From Clostridiales bacterium (lineage in GTDB: Bacteria > Bacillota > Clostridia > Christensenellales > Aristaeellaceae), in contig CP069419.1 in NCBI GenBank assembly GCA_017569285.1, positions 682,001 through 746,000 of the forward strand: a DNA stretch of 64,000 bases, given 5' to 3'. The notes under the pieces were generated by a model. That model was not told where the DNA came from, made no database searches, and was given only the letters and a program-made list of their open reading frames with translations. Shown here one piece after another: positions 1 to 64,000 of the stretch (within the stretch, counting starts at the first letter, position 1; each line of letters begins with the position of its first letter). Both the position numbers and the translations under genes were made by a program.

Positions 1-3000
1 CGCCGTCAGCGATGTCAACCTTGCTGACCTCAATGTGGGTCTTGGCATCCTCTACCAGCAGCACGCCGTCTTCGGTCACTGTACCGGTGGAGGTTACCTT
101 GCCGGTTTCGTCAATCGTGAAGGTCGTCGTTGCTGCGATCGTATATCCATCCGGAGCCACTGTCTCCTTCAGCTTATACTCAACGCCCGTCTTCAGGCCC
201 TTTACAACATGCGCTTCCTTCGTGGAATCCCATTCTGTGACTACCTTGCCTTCGCTGTCCAGAATCTGGATATGCGCACCTTCAAGCTCGGCACCGCCGG
301 CAATGTCTACCTTGCTGACCTTGATGCTGGTCTTCGCATCTTCCACCAGGATGACCGTGTTTCCATCATCATCGATGATTGTCTTTGCTTTTGTTGTTAC
401 ATTACCAGCTTTGTCAACTGCAAAAGTGATATCCGTTGTGACTGTGTACCCATCTGGAGCTATTGCCTCACGCAGTGTGTATGTCGCGCCTGCATCCAGG
501 TTCTTGATGATGTGGTCGCCTTCCGCCTTGCTCGACGTCCAGCTGTCTACGACCTTGCCGTCCTTATCCAGCACGATCAGTACCGCGCCTTCGACTTCTT
601 CGCTGCCCGCGATGTCCGTCTTCCGCACTTCGATATCCAGGAGCGCATCCTTCACCAGGATGACCGTGTTCCCTTCTTCGTCCGTCGTGGTGGATCCCTT
701 TGTCGTTACACTGCCATCCTTGTTCACCGTGAACTCGATGTCTGTCGCATACGCATATCCGGTCGGCGCCACCGTCTCACGCAGCGTGTAGCTTTCGCCC
801 GCGTTCAGGTGCTCGACCACATGAGTCTTGCCTTCCTCGGAGACCCAGCTGTCGACTACCTTCTCGTCCTTGTCCAGAACAACCAGTGTCGCGCCTGCAA
901 CTTCTTCGCTGCCCGCAATATCGGTCTTCTTCACCTCAACATGGATGAGAGCATCCTTCACCAGAATGACCTGGTTTCCGTCTTCATCATGTGTCAGTGC
1001 ATTTCCGGCATCTACTGTGCCGTCTTTCTTCACCGTGAACTCGATATCTGTCGTGTACGCGTAGCCTTCCGGCGCCACTGTCTCACGCAGCGTGTAGTTT
1101 TCGCCTGCGTTCAGGTGCTCGACCACATGAGTCTTGCCTTCCTCGGAGACCCAGCTGTCGACTACCTTCTCGTCCTTGTCCAGAACAACCAGTGTCGCGC
1201 CTGCAACTTCTTCGCTGCCCGCAATATCGGTCTTCTTCACCTCAACATGGATGAGAGCATCCTTCACCAGAATGACCTGGTTTCCGTCTTCATCATGTGT
1301 CAGTGCATTTCCGGCATCTACTGTGCCGTCTTTCTTCACCGTGAACTCGATATCTGTCGTGTACGCGTAGCCTTCCGGCGCCACTGTCTCACGCAGCGTG
1401 TAGTTTTCGCCTGCATTCAGGTGCTCGACCACATGGGTCTTGCCTTCCTCGGAGACCCAGCTGTCGACTACCTTCTCGTCCTTGTCCAGAACAACCAGTG
1501 TCGCGCCCGCGACTTCTTCGCTGCCCGCGATATCGGTCTTCTTCACCTCAACATGGATGAGAGCATCCTTCACCAGAATGACCTGGTTTCCGTCTTCATC
1601 ATGTGTCAGCGCATTTCCGGCATCTACTGTGCCGTCTTTCTTCACCGTGAACTCGATATCTGTCGTGTACGCATAACCTTCCGGCGCCACTGTCTCACGC
1701 AGCGTGTAGCTTTCGCCTGCGTTCAGGTGCTCGACCACATGGGTCTTCCCTTCCTCGGAGACCCAGCTGTCGACTACCTTCTCGTCCTTATCCAGAACAA
1801 CCAGCGTCGCGCCCGCGACTTCTTCGCTGCCCGCGATATCGGTCTTCTTCACCTCAACATGGATGAGAGCATCCTTCACCAGAATGACCTGGTTTCCGTC
1901 TTCATCATGTGTCAGTGCATTTCCGGCATCTACTGTGCCGTCTTTCTTCACCGTGAACTCGATATCTGTCGTGTACGCATAACCTTCCGGCGCCACCGTC
2001 TCACGCAGCGTGTAGCTTTCGCCCGCGTTCAGGTGCTCGACCACATGGGTCTTCCCTTCCTCGGAGACCCAGCTGTCGACTACCTTCTCGTCCTTATCCA
2101 GAACAACCAGCGTCGCGCCCGCGACTTCTTCGCTGCCCGCGATATCGGTCTTCTTCACCTCAACATGGATGAGAGCATCCTTCACCAGAATGACCTGGTT
2201 TCCGTCTTCATCATGTGTCAGCGCATTTCCGGCATCTACTGTGCCGTCTTTCTTCACCGTGAACTCGATATCTGTCGTGTACGCATAACCTTCCGGCGCC
2301 ACCGTCTCACGCAGCGTGTAGCTTTCGCCTGCGTTCAGGTGCTCGACCACATGGGTCTTCCCTTCCTCGGAGACCCAGCTGTCGACTACCTTCTCGTCCT
2401 TATCCAGAACAACCAGCGTCGCGCCCGCGACTTCTTCGCTGCCCGCGATATCGGTCTTCTTCACCTCAACATGGATGAGAGCATCCTTCACCAGAATGAC
2501 CTGGTTTCCGTCTTCATCATGTGTCAGCGCATTTCCGGCATCTACTGTGCCGTCTTTCTTCACCGTGAACTCGATATCTGTCGTGTACGCATAACCTTCC
2601 GGCGCCACCGTCTCACGCAGCGTGTAGCTTTCGCCTGCGTTCAGGTGCTCGACCACATGGGTCTTCCCTTCCTCGGAGACCCAGCTGTCGACTACCTTCT
2701 CGTCCTTATCCAGAACAACCAGTGTCGCGCCCGCGACTTCTTCGCTGCCCGCGATATCGGTCTTCTTCACCTCAACATGGATGAGAGCATCCTTCACCAG
2801 AATGACCTGGTTTCCGTCTTCATCATGTGTCAGTGCATTTCCGGCATCTACTGTGCCGTCTTTCTTCACCGTGAACTCGATATCTGTCGTGTACGCATAA
2901 CCTTCCGGCGCCACAACTTCATGCAATTTATAAGTTTTGTTTGTCACAAGGCCTGTGATCTTTTTAGGTTCGTTACCAGAAATCCATTCCTTGAACGCAT

Positions 3001-6000
3001 TGCCTTCGGCATCCAGAATCTGAATTTTCGCACCAGGCAATTCTTCGCTCTTTGCGACATCCTGCTTACTAACGCTGATTTCTGTCTGGCTGTTTGTGAT
3101 GGTATATGCCCATATGTCTTCAGAAATCTTATGAACAACAGGCGTCTTATAACCCGGAACCTGTACTTCGGACACCGTATACTCGATCTCCGCGCCGCCT
3201 TCGTACTTGTTCAGGCCAGTCCACACATGCTTCCACTCATTACCCGCGTTCAGCGTCACTTCGCCGGCTTCCTCGTTATTCGCCAGCAGTTTTACCGTCA
3301 CGCTCGCCGGACGGAAGCCGTCATGGTCCTCACTGTCGTTCCAGACCTTCACAACAGACGCTTCGGTATGCTTCACGTCATAGCTGTTCGTCAGCGTCGT
3401 CACCGTGCCGTTCACGCTCGTGTCGGTCAGGCTGTAGCCTTCCGGCATATTGCCTTCAGCCCAGCTGTATGTAATTTCCTGGCCGCCGCTGTACTTGTCC
3501 AGGCCGGTAATCGTCTTCTTCGCCCAGTTGTCTTCAGACGTCAGCGTCACGCTCTTGTCCGTCGCCTTGCCGTTCGCCAGCAGCGTCACGGTCAGCGTCG
3601 CCGGACGGAAGCCGTCATGGTCCTCACTGTCGTTCCAGACCTTCACAACAGACGCTTCGGTATGCTTCACGTCATAGCTGTTCGTCAGCGTCGTCACCGT
3701 GCCGTTCACGCTCGTGTCGGTCAGGCTGTAGCCTTCCGGCATATTGCCTTCAGCCCAGCTGTATGTAATTTCCTGGCCTGGCCGCCGCTGTACTTGTCCA
3801 GGCCGGTAATCGTCTTCTTCGCCCAGTTGTCTTCAGACGTCAGCGTCACGCTCTTGTCCGTCGCCTTGCCGTTCGCCAGCGCGTCACGGTCAGCGTCGCC
3901 GGACGGAAGCCGTCATGGTCCTCACTGTCGTTCCAGACCTTCACAACAGACGCTTCGGTATGCTTCACGTCATAGCTGTTCGTCAGCGTCGTCACCGTGC
4001 CGTTCACGCTCGTGTCGGTCAGGCTGTAGCCTTCCGGCATATTGCCTTCAGCCCAGCTGTATGTAATTTCCTGGCCGCCGCTGTACTTGTCCAGGCCGGT
4101 AATCGTCTTCTTCGCCCAGTTGTCTTCAGACGTCAGCGTCACGCTCTTGTCCGTCGCCTTGCCCGTCGCCCCGAGGGTCACGGTCAGCGTCGCCGGACGG
4201 AAGCCGTCATGGTCCTCGCTGTCGTTCCAGACCTTCACAACAGACGCTTCGGTATGCTTCACGTCATAGCTGTTCGTCAGCGTCGTCACCGTGCCGTTCA
4301 CGCTCGTGTCGGTCAGGCTGTAGCCTTCCGGCATATTGCCTTCAGCCCAGCTGTATGTAATTTCCTGGCCGCCGCTGTACTTGTCCAGGCCGGTAATCGT
4401 CTTCTTCGCCCAGTTGTCTTCAGACGTCAGCGTCACGCTCTTGTCCGTCGCCTTGCCGTTCGCCAGCAGCGTCACGGTCAGCGTCGCCGGACGGAAGCCG
4501 TCATGGTCCTCACTGTCGTTCCAGACCTTCACAACAGACGCTTCGGTGTGCTTCACGTCATAGCTGTTCGTCAGCGTCGTCACCGTGCCGTTCACGCTCG
4601 TGTCGGTCAGGCTGTAGCCTTCTGGCATATTGCCTTCAGCCCAGCTGTATGTAATTTCCTGGCCGCCGCTGTACTTGTCCAGGCCGGTAATCGTCTTCTT
4701 CGCCCAGTTGTCTTCAGACGTCAGCGTCACGCTCTTGTCCGTCGCCTTGCCGTTCGCCAGCAGCGTCACGGTCAGCGTCGCCGGACGGAAGCCGTCATGG
4801 TCCTCACTGTCGTTCCAGACCTTCACAACAGACGCTTCGGTATGCTTCACGTCATAGCTGTTCGTCAGCGTCGTCACCGTGCCGTTCGCGCTCGTGTCGG
4901 TCAGGCTGTAGCCTTCCGGCATATTGCCTTCAGCCCAGCTGTATGTAATTTCCTGGCCGCCGCTGTACTTGTCCAGGCCGGTAATCGTCTTCTTCGCCCA
5001 GTTGTCTTCAGACGTCAGCGTCACGCTCTTGTCCGTCGCCTTGCCGTTCGCCAGCAGCGTCACGGTCAGCGTCGCCGGACGGAAGCCGTCATGGTCCTCA
5101 CTGTCGTTCCAGACCTTCACAACAGACGCTTCGGTATGCTTCACGTCATAGCTGTTCGTCAGCGTCGTCACCGTGCCGTTCACGCTCGTGTCGGTCAGGC
5201 TGTAGCCTTCCGGCATATTGCCTTCAGCCCAGCTGTATGTAATTTCCTGGCCGCCGCTGTACTTGTCCAGGCCGGTAATCGTCTTCTTCGCCCAGTTGTC
5301 TTCAGACGTCAGCGTCACGCTCTTGTCCGTCGCCTTGCCGTTCGCCAGCCGCGCCACGGTCAGCGTCGCCGGACGGAAGCCGTCATGGTCCTCACTGTCG
5401 TTCCAGACCTTCACAACAGACGCTTCGGTATGCTTCACGTCATAGCTGTTCGTCAGCGTCGTCACCGTGCCGTTCACGCTCGTGTCGGTCAGGCTGTAGC
5501 CTTCCGGCATATTGCCTTCAGCCCAGCTGTATGTAATTTCCTGGCCGCCGCTGTACTTGTCCAGGCCGGTAATCGTCTTCTTCGCCCAGTTGTCTTCAGA
5601 CGTCAGCGTCACGCTCTTGTCCGTCGCCTTGCCGTTCGCCAGCAGCGTCACGGTCAGCGTCGCCGGACGGAAGCCGTCATGGTCCTCGCTGTCGTTCCAG
5701 ACCTTCACAACAGACGCTTCGGTATGCTTCACGTCATAGCTGTTCGTCAGCGTCGTCACCGTGCCGTTCACGCTCGTGGTCGGTCAGGCTGTAGCCTTCC
5801 GGCATATTGCCTTCAGCCCAGCTGTATGTAATGTCCTGGCCGCCGCTGTACTTGTCCAGGCCGGTAATCGTCTTCTTCGCCCAGTTGTCTTCAGACGTCA
5901 GCGTCACGCTCTTGTCCGTCGCCTTGCCGTTCGCCAGCAGCGTCACGGTCAGCGTCGCCGGACGGAAGCCGTCATGGTCCTCACTGTCGTTCCAGACCTT

Positions 6001-9000
6001 CACAACAGACGCTTCGGTATGCTTCACGTCATAGCTGTTCGTCAGCGTCGTCACCGTGCCGTTCACGCTCGTGTCGGTCAGGCTGTAGCCTTCCGGCATA
6101 TTGCCTTCAGCCCAGCTGTATGTAATTTCCTGGCCGCCGCTGTACTTGTCCAGGCCGGTAATCGTCTTCTTCGCCCAGTTGTCTTCAGACGTCAGCGTCA
6201 CGCTCTTGTCCGTCGCCTTGCCGTTCGCCAGCAGCGTCACGGTCAGCGTCGCCGGACGGAAGCCGTCATGGTCCTCACTGTCGTTCCAGACCTTCACAAC
6301 AGACGCTTCGGTGTGCTTCACGTCATAGCTGTTCGTCAGCGTCGTCACCGTGCCGTTCACGCTCGTGTCGGTCAGGCTGTAGCCTTCCGGCATATTGCCT
6401 TCAGCCCAGCTGTATGTAATTTCCTGGCCGCCGCTGTACTTGTCCAGGCCGGTAATCGTCTTCTTCGCCCAGTTGTCTTCAGACGTCAGCGTCACGCTCT
6501 TGTCCGTCGCCTTGCCGTTCGCCAGCAGCGTCACGGTCAGCGTCGCCGGACGGAAGCCGTCATGGTCCTCACTGTCGTTCCAGACCTTCACAACAGACGC
6601 TTCGGTGTGCTTCACGTCATAGCTGTTCGTCAGCGTCGTCACCGTGCCGTTCGCGCTCGTGTCGGTCAGGCTGTAGCCTTCTGGCATATTGCCTTCAGCC
6701 CAGCTGTATGTAATTTCCTGGCCGCCGCTGTACTTGTCCAGGCCGGTAATCGTCTTCTTCGCCCAGTTGTCTTCAGACGTCAGCGTCACGCTCTTGTCCG
6801 TCGCCTTGCCGTTCGCCAGCAGCGTCACGGTCAGCGTCGCCGGACGGAAGCCGTCATGGTCCTCACTGTCGTTCCAGACCTTCACAACAGACGCTTCGGT
6901 GTGCTTCACGTCATAGCTGTTCGTCAGCGTCGTCACCGTGCCGTTCGCGCTCGTGTCGGTCAGGCTGTAGCCTTCTGGCATATTGCCTTCAGCCCAGCTG
7001 TATGTAATTTCCTGGCCGCCGCTGTACTTGTCCAGGCCGGTAATCGTCTTCTTCGCCCAGTTGTCTTCAGACGTCAGCGTCACGCTCTTGTCCGTCGCCT
7101 TGCCGTTCGCCACGCGCGTCACGGTCAGCGTCGCCGGACGGAAGCCGTCATGGTCCTCACTGTCGTTCCAGACCTTCACAACAGACGCTTCGGTATGCTT
7201 CACGTCATAGCTGTTCGTCAGCGTCGTCACCGTGCCGTTCACGCTCGTGTCGGTCAGGCTGTAGCCTTCCGGCATATTGCCTTCAGCCCAGCTGTATGTA
7301 ATTTCCTGGCCGCCGCTGTACTTGTCCAGGCCGGTAATCGTCTTCTTCGCCCAGTTGTCTTCAGACGTCAGCGTCACGCTCTTGTCCGTCGCCTTGCCGT
7401 TCGCCAGCAGCGTCACGGTCAGCGTCGCCGGACGGAAGCCGTCATGGTCCTCGCTGTCGTTCCAGACCTTCACAACAGACGCTTCGGTATGCTTCACGTC
7501 ATAGCTGTTCGTCAGCGTCGTCACCGTGCCGTTCACGCTCGTGTCGGTCAGGCTGTAGCCTTCCGGCATATTGCCTTCAGCCCAGCTGTATGTAATTTCC
7601 TGGCCGCCGCTGTACTTGTCCAGGCCGGTAATCGTCTTCTTCGCCCAGTTGTCTTCAGACGTCAGCGTCACGCTCTTGTCCGTCGCCTTGCCGTTCGCCA
7701 GCAGCGTCACGGTCAGCGTCGCCGGACGGAAGCCGTCATGGTCCTCACTGTCGTTCCAGACCTTCACAACAGACGCTTCGGTATGCTTCACGTCATAGCT
7801 GTTCGTCAGCGTCGTCACCGTGCCGTTCACGCTCGTGTCGGTCAGGCTGTAGCCTTCTGGCATATTGCCTTCAGCCCAGCTGTATGTAATTTCCTGGCCG
7901 CCGCTGTACTTGTCCAGGCCGGTAATCGTCTTCTTCGCCCAGTTGTCTTCAGACGTCAGCGTCACGCTCTTGTCCGTCGCCTTGCCGTTCGCCACCCCGG
8001 TCACGGTCAGCGTCGCCGGACGGAAGCCGTCATGGTCCTCACTGTCGTTCCAGACCTTCACAACAGACGCTTCGGTATGCTTCACGTCATAGCTGTTCGT
8101 CAGCGTCGTCACCGTGCCGTTCACGCTCGTGTCGGTCAGGCTGTAGCCTTCCGGCATATTGCCTTCAGCCCAGCTGTATGTAATTTCCTGGCCGCCGCTG
8201 TACTTGTCCAGGCCGGTAATCGTCTTCTTCGCCCAGTTGTCTTCAGACGTCAGCGTCACGCTCTTGTCCGTCGCCTTGCCTTGCCGTTCGCCAGCAGCGT
8301 CACAGTCAGCGTCGCCGGACGGAAGCCGTCATGGTCCTCACTGTCGTTCCAGACCTTCACAACAGACGCTTCGGTGTGCTTCACGTCATAGCTGTTCGTC
8401 AGCGTCGTCACCGTGCCGTTCACGCTCGTGTCGGTCAGGCTGTAGCCTTCCGGCATATTGCCTTCAGCCCAGCTGTATGTAATTTCCTGGCCGCCGCTGT
8501 ACTTGTCCAGGCCGGTAATCGTCTTCTTCGCCCAGTTGTCTTCAGACGTCAGCGTCACGCTCTTGTCCGTCGCCTTGCCGTTCGCCAGCAGCGTCACGGT
8601 CAGCGTCGCCGGACGGAAGCCGTCATGGTCCTCACTGTCGTTCCAGACCTTCACAACAGACGCTTCGGTATGCTTCACGTCATAGCTGTTCGTCAGCGTC
8701 GTCACCGTGCCGTTCACGCTCGTGTCGGTCAGGCTGTAGCCTTCCGGCATGCTGCCTTCCTTCCAGGTGTACACAATCTCCGTACCCGCTGCGAACTTCT
8801 CCAGGTTTTCAACTGTTTCTTCCCAATTGTTATCTTCGCTCAGCGTAACGGTTGTTACCTTCGTCTCGCCGTTCATCAGGTCGACGCTCAGCGTCTCAGG
8901 ACGTATGCCGTCCTGGTCATTCGCATCGTCCCAGACCTTCTTCACTGTCGCAGACGTCTTTTCCGTTGTACGGCTGTTCGTCAGGGTTGTGATCGTGCCT

Positions 9001-11483
9001 TCCTTATCCGTGCTGGTCAGGCTGTAGCCTTCCGGCATGCTGCCTTCCTTCCAGGTGTACACAATCTCCGTACCCGCTGCGAACTTCTCCAGGTTTTCAA
9101 CTGTTTCTTCCCAGCTGTTATCCTCGCTCAGCGTAACGGTTGTTACCTTCGTCTCGCCATTCATCAGGTCGACGCTCAGCGTCTCAGGACGTACGCCGTC
9201 CTGGTCATTCGCATCGTCCCAGACCTTCTTCACTGTCGCAGACGTCTTTTCATTTATGTGCGTGTTCGTAACAGTCGTTTTACTTCCAATCGTTGTAGCA
9301 GCAGTTGAGTATGTTACTGTATAATTGTCATTCAGATCACCATTGTTTTCTATTGGATTGCCAATAACATCCAGTTCTTTTACTATATAGACAATTTCAA
9401 CACCGCCAAAGGCATTCTTGTCCAGATTTTCCCACTTATAATACCAGTTGTTGGCAGAATTCAGTGTGACAGGAGCTCCATGTGTGACAGTGCCTTCATA
9501 AAGTTGTACCTGAATGCTTCCGAGCCGCTTTCCGTCATTGTTATCAGAGTCATCCCATGCCTTCTCAACTTCAATATTTGTTTTCTTTTTATTATGTGTA
9601 TTTGTTATTGTGATCTTTTTGCCATTTTCTGTAGTAGCAGTAGAATATATAACCTTATAATCATCATTCAGGTTATTATTGTTATTTATAGAATTGCCGT
9701 TGCTGTCCAGTTCCTTTACCGTGTATACAATCGGAGTACCGTCAGACTCTTCTTTTTCCAAATTTTCCCATTTGCAATACCAGTTGTTGCTCTGGTTAAG
9801 CGTCACAGGATCCCCTTTGGGTGCAGAACCTTCATACAGCTGAACCCGGACACTCGTCGGACGCAGATTGTCATGGTTGTTCGCATCTACCCAGACCTTT
9901 TCCACTTCGATGGTAACATCTGCTTTTTTCGTATTTGTAAATGTACCAACATTGGCTTCCGTTCCGGAAATCTGTGTCCAGCTGGATGCATTCGACGGTG
10001 TCGTCGTCTTTTCCAGTTTCATGGTAACATCCTGCTGGTGTCCTTGTGCGGTTAATCTAATATAAATGTAATGATCATCAGGAATTATGTTGCTGTCGTT
10101 GCATTCTTCCTGAATTCTGTAATATCTGGTAATTGTCTGCCAGCCGCTAATATTACCATTAGATTCAGTTCTGAAGTCCGCTTTACTGATATGGAACGCT
10201 TTTTCAAAAGTAATAGTACCTGCTGTACCCTGTGCTGTGGCAAACAGCTCTGTCGGCTCCATTGTTCTTTCATCAAGCCGGTAAATTTTGAAAGTAAATG
10301 TTTTTTGCAGATCTGATGAAGATACCTGGCTTCCATCCTGCTTAACAAATCTCTTGGTGATACTGACACCCGTTTCAACATGAGCATCATAAGGTCTAAT
10401 ACGGCGATAAAAATGGAACTCAATTTCGGGTGAATCAAATGTTTTCCTAGTGACAACCCAACCTGCACCCGCTCCGTTTACCTGCTTGACATTTGCATTT
10501 GGCGCAAGAAATATGCCTGCAGCTGTATCAATCTGCAATTCACCTCGAAAATTATACATATTGAAAACGATACGGCTGAGGATATATGTATCAACATCTC
10601 TGTTATGGTCTTTGTTCTGATCCTTTTGCGAGGTAGCACTCTTCACGGTAATCTTGTGAGAGCCATCAGGATTCTTTACGTCTACCTGAAGCTGTTTAAT
10701 CAGATATGTTCCATTTGTGTCACTGATATTAAATACAACAGTTTGATCTTCGTACTTTATTATCGTCCACCCATCCTGCTTCATAACATTTTTCATGTTT
10801 CTGCAGTCTACATAGATGGTGCCCGACGTTGGAAATCCAGGTGCAGTCAGGTCAATTGTCTTATCCCATTCTGACGTGAATGTTGGAGTACATGTTGCAG
10901 TTTTGCCATTTAGAATTCTTGATGAATTCTCGGCATAATCCAGAAGGTAATCCACATATGCGTTTATTTCTTCCTTTTCACGTCCATACACATTTGTTGC
11001 ATGATCCAGATCCGAATACTGGATATACGGCGCATCATGGATATCTGGTCCTGGATTCTTATGGTCATCCTGCTTAAATCCTTTATGCGTTTGATCTTTA
11101 TTAATATAAATATCAAAGTCGATATTCGTATCTTGACCATTCCAGAATACAGTATTGTTAACCAGTTCTCCGATATAGAAAGGAATGGAATCTGTATCTT
11201 CAATAAAAATCTCAATGGCTCTTCTGTCCATTTCGAACTGTTTTACGGCAAAATTAGTTTCTGTATGTCCTTTTTGCTTATATTTATTTGCGATTACGCC
11301 AAAGTTGACACCAGGCCCCAGAATTGCTTCTGGCGACAACGCTCCTTCCGGAAAATCCACCGGAAGTTCACTTTGATATACCGCTTCATTGCCGTCGCTC
11401 AGAGCGCCGGCGGGCAACATGACGTTCAATATCATTAATACTGCTGACCAGAGTGAAATGATTCTCTTTATGCTGCGATTCAT
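1..11483 (-). CDS. giant multidomain Cna_B/SpaA surface adhesin (partial, frame broken in repeats)
   Basis: Secreted, probably cell-surface fibre of about 3,800 residues in the window, with its C-terminus beyond position 1. It starts at an ATG preceded by GAGGAG. Order: signal peptide (1-30, ending near AGALS); head domain (about 40-360, motif FGVIANKYKQ); a pilin isopeptide-linkage-like domain (about 370-510); four diverged Cna_B domains (about 519, 638, 748, 844); 19 Cna_B domains in a 294-bp array; then at least ten SpaA/prealbumin-like domains, seven in a 306-bp array. Each Cna_B unit keeps Lys (VVKVW), Glu (YSWAEG) and Asn (TLTNSY), the residues that form self-generated isopeptide bonds in this family. 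The frame shifts at about 8276-8285 (+5), 5778 (+1), 3880 (-1) and 3774-3783 (+5); between shifts it is fully open. Assembly error in repeats is the simplest cause, true inactivation the alternative. No sortase motif can be judged because the C-terminus is missing. Binding partner unknown. Confidence 0.85.
772..2916 (-). repeat. 306-bp tandem array, seven SpaA-like domain units
   Basis: Seven near-identical in-frame units of 306 bp (102 residues) recur at exactly 306-bp spacing; the landmark AGACCCAGCTGTCGAC is at 841, 1147, 1453, 1759, 2065, 2371 and 2677. Each encodes a prealbumin-like domain with Lys in VEVKKTDIAG, the LRETVAPEGY motif and a closing ILVKDALIH strand. Flanking domains (1-770 and 2916-3100) are of the same family but diverged. 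Differences between copies are mainly synonymous T/C changes. There are no indels here, in contrast to the 294-bp array. Confidence 0.95.
3300..8740 (-). repeat. 294-bp tandem array of Cna_B domain units
   Basis: Eighteen full units and one chimeric unit, each 98 residues, with the landmark for DSEDHDGF at about 3325, 3619, 3915, 4209, 4503, 4797, 5091, 5385, 5679, 5974, 6268, 6562, 6856, 7150, 7444, 7738, 8032, 8331 and 8625. Spacing is 294 except where indels make it 296, 295 or 299. Units are nearly identical apart from four two-state sites and one hotspot that encodes Leu-Leu-Ala in most copies. The copy number may be unreliable because the array is much longer than a short read. Confidence 0.95.
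8745..9260 (-). repeat. 288-bp duplicated Cna_B unit pair
   Basis: Two consecutive 96-residue Cna_B domains (SATVKKVWDDANDQDG type) are almost identical to each other over 288 bp but distinct from the 294-bp array downstream. They differ at a few codons (Val/Ile after DQDG, Ser/Asn in the SEDN segment). They lie between the diverged AT-rich domains and the main array, so the protein shows a gradient from old diverged to recently amplified domains. Confidence 0.9.
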
Positions 11484-11535
11484 AATGAAACTCCTCTTTT
11501 CGTCAATTTAGGCACAAGGTTTAGTCTCATTTCGT

Positions 11536-14500
11536 TCATTCTCTGGCAGTTATCAGTTTAACGATGACTTTCCAGAAATAATTCCCGTTTTCAGTGTCGA
11601 CCACATAGCTGAATTCAAGATCATTTGCATCTTCTATTTCTTTGTATTCTTCGCCATCCGGACTATACTGCCAGCTGACTTCATACTGATCATCTTCAGT
11701 GAAGTTGACCAGTTCAGCTGTAAGCTCAATCTTTGTCCCGACAAACAGCATGTTCAGGATCGTTCCGTCCATATTGGAGTGGATGACAATTTCTCTTGTT
11801 GGCAGTTCTTCCATTCCTTCGGGCTTCAGCGTTGCAATAATATCTACCAGGTTAATATAACGGGCTGGTACGCTTTCATCAGGATCGAAGATGAAAGCAC
11901 GTTCTGCGGCTTCAATCAGTTTCACCCACAGGTCGGTGCCAACATCCAGATGAGCAACAACATCATCTCCGTCAATGCTTCCGTACACATTCGCACCGAT
12001 ATCGATAGCCGCGTACACTTTGATATAGCCCATCTCAAGCATTTCTTCATCGGAAAGCATCTGCTTCTCAATATCAGCCAGAAGGATGTACTGCAGGATA
12101 TCGTCACCAGTATAGATCTCAGCCCAGCCTTCAGCTTCGGTATCCTTAATCCAGAGTTCACTTTCAAAGTCAGCATGGCCGGCTACGGCTGCTTCTTCTT
12201 TAGTGCCGTCGTAGAAATCCACGCCGTTCTGGTTCAGGATCTGAATCTTCCGATATCCCAGTTCGATCAGCTGTTTTTCTGTCAAAGGCTGCTTTTCGGT
12301 CTCAGCAGGTTTGAGGAATTTCTGAACTTCATCTTCAGTATAGATCTCAGCCCAGCCTTCTACTTCGGTATCCTTGATCCAGAGTTCAGCACCGGTTTCA
12401 GCAGTGCCGATCACTGTGGCTTCTTCTGTGGTGTTGTCATAGAGATTGGTACCGTTCTGGTTTACGATCTGGATCTTGCGGTATCCCAGTTCAATCAGCT
12501 GTTCCTCGGTCAGGGGTTTTGCTTCTTCCTCTTCGGTTTCCTCTTCGGTTGCTTCCTCTTCTGCTTCTTCAGTCTCTTCTTCAGATTCAGTTTCTTCTGC
12601 TGTTTCCTCTTCTGCCTCGGCTTCTTCTTCAGTCACTTCGGTCTCGGTCGCTTCTACGATCACTTCGGTTTCAGCAGCAGCTTCTTCCGTTTCTTCCACC
12701 GTTTCTACTACTTCTTCGGAAACAACCGCTTCAGTTTCAGCAGTTTCTTCAGCAACTACTGCTTCGGCTTCTTCAGTGCCTACATCAGAAGCGGTTTCTT
12801 CTTCGGTCTCTTCAGAAACAATCGTCTCTTCTTCCGCTTCGGTTTCCGCGGGGATTTCTTCAATTACTTCTTCGGTTTCTTCTTCCGCCGCCTTCACAGT
12901 CGCGTGGATCTGGTACTCGGGAGAGAATTCTCCGTCAGCCAGTTTGAAGCGGAAGAAGTTGTCCGCGTTTTCTTCCGTTACTTCTACCGTCAGTTTCAGG
13001 CCGTAGCCGGCTTTCTTCCATTCCTCGCTGTCTGCGGAACGGGTCTGCCAGACAATCTGGTTATCCAGTTCGATATCCGCATTGGCGTAAACGGTGACGG
13101 TTCCTTCTTCTTCGTTATTATTGGCAGTTACCCAGGTATTGATTTTCGGCTTGCTTGTTTCTGCCGGTTTTTCTTCAGCAGGCTCCGTATTTTCATTGCT
13201 TGCTGTTGCTTCTTCTGCATTGTTTTCAACGGTTTCTGCGATTACCGCCTGGGTATTTTCCGTATTTTCGACTTCGGTCTGTTCCGTTTCAGTGGTGCCA
13301 TTTTCAGACGGTTCGGCGGGTACTTCCGCATCTGTGGCGGGCACTTCGTCAGTCGTCTGTGCAGGTTCGTTGTTCAGGCTTTCGTTATTTTCCGTATTTC
13401 CATTCGTTTCAGTAGTCTCGGTGATTTCTTCAGCAGTTTCACCTTCGACTACAGGCGCTTCATTCTGCTCATCGACTGTTTCGGTTTCTTCGTCAATTTC
13501 TTCTTCGATTTCTTCCGGTTCTTCAACGACCTTCACCTCAGCGCTCAGCTGGAAAGCGCCCTGGCCGGAAATCCCAATGATGTAGGTTTGATCATACTGA
13601 ACCTTCATCTCATAGGATTTGGTTCCGTCTTCATTATCGATGAAGTTCACAGCGCGCTCATTGATCCGCACCTGGATATTCCCGTTTGTCTGCAGAACCA
13701 GAATGATGTTCTGGGTCCGGGCGGCTTTGATGTAATACAGGGTCTCGTCCACACCCGCAGATCCGGAGACCGTGGAGCCGACCTTCATCTCAGTAATATT
13801 CTCATATTTCATTTCCGGGGTAATTTCCGGGAAATTCTCCGCGATGTATTCCGGGTCAATATATCCGCCATTGTCTTCCAGTTCTACCAGTTCATCTTCA
13901 CTGTAGTTCGCAGGTTCATTTGCAAGCTCATCAATTCCATCTGCAGGTGTATTTTCTTCAGTAACGACGGCTTCATCACTGTTCGCATTGTTTTCTTCGG
14001 CAGGAGTAGTGTCTTCCTGAACGGGGGCAGCATTCAGGTCGGCAGCATCTTCCTGGGCAGGAGCAGTTTCCGCAGCAGAACCATCGTTCTGTGCAGGTGT
14101 TTCTTCCACGGTTTCAGGACTGGTTTCCTGCGCGGGAGCTTCTTCCGTGGTCACAGGAGTGGTCTCCTGGGCAGGAGTTTCTTCCACGGTCACAGGAGCA
14201 GTCTCCTGGGCAGGCGCTTCTTCCGTGGTCGCGGGAGTGGTTTCCTGGGCAGGAGTTTCTTCCGTCGTCACAGGAGCGGTCTCCTGCGCGGGAGCTTCTT
14301 CCGTGGTCACAGGAGCGGTCTCCTGGGCAGGGGTTTCTTCCGTGATCACGGGAGCGGTTTCCTGGGCAGGAGTTTCTTCCGTGGTCACAGGAGCGGTCTC
14401 CTGCGCGGGAGCTTCTTCCGTGGTCACAGGAGCGGTCTCCTGGGCAGGCGCTTCTTCCGTGGTCACGAGAGCAGTCTCCTGGGCAGGTGCTTCTTCCACG

Positions 14501-14949
14501 GTCACAGAAGCGGTCTCCTGGGCGGGAGTTTCTTCCGTGGTCGCGGGAGCGGTCTCCTGAGCGGGAGCTTCTTCCACAGTCGCGGGAGCTTCTTCCACAG
14601 TCGCGGGAGCAGTCTCCTGGGCGGGAGCTTCTTCCACGGTCGCAGGAGCGGTCTCCTGGGCCGGAGCTTCTTCCACAGTCGCGGGAGCAGTCTCCTGGGC
14701 CGGAGCTTCTTCCACGGTCGCGGGAGCGGTCTCCTGGGCCGGAGCTTCTTCCACAGTCGCGGGAGCAGTCTCCTGGGCGGGAGCCGCTGCTGCTTCAGTA
14801 TTGTCGGTCGCATTCGCTTCCGCCGCAGGTTCCTGTACTACGGGCAGTTCCGCTTCAGGATCCCCGTTCGCAAACACCGTCGCAATGCTGGAAACCAGCA
14901 GTGCGATAATGCACAGCGCGGAAAGCAGTTTCTTGAACCGTTTTGTCAT
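11536..14949 (-). CDS. secreted acidic stalk protein with PAQET repeats, SH3-like and Ig-like domains
   Basis: Exported protein of 1,137 residues, function unknown. It has a clear signal peptide (1-27, ending TVFA) and a Pro/Glu/Thr-rich tandem repeat (57-284). A beta-sandwich segment follows (about 380-473), then long Glu/Thr linkers, an Ig-like segment (about 603-685), an extremely Glu-rich linker, three SH3-like repeats (about 813-1010, each starting like LGYRKIQI and containing ELWIKDTE), and a C-terminal Ig-like domain with VSWQYSPDG. There is no LPXTG, transmembrane tail or S-layer domain, so its retention at the surface is unexplained. It lies 52 bp upstream of the giant adhesin with no terminator between, and a good promoter sits 150 bp upstream of its start, so the two are probably co-transcribed. 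Domain names rest on motif appearance only. Confidence 0.8.
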   Translation of the reverse strand: MTKRFKKLLSALCIIALLVSSIATVFANGDPEAELPVVQEPAAEANATDNTEAAAAPAQETAPATVEEAPAQETAPATVEEAPAQETAPATVEEAPAQETAPATVEEAPAQETAPATVEEAPATVEEAPAQETAPATTEETPAQETASVTVEEAPAQETALVTTEEAPAQETAPVTTEEAPAQETAPVTTEETPAQETAPVITEETPAQETAPVTTEEAPAQETAPVTTEETPAQETTPATTEEAPAQETAPVTVEETPAQETTPVTTEEAPAQETSPETVEETPAQNDGSAAETAPAQEDAADLNAAPVQEDTTPAEENNANSDEAVVTEENTPADGIDELANEPANYSEDELVELEDNGGYIDPEYIAENFPEITPEMKYENITEMKVGSTVSGSAGVDETLYYIKAARTQNIILVLQTNGNIQVRINERAVNFIDNEDGTKSYEMKVQYDQTYIIGISGQGAFQLSAEVKVVEEPEEIEEEIDEETETVDEQNEAPVVEGETAEEITETTETNGNTENNESLNNEPAQTTDEVPATDAEVPAEPSENGTTETEQTEVENTENTQAVIAETVENNAEEATASNENTEPAEEKPAETSKPKINTWVTANNNEEEGTVTVYANADIELDNQIVWQTRSADSEEWKKAGYGLKLTVEVTEENADNFFRFKLADGEFSPEYQIHATVKAAEEETEEVIEEIPAETEAEEETIVSEETEEETASDVGTEEAEAVVAEETAETEAVVSEEVVETVEETEEAAAETEVIVEATETEVTEEEAEAEEETAEETESEEETEEAEEEATEEETEEEEAKPLTEEQLIELGYRKIQIVNQNGTNLYDNTTEEATVIGTAETGAELWIKDTEVEGWAEIYTEDEVQKFLKPAETEKQPLTEKQLIELGYRKIQILNQNGVDFYDGTKEEAAVAGHADFESELWIKDTEAEGWAEIYTGDDILQYILLADIEKQMLSDEEMLEMGYIKVYAAIDIGANVYGSIDGDDVVAHLDVGTDLWVKLIEAAERAFIFDPDESVPARYINLVDIIATLKPEGMEELPTREIVIHSNMDGTILNMLFVGTKIELTAELVNFTEDDQYEVSWQYSPDGEEYKEIEDANDLEFSYVVDTENGNYFWKVIVKLITARE
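14098..14781 (-). repeat. 39-bp tandem repeat encoding PAQETAPxTxEEx
   Basis: Seventeen full 13-residue units plus one 7-residue partial unit (PATVEEA) lie in the N-terminal part of the secreted stalk protein. The first five are identical at protein level (PAQETAPATVEEA); later ones vary at the Ala/Thr/Ser, Ala/Val and Val/Thr positions. The composition (Pro every few residues, strongly acidic) suggests an extended, wall-spanning stalk. Confidence 0.93.
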
Positions 14950-15098
14950 GTTGCCTACCCCTTTTTCCGTCGTCCTGGTAATAACTTCTTCCGGTTACGC
15001 TTTTCAGGCTCTCAGCCTGGGTCCGTTACATAAAAGTTACATTTTGGTGGTTTTTCGTGTTTCATCATGCCTAAAAATGGGCATACTGAGCCACTGAA

Positions 15099-15127
15099 AT
15101 CATACCATATAAATAAACGATTTGCAA
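15099..15127 (-). promoter_or_regulatory. promoter for stalk protein/adhesin operon
   Basis: On the minus strand TTGCAA (15122-15127), 17 bp, TATGAT (15099-15104). It is about 150 bp upstream of the stalk protein start, leaving a long leader. This is a close sigma-A match in an AT-rich setting. Confidence 0.65.
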
Positions 15128-15548
15128 CCATTTTGCCAGTATATATTGTATATGTGGCGTTCTTATGCGGTTTTTGCCCGCCAGGCTTTGGTTCTCAAGG
15201 GTTTGAAAATTGCATTTGCTCGTTTACTCTTGCTGTTTGCATTTATTTTTCATGTAACCGTTTTGTAGCCAAAATGCGCAAATGTCATTCAAAGTTTGTC
15301 TTTGGTGTAACTGAAAAAAGGTGATTTATGGTCCGTTTTCTCCTGTTTTTCGACATCTTTTGGGCAAGTTCTGCTATGTCTGAAAACGTTTGAAAATTGA
15401 AGAAACCTTGATATTCCGTCATTGGTATCGGTTCCATAATTTTCGTTTCAATTCTGTTGCTTTTCAAATTGCAATATCTGTTCAAGTGTTGCATATCGTG
15501 CGAAATGAAACTATTTCCTGTAAAAGTTGTACGTATGATAAAAAACAA

Positions 15549-15579
15549 CTCCGAACCTTTGAATATCAAGGGTTCGGAG
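15549..15579 (-). terminator. rho-independent terminator after isomerase-like gene
   Basis: Perfect 9-bp stem (CTCCGAACC with GGTTCGGAG) and a 13-nt loop, followed on the minus strand by TTGTTTTTTAT. It lies about 130 bp beyond the stop of the gene at 15710. Confidence 0.75.
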
Positions 15580-15709
15580 CATTGGGGAAAATTGTTTTTT
15601 CTTTGTTTTCATCGGGCGTGAATGGAAAAAGTTGTTCGTCTGTTTTGCTTTGTTCATTCTATGTTGTATCAAATGTTTTTTGCCGCGTGTTTTCTATGCC
15701 GACAATCGT

Positions 15710-16534
15710 TTATGTCAGCCGGCCCAGGCGGGCATGCGCCCACTCGAACTGCTCATTCAGCATATCCGTGTGGACCGTTCCCTCTTTGTCGAAACCCGTT
15801 GCTTCAAATGTAAATGTGTCCCGGTATCCGATCTGCTCAATGAATGCAAAGAAACGGTCAAAGTCTATATGTCCTTTCCCGGGCGCAAGGACCTTCAGGT
15901 TGCTCCAGTCCATATATCCGCCGCCGTAATCATTGATATGATAGTGGCGGATATGGTTCCCTTTCCATAGCCAGTCATATTCCGGCAGGTAGAGCAGATC
16001 CATCTGGCGGTGGAAATCCGCCATCTTCGTATCATATATAAAATGGATGTCCGGATATTCCCGGTACAGCTCCACCCAGTGGCTCATGGGATCCTCCAGG
16101 CAAACCACATTTTCCACCAGCAGGTCGATCCCATATTCCTCGGCTGTCTTTCTCAGGCCGCCGTAGGCTGCCAGGTTGTTTTCAAAGCGGGTATCCGAAA
16201 TCAATCCGTTCCAGAGATGAAGTACCATCTTCTTTGCGCCAAGGCCGGCCGCCATACGGCAGTTGAGATGGAACAGGCGGAAAGCTTCCTGCAGTTCCTC
16301 TTCCCCACCCCTGGAGATGTGCTCCGCCAGCGATTTCTCACAGTGCAGAACCGGAATATTCAGCCGCAGTCCCTGCAGGTAGGGCAGCATTTCATCGATC
16401 TGCGGATACCAGGTATCGTACATCATGAATTCAAAGCCATCGCAGCTGAGTTTCGGTGCCAGGGTTTCCAGCAGATGGTAATCCCGTCCGTTCGGACGGC
16501 CGATCAGCGCACCGGTGGAGCACAGAATCTGCAT
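15710..16534 (-). CDS. sugar phosphate isomerase/epimerase-like TIM-barrel protein
   Basis: 274 residues, the usual length of the xylose isomerase-like / AP endonuclease 2 superfamily. Likely metal ligands sit in the expected strand ends: His in PVLHCEKS (about 63), His in KMVLHLWNG (about 104), Glu in LLVENV (about 140), Asp/His in FIYDTKMADFH (about 175), His in HYHINDYGGG, and a late Glu in FTFEATG. The exact sugar substrate cannot be read from sequence; members isomerise or epimerise keto-sugars or act in inositol breakdown. The start is an ATG with GAAAGGAAG upstream. It is separated from the solute-binding protein gene by a strong hairpin and followed by its own terminator, so it may be a single-gene unit or depend on read-through. 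Confidence 0.75.
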   Translation of the reverse strand: MQILCSTGALIGRPNGRDYHLLETLAPKLSCDGFEFMMYDTWYPQIDEMLPYLQGLRLNIPVLHCEKSLAEHISRGGEEELQEAFRLFHLNCRMAAGLGAKKMVLHLWNGLISDTRFENNLAAYGGLRKTAEEYGIDLLVENVVCLEDPMSHWVELYREYPDIHFIYDTKMADFHRQMDLLYLPEYDWLWKGNHIRHYHINDYGGGYMDWSNLKVLAPGKGHIDFDRFFAFIEQIGYRDTFTFEATGFDKEGTVHTDMLNEQFEWAHARLGRLT

Positions 16535-16588
16535 GTGTTTCTTCCTTTCGGGACTGCCAGGAGGCAGTTTGATCTGGACCTGGAAAAA

Positions 16589-16620
16589 GATTCACCGGGC
16601 GAGGCTTCGCCCGGTGAATC
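16589..16620 (-). terminator. strong terminator after solute-binding protein gene
   Basis: Perfect 14-bp stem (GATTCACCGGGCGA) with loop GGCT, followed on the minus strand by TTTTT. It could also act on the plus strand, where TGTTTTTT follows a little later. Confidence 0.85.
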
Positions 16621-16657
16621 TGAATGTGTTTTTTACTGCTTGCCGTCGGTTTCCGGA

Positions 16658-19015
16658 TCAATCAAAGACTGCTTCGTCCTCTCCGATTGCTTCCACCTCT
16701 TCAGCAGGCGCTTCCGTCTCCGGCAGACCGAAGTATGCCAGCAGGATTGCCTGGGACCACGTCACCTGGGCGGTGATCACGTAGTTCTGCAGGTAGGGAG
16801 TGTAGAAGTCGTAGTAGATGTTCGAGTAGACCGGGATGGTCGGCAGCACCTCGTTATAGCGGCGCTGGAAGGACATCCACTTGCTGACATACTGGAACAC
16901 ATCGCCGGGCTCTGTCTTCCGCATGTCCACAGCCAGGTCGAACAGGTACTCGTCATCGGAATACGTGTTGTTCCACTGCATATGGCCGACGGTCTTGTCC
17001 GTGCTGTAGGTGATGGCCGGGTCCACGATCACATGGAAGTTCGTGGCCAGGTAGATCATATCCGTGGTGCGGTCCGCTTCGCGGTAGTAGGACTTCAGCA
17101 GTTCTTCCATGGCGGTGGGCACCAGTGTCAGCTTGATGCCGACCTGCGCCAGGTTGTCCACGAAGTTGCCTTCCTCAGACATGAAATCCGCCATATGGTT
17201 GCCGGCCGGATACATCATCTTCAGATCCAGGGCAACCAGCTCATCGCCGATCATCTTGCAGCGGACGTCGTCCGTCTCGGGATTGAATGTTTCGCCGTTC
17301 CGGTTCAGTGTCCAGCCGGCACGGTCCAGCAGTTTCCGGGCCTGATCCAGGTCCACCGTGTACTTGGTCAGCAGGCTTGTTTCACCGTCGTCCCACTCAT
17401 CCGCCAACGCGTCCCATGCCTTGACAGCCGCTTCGTATTCGGCTTCAGAGCGGACCCAGCGGTTCTTGAGCTTCAACATCCGGTCCAGTTCGTCTTCTTC
17501 ATATTCGATGGGTGTTCCGATTGCGTCGACCTCCGGCAGGAAGTTCACCGGGAATCCGATCCGCCGGGTCAGCAGCTGATATTCCCACTGTTCCAGTCCG
17601 AAATAGCCGTCCACGCGCAGGCCGTTCGCTCCGCAGTATTCCTCAGTCAGCAGATCCCGGTCCATGCACCAGGCAATCGCCTGGCGGACTTCCTTCTCAT
17701 TGACGGTCTTCCAGTCATAGGTAAAGGTCAGGAAAGCCAGACCGATCCGCGGATAAGCCTGATACTCAACAGCTCCTTCGCCTTTTCCGGCAAGTCCCTT
17801 TTCAACGGTTTCCTTATAAGTCACCTTGTTTACCAGGTGCTTTTCACCCGCGGCGATCTCTTCGATCACCGTGTCGTTGTCCGCAACGGTGAAAGCGATC
17901 TTTTCAATGGAGGGAAGGACCAGTTCAATATCATTGCCTTCCGCGTCCTGTACGGGATTGCCGAAGGAATCCGTATCCTGCACCACACGGCCCTGTTCCC
18001 GGGCCTTTTCCCACGCGTTCGCAAGCGCGCCGCCGGGCAGGTTGTTGACCATCCAGGCGCCCTTGAATTCGGGGTTGATCTCAAAGTGGCCGGTCACACC
18101 GTCCCAGGATTTGATCACATAGGGTCCGGATACCTTGGAGGGGAATGTGTTGTACCCGGTTTCAGGATCCAGGATCGTCTTCTTCAGGAGGTCCGCCGTA
18201 TAAATGGGAGCGGATTTCTCAGCGATCCGGTAGCCCACGGTCTCACCCTGCTCGTTCAGCACGGGTTCTTCCACGGAATCTTCCGCGTTGACGATCTTGA
18301 TGCCCAGGGGGTTGTCCTCCAGGTCCTTGAAGCCGTAAACCACCTTGCATCCGGGAGCGATTACGTCGATCGGATACGGGACGGTCATCAGCAGGCCGAT
18401 CTCAAAGAAGTAAGGAAGAAAGTCCGGATCCAGCCAGATCCGCAGCTGGTAATCGCTCAGCACGGTCACCGCGGTCAGGTAATCCAGGTCCTTGTCGGGA
18501 TCCAGGGTTTCCCCGGCCATTGCCTTGCGGCGGGCCGCAATATATTCATCGTAATCCACCAGGTGCTCAGCCCGGTAGATTTTTCCGCCGATTTCTTCAA
18601 TTTCGGGGCTCATCATGAGCAGGAAGGAGAAGGCATAATCCCACGCGGTGATCGGCGTTCCGTCGGAATACTTCAGGTTGTCCGCAATCCGGAGCGTGTA
18701 CTGCCGGTAACCGTCATTGTCCGTTCCGACGATCACTTCCCGTACCACGCTCGGATCAAACACATAGGTGCCCTGGTTCTGGTCCCAGTTGACCAGGTTG
18801 TATCCGTGAATCAGCGCACGGACGTCGATATCCGCGGTATCATTGCCGAACATTTCGGTGAAGAAGTCGCCCTTGGTAATCGTCGGATGGGAAACGATCA
18901 GCTCATCCGGAAACTCGATTTCCTCCTGCGTCTCTTCCGCAGCCGCCAGCGGCAGGCAGGACAGCAGCAGCATGGCAGCCAGCAGCATGCTCAGGATTTT
19001 TTGCAGCTTGTTCAC
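16658..19015 (-). CDS. ABC transporter solute-binding protein, family 5 (oligopeptide type)
   Basis: 785 residues, longer than the usual 520-620 of DppA/OppA-type binding proteins, which capture peptides, nickel or sugars for an ABC importer. N-terminal export signal with LLLSC followed by LAAAEE; the Cys could serve as a weak lipobox, otherwise signal peptidase I would cut near AAA-EE. Family 5 hallmarks are the YTLRIADNLKYSDGTPITAWDYAFSF-type segment (about 107-131), SGPYVIKSWDG (about 300) and QAIAWCMDRDLL (about 440). The start codon is GTG with AAAGGG ten bases upstream. No permease or ATPase gene lies next to it, so it is an orphan. It lies 78 bp downstream of the Cna_B protein gene and may share its transcript. 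Confidence 0.85.
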   Translation of the reverse strand: MNKLQKILSMLLAAMLLLSCLPLAAAEETQEEIEFPDELIVSHPTITKGDFFTEMFGNDTADIDVRALIHGYNLVNWDQNQGTYVFDPSVVREVIVGTDNDGYRQYTLRIADNLKYSDGTPITAWDYAFSFLLMMSPEIEEIGGKIYRAEHLVDYDEYIAARRKAMAGETLDPDKDLDYLTAVTVLSDYQLRIWLDPDFLPYFFEIGLLMTVPYPIDVIAPGCKVVYGFKDLEDNPLGIKIVNAEDSVEEPVLNEQGETVGYRIAEKSAPIYTADLLKKTILDPETGYNTFPSKVSGPYVIKSWDGVTGHFEINPEFKGAWMVNNLPGGALANAWEKAREQGRVVQDTDSFGNPVQDAEGNDIELVLPSIEKIAFTVADNDTVIEEIAAGEKHLVNKVTYKETVEKGLAGKGEGAVEYQAYPRIGLAFLTFTYDWKTVNEKEVRQAIAWCMDRDLLTEEYCGANGLRVDGYFGLEQWEYQLLTRRIGFPVNFLPEVDAIGTPIEYEEDELDRMLKLKNRWVRSEAEYEAAVKAWDALADEWDDGETSLLTKYTVDLDQARKLLDRAGWTLNRNGETFNPETDDVRCKMIGDELVALDLKMMYPAGNHMADFMSEEGNFVDNLAQVGIKLTLVPTAMEELLKSYYREADRTTDMIYLATNFHVIVDPAITYSTDKTVGHMQWNNTYSDDEYLFDLAVDMRKTEPGDVFQYVSKWMSFQRRYNEVLPTIPVYSNIYYDFYTPYLQNYVITAQVTWSQAILLAYFGLPETEAPAEEVEAIGEDEAVFD

Positions 19016-19093
19016 GTTAATCAGACCCTTTCTAATATATTGCGTCGGAAAAAAGAAACATCTTCTGGAATCCAGCCGGTTCTTCTCCGGGAA

Positions 19094-20992
19094 TCAGTCG
19101 AAGCAGTCGCCCACGTGGTTGATGATCGTGTTGATACCCAGTGCGGTGTCGTATTCTTCAAAGTAGGCGAAATTGCCGCCCGGAACAGTCGGCTTCTTGC
19201 CGCCGTTCGGGGGTTCGGGAATCCGTGTGATCCGGTTGGTGAAAACGGTCGCATTTCCGTTGATCTGCGTGTTCTCGAGGACATAACCGACCGATTCCTG
19301 TTCTTTCCAGGAATACTCCACCGGTTCTCCGTTGATCTTCACTGGCAGTCCAGTCGCTGTAAACGTCCATCCGTTGGTTTCATCCAGCACATAAACCGTG
19401 CCGACCGGCTGCAGGATCATCGCCAGGGATTTCGGCCGGATCCGCTGGAAGTTGTTTCCGTCATTCCAGACCTTGCTCACCGTGGCGGTGGTTGTTTCCG
19501 GTGTATAGTTGTTCGTGATGTTGTATCCGTTCACCTCAGCGGTATACCATTCGACCGGATCCTCGTTCACGGTGTACCGGATCTCGTTGCCGTCCGCGTA
19601 GTAGCGGGGCTTTTCCGCAAAGGTAGCCACCCAGCCGCCGTTCGCGGTCATCACCGCGGAATCGACCTCTGAGCCGTCCGCATACAGCCTCACCGTGATG
19701 GACTGCGGGCGGTTGCCGTCCTTGTTGTTGTTATCGTTCCAGGTCTTGGTCACCGGGATGTCAATGATTTCGATTTCCGGTTCCGGGGTCGGGGTGGGTG
19801 TGTAGCGGTTGAACAGGACGGCAGCCGCCGTTCCGGTGCCGACCGTAATGCTCATGCCGGTCACGCTGTCGCTGGTCAGGGTATAGGCCTGCACCAGGTT
19901 TTCGGCATTCCGTTCCACTACGTAATAGGTGCCGGGAACCAGGTTGTCCAGGGTATACTGGCCGCCCGTAAACTGGCTGTAGGTCACCGTCATCGGCATC
20001 CGGGGGTCTGGTCCGTTGATTTCAAAGCTCAGCGCGCCCGTGGAAGCCATCGGATCCTCGTTCGGTTCCGCGGCCACCGGCTCACGGTAGGCATAGCGGA
20101 AGGAAAGCGTTGCGGACTCCCCGCTCTTCACCAGTACGGCATCACCGACACGGCTGTTCGCGGGATCCATCTCATAGCCTTCCACCAGGGAATCGGCGTT
20201 CTCTTCCTGCACCACATAGGCGCCGGGCAGGACGCTGCCGAAGCTGTAGGTGCCGCCGGAGATCTGTCCGTAGGTCAGGGTCACCGGCATTTTCGGGTCG
20301 GGGCCGGTCACCGTCAGCTTCAGTCCGCTGACGTCCGCACCCGCCGGGGCACCGGAAACCGCCGCCTGCAGGGACAGGGTCCCGGTCTGCAGGGTGTTCA
20401 CAATCGTCAGTCCGGAAACCGACGCGGTATATCCGTCAGGAATGGTTTCCTCCACGGAATAGGCAATCGCGTTCGTTTCGCCCTTCTTCGTCACAGGAAG
20501 GTTTTCCCAGGTGACTTTCCAGCCGTTGCCGGCGTTCGCGGTCTTCTCCGCGCCGAAGGGCTTCCCGTCCGCCAGCAGGCGCACCTGCACGGAGGTCGGC
20601 CGCACTGCGGCAGCGTTTTCATTGTCGTTCCAGGTGACCGCCGCGGCCGCGACGGTCTTCTTCACCGCGTGGGTATACGTGACCACGGTGATATCCTTAC
20701 CAGAGGAAGACTTGACATATCCGGCAACATCGGGGATTTCCCATTCGCTGCCGGCCGGGGCGGAAGCCTCGCCTGTCCAGCTGTTCGCGACGTTCAGGAC
20801 AACAGCCTGCCCGCCGAGCGACACCGATACGTCTTTCCGCAGGTTATCGTAATTGTCCTCATCCGCCCACTCCACGGTGATGTACCGGGTTACGTTGTCC
20901 GTGCCCTCCGCCATGGAAGAGCAGACTCCGCAGCCGATCATCAGCGCAAATGCGCACACGACAGACACAATCCTCTGCAGCTTTCTTTTCAT
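19094..20992 (-). CDS. secreted Cna_B/SpaA-domain protein without visible sortase signal
   Basis: 632 residues from the ATG at 20992, chosen because GGGAG lies just upstream and a signal peptide follows directly (MKRKLQRIV to SSMAEG); an in-frame ATG 54 bp upstream would bury the signal. After a short N-terminal segment come a Cna_B domain (AAVTWNDNENAA), two related SpaA-like segments each with GPDPxMPxTxTY, a Thr-Pro hinge (RYTPTPTPEPE, about 405), and two more Cna_B domains (VTKTWNDNNNKDG and VSKVWNDGNNF). The Lys, Glu and Asn of isopeptide formation are visible. The protein ends NHVGDCFD: no LPXTG, hydrophobic segment or positive tail. Likely an exported surface or matrix component of unknown ligand. 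It has its own promoter at 21075-21103. Confidence 0.85.
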   Translation of the reverse strand: MKRKLQRIVSVVCAFALMIGCGVCSSMAEGTDNVTRYITVEWADEDNYDNLRKDVSVSLGGQAVVLNVANSWTGEASAPAGSEWEIPDVAGYVKSSSGKDITVVTYTHAVKKTVAAAAVTWNDNENAAAVRPTSVQVRLLADGKPFGAEKTANAGNGWKVTWENLPVTKKGETNAIAYSVEETIPDGYTASVSGLTIVNTLQTGTLSLQAAVSGAPAGADVSGLKLTVTGPDPKMPVTLTYGQISGGTYSFGSVLPGAYVVQEENADSLVEGYEMDPANSRVGDAVLVKSGESATLSFRYAYREPVAAEPNEDPMASTGALSFEINGPDPRMPMTVTYSQFTGGQYTLDNLVPGTYYVVERNAENLVQAYTLTSDSVTGMSITVGTGTAAAVLFNRYTPTPTPEPEIEIIDIPVTKTWNDNNNKDGNRPQSITVRLYADGSEVDSAVMTANGGWVATFAEKPRYYADGNEIRYTVNEDPVEWYTAEVNGYNITNNYTPETTTATVSKVWNDGNNFQRIRPKSLAMILQPVGTVYVLDETNGWTFTATGLPVKINGEPVEYSWKEQESVGYVLENTQINGNATVFTNRITRIPEPPNGGKKPTVPGGNFAYFEEYDTALGINTIINHVGDCFD

Positions 20993-21074
20993 CTTTTTAT
21001 CTCCCTTCGGTGATACTCCGAAAAGCATTGATGGATAAACAGACACTCATTATGGATATACAAACTCGAAATTA

Positions 21075-21103
21075 ATTATATGCGAATGAACCGCAAAAAG
21101 CAA
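21075..21103 (-). promoter_or_regulatory. promoter for Cna_B protein gene
   Basis: On the minus strand TTGCTT (21098-21103), 17 bp, TATAAT (21075-21080), about 80 bp upstream of the chosen start at 20992. Confidence 0.7.
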
Positions 21104-21185
21104 GTACAAAAGAAACAGCTCCCGGCACATTCCGGCAACCTTTTTGGCCGGATTGCACCGGGTGCTGCATCTGCAAATTGTTTGT

Positions 21186-22241
21186 TTATTGTTTATTCTC
21201 TGTTTCTTCAGGGGATGAAGCTTTCCTTCCCCGCCGGCTTCCGCTGTTCTGCCCTGCGGCCGCCTGCTCAATCCACCGCCGTCCGGAAGCTTCCCAGGTA
21301 CGCTCGGAAATGATGTACCGGGGCCGGTGTTTGGTTTCCATATAGGTCTTCCCGATATACTGTCCGATCACACCCAGGCTAATCAGCTGGATGCCGCCCA
21401 GCAGGCAGATAATGCAGATGGTGGAGGCCCAGCCGGCCACAGCATTCCCGGTGGCCGCCTGGATCACCGCCCAGACCATCAGGATCAGGCCGATCACGCT
21501 GAAAATCAGGCCCGCCCCGGTGATCAGGGTGATCGGTTTCACGGACAGGCTGGTAATTCCGTTGAAGGCCAGCGCGATCATCTTCCGCAGGGGGTAATGG
21601 CTTTCGCCGGCCAGCCGGGCCGACCGCTCGTAGTACACCTTCGTGGACGGGAACCCGACCAGCGGCACCATGCCGCGCAGGAAGATGTTCACTTCCTCAA
21701 AGTCCGCGAATTCCGCGAGTACGCGGGCGGAGATCAGCCGGTAATCCGCGTGGTTGAACACCACCTCGGCCCCCATGGTCGTCATCAGCTTGTAGAATCC
21801 CTCGGCGGTCACCCGCTTGAACCATGTGTCGGTATCCCGCTTGGAACGGACGCCGTAAACCACCTCATACCCGGCCAGGTACTGATCCACCATCTCGTCC
21901 ATCGCATTGATATCATCCTGCCCGTCGCAGTCGATGGATATTGTGATATCACAGCGGTCCTTCGCTTCCATCAGCCCGGCCAGCACCGCGTTCTGGTGTC
22001 CCCGGTTCCGGCTCTGGCTGATGCCGATGCAGCGCTCGTCCGTCTTCGCCAGCTCCCGGATAATCTCCCAGGTCCGGTCAGAGGATCCGTCGTTCACAAA
22101 CAATACCCGGCTGTTCCGGCTGATCCGGCCGCTGTCTGCCAGCTGGGTCAGCTTCTGGGTAAACACGGGTGCTGTCAGCGGCAGCACCTTTTCTTCGTTA
22201 TAGCAAGGGATAATCATCCACAGAATCGGTCTTGCTTCCAT
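21186..22241 (-). CDS. membrane-anchored family 2 glycosyltransferase (GtrB/DPM-like)
   Basis: 351 residues. N-terminal GT-A domain with IIPCYNEEKVL, FVNDGSSDRTW (about 49-59) and the metal-binding DCDGQDD (about 104-110), then two C-terminal transmembrane helices (about 235-300) and the conserved GVIGQYIGKTYMETKHRPRYII stretch typical of transferases that load a sugar onto polyprenyl phosphate. It would act at the inner face of the membrane. The extreme C-terminus is a basic, polar tail (GSRRGRKASS). It sits upstream of the Cna_B protein gene and faces away from ktrB. A role in decorating surface proteins or wall glycans is inference only. Confidence 0.85.
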   Translation of the reverse strand: MEARPILWMIIPCYNEEKVLPLTAPVFTQKLTQLADSGRISRNSRVLFVNDGSSDRTWEIIRELAKTDERCIGISQSRNRGHQNAVLAGLMEAKDRCDITISIDCDGQDDINAMDEMVDQYLAGYEVVYGVRSKRDTDTWFKRVTAEGFYKLMTTMGAEVVFNHADYRLISARVLAEFADFEEVNIFLRGMVPLVGFPSTKVYYERSARLAGESHYPLRKMIALAFNGITSLSVKPITLITGAGLIFSVIGLILMVWAVIQAATGNAVAGWASTICIICLLGGIQLISLGVIGQYIGKTYMETKHRPRYIISERTWEASGRRWIEQAAAGQNSGSRRGRKASSPEETENKQ

Positions 22242-22326
22242 GTTTCCGGTCCATCCTTCCGGGCAGCCGGGAAACCTCCTGCGGCTTCCGCGCCCTGTTT
22301 CTTTCCGGTTATATAACGTCCCGGAT

Positions 22327-22356
22327 ATTATATTCCATCCCGGCCGGGGATTTCAA
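22327..22356 (-). promoter_or_regulatory. promoter for glycosyltransferase gene
   Basis: On the minus strand TTGAAA (22351-22356), 18 bp, TATAAT (22327-22332). It lies back to back with the ktrB promoter, so the two -35 boxes are only 6 bp apart. Confidence 0.65.
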
Positions 22357-22362
22357 GCCCGC

Positions 22363-22392
22363 TTGATTCCGCGGGCCGGTATAGTGTATACT
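22363..22392 (+). promoter_or_regulatory. promoter for ktrBA
   Basis: TTGATT (22363-22368), 18 bp, TATACT (22387-22392), 25 bp upstream of the ktrB start, with GGAAGGAAGGG in between as ribosome binding site. Confidence 0.65.
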
Positions 22393-22417
22393 GTTTTCCC
22401 GGAAGGAAGGGAAAACA

Positions 22418-23800
22418 ATGGCCACAGGAAAGCAGACCCGTCGCCCGAAAAAGCAGTGGAAGCACCGCCGTGCTGTCAGCATCAGCCGGATCATGGCGTT
22501 TGCCTTCCTGGGCATTATCCTGGTGGGCACGCTGCTGCTGAACCTCCCGGCTGCTTCCCGTTCCGGCCGTTCCGCAGGGATCATGACCTCCCTGTTCACC
22601 GCCACGTCCGCCACCTGCGTAACCGGCCTTGTGCTGCGTGATACCTGGACCCAGTGGAGCCTCTTCGGCCAGCTGGTGATCCTGCTGATGATCCAGGTCG
22701 GCGGCCTCGGCTTTATGTCCGCGGCTTCCCTGGCCTACATGACGCTCCGCCGGAAGATCGGCATGCGGGAGCAGATGGTCATGGCGGAAGCCATCGGATC
22801 CAGCAGCATGAGCAACATCGTCGGCCACCAGCGCCGCCTGCTGGCCCGCGCCTTTGCCGTGGAGGGCATCGGTGCCGCCATCCTGACCGCGCGCTTTTCG
22901 GTGGATTATCCGTTCGTCCAGGCGCTGAAGCTGGGCGTTTTCCATTCGATATCCGCTTTCTGCAACGCCGGCTTTGATATCCTGGGTTTCCGGGAACCCG
23001 GCGTCAGCTTCATGCAGGTGCATACCGATCCGGTCATCTGCGTTACCGCCGCCGCGCTTGTGATCCTCGGCGGGCTCGGTTTCCTCGTCTGGGATGATGT
23101 GCTGCGGGAGAAGAATCCCCGCCGCTGGAATGTATATACCCGCCTGGTCCTGGTCACCACCGGTGTCCTTCTCCTCGGCGGCATGCTTTCTGTCTGCCTG
23201 CTGGAGTGGAACAATCCGGCCACCCTTGGTCCCCTGCCCCTCGGGGAGAAGCTGCTGGCCGCCTTCTTCCAGTCCATGACGCTCCGTACCGCCGGGTTTG
23301 CCGGGCTGGACCAGTCCCTGCTGACTCCTGCCGGAAAAGCGGTCTCCATCTTCCTGATGCTGATCGGCGGTTCCTCCGGTTCCACCGCGGGCGGCCTGAA
23401 AACCGTTACGTTCGTGGTCCTGCTGATGTTCCTGTGGAACCGGATGCGCGGGCGGTACACCGTCAGCGTTTTCCACCGGACCATTTCGGACGATCATGTG
23501 CTGAACGCCATCACGATCTTTATCCTCATGATCACGCTCAGCTTTATCGGCGCCACCGTGATCTGTGCCACCTCTGAGGTGGATTTCGGGGACGGCCTGT
23601 TTGAAACCGTATCGGCGCTCGCGACCGTCGGCCTGTCCGCCGGGGGAACTCCCCGCCTGAGCCTGCCGGCACGGATCATGATCATCATCTTTATGTACTT
23701 CGGCCGGGTCGGCGTACTGACGCTCAGCGTCGGCTTCCTGAAGAAGAAACCGGCCGGCGAGAAATATACCTATGCCCATACCGATCTGCTGATCGGGTGA
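22418..23800 (+). CDS. ktrB: potassium uptake channel subunit KtrB/TrkH
   Basis: 460 residues, the usual size of KtrB. It forms the membrane pore of a K+ uptake system gated by a cytosolic RCK subunit. The four pore loops with selectivity-filter glycines are visible: TCVTGL (about 66-71), FCNAGF (about 186), LRTAGF (about 290) and LATVGLS (about 404), between hydrophobic helices. The flexible Gly/Ser-rich gating loop GGSSGSTAGG (about 322-331) before the last pore unit is typical of this family. The gene is followed after 18 bp by the RCK partner, so the two make one operon. Confidence 0.93.
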   Translation: MATGKQTRRPKKQWKHRRAVSISRIMAFAFLGIILVGTLLLNLPAASRSGRSAGIMTSLFTATSATCVTGLVLRDTWTQWSLFGQLVILLMIQVGGLGFMSAASLAYMTLRRKIGMREQMVMAEAIGSSSMSNIVGHQRRLLARAFAVEGIGAAILTARFSVDYPFVQALKLGVFHSISAFCNAGFDILGFREPGVSFMQVHTDPVICVTAAALVILGGLGFLVWDDVLREKNPRRWNVYTRLVLVTTGVLLLGGMLSVCLLEWNNPATLGPLPLGEKLLAAFFQSMTLRTAGFAGLDQSLLTPAGKAVSIFLMLIGGSSGSTAGGLKTVTFVVLLMFLWNRMRGRYTVSVFHRTISDDHVLNAITIFILMITLSFIGATVICATSEVDFGDGLFETVSALATVGLSAGGTPRLSLPARIMIIIFMYFGRVGVLTLSVGFLKKKPAGEKYTYAHTDLLIG

Positions 23801-23818
23801 CGGAAGGAGTTTTAGCAA

Positions 23819-24460
23819 ATGAAGTCCTACATTGTCATTGGCCTGGGCCGCTTCGGCGCGGAAATGGCCGTCAAGCTCTATGAATGCGGCGAGGATGTGC
23901 TCGCGATCGACACGGATGAAGCGCTGGTCGACAAGATCGCGGACCGGGTCACCCGGGCGGTCGCGGCGGACGCCAAGGATGTGGATGTGCTGAAAAAGCT
24001 CGGCGCCGGCAATTTCGACCGGGCAGTCGTGGCCGTCGGATCGGACCTGGCGGCTTCCGCCCTGATCACCATGAACCTCAAGTCCCTGGGTGTGCCGTAC
24101 ATCCTGTGCAAGGCCCATGATGACACCTACCGGGAAATCCTGGAAAAGCTCGGCGCCACCCGCGTTATTATCCCCGAGCGGGAAATGGCGGACAAGCTGT
24201 CCCTGGGCCTCACCTCCGCCGGCATCATGGAATATATTGAGATTTCGGACGAATACGGAATCGTGGAAATGGCCCCGCCGGAAGCCTGGATCGGAAAATG
24301 CATCCGGAACCTGGACCTCCGCCGGAAATACAATGCCAACGTCATCGCCCTGCGGCAGGGGGATGACCTGTGCATCCCGCCGGATATCGACGCAGAGCTG
24401 GATGAAAATACCACCCTCGTCATGCTCGGCAGCTATGATATGATCAACAGCCTGAAGTAA
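23819..24460 (+). CDS. ktrA: RCK-domain potassium uptake regulator KtrA/TrkA
   Basis: 213 residues, a single-RCK protein as in KtrA. The N-terminal Rossmann fold begins with YIVIGLGRFGAEMA (4-17) and the acidic AIDTDE at the end of strand 2 (about 29-34), which binds the nucleotide ribose. The C-terminal RCK_C half (about 135-213) contains the ligand-sensing lobe. It binds ATP/ADP or NAD(H) and gates KtrB. The ribosome binding site GGAAGGAG lies upstream, and transcription ends at the hairpin at 24477. Confidence 0.93.
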   Translation: MKSYIVIGLGRFGAEMAVKLYECGEDVLAIDTDEALVDKIADRVTRAVAADAKDVDVLKKLGAGNFDRAVVAVGSDLAASALITMNLKSLGVPYILCKAHDDTYREILEKLGATRVIIPEREMADKLSLGLTSAGIMEYIEISDEYGIVEMAPPEAWIGKCIRNLDLRRKYNANVIALRQGDDLCIPPDIDAELDENTTLVMLGSYDMINSLK

Positions 24461-24476
24461 TTCTCCCGGAAGCAGG

Positions 24477-24507
24477 AAAAGAGCGGAAGCATCGCTTCCG
24501 CTCTTTT
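24477..24507. terminator. bidirectional terminator between ktrA and CD1247-type gene
   Basis: Perfect 14-bp stem (AAAAGAGCGGAAGC) with loop ATC. The A/T ends give a U-tract in both directions, and it serves the two convergent genes. Confidence 0.85.
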
Positions 24508-24522
24508 GCTTTGTTCAGTCAG

Positions 24523-24957
24523 TTAATCTTCGCCTTCGTTGTCCTGCTCTTCTTCCGCGTCATCCGGGAGCTCCGGGAAAAGCTCTTTCCCGCATTCCGG
24601 GCACAGGCATTCCTCGTCGAAATCCACGTCGTCCGCGTCGATCTGCACAGTTGCGCCGCAGTGGGGGCATTCATACTCGATGAAGCCTTCCCCGAATTCC
24701 CCGTCCTCTTCTTCGGCCAGGTCTTCGTTCTCGTCGTCGTACAGGTCCGCTTCCAGGTCCGCCAGATCCTCGTCGATGCTCTCCACGTAATCGCTCAGTT
24801 CGCCGTGGGATTCTGCCAGGGCTTCAAAGGAATCCCCCACCTCGCCCAGCACGTCCAGAATCTCCAGGATCAGCCGGTTGGAATCCTTCTCGGGATTCAG
24901 CTTCATTCCTTCCGCAAGTCCCTGCAGGTAACTGATTCTGTCTGTCAGCTTGCTCAT
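24523..24957 (-). CDS. CD1247-type acidic zinc-ribbon protein
   Basis: 144 residues. The N-terminal helical part (1-75, starting MSKLTDRISYLQGLAEGM) matches the CD1247 N-terminal domain of Clostridia proteins, followed by an acidic stretch and a zinc ribbon with CPHC (about 97-100) and CPEC (about 118-121), then an acidic tail. Function unknown in the family. It is the last gene of a pepP-efp unit, starting 32 bp after the efp stop, so a translation-related role is possible but unproven. Confidence 0.8.
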   Translation of the reverse strand: MSKLTDRISYLQGLAEGMKLNPEKDSNRLILEILDVLGEVGDSFEALAESHGELSDYVESIDEDLADLEADLYDDENEDLAEEEDGEFGEGFIEYECPHCGATVQIDADDVDFDEECLCPECGKELFPELPDDAEEEQDNEGED

Positions 24958-24989
24958 GGTTCGTTTCCTCCGTATCGGGTGTCGGTTGC

Positions 24990-25547
24990 TCAGGCGCGCT
25001 TCAGGTATTCACCGGACCGGGTGTCGATCTGGATCTTGTCGCCGGTGTTGATGAACAGCGGCACCTGCAGGCTGAAGCCGGTCTCCAGCGTGGCGGGCTT
25101 ATAGGTGTTGGAGGCGGTGTCGCCGGCGAAGCCGGGCTCGGTGTCCGTCACCTCAAGCACAACGAAGTTCGGCGCTTCCACGGAGAAGGCGCTGCCCTTG
25201 AAGAAGCGGACGGTCACGTTGGTGCCTTCCTTCACGAAGGGAATGGCGTCTTCCACCTGGTCCTTGCTCAGGGGCAGCTGCTCGTAGGTTTCAACGTCCA
25301 TGAAGTAGTACAGGTCGCCGTCGTTGTATACGTACTGCATTTCCTTGGTCTCGATCATGGCCTTGGGCATTTTGTCCGTGGGGTTGAAGCTGCGCTCCAC
25401 CACGGCGCCGGTCATGACGTTCTTGATCTTGGTGCGGACAAAAGCCGCTCCCTTGCCGGGCTTCACGTGCTGGAAGTCCACGATGTTCCATACGCCGCCG
25501 TCCCACTCAATGGTGATGCCCTTTTTGAAATCTCCCGCTGTAATCAT
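24990..25547 (-). CDS. efp: elongation factor P
   Basis: 185 residues, full length. It binds between the P and E sites of the ribosome and relieves stalling at polyproline. The three beta-barrel domains are present; the loop [10 protein letters not shown] places the functional Lys at residue 32, and the C-terminal signature [18 protein letters not shown] is intact. The proline-rich repeats of the stalk protein at 11536-14949 are the kind of sequence that needs EF-P. It lies 43 bp downstream of the aminopeptidase gene, an arrangement common in Firmicutes. Confidence 0.97.
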
Positions 25548-25590
25548 TCGCTCTTTCCCTCCGTTTTAATATTCGTTCTTTCCCTTTATG

Positions 25591-26664
25591 TTACAGGATG
25601 ATCAGATGCTTATCCGCCGTCGTCAGCGGTACGCAGCCGTTTTCCTTTACCAGGCATGTGTTCTCAATCCGCACGCCGCCGAGTCCCGGAATGTAGATAC
25701 CGGGCTCCACCGTGATGACCACCCCGGCCTTCAGCACGTCGCTGCAGGCGGTGCTCAGGCGCGGCTCCTCGTGGATGTCGATTCCGACCGAATGGCCCAG
25801 CCCGTGGCCGAACCTTCCGGCGTATCCCCGCGCGTCAATGTAGTCCCGCGCGAGCTTGTCGATATCGGAGCAGACCTTGCCGGCTGCCAGCGCGTCTTCG
25901 CACATGGACTGGGCCCGCAGTACCGTCTCATAGATCTTTTTCATCTCGTCGGACGGTTTTCCAAACGCCACGGTCCGCGTCATATCCGCGCAGTAGTGGC
26001 CGACCTTCGCGCCGAAGTCCATTGTGATCATGTCTCCCGCACGGATCGTCCGGTCACCGGGAATCGCGTGCGGCAGGCTGCCGTTCTCACCGGAGGCAAT
26101 GATCGTGCTGAACGCCAGTTCTTCAGCGCCCAGGCGGAACATTGTAAAGTCCAGTTCCACCTGCAGTTCCTTCTCGGTCATTCCCTCGCGGATCTTCGGC
26201 AGAATTGCGCTGAACGCTTCCGATGTGATGTCGCATGCCTTGCGGATCGCCACCACTTCCGCCGGGGTTTTCACCTGGCGCAGCTTCTGGGGTGCCTGGT
26301 TCAGCGGAACGAAGGAAACTTCCTCTCCCACCGCGGCGTGCAGCGCCTCGTAGCGGTCCACAGAGAGGTAATTGGTTTCCGCCCTTACCTCCGTGATCCC
26401 GGCGGAGTGAACCAGTTCCGCCACAATCTGGGTGGCCCGCCGGTCCTTGTCGGTCATCATGACCTCAAATCCCGGTGCCTGCCGTTCTGCCTGTTCGGTA
26501 TAGCGGAAATCTGTGACAATCACCCGGCGTTCCGCTGAGATGTAAACCAGGCCTTCCCCGGAGTACCCCTCCGTCAGGTAGAACATATTGGACGGATCGT
26601 GCACCACAACGGCCGTTTTGGGCCCCAGGTGGAGCAGATCCAGCAGTCTGTCTGTTGCAGCCAT
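25591..26664 (-). CDS. pepP: M24 metallopeptidase, Xaa-Pro aminopeptidase
   Basis: 357 residues with an N-terminal creatinase-like domain (1-135) and a C-terminal pita-bread catalytic domain. The five metal ligands are visible: two Asp in MDFGAKVGHYCADMTRT (about 217 and 228), His in GHGLGHSVGIDIHE (about 291), Glu in TVEPGIY (about 324) and Glu in GGVRIEN (about 338). It removes N-terminal residues ahead of proline in peptides in the cytosol. It is the first gene of pepP-efp-CD1247. The symbol pepQ would be equally defensible, since dipeptidase and aminopeptidase are not separable here. Confidence 0.92.
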   Translation of the reverse strand: MAATDRLLDLLHLGPKTAVVVHDPSNMFYLTEGYSGEGLVYISAERRVIVTDFRYTEQAERQAPGFEVMMTDKDRRATQIVAELVHSAGITEVRAETNYLSVDRYEALHAAVGEEVSFVPLNQAPQKLRQVKTPAEVVAIRKACDITSEAFSAILPKIREGMTEKELQVELDFTMFRLGAEELAFSTIIASGENGSLPHAIPGDRTIRAGDMITMDFGAKVGHYCADMTRTVAFGKPSDEMKKIYETVLRAQSMCEDALAAGKVCSDIDKLARDYIDARGYAGRFGHGLGHSVGIDIHEEPRLSTACSDVLKAGVVITVEPGIYIPGLGGVRIENTCLVKENGCVPLTTADKHLIIL

Positions 26665-26713
26665 TTAAACCTCGCCTTTCCGGCATGCCCGCACGCGAAC
26701 ACACCTACCGTGT

Positions 26714-26742
26714 ATTTTAACATATCCGGGCCGTTTTGAAAA
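26714..26742 (-). promoter_or_regulatory. possible promoter for pepP-efp
   Basis: On the minus strand TTTTCA (26737-26742), 17 bp, TAAAAT (26714-26719), about 50 bp upstream of pepP and just beyond the thrC terminator. The -35 match is weak. Confidence 0.45.
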
Positions 26743-26748
26743 GAAAAA

Positions 26749-26778
26749 AATGACAGGACGAAAATCCGCCCTGCCATT
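26749..26778 (-). terminator. terminator after thrC
   Basis: On the minus strand AATGGCAGGGCG pairs with CGTCCTGTCATT (two G-U pairs) around a 6-nt loop, followed by TTTTTTT and C. It starts 14 bp after the thrC stop. Confidence 0.85.
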
Positions 26779-26791
26779 GGTTTCATTCGGT

Positions 26792-28270
26792 TTATTCGCC
26801 GAGGATCGCTTCCGCCATTTTGTCCCGGTCGCACACCGCTGTATGGCGTACCGGAAGCTCCTTCAGCCGGCGCACCTGCTCCGGCATCGGAATACCGGTC
26901 CGCTTCTCCAGCTCCTCGCTGGCAGCAAACGGATCTTCCGTTTTTTCGCCGCCGATCGCTTCCAGCACATCCGCTGCGAACTTGTACGGGCTGGCCGTAC
27001 CCACAATCACGGTCGGGGTGTCGTCACTGGTCTCCTCCCGGTATTTGCGCAGCACATGTCCGGCCACTGCCGTATGCGGATCCATCAGGTATCCGTCATG
27101 CGTATACCGGCGGCTGATCTCCGCCACGGTATCCTTGTTGTCGGCATAACCGCCCCGGAAGACGTTCCCCAGCCAGTCGCGGCGCTGTTCGCCTACGGAA
27201 TAGCTGCCGGATTCCTTCAGCTGCTTCATCCATACGCGGATCAGGTCGCCGTTCCGGTCCGCCGCTTCATACAGCAGGCGCTCGAGGTTGGAGGAAACCA
27301 GGATGTCCATACTCGGGCTCAGCGTTTTGAAGAACGTGCGGTGGGTGGAATAGATGCCCGTGCCGAAGAAGTCCGTCAGTACGTTGTTGCGGTTGCTGGC
27401 GCAGATCAGCTGGTTCACCGGCAGTCCCATGCACCGGGCGTAATAGCCGGCCAGGATGTTGCCGAAGTTGCCCGTCGGCACGCAGAAGTTCACCGGATCA
27501 CCGACCACGATTCCCCCCCGGCGGATCAGGTCCGCGTAGGCGGAGAAGTAATAAACCACCTGCGGTACCAGCCGGCCCAGGTTAATGCTGTTGGCGGAGG
27601 AAAGGACTTTCCCCTTTTCGGCCATCTTTTCCGCGAAATCCGCGGAACCGAACAGTTCCTTCACACCGGTCTGGGCGTCGTCAAAATTGCCCCGGACAGC
27701 GATCACCCGCGTGTTGCTGCCACCGGTGGTCACCATCTGCAGCCGCTGCACGTCGCTCACACCGTCCAGCGGATAGAACGTGATGCAGCTGGTTCCCTCC
27801 ACATCCCGGAATCCTTCCAGCGCCGCTTTGCCGGTATCTCCGCTGGTTGCCACCAGGATGCAGATTTCCCGGTCTTCATGGTTCTTCCGGGCGGACAGGC
27901 GAATCAGGTGCGGCAGCAGCTGCAGCGCCATATCCTTGAACGCCAGCGTCGGCCCGTGGAAAAGCTCCATCACCCAGGTGCTGCCGTCCAGCTTTTTCAG
28001 CGGCGCGACCGCAGGATCATTGAAGCGATCCCCGCCGTAGGCGGCTTTCACGGCCTGTTCGATCTCCGGAATGGTGAAATCCTCCAGGAAGAGCTTCAGC
28101 ACGTTGACCGCGCGGCTGATATAGTCCATATCCGTCATCTCGGAAATCTTGCTAAGGCTCACCGGCGGAAACATGGCCGGCACATACAACCCGCCGTCCG
28201 GCGCGATACCCTGCAGGATTGCCTGGCTCGCCGTAACGCAGTTTTCGCCGCGGGTGGAAAAGAATGACAT
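26792..28270 (-). CDS. thrC: threonine synthase
   Basis: 492 residues from the ATG at 28270, giving MSFFSTRGE, the family's usual beginning. An in-frame ATG at 28282 directly abuts the ribosome binding site GAGAGG and is less likely. PLP enzyme converting O-phosphohomoserine to threonine. The PLP lysine is in TLAFKDMALQ (about 110), with SGDTGKAALEGF (about 143-154) and PTGNFGNILAGY (about 263) contacting phosphate and substrate. This is the long, fungal/E. coli-like class (about 450-500 residues). A hairpin with a U-tract lies directly upstream of its ribosome binding site (28295-28325). Confidence 0.96.
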   Translation of the reverse strand: MSFFSTRGENCVTASQAILQGIAPDGGLYVPAMFPPVSLSKISEMTDMDYISRAVNVLKLFLEDFTIPEIEQAVKAAYGGDRFNDPAVAPLKKLDGSTWVMELFHGPTLAFKDMALQLLPHLIRLSARKNHEDREICILVATSGDTGKAALEGFRDVEGTSCITFYPLDGVSDVQRLQMVTTGGSNTRVIAVRGNFDDAQTGVKELFGSADFAEKMAEKGKVLSSANSINLGRLVPQVVYYFSAYADLIRRGGIVVGDPVNFCVPTGNFGNILAGYYARCMGLPVNQLICASNRNNVLTDFFGTGIYSTHRTFFKTLSPSMDILVSSNLERLLYEAADRNGDLIRVWMKQLKESGSYSVGEQRRDWLGNVFRGGYADNKDTVAEISRRYTHDGYLMDPHTAVAGHVLRKYREETSDDTPTVIVGTASPYKFAADVLEAIGGEKTEDPFAASEELEKRTGIPMPEQVRRLKELPVRHTAVCDRDKMAEAILGE

Positions 28271-28294
28271 GGAATCAACCATCCTCTCTGCAAA

Positions 28295-28325
28295 AAAGAG
28301 GCGTGCGTGATACCGCCGCCTCTTT
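28295..28325 (-). terminator. terminator or attenuator between P-loop gene and thrC
   Basis: On the minus strand AAAGAGGCG pairs with CGCCTCTTT around a 13-nt loop and is followed by TTTGC, only a few bases before the thrC ribosome binding site. No clear thrC promoter is seen after it. Confidence 0.75.
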
Positions 28326-28350
28326 CGGGATCGGGTTTATGCGGTATTCG

Positions 28351-28761
28351 TCAGATCAGATAGGCCTTCAGGAACTCCGGCACGTCCGCCGGATCCGCGC
28401 TCAGGCTCAGCACGAAATCAACGTCGTGCTTGCTGCCCAGCTCAGCCAGGGTCTTCACAACGGGCTCCGTGTCCTTCAGGTCGGTATGGCACAGGTTCAG
28501 AAAAGCATCGATGAACACGGTGCCGATATCAAAATTGGACGAGAGCATGCCGCACAGGAAGCCGATAAACATATCAGCATTGTGAATATGATAATCTTCG
28601 GCGTTGATAAAACGGACCTTGTGGTCCACGTCGAACATATAGCGATTGTCATCATCCAGGAAAACGACATCGTGTACCGCTTCCCGGGCCGTGGTATTGG
28701 TCAGGTCAATCAGCCGCTTCGTTTTGCCGGAGCCCTTCTTGCCTGCGATTACCTGTATCAT
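28351..28761 (-). CDS. small P-loop ATP-binding protein, function unknown
   Basis: 136 residues with a Walker A loop GKKGSGKTKR at 7-16 and an acidic Walker-B-like strand (DIGTVFIDAFL, about 78-88). It resembles conserved clostridial proteins annotated only as ATP-binding. No transmembrane or DNA-binding part is seen. ATG start with AAAGGAGG upstream and its own promoter at 28800-28828. The following hairpin may separate it from thrC. I do not recognise its role. Confidence 0.7.
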   Translation of the reverse strand: MIQVIAGKKGSGKTKRLIDLTNTTAREAVHDVVFLDDDNRYMFDVDHKVRFINAEDYHIHNADMFIGFLCGMLSSNFDIGTVFIDAFLNLCHTDLKDTEPVVKTLAELGSKHDVDFVLSLSADPADVPEFLKAYLI

Positions 28762-28799
28762 GGGGATACGCCTCCTTTTATGGGTTTTTCTCTGCGGTC

Positions 28800-28828
28800 A
28801 TTATACGCTATTTTCTTTCTTTGCGCAA
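28800..28828 (-). promoter_or_regulatory. promoter for small P-loop protein gene
   Basis: On the minus strand TTGCGC (28823-28828), 17 bp, TATAAT (28800-28805), about 39 bp upstream of the start codon. Confidence 0.7.
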
Positions 28829-28859
28829 CGTGTTTTTCCCGCCGTTCCGTCTGTATGCC

Positions 28860-31800
28860 TCACTCGTTGTCCCGCGGGCGTTCATCGCCCCTGCGCGCGT
28901 GGCACACCGTCCGGTAATCACAGTACCGGCACGCAGTATCGTCACCGCTTCCCCGGGGTTCGGCCTCCACACGGCCCTCCCGGATATCCCCGCACAGTTC
29001 CGCGGCTTTTTCCACTGCGGCGTTCATCATCTCCCGCATGGCGGATTCGTCCATCGCCCACCAGATGCCTTTGGCCACCGAACCGTCATTGTTGAACACC
29101 TTGTCGATGGAATACGGCCGGATATCCCGGTCCATGGCGGCCACCACATCCGGGTCCGCGGTCACCATTCCCTTCATCCGCACATTTTTCAGCCGTTCCT
29201 CTTCCACCGCAGCCGGATTCGTCTCCGTTGTGCCGGTCTCCTTGTCCGTCACCGGGAAGAACATAGCGCCTGCCGGCCTGGATCCGGGATAGGCATCCGT
29301 CGCTGCCTTCAGGTAAATCATCAGCTGCAGCTGTTCGCCGGTCGCCATCCGTTCCGGATCCGGCTTCTTCTCGCGGCTCTTGTTGTCCACCACCCGCAGC
29401 CAGATTCCCTCGCCGTTTTCGTAGGTATCAATCCGGTCAATGGTTCCGCGGACCGCTACACGGCTCCCGTCCTTCATCGGCAGCATCAGCGGGGGCAGTG
29501 AGCCGTCCCCCGTTCCGAAGCTCCGCTCCGTTGCGATGGTCCGGAAACTGCTGTTGGCGGCAAACCGCGTCAGGGCCCATGCCGCATGGTGCACCCGGCG
29601 CTGGTAGCTTTCTCCCTGCCAGATACCGAGGGCATCCTCCTTCAGGGGACCCTCCGACCATTCCGCCGTCAGCGCGTCGCAGATCCGGTCCATTATCCGG
29701 TCCGCATCCTCATGGCTGATATCCGGCCATCCCAGCGTTATTCCCGCAGTCTGCATATACCGGTCCAGTGCCGCATGGAAGAACGTTCCGGCGTCACTGG
29801 CTTCAAAGTCAAACGTTTCCCGCTGTGCAGGCCGCAGCCCGTATTCGATGAAGTGCCGGTACGGGCATGCCGCGTATCCTTCCAGCCGGCTGATGGACAT
29901 CTGGTCTGTAATGAACAGCCGCCGGGCCGTTTCCGGTTCAATGGTCTGCCCGCCCCGTTCGTCCCGGGCATTCCGGATCATGCCGGATACGGTCCGCCCG
30001 TAGGTTTCATCATGCAGCAGGCTGACCAGTGCCTGCTCCCATCTGGTACGGTCCGGTACGTTTTCGCCTTCCCGCACCGCACCGAGGAACATGCCAGCCT
30101 CTTCCGCTGCCGCTTCCCGGCTTTCCGGGCAGGGACCGATCCCGCCGTCCATCGCGCTGCCCTCCTCCTTCAGTGAGGGGAACAGCCGCCGCACCATGCC
30201 AATCAGGCCGTCCTCCGGCCGCACGGTGCCTTTCTCATCCCGCAGGCTGCGCGTAATCCTCAGCCGTTTTTCCGGCAGCGACAGGGTCCGGTAATAATCG
30301 CACCGGCGGATCATGCTCCGCCGCTCCCGGCTCGCGCCGATTTCCCGGCCGGTTGCGCTTTCCATGTCGGCGCGTTCCCGGTCTGTCAGCCATCCGCTGG
30401 CCGGTGCCGCCATAATGCCTTCCTGTACGCCGGTCAGGATCAGCGCGTCCACGTTGCCCGCCAGCATGTGGCCGACCTCGCCGATCTCCACGCCGTTCTC
30501 ATGCTCCGGCAGCACCGCCACCGTTGCGCTTTCCAGCGCGGTCTCCAGGAGACCCCGCATATCCCGGATCGATGCCCGCCGCTGTCCCAGCAGTGCCCAC
30601 AGCTGGTCCAGCAGTTCCATCAGCATCTGCCACACCTGCCGGTCCACCACCGCTTCGCGGTACATTCCCCGCGCAAGCAGCCGCTCCTCGCGTTCCTTCA
30701 GCCGGTTCCATACGTTCTCCGCCTCCAGGAAGTGGACCACCGCTTCCACGGATTCCGCTGCGGTCCGGGCTTTTTTCAGTTCCTCCCGCAGCGCTTCCAG
30801 CGGCCGGATCAGGCGGTTCCGCAGCATTTCCGCCTCCACGGCGTCTTCGCCCCGGGTAAACGGCCCCTGCCACTGGTTCCGGCTGATTCCGTGGGCCGCC
30901 GCGTAATTCTCCAGCCGCCAGGCTTCCTCATCCGCCAGCGTGCTGAAACCGCTCTGCGCCACATCCATCACGGTATCCGTCTGGTATCCGTCGCTCAGGC
31001 ACCGCATCGCACCCAGCAGCATCCGGCATACGCCGTGGGAGGCTGCCGGGGTCTTTTCCGTGCAGAAGAACGGAATTCCGCTCAGTTTCAGCCGGGCCAG
31101 GAGGATACTGGCAGATCCGGTCCCTGCCGGAAGCGCCACCGCCATCCGGTGCCACTCGATTCCCTCCCGGTGCCATTCCAGCAGCGTTTCGGCAGCGTCC
31201 GCCGCTTCCTCCGCCGGTCCGGCAGCAGCATACAGCGTGATGGCCCGGCCGGTATCCCCGTCCCACGGATGTTCTTCATCCGCAAACAGGTAACGGTCCA
31301 GCCACCGGAGTGCTTCCGCCTGTCCGTCCCGCTGCCGTTCAGTCCGGATCCGTTCCGTTTCCCCGCCGGCTTCCTTCAGCGCCCGCTCCAGGGCGTCCAC
31401 GCTCCGCCGCTGTTCGTCGAACACCCGGCCGTCCGGCGCTTCCTTTCCGTCCATCATCAGGAACACCGTCACCCGCGCTGCCTGTGCGCTGACGCTCACC
31501 AGCAGTTCCCGCAGGTCCGGACGAATGCTGTCAAATCCGTATACCAGCACCTCATTCCCGCTCCACAGGCGGTAATGTTCCATCTGGTTCACCATCCGGG
31601 TCCACGCGGTTTTCTCGTCCTCAAAGCGTTCCGCCGCCAGTTCCCCGTATGCCTTCCGGATCCGGCACAGGTCTTCCAGCCTGGCCTTTTCCGCGCCCTT
31701 TGCCTTTTCCTCTGCGTACCGGGCCAGTTCCTCCCCGGTCATGCCGCTTTCCTGCAGCTCGTCCAGTGCCTCCTGCACCCGGCTGACAGCACCCGGCATA

Positions 31801-32135
31801 TCACCGGTGCCCCGGTAATATACCAGCTCATCCGCCTGCTCGGTCATCGCCCGATGAATGGCCATCGACCGGCCGAAAGCATCCAGGGGCCGCAGGTCCC
31901 CGGTGCCGGCGGTTTCCTGCACCTGCCTGCGCAGCTTTTTGGGGCTGATGACGTCCATATCCAGCAGTCCGGGCAGATGCAGGCCCGTAATCAGGCCGCG
32001 TTCCGCCTGCAGCGTCAGCTGTTCCGGCACATACAGAACAACCGGGCGTCCTTCCCGGCGTCCTTCTGCCGCTGCCTGCAGCACCTCCGGCCACAGCCTG
32101 CCGTTCCGTCCTTCGACGATCCGGATCTTCCGCAT
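28860..32135 (-). CDS. addB: helicase-nuclease subunit AddB
   Basis: 1,091 residues, close to typical AddB. With AddA it resects double-strand breaks and loads RecA. The C-terminal nuclease has GTIDRID and the D-x-K motif in RVVDNKSREK (about 890-900), followed by EQLQLMIYL. Four Cys that would bind an Fe-S cluster are present: one in YAACPYRHF (about 755) and three in CRYCDYRTVC (about 1070-1079). The N-terminal loop that is a Walker A motif in Bacillus AddB reads EGRNGRLWPE here, so ATP binding by this subunit is doubtful. No addA gene is adjacent, which is unusual. GGGAGGGG precedes the start. Confidence 0.88.
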   Translation of the reverse strand: MRKIRIVEGRNGRLWPEVLQAAAEGRREGRPVVLYVPEQLTLQAERGLITGLHLPGLLDMDVISPKKLRRQVQETAGTGDLRPLDAFGRSMAIHRAMTEQADELVYYRGTGDMPGAVSRVQEALDELQESGMTGEELARYAEEKAKGAEKARLEDLCRIRKAYGELAAERFEDEKTAWTRMVNQMEHYRLWSGNEVLVYGFDSIRPDLRELLVSVSAQAARVTVFLMMDGKEAPDGRVFDEQRRSVDALERALKEAGGETERIRTERQRDGQAEALRWLDRYLFADEEHPWDGDTGRAITLYAAAGPAEEAADAAETLLEWHREGIEWHRMAVALPAGTGSASILLARLKLSGIPFFCTEKTPAASHGVCRMLLGAMRCLSDGYQTDTVMDVAQSGFSTLADEEAWRLENYAAAHGISRNQWQGPFTRGEDAVEAEMLRNRLIRPLEALREELKKARTAAESVEAVVHFLEAENVWNRLKEREERLLARGMYREAVVDRQVWQMLMELLDQLWALLGQRRASIRDMRGLLETALESATVAVLPEHENGVEIGEVGHMLAGNVDALILTGVQEGIMAAPASGWLTDRERADMESATGREIGASRERRSMIRRCDYYRTLSLPEKRLRITRSLRDEKGTVRPEDGLIGMVRRLFPSLKEEGSAMDGGIGPCPESREAAAEEAGMFLGAVREGENVPDRTRWEQALVSLLHDETYGRTVSGMIRNARDERGGQTIEPETARRLFITDQMSISRLEGYAACPYRHFIEYGLRPAQRETFDFEASDAGTFFHAALDRYMQTAGITLGWPDISHEDADRIMDRICDALTAEWSEGPLKEDALGIWQGESYQRRVHHAAWALTRFAANSSFRTIATERSFGTGDGSLPPLMLPMKDGSRVAVRGTIDRIDTYENGEGIWLRVVDNKSREKKPDPERMATGEQLQLMIYLKAATDAYPGSRPAGAMFFPVTDKETGTTETNPAAVEEERLKNVRMKGMVTADPDVVAAMDRDIRPYSIDKVFNNDGSVAKGIWWAMDESAMREMMNAAVEKAAELCGDIREGRVEAEPRGSGDDTACRYCDYRTVCHARRGDERPRDNE

Positions 32136-32161
32136 ACTGCCCCTCCCTGTGAAAAGAATCA

Positions 32162-32207
32162 GGAGGAGATCCCCGCCCGGCGCCGCGCCGGGCAGGAAAT
32201 CTCCTCC
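32162..32207 (-). terminator. large hairpin after SPFH gene
   Basis: A long imperfect stem (GGAGGAGAT plus CCCGGCG arms) followed on the minus strand by GATTCTTTT. It starts 7 bp beyond the SPFH gene stop and separates it from addB. Confidence 0.75.
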
Positions 32208-32213
32208 GTCCTG

Positions 32214-33098
32214 TTATTCGTTGGTTCCTTCCGTGCCGTTTTCCTGTCCGAACTGCAGCACCGGAATGGTCGTGCCGCCTTCACCCGCCATGTATACGGG
32301 CAGCTTGCCGTCCCAGGACTTGATCTCGTTCGCGCGGATCAGGTTCTCGGTCAGGCTCTCCGCGATCATCTTGTTCGCCTCGGCTTCCGCCTCACTGCGA
32401 ACCTTCATCGCGTAAGCGTCCGCGTCCGCATTGATCTTCGCCACATTGGCCGCCGCTTCCGCGTTGATGCGCTGCCGTTCCGCCTGCTGCTGCGTTTCCA
32501 TGGTCATCTGGGCCTGCTCGATCTCCGCCTGCAGTTTCCGCTGCGCCGCGACTTGCTTCGCCTCAACCGCGTCGGTGAAAGCGTCGGTGAAGTCGATATT
32601 TTCAATGCTCAGGCTGATCACGTTGATGCCGTAGCTCTGAAGTTCCTCGCTCAGGCCGTCCCGGATCGATTCGCTCAGCTTCTGGCGGTTCGCCACCAGG
32701 TTCTCCGCGGTATACTTGCTGAACACGCCCTTGGTAATCTCCAGCATCCGGGGATAAACCAGCTTGTTGAAGTAGTCCGTGCCGACCTCTTTGAAGAGGT
32801 TCATGGCCGTGCTCTTGTTGATAGCGTAGTTGATGCTGCCGGTGATGTTCACCTGCTGGATATCGCTGGAGAACGCCTCGGTTGTGAAGGTCGTCTTCTG
32901 CTCCCGGTTATCCATCGAGATGATCTGCTGGAAGGGGCTCTTCAGGTGCAGTCCGGCTTCCAGGGTCATGTTCTCCACCTTGCCGAAGGTGGTCACAATA
33001 CCGGTATATCCGGTCTGTACCGTTGCCGTGCACAGTGTGCCGACCAGTACCAGTGCGAGCACCACAACACCCGCAATAATCAGTCCTTTTTTCTTCAT
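32214..33098 (-). CDS. SPFH/prohibitin family membrane protein
   Basis: 294 residues. One N-terminal membrane anchor (5-25, GLIIAGVVVLALVLVGTL), then a Band 7/SPFH domain (about 28-190) and an Ala/Glu/Gln-rich coiled coil (about 190-260). It is prohibitin-like rather than HflC, since no hflK partner or protease is adjacent. Such proteins form ring-shaped membrane scaffolds and modulate proteases or membrane microdomains. It appears to be a single-gene unit with promoter -10 at 33158 and the large terminator at 32162. Confidence 0.85.
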   Translation of the reverse strand: MKKKGLIIAGVVVLALVLVGTLCTATVQTGYTGIVTTFGKVENMTLEAGLHLKSPFQQIISMDNREQKTTFTTEAFSSDIQQVNITGSINYAINKSTAMNLFKEVGTDYFNKLVYPRMLEITKGVFSKYTAENLVANRQKLSESIRDGLSEELQSYGINVISLSIENIDFTDAFTDAVEAKQVAAQRKLQAEIEQAQMTMETQQQAERQRINAEAAANVAKINADADAYAMKVRSEAEAEANKMIAESLTENLIRANEIKSWDGKLPVYMAGEGGTTIPVLQFGQENGTEGTNE

Positions 33099-33157
33099 GG
33101 CCTTTCTCTCCTTTTCCGTGTTGCCGTGTCCGGCATGCCTCCCCGGATCACGTGTTT

Positions 33158-33163
33158 ATTATA
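33158..33163 (-). promoter_or_regulatory. -10 box for SPFH gene
   Basis: Perfect TATAAT on the minus strand about 60 bp upstream of the SPFH start. The expected -35 position reads TTTATC, a poor match, so this may need an activator or be weak. Confidence 0.45.
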
Positions 33164-33243
33164 TCCGCTCCGCTGCACCGGATAAACGGCTGCTTCGGAA
33201 AATTAACATGCATTATTTTTCTTCCGCGGTACCGCAAAGAAGA

Positions 33244-33289
33244 AGGCGTGGTCCCGTTCCGGGATACTCCCTTCGCGGGGCTCACGCCT
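33244..33289 (-). terminator. terminator after degV
   Basis: AGGCGTG pairs with CACGCCT around an inner structured GC-rich loop. On the minus strand TCTTCTTT follows. It lies 18 bp beyond the degV stop. Confidence 0.65.
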
Positions 33290-33306
33290 CCGGTTCGTTC
33301 ACAATG

Positions 33307-34170
33307 TCATCTCTCGGTGCCTCTGAAGAACAGGGCCAGCGTCCCGGGACCCGCGTGCGCGCCGATCACCGATCCGATATCGGTAATCATCGTCACGTCC
33401 TTGTTGTATTCCTCTTTCAGGATCTCCTTCAGCTTTTCCGCGTCTTCCATGCAGTCCGCCTGGGAGATGAAAATCGGGGAACCGTCCAGGATCGTCGCGC
33501 CCAGTTTCTCTGCCATCGTGCGGATGGATTTTTTCCGTCCGTGCACCTGGGTAATCTTGATCAGGTGGCCTTCATTGTCCACATGCAGGACCGGCTTTAC
33601 GTTCAGCGCGGTACCCAGCAGGGCTGTCGCGGCGCTGATCCGTCCGCCCCGCTTCAGGTACTTCAGGTCCTCCACGGTGAACCAGTGGCAGATGTGCAGC
33701 TTGTCGGCTTCCAGCGCATCCGCGTTCTCGTCCAGGCTCATTCCGTTGTCCTTGTTCAGCTTGCCCAGGTAGACAAACAGGCCCTGCCCGGCGGATGCCG
33801 CCAGGGAATCCACCACGCGGATCTTCCGTTCCGGATATTTTTCCGCCAGGGCATTCGCCACTTTTTTGCCGTTTTCGCAGGTCACGCTCAGCCCGGAGGA
33901 AAAGCCCAGGTACAGGATATCCTTCCCGGCTTCCAGGATCGGGGTGAACAGGTTGAAGAACGCGTCCTCATTCACGGCGCTGGTCTTGGCGACCCGGCCG
34001 CTCCGCATCCCGGCATAGAACTCTGTCAGCGGCTGCTCATGTTCCTTTTTCTCGACTCCGTCGTCGGTGAAGAGATACGCCAGGCATATCAGCCCGATGT
34101 CCCATTCCTTCAGCGTTTCCGGTGAAAGATCACACCCGGAATCGGTAACCAGTACATACTCAGCTCCCAT
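33307..34170 (-). CDS. degV: DegV family fatty acid-binding protein
   Basis: 287 residues, the usual DegV length. These proteins bind fatty acids and, in Firmicutes, deliver them to fatty acid kinase for phospholipid synthesis. Family features are VTDSGCDL at the N-terminus (8-15), the SGLS segment of FSSGLSVTCE (about 90-99), the DSLAASAGQG loop (about 117-126), LKYLKRGGRIS (about 155-165) and the C-terminal GSVIGAHAGPGTLALFF. It has its own promoter inside the end of the upstream DUF4867 gene and a terminator after it. Confidence 0.93.
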   Translation of the reverse strand: MGAEYVLVTDSGCDLSPETLKEWDIGLICLAYLFTDDGVEKKEHEQPLTEFYAGMRSGRVAKTSAVNEDAFFNLFTPILEAGKDILYLGFSSGLSVTCENGKKVANALAEKYPERKIRVVDSLAASAGQGLFVYLGKLNKDNGMSLDENADALEADKLHICHWFTVEDLKYLKRGGRISAATALLGTALNVKPVLHVDNEGHLIKITQVHGRKKSIRTMAEKLGATILDGSPIFISQADCMEDAEKLKEILKEEYNKDVTMITDIGSVIGAHAGPGTLALFFRGTER

Positions 34171-34218
34171 GGCAGGTTCCTCCGTTTCTGTTCTCTGTGC
34201 CTCGCAGCATCAGGGTTA

Positions 34219-34247
34219 GTTATAACATACTTGGCCGATTAAATCAA
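34219..34247 (-). promoter_or_regulatory. promoter for degV
   Basis: On the minus strand TTGATT (34242-34247), 17 bp, TATAAC (34219-34224). The -35 box lies inside the last codons of the DUF4867 gene, so degV can be expressed apart from the upstream operon. Confidence 0.6.
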
Positions 34248-34874
34248 ATCGGCGATGTCGGTGTTCACACCCTTGATCAGAACCTTCGCGCCCTGGGCCG
34301 CTTCGGCGGAGTCTGCATGGGCCAGCAGCCACTTGTTGGCCGCCCACAGGATGCTGTCCTCATCGTTCTTCACAGCAATTTCCGGCTTGGCCAGGTTTGT
34401 GCCCTTCGGCAGCACCACGATCACCTTGAAGCCGTCGCCCTTCTTTGCGCTGCAGGGCGCATAGTGCAGGGTCGTGGCGTACACTTCCACCAGCACGCCG
34501 GCCGGGCATTTGTAAGCGACCACCTTTTCGGTGTCCAGCTCGCCGTTCACCAGGTCTTCGCGCTTGGCCAGCAGCAGAATGAAATCCTTCGTGCCGACGT
34601 TCAGTTCGCTGTCCCGGTGATACTCCAGGCAGTTCAGCTTCGTGTTGTGGCCGTTGCACCAGCCGATCTGGATGGGCATTCCGCCGTACGCGTTGTTCTT
34701 CAGTTCTTCCGCGACCGGCAGCGCCATCAGCTCCGCCTGTTCCGGCACATAGTCCACGCCGTCCGGCAGGGGGGTCACCTTGTCCAGGGTCGCCAGCAGT
34801 TCTTTCACGTCATAGCCGCCCAGCACCTGGCCGTAGTTCTGGAAGGAAGGATCCATTACCGACAGGATTTTCAT
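34239..34874 (-). CDS. DUF4867 family protein
   Basis: 211 residues. The sequence follows the DUF4867 pattern closely: MDPSFQNYGQVLGGYD at the start, YGGMPIQIGWCNGHN and LNCLEYHRDSE (about 65-91), and LHYAPCSAKKGDGF with VVLPKGTN (about 139-160). His and Glu positions resemble a cupin-like metal site, but no activity is established for the family. It lies between tgt and degV, 64 bp after tgt, with AAAGGAGG before its start and an unusual 8-bp hairpin in the gap. Confidence 0.85.
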   Translation of the reverse strand: MKILSVMDPSFQNYGQVLGGYDVKELLATLDKVTPLPDGVDYVPEQAELMALPVAEELKNNAYGGMPIQIGWCNGHNTKLNCLEYHRDSELNVGTKDFILLLAKREDLVNGELDTEKVVAYKCPAGVLVEVYATTLHYAPCSAKKGDGFKVIVVLPKGTNLAKPEIAVKNDEDSILWAANKWLLAHADSAEAAQGAKVLIKGVNTDIADLI

Positions 34875-34899
34875 GTTTGTTGCCTCCTTTTTTTATCCG

Positions 34900-34918
34900 G
34901 TTGGGGGTATCCCCCAAC
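34900..34918 (-). other. perfect hairpin in leader of DUF4867 gene
   Basis: GTTGGGGG and CCCCCAAC pair around a 3-nt loop. On the minus strand it is followed by an A-run, not a U-run, and then the ribosome binding site, so it is not a standard terminator. It may stabilise or delimit a processed transcript. Confidence 0.5.
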
Positions 34919-34938
34919 TGAGTTTCCGTTATGTTCCG

Positions 34939-36078
<1,140 letters not shown>

Positions 36079-36864
36079 TCACAGCAGTTCGTCGGTTTTC
36101 ACCGGCGGGAATTTATCGAACTCCTCCAGCTTCTGCACAACCTCTTCCTGGATGTGGATCTGGTCGGGTTCCCGTTTCTCGTCAATATCTTCCGGAATCG
36201 TCAGCTGGTCCGCGTACAGGTTCCAGATGCTCCCGTCCGGCATGGCATGGAACGTCATGATTTCATGGCTCACCGGGTGCTCAAAGGTCAGCTTGTAGCC
36301 CCACAGGGCGATCTGCTGCCCGGCCATCCCGCTGCCGTACCGGTTGTCGCCCCACAGGGGCAGTCCGGCATTGCTCATCTGCGCCCGGATCTGGTGCTTC
36401 CGCCCCGTTTCCAGCCGGATGGCCACCAGGCTGGTTCCCTCCCGCCGGTCAATGCACCGGCCGTGCAGGATGGCCAGCTTGCTTCCTTTTTCGTCCGCCT
36501 CGCACACAACCTCCCGGTTCCGGATCTCATCGTGGATCAGGTAATCAGTCAGCGTAAAGGTGTCCGGCGCTTCGCCGACAGCCACACAGAGGTATTCCCG
36601 GCCCATATCATGCTCGCGCATCTGGGCGGACAGGCGGCCGGCTGCCTTGCTGGTGCGGGCGAAAACCATCAGCCCGCCCACCGGGCGGTCCAGCCGGTGC
36701 ACCAGTCCGAGATATACGTTTCCGGGCTTGTGGTATTTCTCCCGGATGTATTCCTTCAGCAGCGTCAGGATGTCCGTATCCTGGGTATGGTCCGCCTGGG
36801 AAAGCATGTTCGGCGGTTTCACAGCCACCAGCACATGGTTGTCCTCGTACAGGATATCAGGCAC
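36079..36864 (-). CDS. RluA family RNA pseudouridine synthase
   Basis: 261 residues. The catalytic motif HRLDRPVGGLMVFA (about 56-69) contains the nucleophilic Asp. The RLETGRKHQIRAQMSNAG-type segment (about 150) and LWGDNRYG (about 170) complete the family pattern. There is no N-terminal S4 domain, so the target site in rRNA or tRNA cannot be told. It overlaps the upstream methyltransferase gene by 8 bp, which points to coupled translation. The C-terminal 40 residues are an acidic extension. Confidence 0.9.
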   Translation of the reverse strand: MPDILYEDNHVLVAVKPPNMLSQADHTQDTDILTLLKEYIREKYHKPGNVYLGLVHRLDRPVGGLMVFARTSKAAGRLSAQMREHDMGREYLCVAVGEAPDTFTLTDYLIHDEIRNREVVCEADEKGSKLAILHGRCIDRREGTSLVAIRLETGRKHQIRAQMSNAGLPLWGDNRYGSGMAGQQIALWGYKLTFEHPVSHEIMTFHAMPDGSIWNLYADQLTIPEDIDEKREPDQIHIQEEVVQKLEEFDKFPPVKTDELL

Positions 36865-37720
36865 GCTGCCACCTCCCGCTGGCGCCGCAGGGTAGCACCC
36901 CGCCGGTCGTCACCGGCAGGCAGAGTTCCTGGCTGTCCACATAACCGCCGTAGCGGTTCACCACGCACTTCGTCAGCATATTGCTCAGCACGCTGGCCTG
37001 GAAGCCGGTGGTATAGCTGTTGATCAGGAAGAATACCGGTTCTTCGGACAGCGCCTGCGCACTGGTTTCGATCAGTCCGTACAGCTCGTTCTCAAGCTTC
37101 CATACCTCGCCGGATGGTCCCCGCCCGTAGCTGGGCGGATCCATCAGGATGCCGTCATAGCGGTTCCCGCGGCGGATTTCCCGCTGCACGAAGCGCAGCG
37201 CGTCCTCCACGATCCACCGGAAGGAGGTCTCCGGCAGCCGGTTCAGCTCCCGGTTCTCCTTGGCCCAGCCGACCATGCCCTTGGCCGCGTCCACATGGGT
37301 CACATGCGCGCCTGCGGCCGCGCAGGCCAGCGTCGCCGCGCCGGTATAGCCGAACAGGTTCAGCACCCGCAGGTCCTTCCGCCCGTCCTTCCGGATCCGT
37401 TCGTCCATCCAGTCCCAGTTTGCCGCCTGTTCCGGAAACAGCCCCGTATGCTTGAATCCCGTCGGGCGCACATAGAAGGACAGGTCGCCGTGGCGCACCG
37501 TCCATCTCTCCGGCAGCTTCTGCAGGAATTCCCATTCCCCGCCGCCGCGGTCGCTGCGGTGATAATGCGCCTGGGCCTGTTTCCACAGCCGCTCATCGGC
37601 CTTCGGCCAGATGGTCTGCGGGTCCGGTCGGCGCAGGATCACCCTGCCCCACCGCTCCAGCTTCTCGCCGTCGCCGGTGTCAATCACCTCATAGTCCGTC
37701 CATGAATCCGCTAAAAACAT
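36857..37720 (-). CDS. class I SAM-dependent RNA methyltransferase (RlmI/COG1092-like)
   Basis: 287 residues from the ATG at 37720, which shares one base with the stop of the upstream gene (TGATG). The preceding codon is GTG and could also start. The SAM-binding loop LNLFGYTGAATLACAAAG (about 120-137), acidic DAAKGMVGWAKEN, and the catalytic DPPSYGRG (about 192) identify an RlmI-type enzyme that methylates a base in large-subunit RNA. The N-terminal PUA domain of RlmI is absent. It sits with RluA and tgt in an RNA-modification block. Confidence 0.85.
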   Translation of the reverse strand: MFLADSWTDYEVIDTGDGEKLERWGRVILRRPDPQTIWPKADERLWKQAQAHYHRSDRGGGEWEFLQKLPERWTVRHGDLSFYVRPTGFKHTGLFPEQAANWDWMDERIRKDGRKDLRVLNLFGYTGAATLACAAAGAHVTHVDAAKGMVGWAKENRELNRLPETSFRWIVEDALRFVQREIRRGNRYDGILMDPPSYGRGPSGEVWKLENELYGLIETSAQALSEEPVFFLINSYTTGFQASVLSNMLTKCVVNRYGGYVDSQELCLPVTTGGVLPCGASGRWQRA

Positions 37721-39018
37721 CACGGTTCTCCCAGCATATCTTCGTTCAGTCGGATCAGTGCTTCCACAACATCCTGGCAGTACAGGCGGTCCAGTCCGCC
37801 GAGCGCCGGATCGTTTTCCACATACTCCCGCAGCGCGCCCGGATCTCCCATGGCCGCCCGGGCCGCCAGCCGGTTGGCGACGTCAATTTCCGCCATTGTC
37901 TCCGCCAGCGCGTCCGGAATCCGGATTCCGCGTTCCTCTGCTTCGCCGTCCTTCAGGCACAGGGTCGTTTCAATCACCGCTTCCCGCGGCAGCTGCGGCA
38001 TTTCCCCACCGTTCCTCCGGGTCACAGCCGGATAATCGCCCGTCTCCTTCCGGATCAGGGCCAGGGCCAGCCGCATCGGCCGGATGGGCGGCGCCTTGGA
38101 AAGAAGCAGCAGCTGCGCCATTGCGCCTTCCCCGGCGTCCGCGCCCTGCTCCCGCACCGTGTTCATATACAGGATGCGTTCCTTCCGCCGTTCCACGGTC
38201 TCGCCGAATTCCGGTTTCTCATCCGGAATATAGTCCGGCTGGGCCGGCAAAAACTCCGCATGGTCCGTCACATCCCCCGCAGGGACCGCGTCCCACCATC
38301 CAAGCCACCGCCGGCTGAGGCTTCCGAGCTCCCCGTTTGCCGCCGCCTTTTTCAGTTTCGGCATCAGGTCGCCCGCGCCGTCCCGGATTTCCGTCAGGAA
38401 TGCGAATCCGGGCAGTCCGGCGGTTTCCGCCTTCAGGTTTTCCGGCGTGATCTGCAGCCTTTTCGCGTACGTGTCCACGCCGTTGGCGCCCTTCATGGGC
38501 GTCCGTCCCATTCCGAAGCACCGATATCCCCGGTTCAGGAATACCGCGGTGGTCCGGGCCATGGGCTGTCCCAGGTTGATCACAACCGTCCCGGGGCAGT
38601 ACGTATCTATATCATCGCACAGGCGCATAACCGCCTTTCCGGCACGCAGCGCATGCATCAGGCCCTCGATTCCGCCGTTGACCCGCGCCTGGTCCGTCAG
38701 TCCCGGATTGTCCTCGTCATCGCTCCCCAGTGCGTTCCGGTCCATAAAGAACCGGCTCGCGGCCTGGGGATCCCCGGCGTAGATCACGCAGTCCGCATCC
38801 CGCAGGACTTCCCCGCGTTCCGCGCTGACCGTGATTCCGCCGCGGGCTCCGGCTTTGCGGAAAACGGCTTCCCCGTAGCCCTGCAGCACGTCGCGCATGG
38901 CCGGGTTAGTTTCCTCTGCAAAGACGTCTGCGTCCGTTTCCTTTCCGGCAAACAGCAGGTCCGCCAGCAGGGCGGGCAGGAGCATCGGGATGTCCTGCCC
39001 GATCAGTGCGATCTTCAT
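37720..39018 (-). CDS. GH4-like Rossmann protein with degenerate active site
   Basis: 432 residues, the length of family 4 glycosidases (NAD- and Mn-dependent alpha-glucosidase/galactosidase type). Similarities: KIALIGQD at the N-terminus, DADCVIYAGD (about 75), INLGQPMARTTAVF (about 146-159, compare the family's INxxNPM) and a YIP-containing segment. By my alignment the GAGS nucleotide loop reads GQDI, the metal-binding Cys-His of the usual GLCHS reads GMGRT (about 168), and the NH of GINH is lost (AGLPGF). It may therefore be catalytically dead or use new chemistry. It lies 30 bp after ileS. Family assignment is tentative; another dehydrogenase-like Rossmann family is possible. Confidence 0.5.
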   Translation of the reverse strand: MKIALIGQDIPMLLPALLADLLFAGKETDADVFAEETNPAMRDVLQGYGEAVFRKAGARGGITVSAERGEVLRDADCVIYAGDPQAASRFFMDRNALGSDDEDNPGLTDQARVNGGIEGLMHALRAGKAVMRLCDDIDTYCPGTVVINLGQPMARTTAVFLNRGYRCFGMGRTPMKGANGVDTYAKRLQITPENLKAETAGLPGFAFLTEIRDGAGDLMPKLKKAAANGELGSLSRRWLGWWDAVPAGDVTDHAEFLPAQPDYIPDEKPEFGETVERRKERILYMNTVREQGADAGEGAMAQLLLLSKAPPIRPMRLALALIRKETGDYPAVTRRNGGEMPQLPREAVIETTLCLKDGEAEERGIRIPDALAETMAEIDVANRLAARAAMGDPGALREYVENDPALGGLDRLYCQDVVEALIRLNEDMLGEP

Positions 39019-39048
39019 GGTTTTCCTTTCCTTGTCCTGCCGCGCGGC

Positions 39049-42174
<3,126 letters not shown>

Positions 42175-42281
42175 AACCCTACGCCTCCTGTGTATTTGCC
42201 AACCTTATATACTTCTCCGGTATTTCGGATATTTCCTGCTGTCCGGCCCCGCGGGCCGCTCTTTCCTTTTCCCGGCCCGGA

Positions 42282-44924
42282 TCACTCGCTTCGGAGTGCC
42301 ACCACCGGATCCTTCCTTGCCGCGATCCGCGACGGGATAATCCCGGCGATCAGTGTCAGCGCCATCGATATCAGCACCAGGATCACCGCGCCTGCCGGAG
42401 GCAGCTGCGCGATTCCGGTAATGCCCGTCACACCCTGCAGGATGATGTTCACCAGCAGCACCAGCAGCAGTGTCACACCGATGCCGATTGCCCCGGCCGT
42501 AAAGCCGATAATCAGCGTTTCAGCGTTGAATACCCGGGAGATATCCTTCCGGGACGCGCCGATAGACCGCAGGATACCGATCTCCTTGGTCCGCTCCAGC
42601 ACGCTGATGTAGGTGATAATCCCGATCATGATCGAAGATACCACCAGGCTGATCGCCACAAAGGCAATCAGCACATAGCTGATCGCGTTGATAATCGTGG
42701 TTACGGACGACATCAGCAGCCCGACGTAGTCCGTATACCGGATTATCTGCTCGTCCGCTGCCTCCGCGTTGTACCGGTCGATGATCTCCGTCACCCGCTC
42801 CTTGGCTTCAAAATCCCGCGGGTAGATGTAGATCGCGCTCGGGCTGTCCGCGTCGCTGACGCCCAGCGTCTTCAGGTTCTTCCCGGCGGAGCCTTCCACA
42901 CCGGCAGCCCCGCTCTGGGCCATCAGCCGGCGGATCATATCCTTGTTCAGCATTTTCCGGTAGGCGGCCGGAATCGTGTCCGCGCTGATCAGTCCCATTT
43001 CTTCCAGCTTTGCCAGGAACTCATCCGTTTCCATTTCATCCAGCATTGCCAGGATTTCATCCATCCCGCCGGCAAACGGCATTCCCGTAAAAACGTCGAT
43101 GTTCGGCTTTTCCTGCTGTTCCCGCACAATCTCGCTCTGCGCGACCTGTGCGAGCAGGTATTTCATCAGCTCCGGCCGGTATCCGATTGCCCCGGTTGCT
43201 GAGGTCGCCACCGCGTCCCCGGACGGGCGGATGATCCCGACCACCCGGATTTCCAGGGCTTCTTCCAGCTTCCGTGCAATGTAGCCGGCGTCGTCCCGCC
43301 GGTCTGCCCATCCGCTGCCGTCACGTTCAAAGTAATCCGTGTTTACCATCAGCCTGAACCGCATCGCCATCAGCTCGTCATAGGTATATTCCTTTTCCTC
43401 GCTTTCGATGGCGTTTCCCTGCATCAGCTCGTTGAACTGGCCCCGCAGTTCCGCCTGGTCCTTCAGTCCCAGGGAATACAGCGTGTAGTCGCTCAGCTCA
43501 TTCCGGCTGTTCACGATCAGCACCACTTCATCCATCTTTTCCGGCATCCGGCCTGCCAGAATGTCATACTGGGCCTTCAGCAGTTCCGGATTGTCCAGCA
43601 GTGCGTCAAATACGTTCATACGCCGCATGGACGCGTTCATCATCGTGTCCTGGAATCCCGTTGCGGCGGATGCGTTCACCATATCCATCATGCCGGTTGC
43701 GCTCATCGCCGTGGAAGGATTCACCTGCATGATGTGTTCCGGATCATCCGTCCGGTAAATCGTCAGCGGGGTATCATACTCGTACTCAATTCCGGATACC
43801 AGCTCCTGGATCCCGTTCCCGGGATCATCGATGAACGCTTTCAGGCTTTTCAGGTCATTGGTCGCGATCCCGCTCATCCACGCGCTCATCAGCTGGGTCA
43901 TCCGGCTGCCGGAGTACACCTTCCCGTCTTCATGCTCCCGGGCGTCCTTCCGGATATCCATCAGCGACGCCATCGTGTCCGACATGTCCACCGTCTGCAG
44001 GTCAATCTCAATCGGATACGAGGACAGCGCATCCCGCTGCACCCGGTCGATATAATTATTCACCCCGTTCGACAGGCTCATGATCAGTGCGATGCCGATA
44101 ATCCCGATGGATCCGGCAAATGCCGTCAGGAGGGTCCGTCCCTTCTTGGTCAGCAGGTTGTTCAGGCTCAGTCCCAGTGCTGTCCGGAAGCTCATGGACG
44201 TTTTCTGTTTCCGCTCCCCGGGTTCCGGCTTCTCCATACTGTCCGTCTTCCCGCCGCCGGTATCGCTTATCACTTTCCCGTCCAGCAGCCGGATCGTGCG
44301 GGTCGCGTATTTTTCCGCCAGGTCCGGGTTATGGGTGACCATAATCACCAGCTTGTCCCGGGCGATCTCCCGCAGGATGTCCATCACCTGCAGGCTGGTT
44401 TCGCTGTCCAGCGCGCCGGTCGGTTCATCCGCCAGCAGGATATCCGGGTCGTTCACCAGTGCCCGGGCAATTGCCACCCGCTGCATCTGGCCGCCGCTCA
44501 TCTCGTTGGGGCGTTTCTTCAGCTGGTCTCCCAGTCCGACCCGTTCCAGCACTTCCGTCGCGCGCCTCCGCCGTTCCTCCCGGCTCACGCCGGCTAGCGT
44601 CAGCGCCAATTCCACGTTGGCCAGAACCGTCTGGTGCGGAATCAGGTTGTAGCTCTGGAACACAAATCCGATCGAATGATTCCGGTATACATCCCAGTCC
44701 TTTTCCCTGAACTGCTTCGTGCTCCGGCCGTTGATCAGCAGGTCGCCCGTCGTATACCGGTCCAGTCCGCCGATGATATTCAGCAAGGTGGTCTTCCCGC
44801 ATCCGGACGGACCGAGAATGGCAGCAAACTCACTTTCCCCGAATTCCAGATCAATACCGCGCAGGGCTTCCACCCGGGTGTTTCCTGCTGCGTAATCCTT
44901 TGTAATTCCCCGTAAAGTCAGCAT
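42282..44924 (-). CDS. MacB-like ABC transporter, fused ATPase and FtsX-type permease
   Basis: 880 residues from the ATG at 44924, which has AGGGGGTGG at correct spacing; an upstream in-frame ATG at 44936 abuts that site. The ATPase (1-225) has GPSGCGKTT (about 40), MSGGQMQR (about 140) and ILLADEPTGALDS. The permease has a first helix about 275-295, a large extracellular domain with Met-rich stretches (about 300-720), then three C-terminal helices with YISVLERTKEIGILRSIGASRKDI. Such pumps move peptides or sense antimicrobial peptides by mechanotransmission. No two-component system is adjacent. It is the first gene of the ileS-tgt run, preceded by a promoter and a dyad. Confidence 0.88.
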   Translation of the reverse strand: MLTLRGITKDYAAGNTRVEALRGIDLEFGESEFAAILGPSGCGKTTLLNIIGGLDRYTTGDLLINGRSTKQFREKDWDVYRNHSIGFVFQSYNLIPHQTVLANVELALTLAGVSREERRRRATEVLERVGLGDQLKKRPNEMSGGQMQRVAIARALVNDPDILLADEPTGALDSETSLQVMDILREIARDKLVIMVTHNPDLAEKYATRTIRLLDGKVISDTGGGKTDSMEKPEPGERKQKTSMSFRTALGLSLNNLLTKKGRTLLTAFAGSIGIIGIALIMSLSNGVNNYIDRVQRDALSSYPIEIDLQTVDMSDTMASLMDIRKDAREHEDGKVYSGSRMTQLMSAWMSGIATNDLKSLKAFIDDPGNGIQELVSGIEYEYDTPLTIYRTDDPEHIMQVNPSTAMSATGMMDMVNASAATGFQDTMMNASMRRMNVFDALLDNPELLKAQYDILAGRMPEKMDEVVLIVNSRNELSDYTLYSLGLKDQAELRGQFNELMQGNAIESEEKEYTYDELMAMRFRLMVNTDYFERDGSGWADRRDDAGYIARKLEEALEIRVVGIIRPSGDAVATSATGAIGYRPELMKYLLAQVAQSEIVREQQEKPNIDVFTGMPFAGGMDEILAMLDEMETDEFLAKLEEMGLISADTIPAAYRKMLNKDMIRRLMAQSGAAGVEGSAGKNLKTLGVSDADSPSAIYIYPRDFEAKERVTEIIDRYNAEAADEQIIRYTDYVGLLMSSVTTIINAISYVLIAFVAISLVVSSIMIGIITYISVLERTKEIGILRSIGASRKDISRVFNAETLIIGFTAGAIGIGVTLLLVLLVNIILQGVTGITGIAQLPPAGAVILVLISMALTLIAGIIPSRIAARKDPVVALRSE

Positions 44925-44966
44925 GCTTCCATCCACCCCCTTTCGTACAATGCGTATAGATATGAT

Positions 44967-44996
44967 ATTTTATCACAAACATATGCGGTTAAGCAA
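44967..44996 (-). promoter_or_regulatory. promoter for MacB-like transporter operon
   Basis: On the minus strand TTGCTT (44991-44996), 18 bp, TAAAAT (44967-44972). The -35 box is one arm of the dyad at 44991-45009. Confidence 0.6.
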
Positions 44997-45009
44997 TGAT
45001 TTATTGCTT
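44991..45009. promoter_or_regulatory. dyad overlapping -35 box, possible operator
   Basis: AAGCAAT, 5-bp spacer, ATTGCTT: a perfect 7-bp inverted repeat in the divergent region between the MacB-like transporter and the membrane protein gene, covering the transporter's -35 box. Confidence 0.45.
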
Positions 45010-45113
45010 CACTGTGATAGAGGGAAAATGCGATCCGCGGCGAATAGAACAATAGACGCTTTATTTTCATACGACCGGCGGGTCCGGGCTTTGTCCCGGA
45101 AGGAGGAACCGAT

Positions 45114-45782
45114 ATGCTGCAGTTCTGGGGAGACGGTTCTCAGCAGGCAAAAGACCTGGTCAGTGCCATCCGGGTCCGGAGCACGGAGAATTTCAACTGG
45201 ACCTTCATTTTTATCCTGGCAGTGGTTTTCTACATTTACTGGTCCGAAATCCACAAAAAGAACACCGAAGTGGTATGTGCCGGCCTTGCGCTGTACGCCG
45301 TTCACTGGCTGTATGAGATCTGCAATGCGGTCATCGGCCATTTTGCCGGTTACCCTCTCTGGTCGGTGTCCAACGAATCCACCACGTTTATCCTGCTCAT
45401 CGGCGTCTGCTGGGAACTTTCCATGATGTTCTCCGTCGCCGGTATGATTTCGTTCAAGATGCTGCCGCAGGACCGTACAAAGCGGTATTTCGCCCGCGGC
45501 GGAAAGGGCGGCGTCAGCTGCCGGCTTGTCGGTGCCCTGGAGATGGCGCTTCTCTTCGCGCTCTTTGAATCCTTCCTGGCCGGCACCTCCAACCATTCGT
45601 TCATCTGGGTTTATCCGTGGTGGGGCGTCATTCCGGTTTTCATCACGACCTATGTCCCGTTCTTCCTGGCCAGCAACTATATCCCGGATCTGGAGCCGAA
45701 AAAACGGAAAACCGTGCTGATCACGCTGTGGGCCCTGGTGGCCGTCCTGCTGGCGTTCCTGATCCCCCTCGGAATCATCTGA
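45114..45782 (+). CDS. multi-pass membrane protein, function unknown
   Basis: 222 residues with five or six hydrophobic segments (about 28-46, 52-75, 88-110, 138-160, 168-186, 198-220). Aromatic-rich start (FNWTFIFILAVVFYIYW) and a conserved-looking YPWWGVIPVFITTYVPFF stretch. I do not recognise the family. ATG start with GGAAGGAGG upstream. It is transcribed away from the MacB-like transporter and ends at a bidirectional terminator. Confidence 0.7.
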   Translation: MLQFWGDGSQQAKDLVSAIRVRSTENFNWTFIFILAVVFYIYWSEIHKKNTEVVCAGLALYAVHWLYEICNAVIGHFAGYPLWSVSNESTTFILLIGVCWELSMMFSVAGMISFKMLPQDRTKRYFARGGKGGVSCRLVGALEMALLFALFESFLAGTSNHSFIWVYPWWGVIPVFITTYVPFFLASNYIPDLEPKKRKTVLITLWALVAVLLAFLIPLGII

Positions 45783-45800
45783 TCCGCTGCCTGCACAGAA

Positions 45801-45826
45801 AAGAGGGCGCCTTCCGGCGTCCTCTT
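45801..45826. terminator. bidirectional terminator between membrane protein gene and pfkB-type gene
   Basis: AAGAGGGCGCC and GGCGTCCTCTT pair around TTCC, giving U-rich ends in both directions between convergent genes. Confidence 0.8.
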
Positions 45827-45846
45827 CTTCATATCATCACGGACTG

Positions 45847-46818
45847 TCATTTTCCGCAAACCTGTTTCTTCAGCTCCGTGTACCGGGCTATGGGTTCATC
45901 CGCGGACCGGATTCCCTGGTTTGCCCCCGCAGTTTCCACAATGCAGGAGGCCGCCGCGCAGGCAAACAGCCCGCAGTCTGCCGGCGTCATTCTCCGGCTC
46001 AGCCCGTACACAAAACCGGCGGCAAACGCGTCCCCGGCCCCGGTGGTATCCACCGCCCGGGATACGGGATATGCCGGCAGCTCCAGCAGCTCATCCCGGG
46101 TGGCAATCACACACCCCCGCGCGCCGCGCTTGATCACCGCGCATCCCACGCCGGCCTCCGTAAACAGCCGTGCGTTTTTCCGTGCGTCCGCCTCGCCGGT
46201 CAGCAGTTCTGCCTCCGCCTCATTCGGGAAAATATAATCGATCATGGGCAGGATGCCGCGGAGGTCCTCCAGTTTTTCCCCGTTCTTGGCCTTCGTCATG
46301 TCGGCGCACAGGATCCTTCCCGGCTTCTTCCGCGCTTCCGCGACAACCGCTTCCATCGCCGGAATGTCCATCTCCCGGGATACAAACATTCCCGGAAAAC
46401 ATATGATATCACCGGCGGACGCCAGGAACGGCAGGTAATCCTCCCGGCGGATCCGCCGCATGCTTCCGTGCGGATCCGTCAGGAAATACCGTTCTCCCTG
46501 CGGGTCAACCAGCACGATGTTCACGCTCGTCGGCGCATCCGCCGCGCGGTTGATTCCGGCACCGGAAATGCCTTCCTTTTCCAGGAAACGAACCAGTCGG
46601 TCTCCCGTTTCATCCTGCCCGACGCTGGATATCAGTTCCACATGCGCCCCGAGCCTGCGCAGCACGACCGCTTCGTTCAGTGCGTCCCCGCCGTACGCAA
46701 TGCGGATATCCTCCATCGGCAGGGAGCCGGTATGCAGCTTTCCGAAATCCACCGGGCGGGTCGTCACATCCACGTTGACCGGCCCGAAAACGGAAATCTT
46801 TTCCTCCGGATATTCCAT
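45847..46818 (-). CDS. PfkB family carbohydrate kinase
   Basis: 323 residues. The ribokinase-fold signature DTTGAGDAFAAGF (about 256-268) contains the catalytic Asp and anion hole; the N-terminal sugar-binding YGGDALNEAVVLRRLGA (about 42-58) is present, with Asp and Asn typical of sugar binding. It phosphorylates a sugar or nucleoside; fructose, ribose and 2-keto-3-deoxygluconate kinases cannot be told apart here. It is the last gene of the exporter-diguanylate cyclase operon, 41 bp after the cyclase. Confidence 0.88.
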   Translation of the reverse strand: MEYPEEKISVFGPVNVDVTTRPVDFGKLHTGSLPMEDIRIAYGGDALNEAVVLRRLGAHVELISSVGQDETGDRLVRFLEKEGISGAGINRAADAPTSVNIVLVDPQGERYFLTDPHGSMRRIRREDYLPFLASAGDIICFPGMFVSREMDIPAMEAVVAEARKKPGRILCADMTKAKNGEKLEDLRGILPMIDYIFPNEAEAELLTGEADARKNARLFTEAGVGCAVIKRGARGCVIATRDELLELPAYPVSRAVDTTGAGDAFAAGFVYGLSRRMTPADCGLFACAAASCIVETAGANQGIRSADEPIARYTELKKQVCGK

Positions 46819-46859
46819 GCCTGCTCCTGTTCCGCCTTCGGGTTCCCCGACGGCGTTTT

Positions 46860-48230
46860 TTATTCCCCGTATATCCGGCAGCCCAGCTTGCCGTTCTGTT
46901 TCATCTGCAGCAGGGCTTTGTCCGCGTCCTTCAGGATGTCCGGTCCCGGGTTTTCCCGGTCCCAGAACGCGGCGCCGACGCTCACGGAGATCGGCGGCAT
47001 TCCCTTCCGCCGCTCCTTCACCAGTTCCTCGTTGATTTCATCAATTTTCAGCTTGATATCCTCGGACTGGGCACTTCCGGTGTTCTTCATGATAATCACG
47101 AATTCGTCCCCGCCGATCCGGCTGATATGGTCTTCCTTCCGGAATTTGGACCCGATGGTTTCCGTCACGCGGCGAAGCACACGGTCGCCCACGTCATGGC
47201 CGTATACGTCGTTGTAGTGCTTGAAGCCGTCCACGTCGACAATTGCAATGCCGATCCGGTCATTCCGGCACCGGTCATACTCCCTGTCGAACGCTGCCCG
47301 GTTGTATACGCCGGTCAGCGCGTCATGGGTCGCCGAGTATTCCAGCTCCTCCTGCTTTTCCGTACTGTCCCGCAGTACCTCGTTATAAACCCGGGCAAGG
47401 TTGCGCATCTCAAAGCTTCCCTGCTCCGGAATCTCTTCCCGGTTGTCCAGGTTGCTCACGCTCCGGTTGATCGGCAGGATAATCAACAGCAGGTTGGACA
47501 GCATCGCCAGCACCGCGATCACCAGGAAAATCACCCCGAATGTCCGGAGCAGCAGCAGTTCCTGCCGTATCCGGGCGGTGGTCACGCCCATCTGCTGCTG
47601 AACCGTTTCGGAAGCGGCCCGGTGGCTGGCATCCACGCGGTCGGACAGCCGGCTCCGGATTGCGCTGTAATCCGTCCGGTCCAGGATCTCCTGCGCCTTT
47701 GCAAGCTTCTGTTCCGCGTCCAGTATAGCGTCTTCCGGGCGGATTTCCGTTCCGGCAAATTCCGCCGGGTAGGAACCCAGGCTCACCGGCAGCGTTTCCG
47801 CCTTCAGGCGCATGGCGTAGGCGTCCTGCTCCGCCAGTGTCCGGAAAGCTTCCACCGCTTCCTCCAGGTACCGGTCCGAAGCAGCGGTGCCTTGGGCTCC
47901 CGCCGCTCCGCTGCCGTCAAGCTGCCGGCGGATCACGTCCATCTGGCTGTAGAAGGCCATCACATGGGCGGGGTCCCCCGTCTGCAGGAAGCTGCGGCTC
48001 TCGCTCAGCATGCTGCCGGAAAACTCCTCAATCATCCCGGCGTCCTGCTGGGTGTTGATGTACTTTCCCGTCTCTTCGATCAGCTGCTGGTACGCGGAAT
48101 TCAGCCGGTTCGTGGCAATGATTATGCCGATCGAACCGATCACGGTCACCGCAAGCAGCACGATATTCACCCGGCTCAGCCTGATGCCGTGCCGGGCCGC
48201 ACCGGACAGCCTGTCCCGAATGGCTCCCAC
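46860..48230 (-). CDS. membrane-bound diguanylate cyclase (GGDEF)
   Basis: 456 residues. One helix at about 22-40, an extracytoplasmic helical sensor region (about 41-228), a second helix (about 230-252), a short linker and a C-terminal GGDEF domain. The active site is intact (RIGGDEFVII, about 370), and an inhibitory I-site RKED lies exactly five residues before it. It would make cyclic di-GMP in response to an unknown outside signal. No EAL or HD-GYP gene is in the window. It starts 38 bp after the ABC exporter gene. Cyclic di-GMP control of the surface adhesins is an attractive but unproven link. Confidence 0.92.
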   Translation of the reverse strand: MGAIRDRLSGAARHGIRLSRVNIVLLAVTVIGSIGIIIATNRLNSAYQQLIEETGKYINTQQDAGMIEEFSGSMLSESRSFLQTGDPAHVMAFYSQMDVIRRQLDGSGAAGAQGTAASDRYLEEAVEAFRTLAEQDAYAMRLKAETLPVSLGSYPAEFAGTEIRPEDAILDAEQKLAKAQEILDRTDYSAIRSRLSDRVDASHRAASETVQQQMGVTTARIRQELLLLRTFGVIFLVIAVLAMLSNLLLIILPINRSVSNLDNREEIPEQGSFEMRNLARVYNEVLRDSTEKQEELEYSATHDALTGVYNRAAFDREYDRCRNDRIGIAIVDVDGFKHYNDVYGHDVGDRVLRRVTETIGSKFRKEDHISRIGGDEFVIIMKNTGSAQSEDIKLKIDEINEELVKERRKGMPPISVSVGAAFWDRENPGPDILKDADKALLQMKQNGKLGCRIYGE

Positions 48231-48268
48231 GTTCGTCCCTCTTTTCAGTTTTCCGGGTCCCTCTGTGC

Positions 48269-50236
48269 TTACTCCAGTTCAAACGCGCCGGTATAGAGCT
48301 GGTAATACTGCCCCTTCTCGGCAATCAGCTGGTCATGGCTGCCCCGCTCGATAATCCGGCCATGGTCCAGCACCATAATCACGTCGCTGTTCTGTACGGT
48401 GGAAAGGCGGTGGGCAATCACAAATACCGTCCGTCCCTGCATCAGCCGGTCCATGCCGCGCTGCACGAGCGCTTCTGTCCGGGTATCGATGGAGGAAGTT
48501 GCTTCATCCAGGATCATCACCGGCGGATCCGCCACGGCCGCCCGGGCGATGGAAATCAGCTGGCGCTGTCCCTGGCTCAGTCCGCTTCCGTCTCCCTTGA
48601 GCACGGTGTTGTAGCCGTCCGGAAGGCGGGTGATAAAGTCATCCGCGTTCGCCAGCTTTGCCGCGGCAATGCACTCCTCGTCCGTGGCATCCAGCTTGCC
48701 GTAGCGGATGTTGTCCATCACGGTGCCGGTAAACAGGTTCACATCCTGCAGCACCACACCCAGGCTCCGCCGCAGGTCATTCTTGCAGATCTTGTTGATG
48801 TTGATCCCGTCATAGCGGATCTTGCCGTCCGCAATGTCGTAGAACCGGTTGATCAGGTTGGTGATGGTTGTCTTGCCCGCGCCGGTTGCGCCGACAAACG
48901 CCACCTTCTGCCCGGGCCGCGCATACAGCGTAATATCATGCAGTACGGGTTTCTCCGGTTCATAGGCAAAATCCACATGTTCCATCACCACGTCGCCGCT
49001 CAGCCGGGTATAGGTCACGGAGCCGTCGGCGCTGTGGGGATGCTTCCATGCCCACAGTCCGGTGTGTTCCTCCGTCTCAACCAGTTCGCCGTCCACCTCG
49101 CGCGCGTTCACCAGATGCACATAGCCCGCGTCCGCTTCCGGTGCCTCATCCATCAGGGCGAAGATCCGGCCCGCGCCTGCCACGGCCATAGCGATGAAGT
49201 TGATCTGCTGTGCCATCTGGTTGATCGGCTGCATGAAGTTCCGGCTCAGGGTCAGGAACGCCGCGATATTGCCCAGCGTCAGGGTGCCCATGCCGGCCAG
49301 GCTCAGGTTGCCCATGCCGGCAATCGCCATCGCGCCGCCCGCGATCGCGAGCACCACATACAGCAGGTGGCCCATGTTGTTGTTCACCGGGCCGAGGATG
49401 TTGCCCAGCTTATTCGCCTCGGTGGCGTTTTCGGTCAGCTCATCGTTCAGCTCATCAAACTCTTCCTTGGCTTCCGGCTCATGGTTGAATACCTTCACGA
49501 CCTTCTGGCCATTCACCATTTCCTCAATATAGCCGTTCAGGGAAGCCAGCGATGTCTGCTGCTTCACAAAATACTTGGCGCTTCCGGATCCGATCTTCAT
49601 CGTGACCTTCAGCATCACCATCGTTCCGATGATGATCAGGATCGTCAGCCACACGCTGCAGCGCAGCATCGAGATCAGCACCACCACCAGCGTGATGATG
49701 GATGAAATGCTCTGGGGGAGCACCTGGCTCACCATCTGCCGGAGCGTATCGGTATCGTTCGTGTAATGGCTCATGACCTCGCCGTGGGTATGCGTGTCAA
49801 AGTACCGGATCGGCAGTGTCTGCATATGGTCGAACATTTCATCCCGCACCTTGCGCAGTACACTCTGGCTGACAACCGCCATAATCCGGGCCTGCACATA
49901 GACGGCCGCAATGGCCAGCAGGTACAGCGCCGCCATTCTCAGGATTGCCGCAAGCAGGGGGCTGAAATCCTGGCTGCCGGATGCCAGCATCGGGGTGATA
50001 TGGTCATCGATGATGGTTCCGAGGAAAGTAGCCGCTGCGGCGGTAGCCACCGCGTTGAGGATGATGCAGCACATCACCACCAGCAGGCGGGGCCAGTACG
50101 GCTTCACGTATCCCATCAGGCGCTTCAGGGATTCCTTGTTGATCGGCTGGCGGGGACCCATTGCCCGCGGTCCCCGGGGACCGCCGCCCATGTTCTGGGA
50201 CGGCTGCCTCTGCGGGCGCCTTTTCTGCTCACTCAT
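48269..50236 (-). CDS. heterodimeric ABC exporter, subunit with canonical Walker B
   Basis: 655 residues from the ATG at 50236, which overlaps the partner's stop (ATGAGTGA) and follows GGGAGG; a longer frame to 50323 is only upstream overlap. N-terminal Pro/Gln/Arg-rich cytosolic extension (1-35), six-helix exporter domain (about 40-350), ATPase with GATGAGKTT (about 455), Walker B VMILDEATSS with catalytic Glu, and H-loop AHRLS. Its signature reads LSQGQ instead of LSGGQ. Together with the partner, which lacks the catalytic Glu and His, this is the asymmetric arrangement of BmrCD/LmrCD/TM287-288 exporters. Substrate unknown; drugs or lipids are usual. Confidence 0.92.
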   Translation of the reverse strand: MSEQKRRPQRQPSQNMGGGPRGPRAMGPRQPINKESLKRLMGYVKPYWPRLLVVMCCIILNAVATAAAATFLGTIIDDHITPMLASGSQDFSPLLAAILRMAALYLLAIAAVYVQARIMAVVSQSVLRKVRDEMFDHMQTLPIRYFDTHTHGEVMSHYTNDTDTLRQMVSQVLPQSISSIITLVVVLISMLRCSVWLTILIIIGTMVMLKVTMKIGSGSAKYFVKQQTSLASLNGYIEEMVNGQKVVKVFNHEPEAKEEFDELNDELTENATEANKLGNILGPVNNNMGHLLYVVLAIAGGAMAIAGMGNLSLAGMGTLTLGNIAAFLTLSRNFMQPINQMAQQINFIAMAVAGAGRIFALMDEAPEADAGYVHLVNAREVDGELVETEEHTGLWAWKHPHSADGSVTYTRLSGDVVMEHVDFAYEPEKPVLHDITLYARPGQKVAFVGATGAGKTTITNLINRFYDIADGKIRYDGININKICKNDLRRSLGVVLQDVNLFTGTVMDNIRYGKLDATDEECIAAAKLANADDFITRLPDGYNTVLKGDGSGLSQGQRQLISIARAAVADPPVMILDEATSSIDTRTEALVQRGMDRLMQGRTVFVIAHRLSTVQNSDVIMVLDHGRIIERGSHDQLIAEKGQYYQLYTGAFELE

Positions 50237-51992
50237 GATCCTCGCCTCCCTTCGTCTGGGAATCATGGACCTCGCGGTAGATTTCGCAGCGTGCAAGCAG
50301 TTCCTCATGGGTGCCTGCGTCAACCACCCGGCCGTTGTCCAGCACGATGATCAGGTCTGCGTCCTTCACGGATGCCACCCGCTGCGCGATGATCAGTTTG
50401 GTTGTGTCGGGAATGTAGCTGCGGAAGCCCGCGCGGATCAGGGAATCCGTCTTGGTGTCCACTGCGCTGGTGCTGTCGTCCAGGATCAGGATCTTCGGCT
50501 TTTTCAGCAGGGCCCGCGCAATGCACAGCCGCTGCTTCTGTCCGCCGGACACGTTCGTGCCGCCCTGCTCAATCCAGGTGTCATACTTGTCCGGGAAATC
50601 CTGGATAAAGGAATCCGCCTGGGCCAGCCGGCACGCTTCCTCGATTTCCGCATCCGTCGCATTCTCGTTGCCCCAGCGCAGGTTGTCCTTGATCGTCCCG
50701 CTGAACAGTTCATTCTTCTGCAGTACCATGGCCACGCTGTCCCGCAGCGCAGTCAGGTCATATTTCCGCGTGTCAATTCCACCGACGCGCACCGCGCCGT
50801 CCTTCACGTCATACAGGCGCGGAATCAGCTGCACCATCGAGGACTTGCCGCTGCCGGTACCGCCCAGGATGCCCACCACCGCGCCGGACGGGATGTGCAC
50901 GTCGATATCGCTCAGCGTATCCCGTTCGCTCCGGCTGGCGTAGCTGAAATTCACATGGTCAAAGTCGATGGATCCGTCCCGGATCTCCGTTACCGCGTCC
51001 TCCGGGGAAACAATGTCCGTCTTCTCGTCCAGCACTTCCACAATCCGCTGTGCGGAGGCCCGGCTCATGGTGATCATCAGGAAAACCATGGATACCATCA
51101 TCAGGCTGGACAGGATCTGGATCACATAGGTAATCAGGCTCATCAGCTGGCCGGTGGTCATGCCGGCGGCCGGGTTGTTGCCCGAAGCGATGATTGCCTT
51201 CGCGCCCAGCCAGGAAATCAGCAGCGTGCAGGTGTAGATGCACACCATCATCAGCGGTGACATCAGCGCGATGTTCTTCTCCGCCTTGATGAAATCCCGG
51301 TAGATGGATCCGGATATCCCGTTGAACTTTTCCACCTCGTAGTCTTCGCGCACGAAGCTCTTCACCACGCGCACGCCGCGGAGGTTTTCCTGCACCACAT
51401 TGTTCAGCTTGTCGTAGGTCTGGAACACCCGGCGGAAAATCGGGTGCGTCCGCGTCATGATCAGAGCGATTCCCAGTGCCAGCACCGGAATGGTATACAC
51501 AAACACCATGGAAATCCGGGCGTTGATCGTCATCGCCATGATCATGGAGAAAATCAGCGTCAGCGGTGCCCGCACCGCCATGCGCAGGATCATCTGGAAG
51601 CTGTTCTGCACATTGCTCACGTCGGTCGTCAGCCGGGTAATGATGGAGCTGGTGCTGAATTTGTCAATATTGGAAAAGGAGTAATCCTGGATGGTGTAGT
51701 ACATGTCATGCCGCAGGTTCCGGGCAAACCCGGCGGAGGCGACAGCCGCCATCCGGCCGCTCATCACGCCGGATACCAGCGAAACAAACGCGGTCACCAG
51801 CAGGGCTCCTCCGTACAGCAGGATGTTTTCCATGCTGCCGCTGCCGCCGTTGCCCTGGATACCCCGGTCGATCAGCCAGCTCATAATCAGCGGAATCAGC
51901 GCTTCCATTGCCACCTCGCCCACCATAAACAGGGGCGTGGCAACGGCCTGCCTCTTGTATTGGCGGACCCTTGCCGCCAGTTTCTTGATCAT
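50229..51992 (-). CDS. heterodimeric ABC exporter, degenerate-site subunit
   Basis: 587 residues: six-helix exporter domain (about 15-310) and ATPase with GGTGSGKSS (about 378) and a normal signature VSGGQ. Walker B is ILILDDSTSA, with Asp in place of the catalytic Glu, and the H-loop reads AQRVA instead of AHR. So it contributes the non-hydrolysing site of a heterodimer. It is the first gene of its operon, with a good promoter at 52035-52063, and is translationally coupled to the second subunit by an 8-bp overlap. Confidence 0.92.
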   Translation of the reverse strand: MIKKLAARVRQYKRQAVATPLFMVGEVAMEALIPLIMSWLIDRGIQGNGGSGSMENILLYGGALLVTAFVSLVSGVMSGRMAAVASAGFARNLRHDMYYTIQDYSFSNIDKFSTSSIITRLTTDVSNVQNSFQMILRMAVRAPLTLIFSMIMAMTINARISMVFVYTIPVLALGIALIMTRTHPIFRRVFQTYDKLNNVVQENLRGVRVVKSFVREDYEVEKFNGISGSIYRDFIKAEKNIALMSPLMMVCIYTCTLLISWLGAKAIIASGNNPAAGMTTGQLMSLITYVIQILSSLMMVSMVFLMITMSRASAQRIVEVLDEKTDIVSPEDAVTEIRDGSIDFDHVNFSYASRSERDTLSDIDVHIPSGAVVGILGGTGSGKSSMVQLIPRLYDVKDGAVRVGGIDTRKYDLTALRDSVAMVLQKNELFSGTIKDNLRWGNENATDAEIEEACRLAQADSFIQDFPDKYDTWIEQGGTNVSGGQKQRLCIARALLKKPKILILDDSTSAVDTKTDSLIRAGFRSYIPDTTKLIIAQRVASVKDADLIIVLDNGRVVDAGTHEELLARCEIYREVHDSQTKGGEDHE

Positions 51993-52034
51993 CGGCTTTG
52001 TTTCCTTCCTTGTATATAAGACTGCATACAGATA

Positions 52035-52063
52035 ATTCTATCATACGAAAGTGCACGAATCAA
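52035..52063 (-). promoter_or_regulatory. promoter for ABC exporter operon
   Basis: On the minus strand TTGATT (52058-52063), 17 bp, TAGAAT (52035-52040), about 43 bp upstream of the first gene. Confidence 0.7.
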
Positions 52064-52121
52064 GGGATTCATTTCCGGATGGATTCCTGTTTTTCCGGTG
52101 GTCTCATTTTGGTTTTTTCAC

Positions 52122-52150
52122 TTGTTCCTTTTCCTGCGTAGTGGTAAAAT
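52122..52150 (+). promoter_or_regulatory. promoter for metY and the Mrp-like cluster
   Basis: TTGTTC (52122-52127), 17 bp, TAAAAT (52145-52150), 37 bp upstream of the chosen metY start. The leader is too short for an S-box or T-box. Confidence 0.65.
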
Positions 52151-52187
52151 ATTTTGGATTGAAATCTTTCAGAGGAGGACGATTTCC

Positions 52188-53459
52188 ATGCCGAACATTG
52201 AAACGCTCTGTGTCCAGGCCGGGTATACGCCGGGGAACGGAGAACCCCGCCAGATCCCGATCATCCAGTCCACCACCTTCAAGTACAACACCAGCGAGGA
52301 TATGGGCAAACTCTTCGACCTGGAGGCTTCCGGTTATTTCTACACCCGCCTTCAGAATCCGACCAACGATATGGTCGCCGCGAAGATCTGCGCCATGGAA
52401 GGCGGTACTGCCGCGATGCTGACCTCTTCCGGCCAGGCCGCGAACTTCTTTGCTGTTTTCAATATTGCCACTGCCGGGGACCATGTGGTCGCTTCTTCCG
52501 CCATTTACGGCGGCACCTACAATCTCTTTGCCGTCACCATGCGGAAGATGGGTGTGGAATTCACCTTCCTCTCCCCGGACTGCACGGCGGAAGAACTGGA
52601 TGCGGCTTTCCGGCCCAACACCAAAGCGGTTTTCGGCGAAACCATCGCCAACCCCGCCCTGACTGTTCTCGATATCGAAAAGTTCGCGGATGCTGCGCAC
52701 CGTCACGGCGTGCCGCTCATTATTGACAACACCTTCGCCACTCCCGTCAATTGCCGGCCGATTGAATGGGGCGCGGATATCGTCACCCATTCCACCACCA
52801 AATATATGGACGGCCACGGCGCTGCCGTCGGCGGCTGCATCGTGGACAGCGGAAAGTTCAACTGGATGGCGGACCCGGAAAAATTCTCCGGCCTCACCAC
52901 CCCGGATGACAGCTATCACGGAATCGTATACGCGGAGAAATTCGGCCTGGCCGGTGCCTTCATCACCAAGGCAACCGCCCAGCTGATGCGTGACTTCGGT
53001 TCCATCCAGAGTCCGCAGAACGCGTTCCTGCTCAACCTCGGCCTGGAAAGTCTGCATGTCCGTATGAAGCGTCACTGTGAAAACGCCCAGGCTGTCGCGG
53101 AATTCCTGGCTTCAAATGAAAACGTCTCCTGGGTCCGCTACTGCGGCCTGCCGGGGGATAAATACTACAGCCTCGCGCAGAAATACCTGCCCAACGGTTC
53201 CTGCGGCGTCGTTTCTTTTGGCGTAAAGGGCGGCCGCAAAGCAGCGGAAGCCGTCATGAAAAAGCTGAAGCTGATCGCGATCGAAACCCATGTCGCGGAT
53301 GCCCGCTCCTGCTGCCTGCATCCCGCCTCCGCCACCCACCGCCAGATGAATGATGAGGAGCTGAAGGCCGCCGGTATTTCTCCGGACCTTATCCGCCTGA
53401 GCGTCGGCCTGGAAAGTGCCGAAGACCTGATTGCGGATCTTGCGCAGGCACTCGCTTAA
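52188..53459 (+). CDS. metY: O-acetylhomoserine sulfhydrylase
   Basis: 423 residues from the ATG at 52188, which has AGAGGAGG upstream; the frame is open 90 bp further but that part lies over the promoter. PLP enzyme of Cys/Met metabolism: makes homocysteine from O-acetylhomoserine and sulfide. The PLP Lys is in THSTTKYMDGHG (about 208), with YTRLQNPTND (about 56-65) and TSSGQAANF marking the OAH sulfhydrylase branch rather than methionine gamma-lyase. It is followed after 39 bp, without a terminator, by the first antiporter gene. Confidence 0.93.
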   Translation: MPNIETLCVQAGYTPGNGEPRQIPIIQSTTFKYNTSEDMGKLFDLEASGYFYTRLQNPTNDMVAAKICAMEGGTAAMLTSSGQAANFFAVFNIATAGDHVVASSAIYGGTYNLFAVTMRKMGVEFTFLSPDCTAEELDAAFRPNTKAVFGETIANPALTVLDIEKFADAAHRHGVPLIIDNTFATPVNCRPIEWGADIVTHSTTKYMDGHGAAVGGCIVDSGKFNWMADPEKFSGLTTPDDSYHGIVYAEKFGLAGAFITKATAQLMRDFGSIQSPQNAFLLNLGLESLHVRMKRHCENAQAVAEFLASNENVSWVRYCGLPGDKYYSLAQKYLPNGSCGVVSFGVKGGRKAAEAVMKKLKLIAIETHVADARSCCLHPASATHRQMNDEELKAAGISPDLIRLSVGLESAEDLIADLAQALA

Positions 53460-53498
53460 CCGTACTCAATTCACCATTCCCGGAAAGGAGGGTAACCC

Positions 53499-53960
53499 AT
53501 GGTGCTTGCGCTGTTCGTTCTCTGGATGCTGCTGGAGGGCCGCTGGACCGTTGAAATTGTGGTGACCGGCATCGTCCTCAGTGCCCTTATCTGGCTGTTC
53601 TGCTGGAAGTTCCTGGATTATTCTCCCCGCCGGGAATGGGAGTTCATCCGCCGTCTTCCCCGGGCAGTTGGTTACCTGGCCTGGCTGATCGGCCAGATCT
53701 TCATTGCCGGTTTCAAAACGATGACCCGCATCTGGTCCGGCCGGGAGATCCAGCCCCACCTGATCAGCTTCCGGACCGCGCTGCGCACGGATACCGGCAG
53801 GGTGCTGCTGTCCCAGTCCATTACCCTCACGCCGGGTACACTCACCGTGGACCAGCGGGACGGACGGTTCCTCGTCCACGCCCTGGATGATGCCTTTACG
53901 GAAGGCCTCCGGGATTCGGAAATGGAAAAGCGGATCCGGCGGCTGGAAAACAACGGATAA
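53499..53960 (+). CDS. mnhE: Mrp-type Na+/H+ antiporter subunit E
   Basis: 153 residues, the usual MrpE/MnhE size. N-terminal hydrophobic helices (about 1-37) and LPRAVGYLAWLIGQIFIAGFKTM-like segment (about 53-75), then a cytosolic domain with SQSITLTPGTLTVDQRDG, a signature of the family. Membrane subunit of a multi-subunit cation/proton antiporter, needed for assembly. GGAAAGGAGGGT precedes the start. First gene of the ten-gene cluster. Confidence 0.92.
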   Translation: MVLALFVLWMLLEGRWTVEIVVTGIVLSALIWLFCWKFLDYSPRREWEFIRRLPRAVGYLAWLIGQIFIAGFKTMTRIWSGREIQPHLISFRTALRTDTGRVLLSQSITLTPGTLTVDQRDGRFLVHALDDAFTEGLRDSEMEKRIRRLENNG

Positions 53961-53995
53961 TCCCGCAAACAGATCAGGAAAGGAGGAATCGGCGG

Positions 53996-54322
53996 ATGAC
54001 GGTGGATCAGGCATACCGCATTCTGTATGTGATCGCAGCCGCAGTCATCGGCGGGCTGCTGGTATTCGTGTTCCTGCGGACCGTGCTCGGTCCACGTATT
54101 GCGGACCGGGTTGTGGCGGTCAATCTCACCGGCACGCTGGTAACCCTGCTGATCTGCGTGCTGGCTTACCTGATGGCGGAAGACTACCTGGTGGACATCT
54201 CCCTGATCTACACGACACTGAGCTTTCTCGCCGTGGTTCTCCTGACCAAGATCTATATGGGTGTCTACCGCCAGAAGCGGCATCAGGAAAAAACCGGAGG
54301 GGAGGATGCGCACGATGCTTGA
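53996..54322 (+). CDS. mnhF: Mrp-type antiporter subunit F
   Basis: 108 residues with three helices (about 8-28, 36-58, 66-88). RTVLGPRIADRVVAVNLTGT (about 28-47) is the MrpF family signature. Small membrane subunit implicated in cation or bile-salt handling in other Mrp complexes. It lies 35 bp after subunit E and overlaps the chosen start of subunit G by 8 bp. Confidence 0.92.
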   Translation: MTVDQAYRILYVIAAAVIGGLLVFVFLRTVLGPRIADRVVAVNLTGTLVTLLICVLAYLMAEDYLVDISLIYTTLSFLAVVLLTKIYMGVYRQKRHQEKTGGEDAHDA

Positions 54323-54683
54323 CTGGATTCGTTTCGCGCTCTCCGCGGTGCTTACGGTGTTCGGCCTGTTTGTGCTGGTCACCGCCACGCTGGGTCTCTT
54401 CCGTTTCCATTATGTGCTCAACCGGATTCACGCCACCGCCCTGGCGGATACGCTGGCAGTCCTGACCATCCTGGCCGGGCTGGCGCTCGCCTGGGGTTTT
54501 ACGCCGGTTACCCTGAAGTTGCTGGCTGTCGTGGCCTTCCTCTGGCTCACCAGTCCGGTAGCCTCGCATCTGATCGGCCGGCTGGAGGTCACGGTCAACG
54601 ACCAGCTTCCGCAGGAAATGCAGGTGGAGGACAGCCGTTTTGTGGCCATTGAAAAAGAAGCGGATCAGGAGGTGCGCAGATGA
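54315..54683 (+). CDS. mnhG: Mrp-type antiporter subunit G
   Basis: 122 residues from the ATG at 54315, which has GGGGAGG nine bases upstream and yields the family's usual beginning. An ATG at 54306 directly abuts that site and is less likely. Three helices, with ATLGLFRFHYVLNRIHATALADTL (about 20-44) as the MrpG/PhaG signature. Overlaps subunit F by 8 bp and the next gene by 4 bp (ATGA), so translation is coupled. Confidence 0.9.
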   Translation: MLDWIRFALSAVLTVFGLFVLVTATLGLFRFHYVLNRIHATALADTLAVLTILAGLALAWGFTPVTLKLLAVVAFLWLTSPVASHLIGRLEVTVNDQLPQEMQVEDSRFVAIEKEADQEVRR

Positions 54684-54952
54684 ACGTACTGATGATCCTG
54701 CTGCTGGTCCTGATCATATCCTGCGCCGTCTGCGTCGCGTTCACCAAAAACCTGCTGGTGGCCGCCGTTGTCTTTATGACCCAGAGCCTCCTGCTGAGCC
54801 TGGTCTGGATTCTCCTGCAGTCTCCGGATCTCGGCATCACGGAGGCGGCCGTCGGTGCGGGGATCGACAGTCTGCTGCTCTTTGTCGCGCTCAAGAAAAT
54901 CCATGCAATCCACCGGGAGCACGGCAGCCGGACGAAGGAGGCGGATCTATGA
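54680..54952 (+). CDS. MbhD-like subunit (DUF4040 domain)
   Basis: 90 residues with three short helices. It matches the DUF4040/MbhD type, corresponding to part of the C-terminal region of classical MrpA, here made as a separate small subunit as in membrane-bound hydrogenase (Mbh) operons. The segment SPDLGITEAAVGAGIDSLLLFVAL (about 48-71) with its buried Glu is the conserved core. ATGA overlaps on both sides. Confidence 0.88.
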   Translation: MNVLMILLLVLIISCAVCVAFTKNLLVAAVVFMTQSLLLSLVWILLQSPDLGITEAAVGAGIDSLLLFVALKKIHAIHREHGSRTKEADL

Positions 54953-55899
54953 GTAAACTCACGGAACGTCTTCGCCGGATGCTGCACGCGGATGACCGGC
55001 TCGACCGGGAAATGGCCGCTGAATGGGAGGATGCTCCCGCCGGACAGCCGGCTCCCCTGCCGCCGCAGGAGGAAGAAGCGGATAAACCGGCCGAACAGCC
55101 AGACTGGTGGATTACCGTCCCCTTCCGCCAGGGCAAAGGCCTTCGCCGTCTGCTGGTGGTGCTGTCCGTCCTGCTGTGCGTGGGAATTATCGGTATTCTG
55201 GTGATTACCGCGCAGTATCTTCCGCCTTTCGGCCATCCGGAAAATCCTGCCAACAATGAGGTCTCCCGCCGATATATCGAAAACGGTATGGAGGAAACCG
55301 GTGCGGTCAACATCGTAGCCGGTATGATCCTGGATTACCGTGCTTTCGATACACTCGGCGAGAGCAATGTCCTGTTCACCGCCGTCTGTGCGGTCATGCT
55401 GCTGCTCCGGGTAACGGCGGACAAGCGTCGCAGTGCTGCCTATCAGCTGGTGCTGGAAACGGACGACCGCATGTACGAGCCGAAAAACGACCTGATCCTT
55501 CAGAAGGTTGCGCGCCTGCTCATCCCGTGCATTCTGCTCCTGGGCATGTATATCATCCTGAACGGCCACCTGTCTCCCGGAGGTGGTTTCTCCGGCGGTG
55601 CCGTCATGGGAGCCGGGCTGATCCTGATGCTCAATGCCTACGGTTTCCGCCGGATGGAACGTTTCTTTACCATCCGTCTTTTCCGCGCGGTCACGGTATG
55701 TGCGCTGAGCTTTTATGCCCTCAGCAAGGCATATTCCTTCTTCACCGGCGCCAATCACCTGCCCAGCATCATCACGCCGGGTACGCCGGGCATGATTTTC
55801 TCTGCCGGGCTGATCCCCTACCTGAACATCGCGGTGGGGCTGGTGGTCTGCTGCACCATCTATTCCCTGTACACACTGTTCCGAAAGGGGGACCTGTAA
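54949..55899 (+). CDS. fused MbhE-like and MnhB subunit
   Basis: 316 residues from the ATG at 54949, overlapping the previous stop (ATGA). An unusual charged, Pro-rich cytosolic extension (1-60) precedes an MbhE-like part: helix about 65-84, then NEVSRRYIENGMEETGAVNIVAGMILDYRAFDT-type segment (about 100-133), the hallmark of MbhE and the MrpA C-terminus. The second half (about 180-316) is MnhB, with LNGHLSPGGGFSGGAVMGAGLI (about 204-225). It combines in one chain what Mbh operons make as two and Mrp as MrpA-end plus MrpB. Confidence 0.88.
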   Translation: MSKLTERLRRMLHADDRLDREMAAEWEDAPAGQPAPLPPQEEEADKPAEQPDWWITVPFRQGKGLRRLLVVLSVLLCVGIIGILVITAQYLPPFGHPENPANNEVSRRYIENGMEETGAVNIVAGMILDYRAFDTLGESNVLFTAVCAVMLLLRVTADKRRSAAYQLVLETDDRMYEPKNDLILQKVARLLIPCILLLGMYIILNGHLSPGGGFSGGAVMGAGLILMLNAYGFRRMERFFTIRLFRAVTVCALSFYALSKAYSFFTGANHLPSIITPGTPGMIFSAGLIPYLNIAVGLVVCCTIYSLYTLFRKGDL

Positions 55900-55900
55900 G

Positions 55901-56305
55901 ATGACCCTGTTCGGAATTGACTTCACTAATTATGTGGAGCTGGCCGCCATGATCCTGTTCGGCATCGGGCTGGTGCTGCTCCTGGTGGACAAAAACCTGA
56001 TCAAGAAGAACATCGCCTTTGCCATGACGGACAGCGCAATCTACCTGTTCCTGGCCGCAAAGGGGTATATCTTCGGCCGCCGGGCCCCGATTGTTGAAAA
56101 CGGCGTGACCTCCATGGAGGCATATATCAACCCGATTCCGGCCGGTCTTGTGCTGACGGGGATCGTTGTGTCGGTTGCCTGCTCCGCCGTCATGCTGGCG
56201 CTCACGGTCCGGCTGTACCGCCGGTATCACAGCCTGGATATTGATGAAATTATCGCCCTGTCGCAGAAGGAACGGGATCAGGACGGAACAGGAGGGAATG
56301 CATGA
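55901..56305 (+). CDS. mnhC: Mrp subunit C / NuoK-like
   Basis: 134 residues with three helices (about 10-32, 40-58, 78-104). NuoK-like fold with Glu in VELAAMILFGIGLVLLL (about 13) and the conserved NLIKKNIAFAMTDSAIYLF segment (about 35-53). It forms part of the proton path next to the antiporter-like subunits. It starts 1 bp after the previous stop and overlaps the next gene by 4 bp. Confidence 0.92.
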   Translation: MTLFGIDFTNYVELAAMILFGIGLVLLLVDKNLIKKNIAFAMTDSAIYLFLAAKGYIFGRRAPIVENGVTSMEAYINPIPAGLVLTGIVVSVACSAVMLALTVRLYRRYHSLDIDEIIALSQKERDQDGTGGNA

Positions 56306-57792
56306 GCCTGTGGCAGTCGATTCCCTTTGCCTGTATCCTGCTTCCGCTGGCCGCGGCGGCGCTGACGGCTGCGCTTCCCACCCGGCGCGCACGGTATGTC
56401 ACCGGCTTTGTCCTGCTGGTTCAGACGGTGCTTTCCGCCCTGTTGGTGGCGCAGATGGCTTCCGGCAATGAAAGCTACGTATACATGATGGGCCATTATC
56501 CGGCTCCCTGGGGCAATGAAATCCGTGTCGGCCTGCTGGAGTCGGTCATCGGCCTGTTCTTCTCCCTGGTCATGACGCTGAGCGTCCTGGGCGGCCTGTT
56601 CGTCCTGGAGCAGGAGCTCCTGCGCGACCGCCATTCCCTGATGTCGGCCCTGCTGCTGCTTCTTTCCTCCGCGCTGCAGGCGGAGGTGTATACCAACGAC
56701 CTGTTTACCGCCTATGTGTTCGTGGAAATCATGACCATCTCGGCCGTCAGCCTGATCGCCGCGCATGACACCGGCCGCGGGCAGGTGGCCGCCATGCGGT
56801 ACCTGATCATGAACCTGATCGGTTCCGCCCTGTTCCTGCTCAGCATCATCCTGCTGTACGATCTAACGGGGCATCTCCTGATGTCCCCGATCCATGATTC
56901 GGTGGCCGGCCTGCGCAAAAGCGGCGCCTACCGGCTGCCGCTGACCGTCGTTGTCGCGCTGATGTGCGGCGGCCTGGCGATCAAGAGTGCGCTCTGGCCC
57001 TTCCATACCTGGGTGCCGGATGCTTACGGCACTTCCACCCCGGCTGCCTCGGCAATCCTCTCCTCGCTGGTCAGCGAAGGATACGTCTTCCTGATGGTCA
57101 AGCTCATCTGGCGGATGCTCGGTCCGGAAACCATCACCGCCACCCACGTGAATGACGTAATCCTGGTTTTCGGCATCATCGGCATGATTTCCGGCTCCGT
57201 CGGGGCCATCCGCCAGGTGAACATCAAGCGGCTCATCGCCTGGTCCTCCGTCGCCCAGATCGGGTATATGTATATGGGGATCGGACTGGGAACAGCCGCC
57301 GGCCTGGAAGCTGCCTGCTTCCATATCCTGAGCCACGCGGCCGCAAAGGCGCTCCTTTTCCTGTCCGCCAACAGCCTGCACGCCGTCAGCGGCAGCTACC
57401 GGATGGAATATATCCGGGGATCCGGCCGGCGCGCGCCGCTTGCGGCAGCAGCCTTCCTGGTGGGCGCCCTGTCTCTGATCGGCATCCCCTTTACCGCCGG
57501 TTTCGCGTCCAAATGGTTCTTCGCGCAGGCAGGCCTGGCTTACGGCAGCCTGCGGATGATCCTGGTCTTTGCCGCACTGGTCATATCCACCGCGCTGAAT
57601 GTGGTTTATTTCATGGGCGCGGTCATCCGGATCTTCAGCCCCGCGGAAGACGGGCTTTCCCGTCCCGATAAGCGCGTCGGTCCCCTGCGGTATATCGCCC
57701 TGGCCGGCCTGGCCGGCCTGACGGTCCTGCTGGGCTGTATCCCCGGCCGGATTATGGCATGGATTGCCGAAGGTCTGTCCCGCTTCGGCTGA
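56302..57792 (+). CDS. mnhD: antiporter-like proton channel subunit 1 (MnhD/NuoN type)
   Basis: 496 residues, about 14 helices. Proton-channel residues are kept: Glu in FVEIMTISAV (about 140), Lys in GLAIKSALWPFHTWVPDAY (about 231) and Lys in SHAAAKALLF (about 350). This is the subunit most like MrpD. It overlaps subunit C by 4 bp (ATGA), so it belongs to the core complex. The following gap of 51 bp contains no terminator. Confidence 0.9.
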   Translation: MSLWQSIPFACILLPLAAAALTAALPTRRARYVTGFVLLVQTVLSALLVAQMASGNESYVYMMGHYPAPWGNEIRVGLLESVIGLFFSLVMTLSVLGGLFVLEQELLRDRHSLMSALLLLLSSALQAEVYTNDLFTAYVFVEIMTISAVSLIAAHDTGRGQVAAMRYLIMNLIGSALFLLSIILLYDLTGHLLMSPIHDSVAGLRKSGAYRLPLTVVVALMCGGLAIKSALWPFHTWVPDAYGTSTPAASAILSSLVSEGYVFLMVKLIWRMLGPETITATHVNDVILVFGIIGMISGSVGAIRQVNIKRLIAWSSVAQIGYMYMGIGLGTAAGLEAACFHILSHAAAKALLFLSANSLHAVSGSYRMEYIRGSGRRAPLAAAAFLVGALSLIGIPFTAGFASKWFFAQAGLAYGSLRMILVFAALVISTALNVVYFMGAVIRIFSPAEDGLSRPDKRVGPLRYIALAGLAGLTVLLGCIPGRIMAWIAEGLSRFG

Positions 57793-57843
57793 CAAATCCC
57801 CCTGTCGTAAATTCCCCATCAACATGTTTTGTGGAGGTCTGTT

Positions 57844-59337
57844 ATGCTGCCATCCTGGTATCTGTTGGTTCCCATCCTGTTGCCGGTCATCGGCGGTCTG
57901 GTGGTGGGTCTGTGCGATCCGATCGGAAAGAAAGACCGTCCGCGTACATGGTGGACCGGCTCAGTGCTGGCGCTTTCGCTGCTGTCCGTACTGCCGGTGC
58001 TGTTCTCCCCGGCGCTGGAGCTTCCGCTCTTCCGCCTGTCGGACAACCTTCCGGTTTTCCTCCGGTCTGATGATACGGGCAAGTATTTTGCCGCGGTTAT
58101 GTCGTTCGTCTGGTGCATGGCCGGGTTTTATTCCTTCGGCTACCTGAAGGGAGAGGAACACCTTCCCCGCTATTATGCCTTCACCCTCATCACCATGGGC
58201 GTGCTGATGGCGCTGTGTTTCTCCGGCAACATCATCACCTACTACATGTGCTATGAGCTGATGACGCTTCTCACCGTACCGCTTGTCATGCACGAGATGA
58301 CGCCGGATTCCGTGGCAGCCGGCATCAAATACCTGATTTTCTCGGTCATCGGCGCGTCCCTGGTGCTGCTCGGCATCTTCCAGCTGGCGCCGTATATGTC
58401 CTCCTGGAGCTTCGCTCCCGGCGGAATCCTCGATGCGGAAAAAGTAGCCGGCCATGAGAACACCGTCGTTGCCATCGCGCTGATCATGGCGCTCGGTTTC
58501 GGTACCAAGGCGGGTATGTTCCCGCTCCACGGCTGGCTGCCCACGGCCCATCCGGTTGCCCCGGCATCCGCCTCCGCCGTGCTCAGCGGCATCATCACCA
58601 AAGCCGGTGTGCTGGGCATCCTCCGCTCCGTCTATTTCCTCATCGGGCCGGATCTGCTCCGGGGCTCCTGGATGCAGATCACCTGGATGGTCCTGACCCT
58701 GCTCACCGTCTTCATGGGATCGCTGCTGGCCTTCCGGGAAAACCTGCTCAAAAAGCGGCTTGCCTGGTCGTCTGTCAGCCAGGTCAGCTATGTGCTCTTC
58801 GGCCTGTCCACCATGCATCCGGTCGGGGTGGTCGGCGCCCTCCTGCATGTGGCGGCACACGCGCTGATCAAGAACACACTGTTTATGTCCGCCGGCTCCA
58901 TTATCCGGCAGTCGAAGCACACCCGGGTGGAAGAGCTCGAAGGCATCGGGAAGCGGATGCCCGTCACCATGTGGTGCTTTACGCTCGTATCCGTCGGCCT
59001 GGTTGGTATTCCGCCGTGCCTGGGCTTTGTCTCCAAGTGGTACCTGGCGCAGGGCGCCCTGTCCATGAGCGGGGTCCCGGGCTTCTTCTCCTGGCTCGCT
59101 CCGGCCATCCTGCTGATCTCCGCCCTGCTCACCGCGGGCTATCTGCTCACCGTCTCCATCCGCGCCTTCTTCCCCGGCAAAAAGGAGCACACTCCCTCCC
59201 CGGTATGGGAAAAATGTGAGGCGCCGTGGATCATGCTGGTTCCCATGCTGCTGCTCACCGCCCTGTCCATCCTGCTGGGCATTTTCCCCGGCGCCCTGAT
59301 TCGTTTCTTTGAAGGGCTTGCCGGACTTGTCATGTAA
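57844..59337 (+). CDS. antiporter-like proton channel subunit 2
   Basis: 497 residues from the ATG at 57844 (GGAGG six bases upstream; a TTG-started longer frame is less likely). Complex I ND4/ND5-type fold. Glu in CYELMTLLTVPLV (about 142), Lys in GFGTKAGMFPLHGWLPTAHPVAP (about 224) and Lys in AHALIKNTLFMSAG (about 346) are intact. The LLKKRLAWSSVSQVSYVLFGL segment is the usual broken-helix region. Closest in type to MbhH or NuoM-like subunits. Confidence 0.88.
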   Translation: MLPSWYLLVPILLPVIGGLVVGLCDPIGKKDRPRTWWTGSVLALSLLSVLPVLFSPALELPLFRLSDNLPVFLRSDDTGKYFAAVMSFVWCMAGFYSFGYLKGEEHLPRYYAFTLITMGVLMALCFSGNIITYYMCYELMTLLTVPLVMHEMTPDSVAAGIKYLIFSVIGASLVLLGIFQLAPYMSSWSFAPGGILDAEKVAGHENTVVAIALIMALGFGTKAGMFPLHGWLPTAHPVAPASASAVLSGIITKAGVLGILRSVYFLIGPDLLRGSWMQITWMVLTLLTVFMGSLLAFRENLLKKRLAWSSVSQVSYVLFGLSTMHPVGVVGALLHVAAHALIKNTLFMSAGSIIRQSKHTRVEELEGIGKRMPVTMWCFTLVSVGLVGIPPCLGFVSKWYLAQGALSMSGVPGFFSWLAPAILLISALLTAGYLLTVSIRAFFPGKKEHTPSPVWEKCEAPWIMLVPMLLLTALSILLGIFPGALIRFFEGLAGLVM

Positions 59338-59354
59338 TTCACCGCGAGGTTCGT

Positions 59355-60812
59355 ATGCTGATTGTCTGTATCCTGCTCCCGCTGCTGGGCGGAGCGCTGC
59401 TGCCACTGGGCCGGTTTCCGGAGCGTTCCCGCCTTCGCGGGGTCCTGACGGAGGCGGTGGTCTGCCTGACCTCCGTCCTGATTGCCGTTGCGCTCATCCG
59501 GGGCATCCCGCTGGAATGGACGCTGTGGGAAGTATTTCCCGGTGCGGTCATTGCGTTCCGGTGTGACGGGATGTCGTCCGTTTTCCTGGGGCTCATCGCC
59601 TTCCTCTGGCCGCTCGCCTCGCTTTACGGCTTCTCCTACATGGAGCATGAGCATCGTCCCAATGCCTTCTTCGCGTGGTATACCATCTGTTATGGCATCA
59701 CCGTCTGCGTGGCATCGGCCGGCAATCTCTTCACAATGTATCTCGCTTTTGAAGCGCTGACGCTCATTACACTGCCGCTTGTGTGGCATAAATGGAATGA
59801 GGAGAGCGTCGCCGCAGCCCGCAAATACGCCCTTTATGTGCTGGGTGCTGCCGCACTGGGCTTCCTTGCGCTCGTATCGCTCACCGCCCTGGGCGGCGGG
59901 GATTTCCGGCCGGGCGGCATCCTTCCGGCGGAAACCTGGGCCGCGCACGGGGATCTCCTGCGCGCACTGTATGTGCTGGCATTCCTCGGTTTCGGGGTCA
60001 AGGCAGCTGTGCTTCCCTTCTCCTCCTGGCTTCCGACCGCTTCCGCGGCGCCAACGCCGGTCACAGCCCTGCTCCATGCGGTGGCGGTTGTCAATGCCGG
60101 CGCGTTCTGTGTCGCCCGGGTCACCTGGTTCTCCTTCGGTACGGAAATGCTCACCGGCACCTGGGCCCAGACCGCGGTACTCCTCACCGCCTGCTGCACT
60201 GTCGTATTCTGCTCGGCCATGGCCGTCCGGGAAAATCATCTGAAGCGCCGTCTGGCCTGGTCCACGGCGTCCAACCTCAGCTACATCCTGGTCGGTGTCG
60301 CGCTGATGACCGGCGAGGGACTCACCGGTGCCCTGAGCCACCTGGTCATCCACGGACTGATGAAAATCGTCCTCTTCTTCGCCGCCGGGGCGATCCTGGT
60401 CCGGAGCGGAAAAGAATATGTATCCGAGGTGCGCGGCTTTGCCCGTCCCATGCCGTTTGTCTGTGCCTGCTTCGCGGTATGCGCCGTCTCGCTGGTCGGC
60501 ATTCCGCCGCTTTCCGGTTTCGTCAGCAAGTGGATCCTGCTGGAGGCCGCAATCCATACCGGCCGGGCCGACGGCATATTTGCCGGGGCCTGCCTGATCA
60601 TCTCCTCGGTGCTCACTGCTGTCTATGTGCTGTCCGTTGTGACAGCGTTCTATTTCCGCCCCCTGTCCGGGGAAAACCTCACCTGGGGTGCGGAATGCCA
60701 TGATCCTGACCTGCGGATGAAGCTTCCCATGGCCCTGATTGCCGCGCTGGTAGTCATCCTGGGCTTCTGGTCCGAACCGCTGGTCACGTTTATCCGGTCT
60801 CTGGTTCCGTAA
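59355..60812 (+). CDS. antiporter-like proton channel subunit 3
   Basis: 485 residues, 17 bp after subunit 2. Same fold: Glu in AFEALTLITLPLV (about 135), Lys in GFGVKAAVLPFSSWLPTASAAPTPV (about 217) and Lys in HGLMKIVLFFAAGA (about 338). The loop SWLPTASAAPTPVTALLHAV is NuoL-like, whereas the chain is shorter than NuoL. Starts directly at the membrane helix LIVCILLPLLGGALLPLG. It follows subunit 2 closely in sequence type, which suggests gene duplication within the operon. Confidence 0.87.
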   Translation: MLIVCILLPLLGGALLPLGRFPERSRLRGVLTEAVVCLTSVLIAVALIRGIPLEWTLWEVFPGAVIAFRCDGMSSVFLGLIAFLWPLASLYGFSYMEHEHRPNAFFAWYTICYGITVCVASAGNLFTMYLAFEALTLITLPLVWHKWNEESVAAARKYALYVLGAAALGFLALVSLTALGGGDFRPGGILPAETWAAHGDLLRALYVLAFLGFGVKAAVLPFSSWLPTASAAPTPVTALLHAVAVVNAGAFCVARVTWFSFGTEMLTGTWAQTAVLLTACCTVVFCSAMAVRENHLKRRLAWSTASNLSYILVGVALMTGEGLTGALSHLVIHGLMKIVLFFAAGAILVRSGKEYVSEVRGFARPMPFVCACFAVCAVSLVGIPPLSGFVSKWILLEAAIHTGRADGIFAGACLIISSVLTAVYVLSVVTAFYFRPLSGENLTWGAECHDPDLRMKLPMALIAALVVILGFWSEPLVTFIRSLVP

Positions 60813-60855
60813 AGAATTCCCCTGTATCTGAATTTACAGGAAAGGAGGGTGAAAC

Positions 60856-62973
60856 ATGCTGCTGCCGCTGCTCTGTTTCGGTCCGATGGTGCTTGCACCG
60901 TTCGTCTGGCTGGCCGGCCGGAAAAATGACCGCGTACGCGACCTGCTCGCAGCGGTCATCTGTGCGCTGGCGCTGGGCGGCTGTCTCACGCTTCTTCCCG
61001 GTGAAACGCGCTTCAGCCTGGACGGCTTCTGCGGTCTCGGCCTGCACCTGCGGGCCGATGGATTCCGCAGCCTGTACGCGTCGGTGGCCGCCTTCATGTG
61101 GCTGGTCAGCGATGTCTTTGCCCCGGAATATATGCATCACGACGGGATGCGCAACCGGTACTGGCTCTTCAATCTCTGGACCCTCGGCGCCACGCTCGGC
61201 GTTTTCCTGTCGGATGACCTGTATACGACGCTGATCTTCTTTGAGATCATGTCCCTCACCAGCTATACCTGGGTGGCGCAGGAGGAAACGCCCGGCGCCA
61301 TGCGGGCCGCGGAAACCTACCTGATGGTCGCGGTCATCGGCGGCCTGACCACCCTGATGGGTCTGTTCATGCTGTACCGGCAGACCGGCACACTGTCCTT
61401 CGACGGCCTGCGGGAAGCCCTGGAGGGCGGAACTCCGTCCCCCGCCGTTACGACAGCCGTCTGGCTTACGCTCTTCGGCTTTGCGGCCAAGGCCGGCCTG
61501 TTCCCGCTGCATATCTGGCTGCCCAAGGCGCACCCGGTCGCTCCGGCGCCTGCATCTGCCCTGCTCTCCGGTATCCTGACCAAGAGCGGGGTGTTCGGCA
61601 TGATTGTCCTGTGCGCCAATATCATGCCCGGCGTCCGCTCCTTCGGAAATACACTGTTGGTACTCGGCGCCGTCACAATGCTGCTTGGCGCCCTCCTGGC
61701 GCTGTTTTCCGTGGATCTCAAGCGTACGCTCGCCTGCTCCTCCGTCAGCCAGATCGGCTTTATCACGGTCGGTCTTTCAGTCATGACCCTGCTGGGGGAA
61801 GAAGGCTCCCTGGCCGCCTATGGTACGCTGGAGCATATGATGAACCATTCCCTCATCAAGCTGTGCCTGTTCCTTTGCGCCGGCGTGGTGTATATGAACC
61901 TGCACCGGCTGGACCTGAACGGCGTCCGCGGCTTCGGCCGGGGCAAGCCGCTGCTGCACACCTGCTTCCTGTCGGGGGCGGTCTCCATTGCCTGTATTCC
62001 GCCGCTGGGCAGCGGTTTCAATTCCAAGTCCCTGCTGCACGAAGGCATCCTGGAGCTCATCGCGGAGCTTTCCGCGCACGGGCTCACCGTATGGCCGTAC
62101 CGGGTGCTGGAGCTTCTGTTCATCTTCTCCGGCGGACTGACCGTCGCGTATATGACCAAGCTGTATATCTGCCTGTTCATCGAGAAGAACGCGGATCCGG
62201 AGCTGCAGGCAAAGTATGACGCGATGAACGGCCGGTATATCCGGAAACCGGCGGCAGCCGCCCTGCTCGCCGCGTCGGTTCCCCTTCCGTTCCTGGGGCT
62301 GTTCGGTTCCGCCCTGCTCAGTCCGTGTGCGGAACGGTCCATGCCGTTCTTCGGCCAGGGTTCTCCCGGGCATATCCATTATTTCTCGGGTGAGAACCTG
62401 ATCGGTGCGGCGGAAAGCATTGCCGTGGGCGCGCTGGTTTACCTGCTGGTGGTCCGTCCGCTCCTGATGGCGTCATCCGCAAATCAGTCCGCATTCGGGA
62501 AACGCGTATATGTCAACCGCTGGCCTGCCTGGCTGGACCTGGAGGACAAGGTCTACCGTCCCCTGCTCAGCGCGCTGACAGCCGGCTCCTCCTTCGTGTT
62601 CCGTTTCATTGCGTCCATTCCGGACAGTAAACTCATCCGCGTATGGATTCCGGCCGCGTTTACCGCGTTTTTCCGGTTCCTGGCCGCCGCCCCGGAAAGC
62701 CGTCCGGTTCTTGTATGGATTCCCCGGCTGCTGACTGCGGCCACCCGCTTCCTTTCGGAGATTACCGATTATGTCGCCCTGTTGATCCGCAGGCTGCTGG
62801 ATTCTGGCCGTGCCCGGACGCAGGATTCCCCGTCCGGCGGTTTCCTGCCGGCGGAAAGAAGGCGGCTGATCACGCTCGCCGGCCACAATGTCGGCCGGAG
62901 CCTGACCTTTGGCCTGATTCTCACTGCAGCCGGACTGCTGCTCATGATTGTCTATCTTCTCATTCGTTTCTGA
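60856..62973 (+). CDS. antiporter-like proton channel subunit 4 with long C-terminal extension
   Basis: 705 residues; the first 500 form the NuoL/MrpA-like channel domain. Glu in FFEIMSLTSYTWV (about 137), Lys in GFAAKAGLFPLHIWLPKAHPVAPAP (about 215) and Lys in NHSLIKLCLF (about 333) are kept. The last 200 residues hold a cytosolic/amphipathic part with an internal repeat (FRFIASIPDS...VWIP and FRFLAAAPES...VWIP, about 578-625) and a final helix. Such tails in NuoL-type proteins form a lateral helix bracing neighbouring channels. A CCTGTA/TACAGG dyad (60824-60843) sits just before the ribosome binding site. Last gene of the operon, followed by a strong terminator. Confidence 0.87.
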   Translation: MLLPLLCFGPMVLAPFVWLAGRKNDRVRDLLAAVICALALGGCLTLLPGETRFSLDGFCGLGLHLRADGFRSLYASVAAFMWLVSDVFAPEYMHHDGMRNRYWLFNLWTLGATLGVFLSDDLYTTLIFFEIMSLTSYTWVAQEETPGAMRAAETYLMVAVIGGLTTLMGLFMLYRQTGTLSFDGLREALEGGTPSPAVTTAVWLTLFGFAAKAGLFPLHIWLPKAHPVAPAPASALLSGILTKSGVFGMIVLCANIMPGVRSFGNTLLVLGAVTMLLGALLALFSVDLKRTLACSSVSQIGFITVGLSVMTLLGEEGSLAAYGTLEHMMNHSLIKLCLFLCAGVVYMNLHRLDLNGVRGFGRGKPLLHTCFLSGAVSIACIPPLGSGFNSKSLLHEGILELIAELSAHGLTVWPYRVLELLFIFSGGLTVAYMTKLYICLFIEKNADPELQAKYDAMNGRYIRKPAAAALLAASVPLPFLGLFGSALLSPCAERSMPFFGQGSPGHIHYFSGENLIGAAESIAVGALVYLLVVRPLLMASSANQSAFGKRVYVNRWPAWLDLEDKVYRPLLSALTAGSSFVFRFIASIPDSKLIRVWIPAAFTAFFRFLAAAPESRPVLVWIPRLLTAATRFLSEITDYVALLIRRLLDSGRARTQDSPSGGFLPAERRRLITLAGHNVGRSLTFGLILTAAGLLLMIVYLLIRF

Positions 62974-62991
62974 TCATATTTCCGTTCCCGG

Positions 62992-63018
62992 ATATGCCGG
63001 CAGGGCCTGCCGGCATAT
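62992..63018 (+). terminator. terminator of the Mrp/Mbh-like operon
   Basis: Almost perfect palindrome (ATATGCCGGCAGG and its complement) followed by TTCATGTTTTTTT, about 20 bp after the last antiporter gene. Confidence 0.88.
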
Positions 63019-63043
63019 TTCATGTTTTTTTCCGGCAGTTTTC

Positions 63044-63072
63044 TTCTCATCCGTATGGTTTTGTGCTATTCT
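63044..63072 (+). promoter_or_regulatory. possible promoter for iorA
   Basis: TTCTCA (63044-63049), 17 bp, TATTCT (63067-63072) with TG one base before it (extended -10), 31 bp upstream of the start. The -35 match is weak. Confidence 0.4.
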
Positions 63073-63103
63073 TTTGCGCAGAGATTCCTGAAGGAGTGAA
63101 CGT

Positions 63104-64000
63104 ATGCATACCGCCTTTCTGATGGGGAATGAAGCCATCGCGATGGGGGCGCTGGCGGCCGGTGTCAACCTGGTCTGCGGCTATCCCGGCACCCCCTCGA
63201 CCGAGGTTCTGGAAACCGTTGCCAAAAACCGCGGCGATTCCGTCTATGTGGAATGGTCCGTCAATGAAAAAACCGCCATGGAAGTGGCGGCCGGTGCGTC
63301 CTATGCCGGCGCCCGGGCACTGGTCACCATGAAGCAGATGGGCCTCAACGTGGCGTCCGATCCGCTGATGTGCCTGGAGTATATCGGTGTAAAGGGCGGC
63401 CTGGTTGTCCTCGTTGCGGACGACCCCGGTCCCATCTCTTCCCAGACCGAACAGGACACCCGCAGCTTTGCCTCTTTCTCCAAGGTTCCTGTCTTCGATC
63501 CTTCCTCCGCGCAGGAGGCATACGATATGATGCGCGAGGCGTTCGCCTTCTCCGAGGAATACCACACCCCGGTTTTCCTCCGGCCGACCACCCGCGTTTC
63601 CCACGGCTATGCCTCCATCCGCGTGCTGGATGCGGAAGAGTACGAAATCCACACGCCGGACGGGTTTGTCCGGGATCCGGCCCGATGGGTCATCTTCCCG
63701 CGCTTTTCCTTTGCCAGCCACCGCAGGATTGAGGAGCGCAACACCGCGCTCTCCGATGTCCTGTCGGATTATGCCCCCAACCGGATTGAGCCCGGGGATC
63801 CGGCCTGCCGCAAAGGCATCGCCACCGGCGGTATCAGCTGGACGTATGTCATGGAAGCCCGGGAAAAGCTCGGCAAATGCCGGGTGCTGAAAGTCGCGAC
63901 GCCTTTCCCGTTCCCGGAAAAGAAAGCCGTTGAGTTCCTCTCCGGCCTGGATGAAGTGCTCTGTGTCGAGGAACTGGATCCCGTTATTGAGCGGGCACTC
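63104..64000 (+). CDS. iorA: indolepyruvate ferredoxin oxidoreductase alpha subunit (partial)
   Basis: 299 codons are present and the frame is cut by the window end. ATG start with AAGGAG upstream. The N-terminus MGNEAIAMGALAAGVNLVCGYPGTPSTEVLE (about 6-36) and VEWSVNEKTAMEVAAGASYAGARALVTMKQMG are characteristic of IorA. With IorB it oxidises aryl 2-oxo acids to acyl-CoA and CO2 and reduces ferredoxin, using TPP; the TPP and Fe-S parts would lie beyond the window. It is separated from the ion pump operon by a terminator. Confidence 0.92.
   Translation, partial: MHTAFLMGNEAIAMGALAAGVNLVCGYPGTPSTEVLETVAKNRGDSVYVEWSVNEKTAMEVAAGASYAGARALVTMKQMGLNVASDPLMCLEYIGVKGGLVVLVADDPGPISSQTEQDTRSFASFSKVPVFDPSSAQEAYDMMREAFAFSEEYHTPVFLRPTTRVSHGYASIRVLDAEEYEIHTPDGFVRDPARWVIFPRFSFASHRRIEERNTALSDVLSDYAPNRIEPGDPACRKGIATGGISWTYVMEAREKLGKCRVLKVATPFPFPEKKAVEFLSGLDEVLCVEELDPVIERAL

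What the first reader, a model, noticed from the sequence alone, without database searches (positions are those of the whole stretch)
1..11483. Giant isopeptide-domain fibre with about 23 Cna_B and at least 10 SpaA-like domains
Over 3,800 residues are in the window and the gene still runs off the edge. The domains grade from diverged (N-terminal) to near-identical (middle), then switch to a second family with its own amplified array. Every Cna_B unit keeps the Lys/Glu/Asn triad, so the product may be a covalently cross-linked, very long rod holding the head domain away from the cell.
Basis: partly seen in the sequence, partly recalled or inferred. Interest (0 to 1): 0.7.

Follow-up and report, generated by a model that had tools for sequence, protein, structure and literature searches.

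The report
Giant surface fibre with C-terminal tag
A clostridial gut-type bacterium carries very long, chain-like surface proteins that end in a conserved peptide tag, and genes for such tagged proteins usually sit directly before a gene for a peptide-binding-type protein, which points to an undescribed way of handling surface fibres.

Summary
The array is real: 23 Cna_B and 10 SpaA-like units lie in the window, and 4 and 5 more beyond its edge. As assembled, however, three small frame breaks inside the near-identical Cna_B array cut the gene into four pieces (about 4,850 residues). Other giant repeat genes of this genome break likewise; relatives hold long unbroken ones. Assembly error is likely but unproven.

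The larger finding lies past the window edge. The fibre has no LPXTG signal; it ends in a conserved tag, FEEYDTPLGVQTIINHVGDCFD, before the stop. In 150 genomes of the family, 86 tag matches occur in 47 genomes, and 67 are followed directly by a gene of one SBP_bac_5 (OppA-like) subfamily. Of 17 informative SBP genes without a detected tag, 14 follow a gene with a diverged tag. Sortase presence does not track the tag across genomes, though some tagged genes sit beside one. In class-wide samples neither the tag (0 of 390 others) nor the full-length SBP subfamily (0 of 380 others) appeared.

I infer that the SBP-like protein recognises the tag and handles or retains these fibres. The genetic link is strong; binding is untested.

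The parts
8256..11483 (-). Piece 1 of the fibre gene (1075 aa): signal-peptide-like start, head (about residues 30-540), first Cna_B units
   Evidence: ORF; Pfam Cna_B 4.9e-90, 6 stretches; head shared with fibres of this genome and of G112, G149
5734..8259 (-). Piece 2 (841 aa): near-identical Cna_B units
3846..5771 (-). Piece 3 (641 aa): near-identical Cna_B units
1..3832 (-). Start of piece 4 (2294 aa open frame, runs on to C1:678951): last Cna_B units of the array, then SpaA units; beyond the window 5 SpaA, 4 Cna_B and the C-terminal tag
3279..8759 (-). Array of 294-nt Cna_B units; contains all three frame breaks (three units of 299, 295 and 298 nt)
539..2914 (-). Array of 306-nt SpaA units, all 7 compared units in step
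11536..14949 (-). Partner gene 53 nt upstream of the fibre: signal peptide, Glu/Pro-rich repeats, Ig-like C-terminal part (Ig-like and SH3-like by eye; no Pfam match to the C-terminal part)
   Evidence: relatives of its C-terminal part beside other fibres
16658..19015 (-). SBP_bac_5 (OppA-like) protein linked to the tag
   Evidence: Pfam 2e-25; PDB OppA 9p48 1.1e-14; linkage
19094..21046 (-). Tagged Cna_B protein (650 aa) directly upstream of the SBP
   Evidence: Pfam 1.4e-56; tag at its end
19097..19171 (-). C-terminal tag inside the window (FAYFEEYDTALGINTIINHVGDCFD)

Best explanation
The gene encodes one of several giant isopeptide-domain surface fibres of a clostridium whose named relatives come from rumen and gut. 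It is exported by an N-terminal signal peptide. Instead of an LPXTG signal it ends in a short conserved linear tag (E-E-Y-x-T-P-L-G, six or seven residues, then N-H-V-G-D-C-F-D in its main form) directly before the stop. An orphan OppA-like (SBP_bac_5) protein, encoded directly after most tagged genes and here about 5 kb upstream of the fibre, recognises this C-terminal peptide and handles or retains the tagged protein at the cell surface. The rod of Cna_B and SpaA domains holds the head away from the cell. Shown: the domains, the tag, its conservation, the gene linkage. Inferred: binding of the tag by the SBP, surface retention, the rod and its bonds, and that the frame breaks are assembly errors.
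For: Tag exactly at the C-terminus in 20 of 20 named loci (that search selects for the tag) and on proteins with different domains: FctA, DUF7507/DUF11, MucBP, Cna_B or a sortase domain in 8 of 10 scanned, no Pfam match in 2. 67 of 86 tag matches are followed by the SBP, and 45 of 47 tag genomes hold it. Of 17 informative SBP genes without a listed tag, 14 follow a gene with a diverged tag. The four tag-linked SBPs of this genome lie more than 70 kb from any BPD_transp_1 permease. The tag is predicted disordered, as a linear motif would be. In 23 of the 26 aligned tags (three diverged rows left out) the last nine codons have 17 DNA versions but one peptide.
Against: Binding is untested; OppA-fold peptide binding is general knowledge and the pocket was not examined. 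The three giant fibres of this genome closest to the window type, including the window's, have no SBP directly behind them. Only 6 of 43 SBPs have a lipobox-like motif, so how the SBP itself stays on the cell is unclear. 14 genomes have the SBP without a listed tag (some of these have a diverged one). The SBP profile was seeded from tag-linked genes, and related genomes are not independent. L099 and L100 have an SBP without a visible tag before it.
Confidence: 0.5

Rival explanations
1. The tag is an unusual or degenerate sortase signal: its T-P-L-G or [TV]-G-[DE] part is cut by a dedicated sortase, and the SBP is only a neighbour.
For: Sortases sit near some tagged genes (C1:3034413 and 3035986 near the fibre ending at 3030353 and the small tagged protein ending at 3037435; G132, G149, G066). 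One tagged protein has a sortase domain itself (L087). Some tags read N-T-G-D (L061, L094).
Against: No hydrophobic segment or basic tail follows the motif. Across 150 genomes, sortase is as common with the tag (39 of 47) as without (78 of 103), p = 0.40 (hand counts; test). G025 (97% complete) has two tagged genes with SBP and no sortase match.
Confidence: 0.15
2. SBP and tagged protein are merely co-transcribed parts of a nutrient-capture system: the SBP binds free peptides or sugars' breakdown products, and the tag is read by something else, for example the partner protein or a wall polymer.
For: SBP_bac_5 proteins normally serve uptake (general knowledge). A half-tag motif occurs inside two partner-type proteins. 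Whole-operon inheritance explains the pairing of tag and SBP types.
Against: No permease within 70 kb of the four tag-linked SBPs. In G025 the order is partner, fibre, SBP, but in most short loci the SBP follows the tagged gene with no partner seen in the DNA held.
Confidence: 0.25
3. The window gene is a decaying or switched-off copy: the frame breaks are real and no full-length fibre is made.
For: Three breaks in this gene as assembled and breaks in other near-identical arrays of the genome. Two other nearly complete assemblies of the genus, G149 and G112, also show a broken giant gene.
Against: Breaks lie only in the near-identical array; the 306-nt array, head and C-terminal part are open. 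The same one-base insertion recurs at one unit position in 5 of 26 units of another array, which suits systematic error. Unbroken tagged frames of 6248, 6117 and 3535 aa occur in relatives, and one of 10303 aa that runs off its contig start.
Confidence: 0.15

Closest known systems
Sortase-anchored isopeptide-domain adhesins and pilins (Cna, RrgB, SpaA types)
   Same: Signal peptide; tandem Cna_B, SpaA or FctA domains with Lys/Glu/Asn or Asp residues
   Different: No LPXTG, membrane helix or basic tail; a different C-terminal tag; linked to an SBP gene
Giant surface proteins of Apilactobacillus kunkeei, Giant1-5, 3,000-8,000 aa (PMC12863079, abstract and outline seen)
   Same: Several giant extracellular proteins in one genome, long repeat-built rods with an N-terminal head
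   Different: Those have beta-solenoid heads; the tag and SBP link are not mentioned in the abstract (full text not read)
OppA-type peptide-binding proteins (SBP_bac_5; PDB 9p48)
   Same: Same domain family
   Different: No permease within 70 kb of the four in this genome; 37 of 43 lack a lipobox-like motif; encoded behind tagged surface proteins
C-terminal sorting-tag systems with a dedicated partner (PEP-CTERM/exosortase, GlyGly-CTERM/rhombosortase; recalled, not tested one by one)
   Same: Short conserved C-terminal tag on different proteins, co-occurring with one gene family
   Different: The linked family has a peptide-binding fold, not a protease or transpeptidase; no hydrophobic helix in the tag; no NCBIfam match

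Membership tests
Isopeptide-domain (Cna_B/SpaA) surface fibre | Tandem domains over the curated cut-offs | tested here: met
Isopeptide-domain (Cna_B/SpaA) surface fibre | Lys, Glu and Asn/Asp kept in whole units | tested here: met
   completed by eye
Isopeptide-domain (Cna_B/SpaA) surface fibre | Isopeptide bonds actually formed | not testable with these tools
   needs mass spectrometry or a structure
LPXTG/sortase-anchored protein | LPXTG, membrane helix and basic tail at the C-terminus | tested here: not met
   C-terminus read directly
LPXTG/sortase-anchored protein | Association with sortase | tested here: inconclusive
   No co-occurrence across 150 genomes (39 of 47 against 78 of 103), but a sortase lies near some tagged genes
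ABC-transport SBP_bac_5 receptor | SBP_bac_5 domain | tested here: met
ABC-transport SBP_bac_5 receptor | Permease gene nearby | tested here: not met
   None within 70 kb for the four tag-linked ones of this genome; two of the other three have one within about 2 kb
ABC-transport SBP_bac_5 receptor | Lipobox (expected in a monoderm) | tested here: inconclusive
   6 of 43 have a lipobox-like motif; no Omp85 match in the genome
Catalogued C-terminal sorting tags (NCBIfam) | Match to a curated tag model | tested here: not met
   No family at E up to 1 for four tagged C-termini of 110 aa; HMMER's filters can drop short weak matches

The most novel reading that the evidence does not exclude
A surface-protein system unlike any catalogued: a C-terminal peptide tag on giant fibres, pilin-like and mucin-binding-like proteins is read by a dedicated, co-encoded OppA-fold protein that has left nutrient transport and become the receptor or escort for the tag, in place of a sortase.
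Probability: 0.4. Interest if true: 0.88.

Novelty: new variant of a known kind. Interest (0 to 1): 0.7.

Why it matters
If the SBP binds the tag, many members of a clostridial family display adhesins by a route that sortase-based annotation misses, and a transport-protein fold has been recruited to handle surface proteins. The tag gives a simple rule for finding these proteins in uncultured genomes, and one peptide-binding assay would test the central claim. The giant fibres are also broken or cut short in several of the assemblies seen here, so their size and number are probably underestimated.

Tried and rejected
Head domain: the AlphaFold model from 5 sequences is weak (mean pLDDT 57.8), and Foldseek against PDB gave no match at E <= 0.001. 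I recalled a likeness to 'choice-of-anchor A' domains; neither Pfam nor NCBIfam reported one. A viral-contig scan with the head found no relative.

Cys as a universal nucleophile or lipid site in the tag: rejected, since diverged tags have Ser, Thr or Ala there.

Sortase as the enzyme of the tag: lowered, not excluded (see rivals). Phase variation or programmed frameshifting at the breaks: not pursued; the changes (+5; +1; +5 with -1) lie at different unit positions.

Seven of the 86 tag matches cover only the first half of the profile and have no SBP behind them; they are probably not working tags but were kept in all totals. Two of them lie inside partner-type proteins.

Papers: search listings with abstract openings only; abstract and outline for PMC12863079. 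The tag was not found in print: one search searched GDCFD, GDCFE, NHVGDCF and INHVGD (12 papers, 10 listed, all judged unrelated from titles and abstract openings), and searched related phrases. The library holds only open-licence PMC papers.

Full report
WHAT IS IN THE WINDOW. The minus strand of window 1-11483 carries most of a giant surface-protein gene that starts at 11483 and ends outside the window at genome C1:678948 (the window is C1:682001-746000 of a 3.27-Mb, two-contig genome). Profile rows give 23 Cna_B and 10 SpaA units inside the window (one broken Cna_B unit has no row of its own and is counted from its place in the array), and 4 Cna_B and 5 SpaA units beyond it (counted by hand). 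The middle Cna_B units are 97-100% identical at the DNA level in 294-nt steps, apart from the damaged ones. The isopeptide residues are kept in every unit that is not cut by a break: Lys/Glu/Asn in Cna_B and Lys/Glu/Asp in SpaA. The script missed one whole Cna_B unit and the third residue of six SpaA units; I read those by eye.

NOT ONE FRAME AS ASSEMBLED. The gene falls into four pieces of 1075, 841, 641 and 2294 aa. Three of 18 units compared have lengths 299, 295 and 298 instead of 294; in the neighbouring 306-nt array none of 7 is out of step. Four other giant repeat genes of the genome are also broken (C1:1198762-1214224, 1219258-1241487, 2987266-3009242, 3011671-3030353), by eye inside their arrays; in one, the same one-base insertion recurs at one position in 5 of 26 units. 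Two other nearly complete assemblies of the genus, G149 and G112, show a broken giant too. But G149 also has an unbroken 6248-aa tagged fibre, G026 has two of 6117 and 3535 aa, and G119 has a 10303-aa frame that runs off its contig start. I take the breaks as probable consensus errors in repeats that reads could not resolve. This is inference; no reads were available.

THE C-TERMINAL TAG. The fibre ends ...WERFEEYDTPLGVQTIINHVGDCFD and stops. Five other proteins of the genome end alike at over 50 bits, and the gene at C1:1219258 ends in a more diverged form. There is no LPXTG, hydrophobic stretch or basic tail, although the genome has two LPSTGG proteins and three sortase matches. A named-genome scan confirmed 20 of 62 candidate stretches; all 20 are titled uncultured Clostridia or Clostridiales, and those titles that name a site give goat omasum or ileum and sheep or buffalo rumen. 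All 20 have the tag directly before the stop, but the scan used the tag as its pattern. For 23 of the 26 tags aligned (the three diverged rows were left out), the last nine codons occur in 17 DNA versions that encode one peptide, with 34.7% synonymous and no nonsynonymous codon differences; the 25 codons before the tag, compared without gaps, differ nonsynonymously in 71%. AlphaFold leaves the tag disordered (block means 38-50) behind well-predicted Cna_B strands. NCBIfam has no match for it.

DISTRIBUTION. In the window genome's family, 47 of 150 sampled genomes (16 of 50 genera) have tag matches at E <= 0.01. In a class-wide sample at E <= 0.001, 1 of 391 genomes matched: the window's own. 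That sample shows one other member of the family, without a match (list cut). The tool does not name the family. Aristaeellaceae is my guess from recall (the genus Aristaeella exists in the taxonomy) and is untested.

THE LINKED GENE. Directly behind the tagged 650-aa protein (19094-21046) lies an SBP_bac_5 protein (16658-19015; Pfam 2e-25; best PDB relative OppA 9p48, 1.1e-14). In the loci first held, 42 of 63 tagged ORFs with enough downstream DNA have such a gene within 400 nt. A profile of 16 such SBPs, seeded from tag-linked loci, was run over the same 150 genomes, scoring up to 7 candidates per genome. Joined by coordinates, 67 of 86 tag matches are followed within 450 nt by an SBP of at least 500 bits. 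Of 76 SBP rows at 750 bits or more, 63 have a listed tag directly before them; of all 99 rows at 500 or more, 67. By genome: both 45, tag only 2, SBP only 14, neither 89. The 19 tag matches without an SBP behind them are 12 full tags, all in the window's own genus and on frames of 935 to 6249 aa, several of which are pieces, and 7 half-matches. In the window the tagged-650/SBP pair stands about 5 kb upstream of the fibre, with the partner gene directly before the fibre; six relatives (L023, L025, L026, L027, L029, L070) keep the order tagged gene, SBP, partner, and in G149 and G112 the giant fibre follows.

A TEST NOT CHOSEN BY THE TAG. From the 32 SBP rows (500 bits or more) without a listed tag I fetched the upstream DNA of 20. 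Three ended at a contig edge within 400 nt. Of the other 17, 14 are preceded by an ORF with a tag-like end, such as PLGFGSFINVGDCLE, PLGIGVGINVGESIE or PLGTNMNLNEGDCID. Nine of the 14 keep P-L-G; L094, L103 and L109 have it altered and L102 and L106 lack it. L107 is preceded by a partner-type protein; L099 and L100 show no tag. A five-residue end pattern, written after seeing these ends, matches 80 of 5,725 stop-ended ORFs of 60 aa or more in the loci searched; read by eye, all 80 look like tags (some loci overlap, so a gene can count twice).

CONTROLS AND CAVEATS. Sortase does not track the tag: 39 of 47 tag genomes and 78 of 103 others have one (p = 0.40; hand counts, test), and G025 has two tagged genes with partner and SBP but no sortase match. 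Against this, sortases do lie near some tagged genes, and one tagged protein contains a sortase domain. In the window genome seven SBP_bac_5 proteins were found; the four tag-linked ones lie more than 70 kb from any BPD_transp_1 match, two of the other three have one within about 2 kb, and the third (C1:180805) also has none within 70 kb. In a class-wide sample the full-length SBP subfamily was not seen in 380 other genomes; 10 had weaker, partial matches up to 343 bits (2 candidates scored per genome). Where a genome holds several tag/SBP pairs, the tag resembled that of the foreign operon with the nearest SBP in 16 of 20 comparisons, its own paralogue in 3, with 1 tie; inheritance of whole operons explains this as well as co-adaptation does. 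Fisher p-values for tag and SBP (about 2e-23) ignore shared ancestry.

MODEL. Ten tagged proteins from other genomes were scanned: FctA, DUF7507/DUF11, MucBP, Cna_B or sortase domains in 8, no match in 2. These are mostly parts of surface adhesins, with the tag where an anchor signal would be. The genome has no Omp85 match, which suggests a monoderm. Proteins of the OppA fold commonly bind short peptides (general knowledge). I therefore propose that the SBP binds the tag as a free C-terminal peptide and either holds the protein at the surface or escorts it. A lipobox-like motif in only 6 of 43 SBPs leaves the SBP's own attachment open; the partner protein is a candidate for wall contact, by eye only. 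The fibre would be a stiff rod that presents its head.

VERDICT. The tag with its linked SBP is the new element. I file it as a new variant of a known kind (C-terminal tags with a dedicated partner) and give 0.4 to the bolder reading that it is a new kind of system.

Noticed in passing
genome C1:2987266-3009242, 3011671-3030353, 1198762-1214224, 1219258-1241487 (L002-L005, L088-L090): Four further giant repeat surface genes of 15-22 kb, each ending in a form of the tag and each broken in its repeats as assembled.
   Followed up: partly
genome C1:3018052-3026705 (L004, L090, L005): The same one-base insertion at the same unit position in 5 of 26 near-identical 324-nt units: systematic sequencing error or spread by conversion.
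   Followed up: partly
L087:6886-8754 minus (G011:C24): A protein with a sortase domain, Cna_B and MucBP that itself ends in the tag and is followed by an SBP. G100:C51 may hold a longer one (sortase match in a 1681-aa frame); not read through.
   Followed up: partly
genome C1:1215488-1215529 and 1242075-1242113 (L088, L089): Half of the tag motif (EEYQTPLGLDE, EEYETPLGLDE) occurs inside two partner-type proteins.
   Followed up: no
G119:C6:1-30909 (L082, L083): A 10303-aa open frame ending in the tag, running off the contig start and followed by an SBP.
   Followed up: no
L001:13239-14846 minus (genome C1:677239-678846): Just downstream of the fibre lies a gene that looks like a GH10 xylanase (by eye, no family search done); a similar one lies near the sortase cluster of G149 (L071).
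   Followed up: no
L003:5319-9228 (genome C1:2981319-2985228): Type IV pilus or type II secretion-like genes (GspF- and PilT-like by eye) upstream of another giant fibre.
   Followed up: no
L102 (G054:C23:18401-20050): Two consecutive ORFs upstream of an SBP gene both end in tag-like peptides.
   Followed up: no
window 14089-14784: 39-nt repeats in the partner gene encode Glu/Pro/Ala-rich segments, probably a flexible spacer.
   Followed up: no
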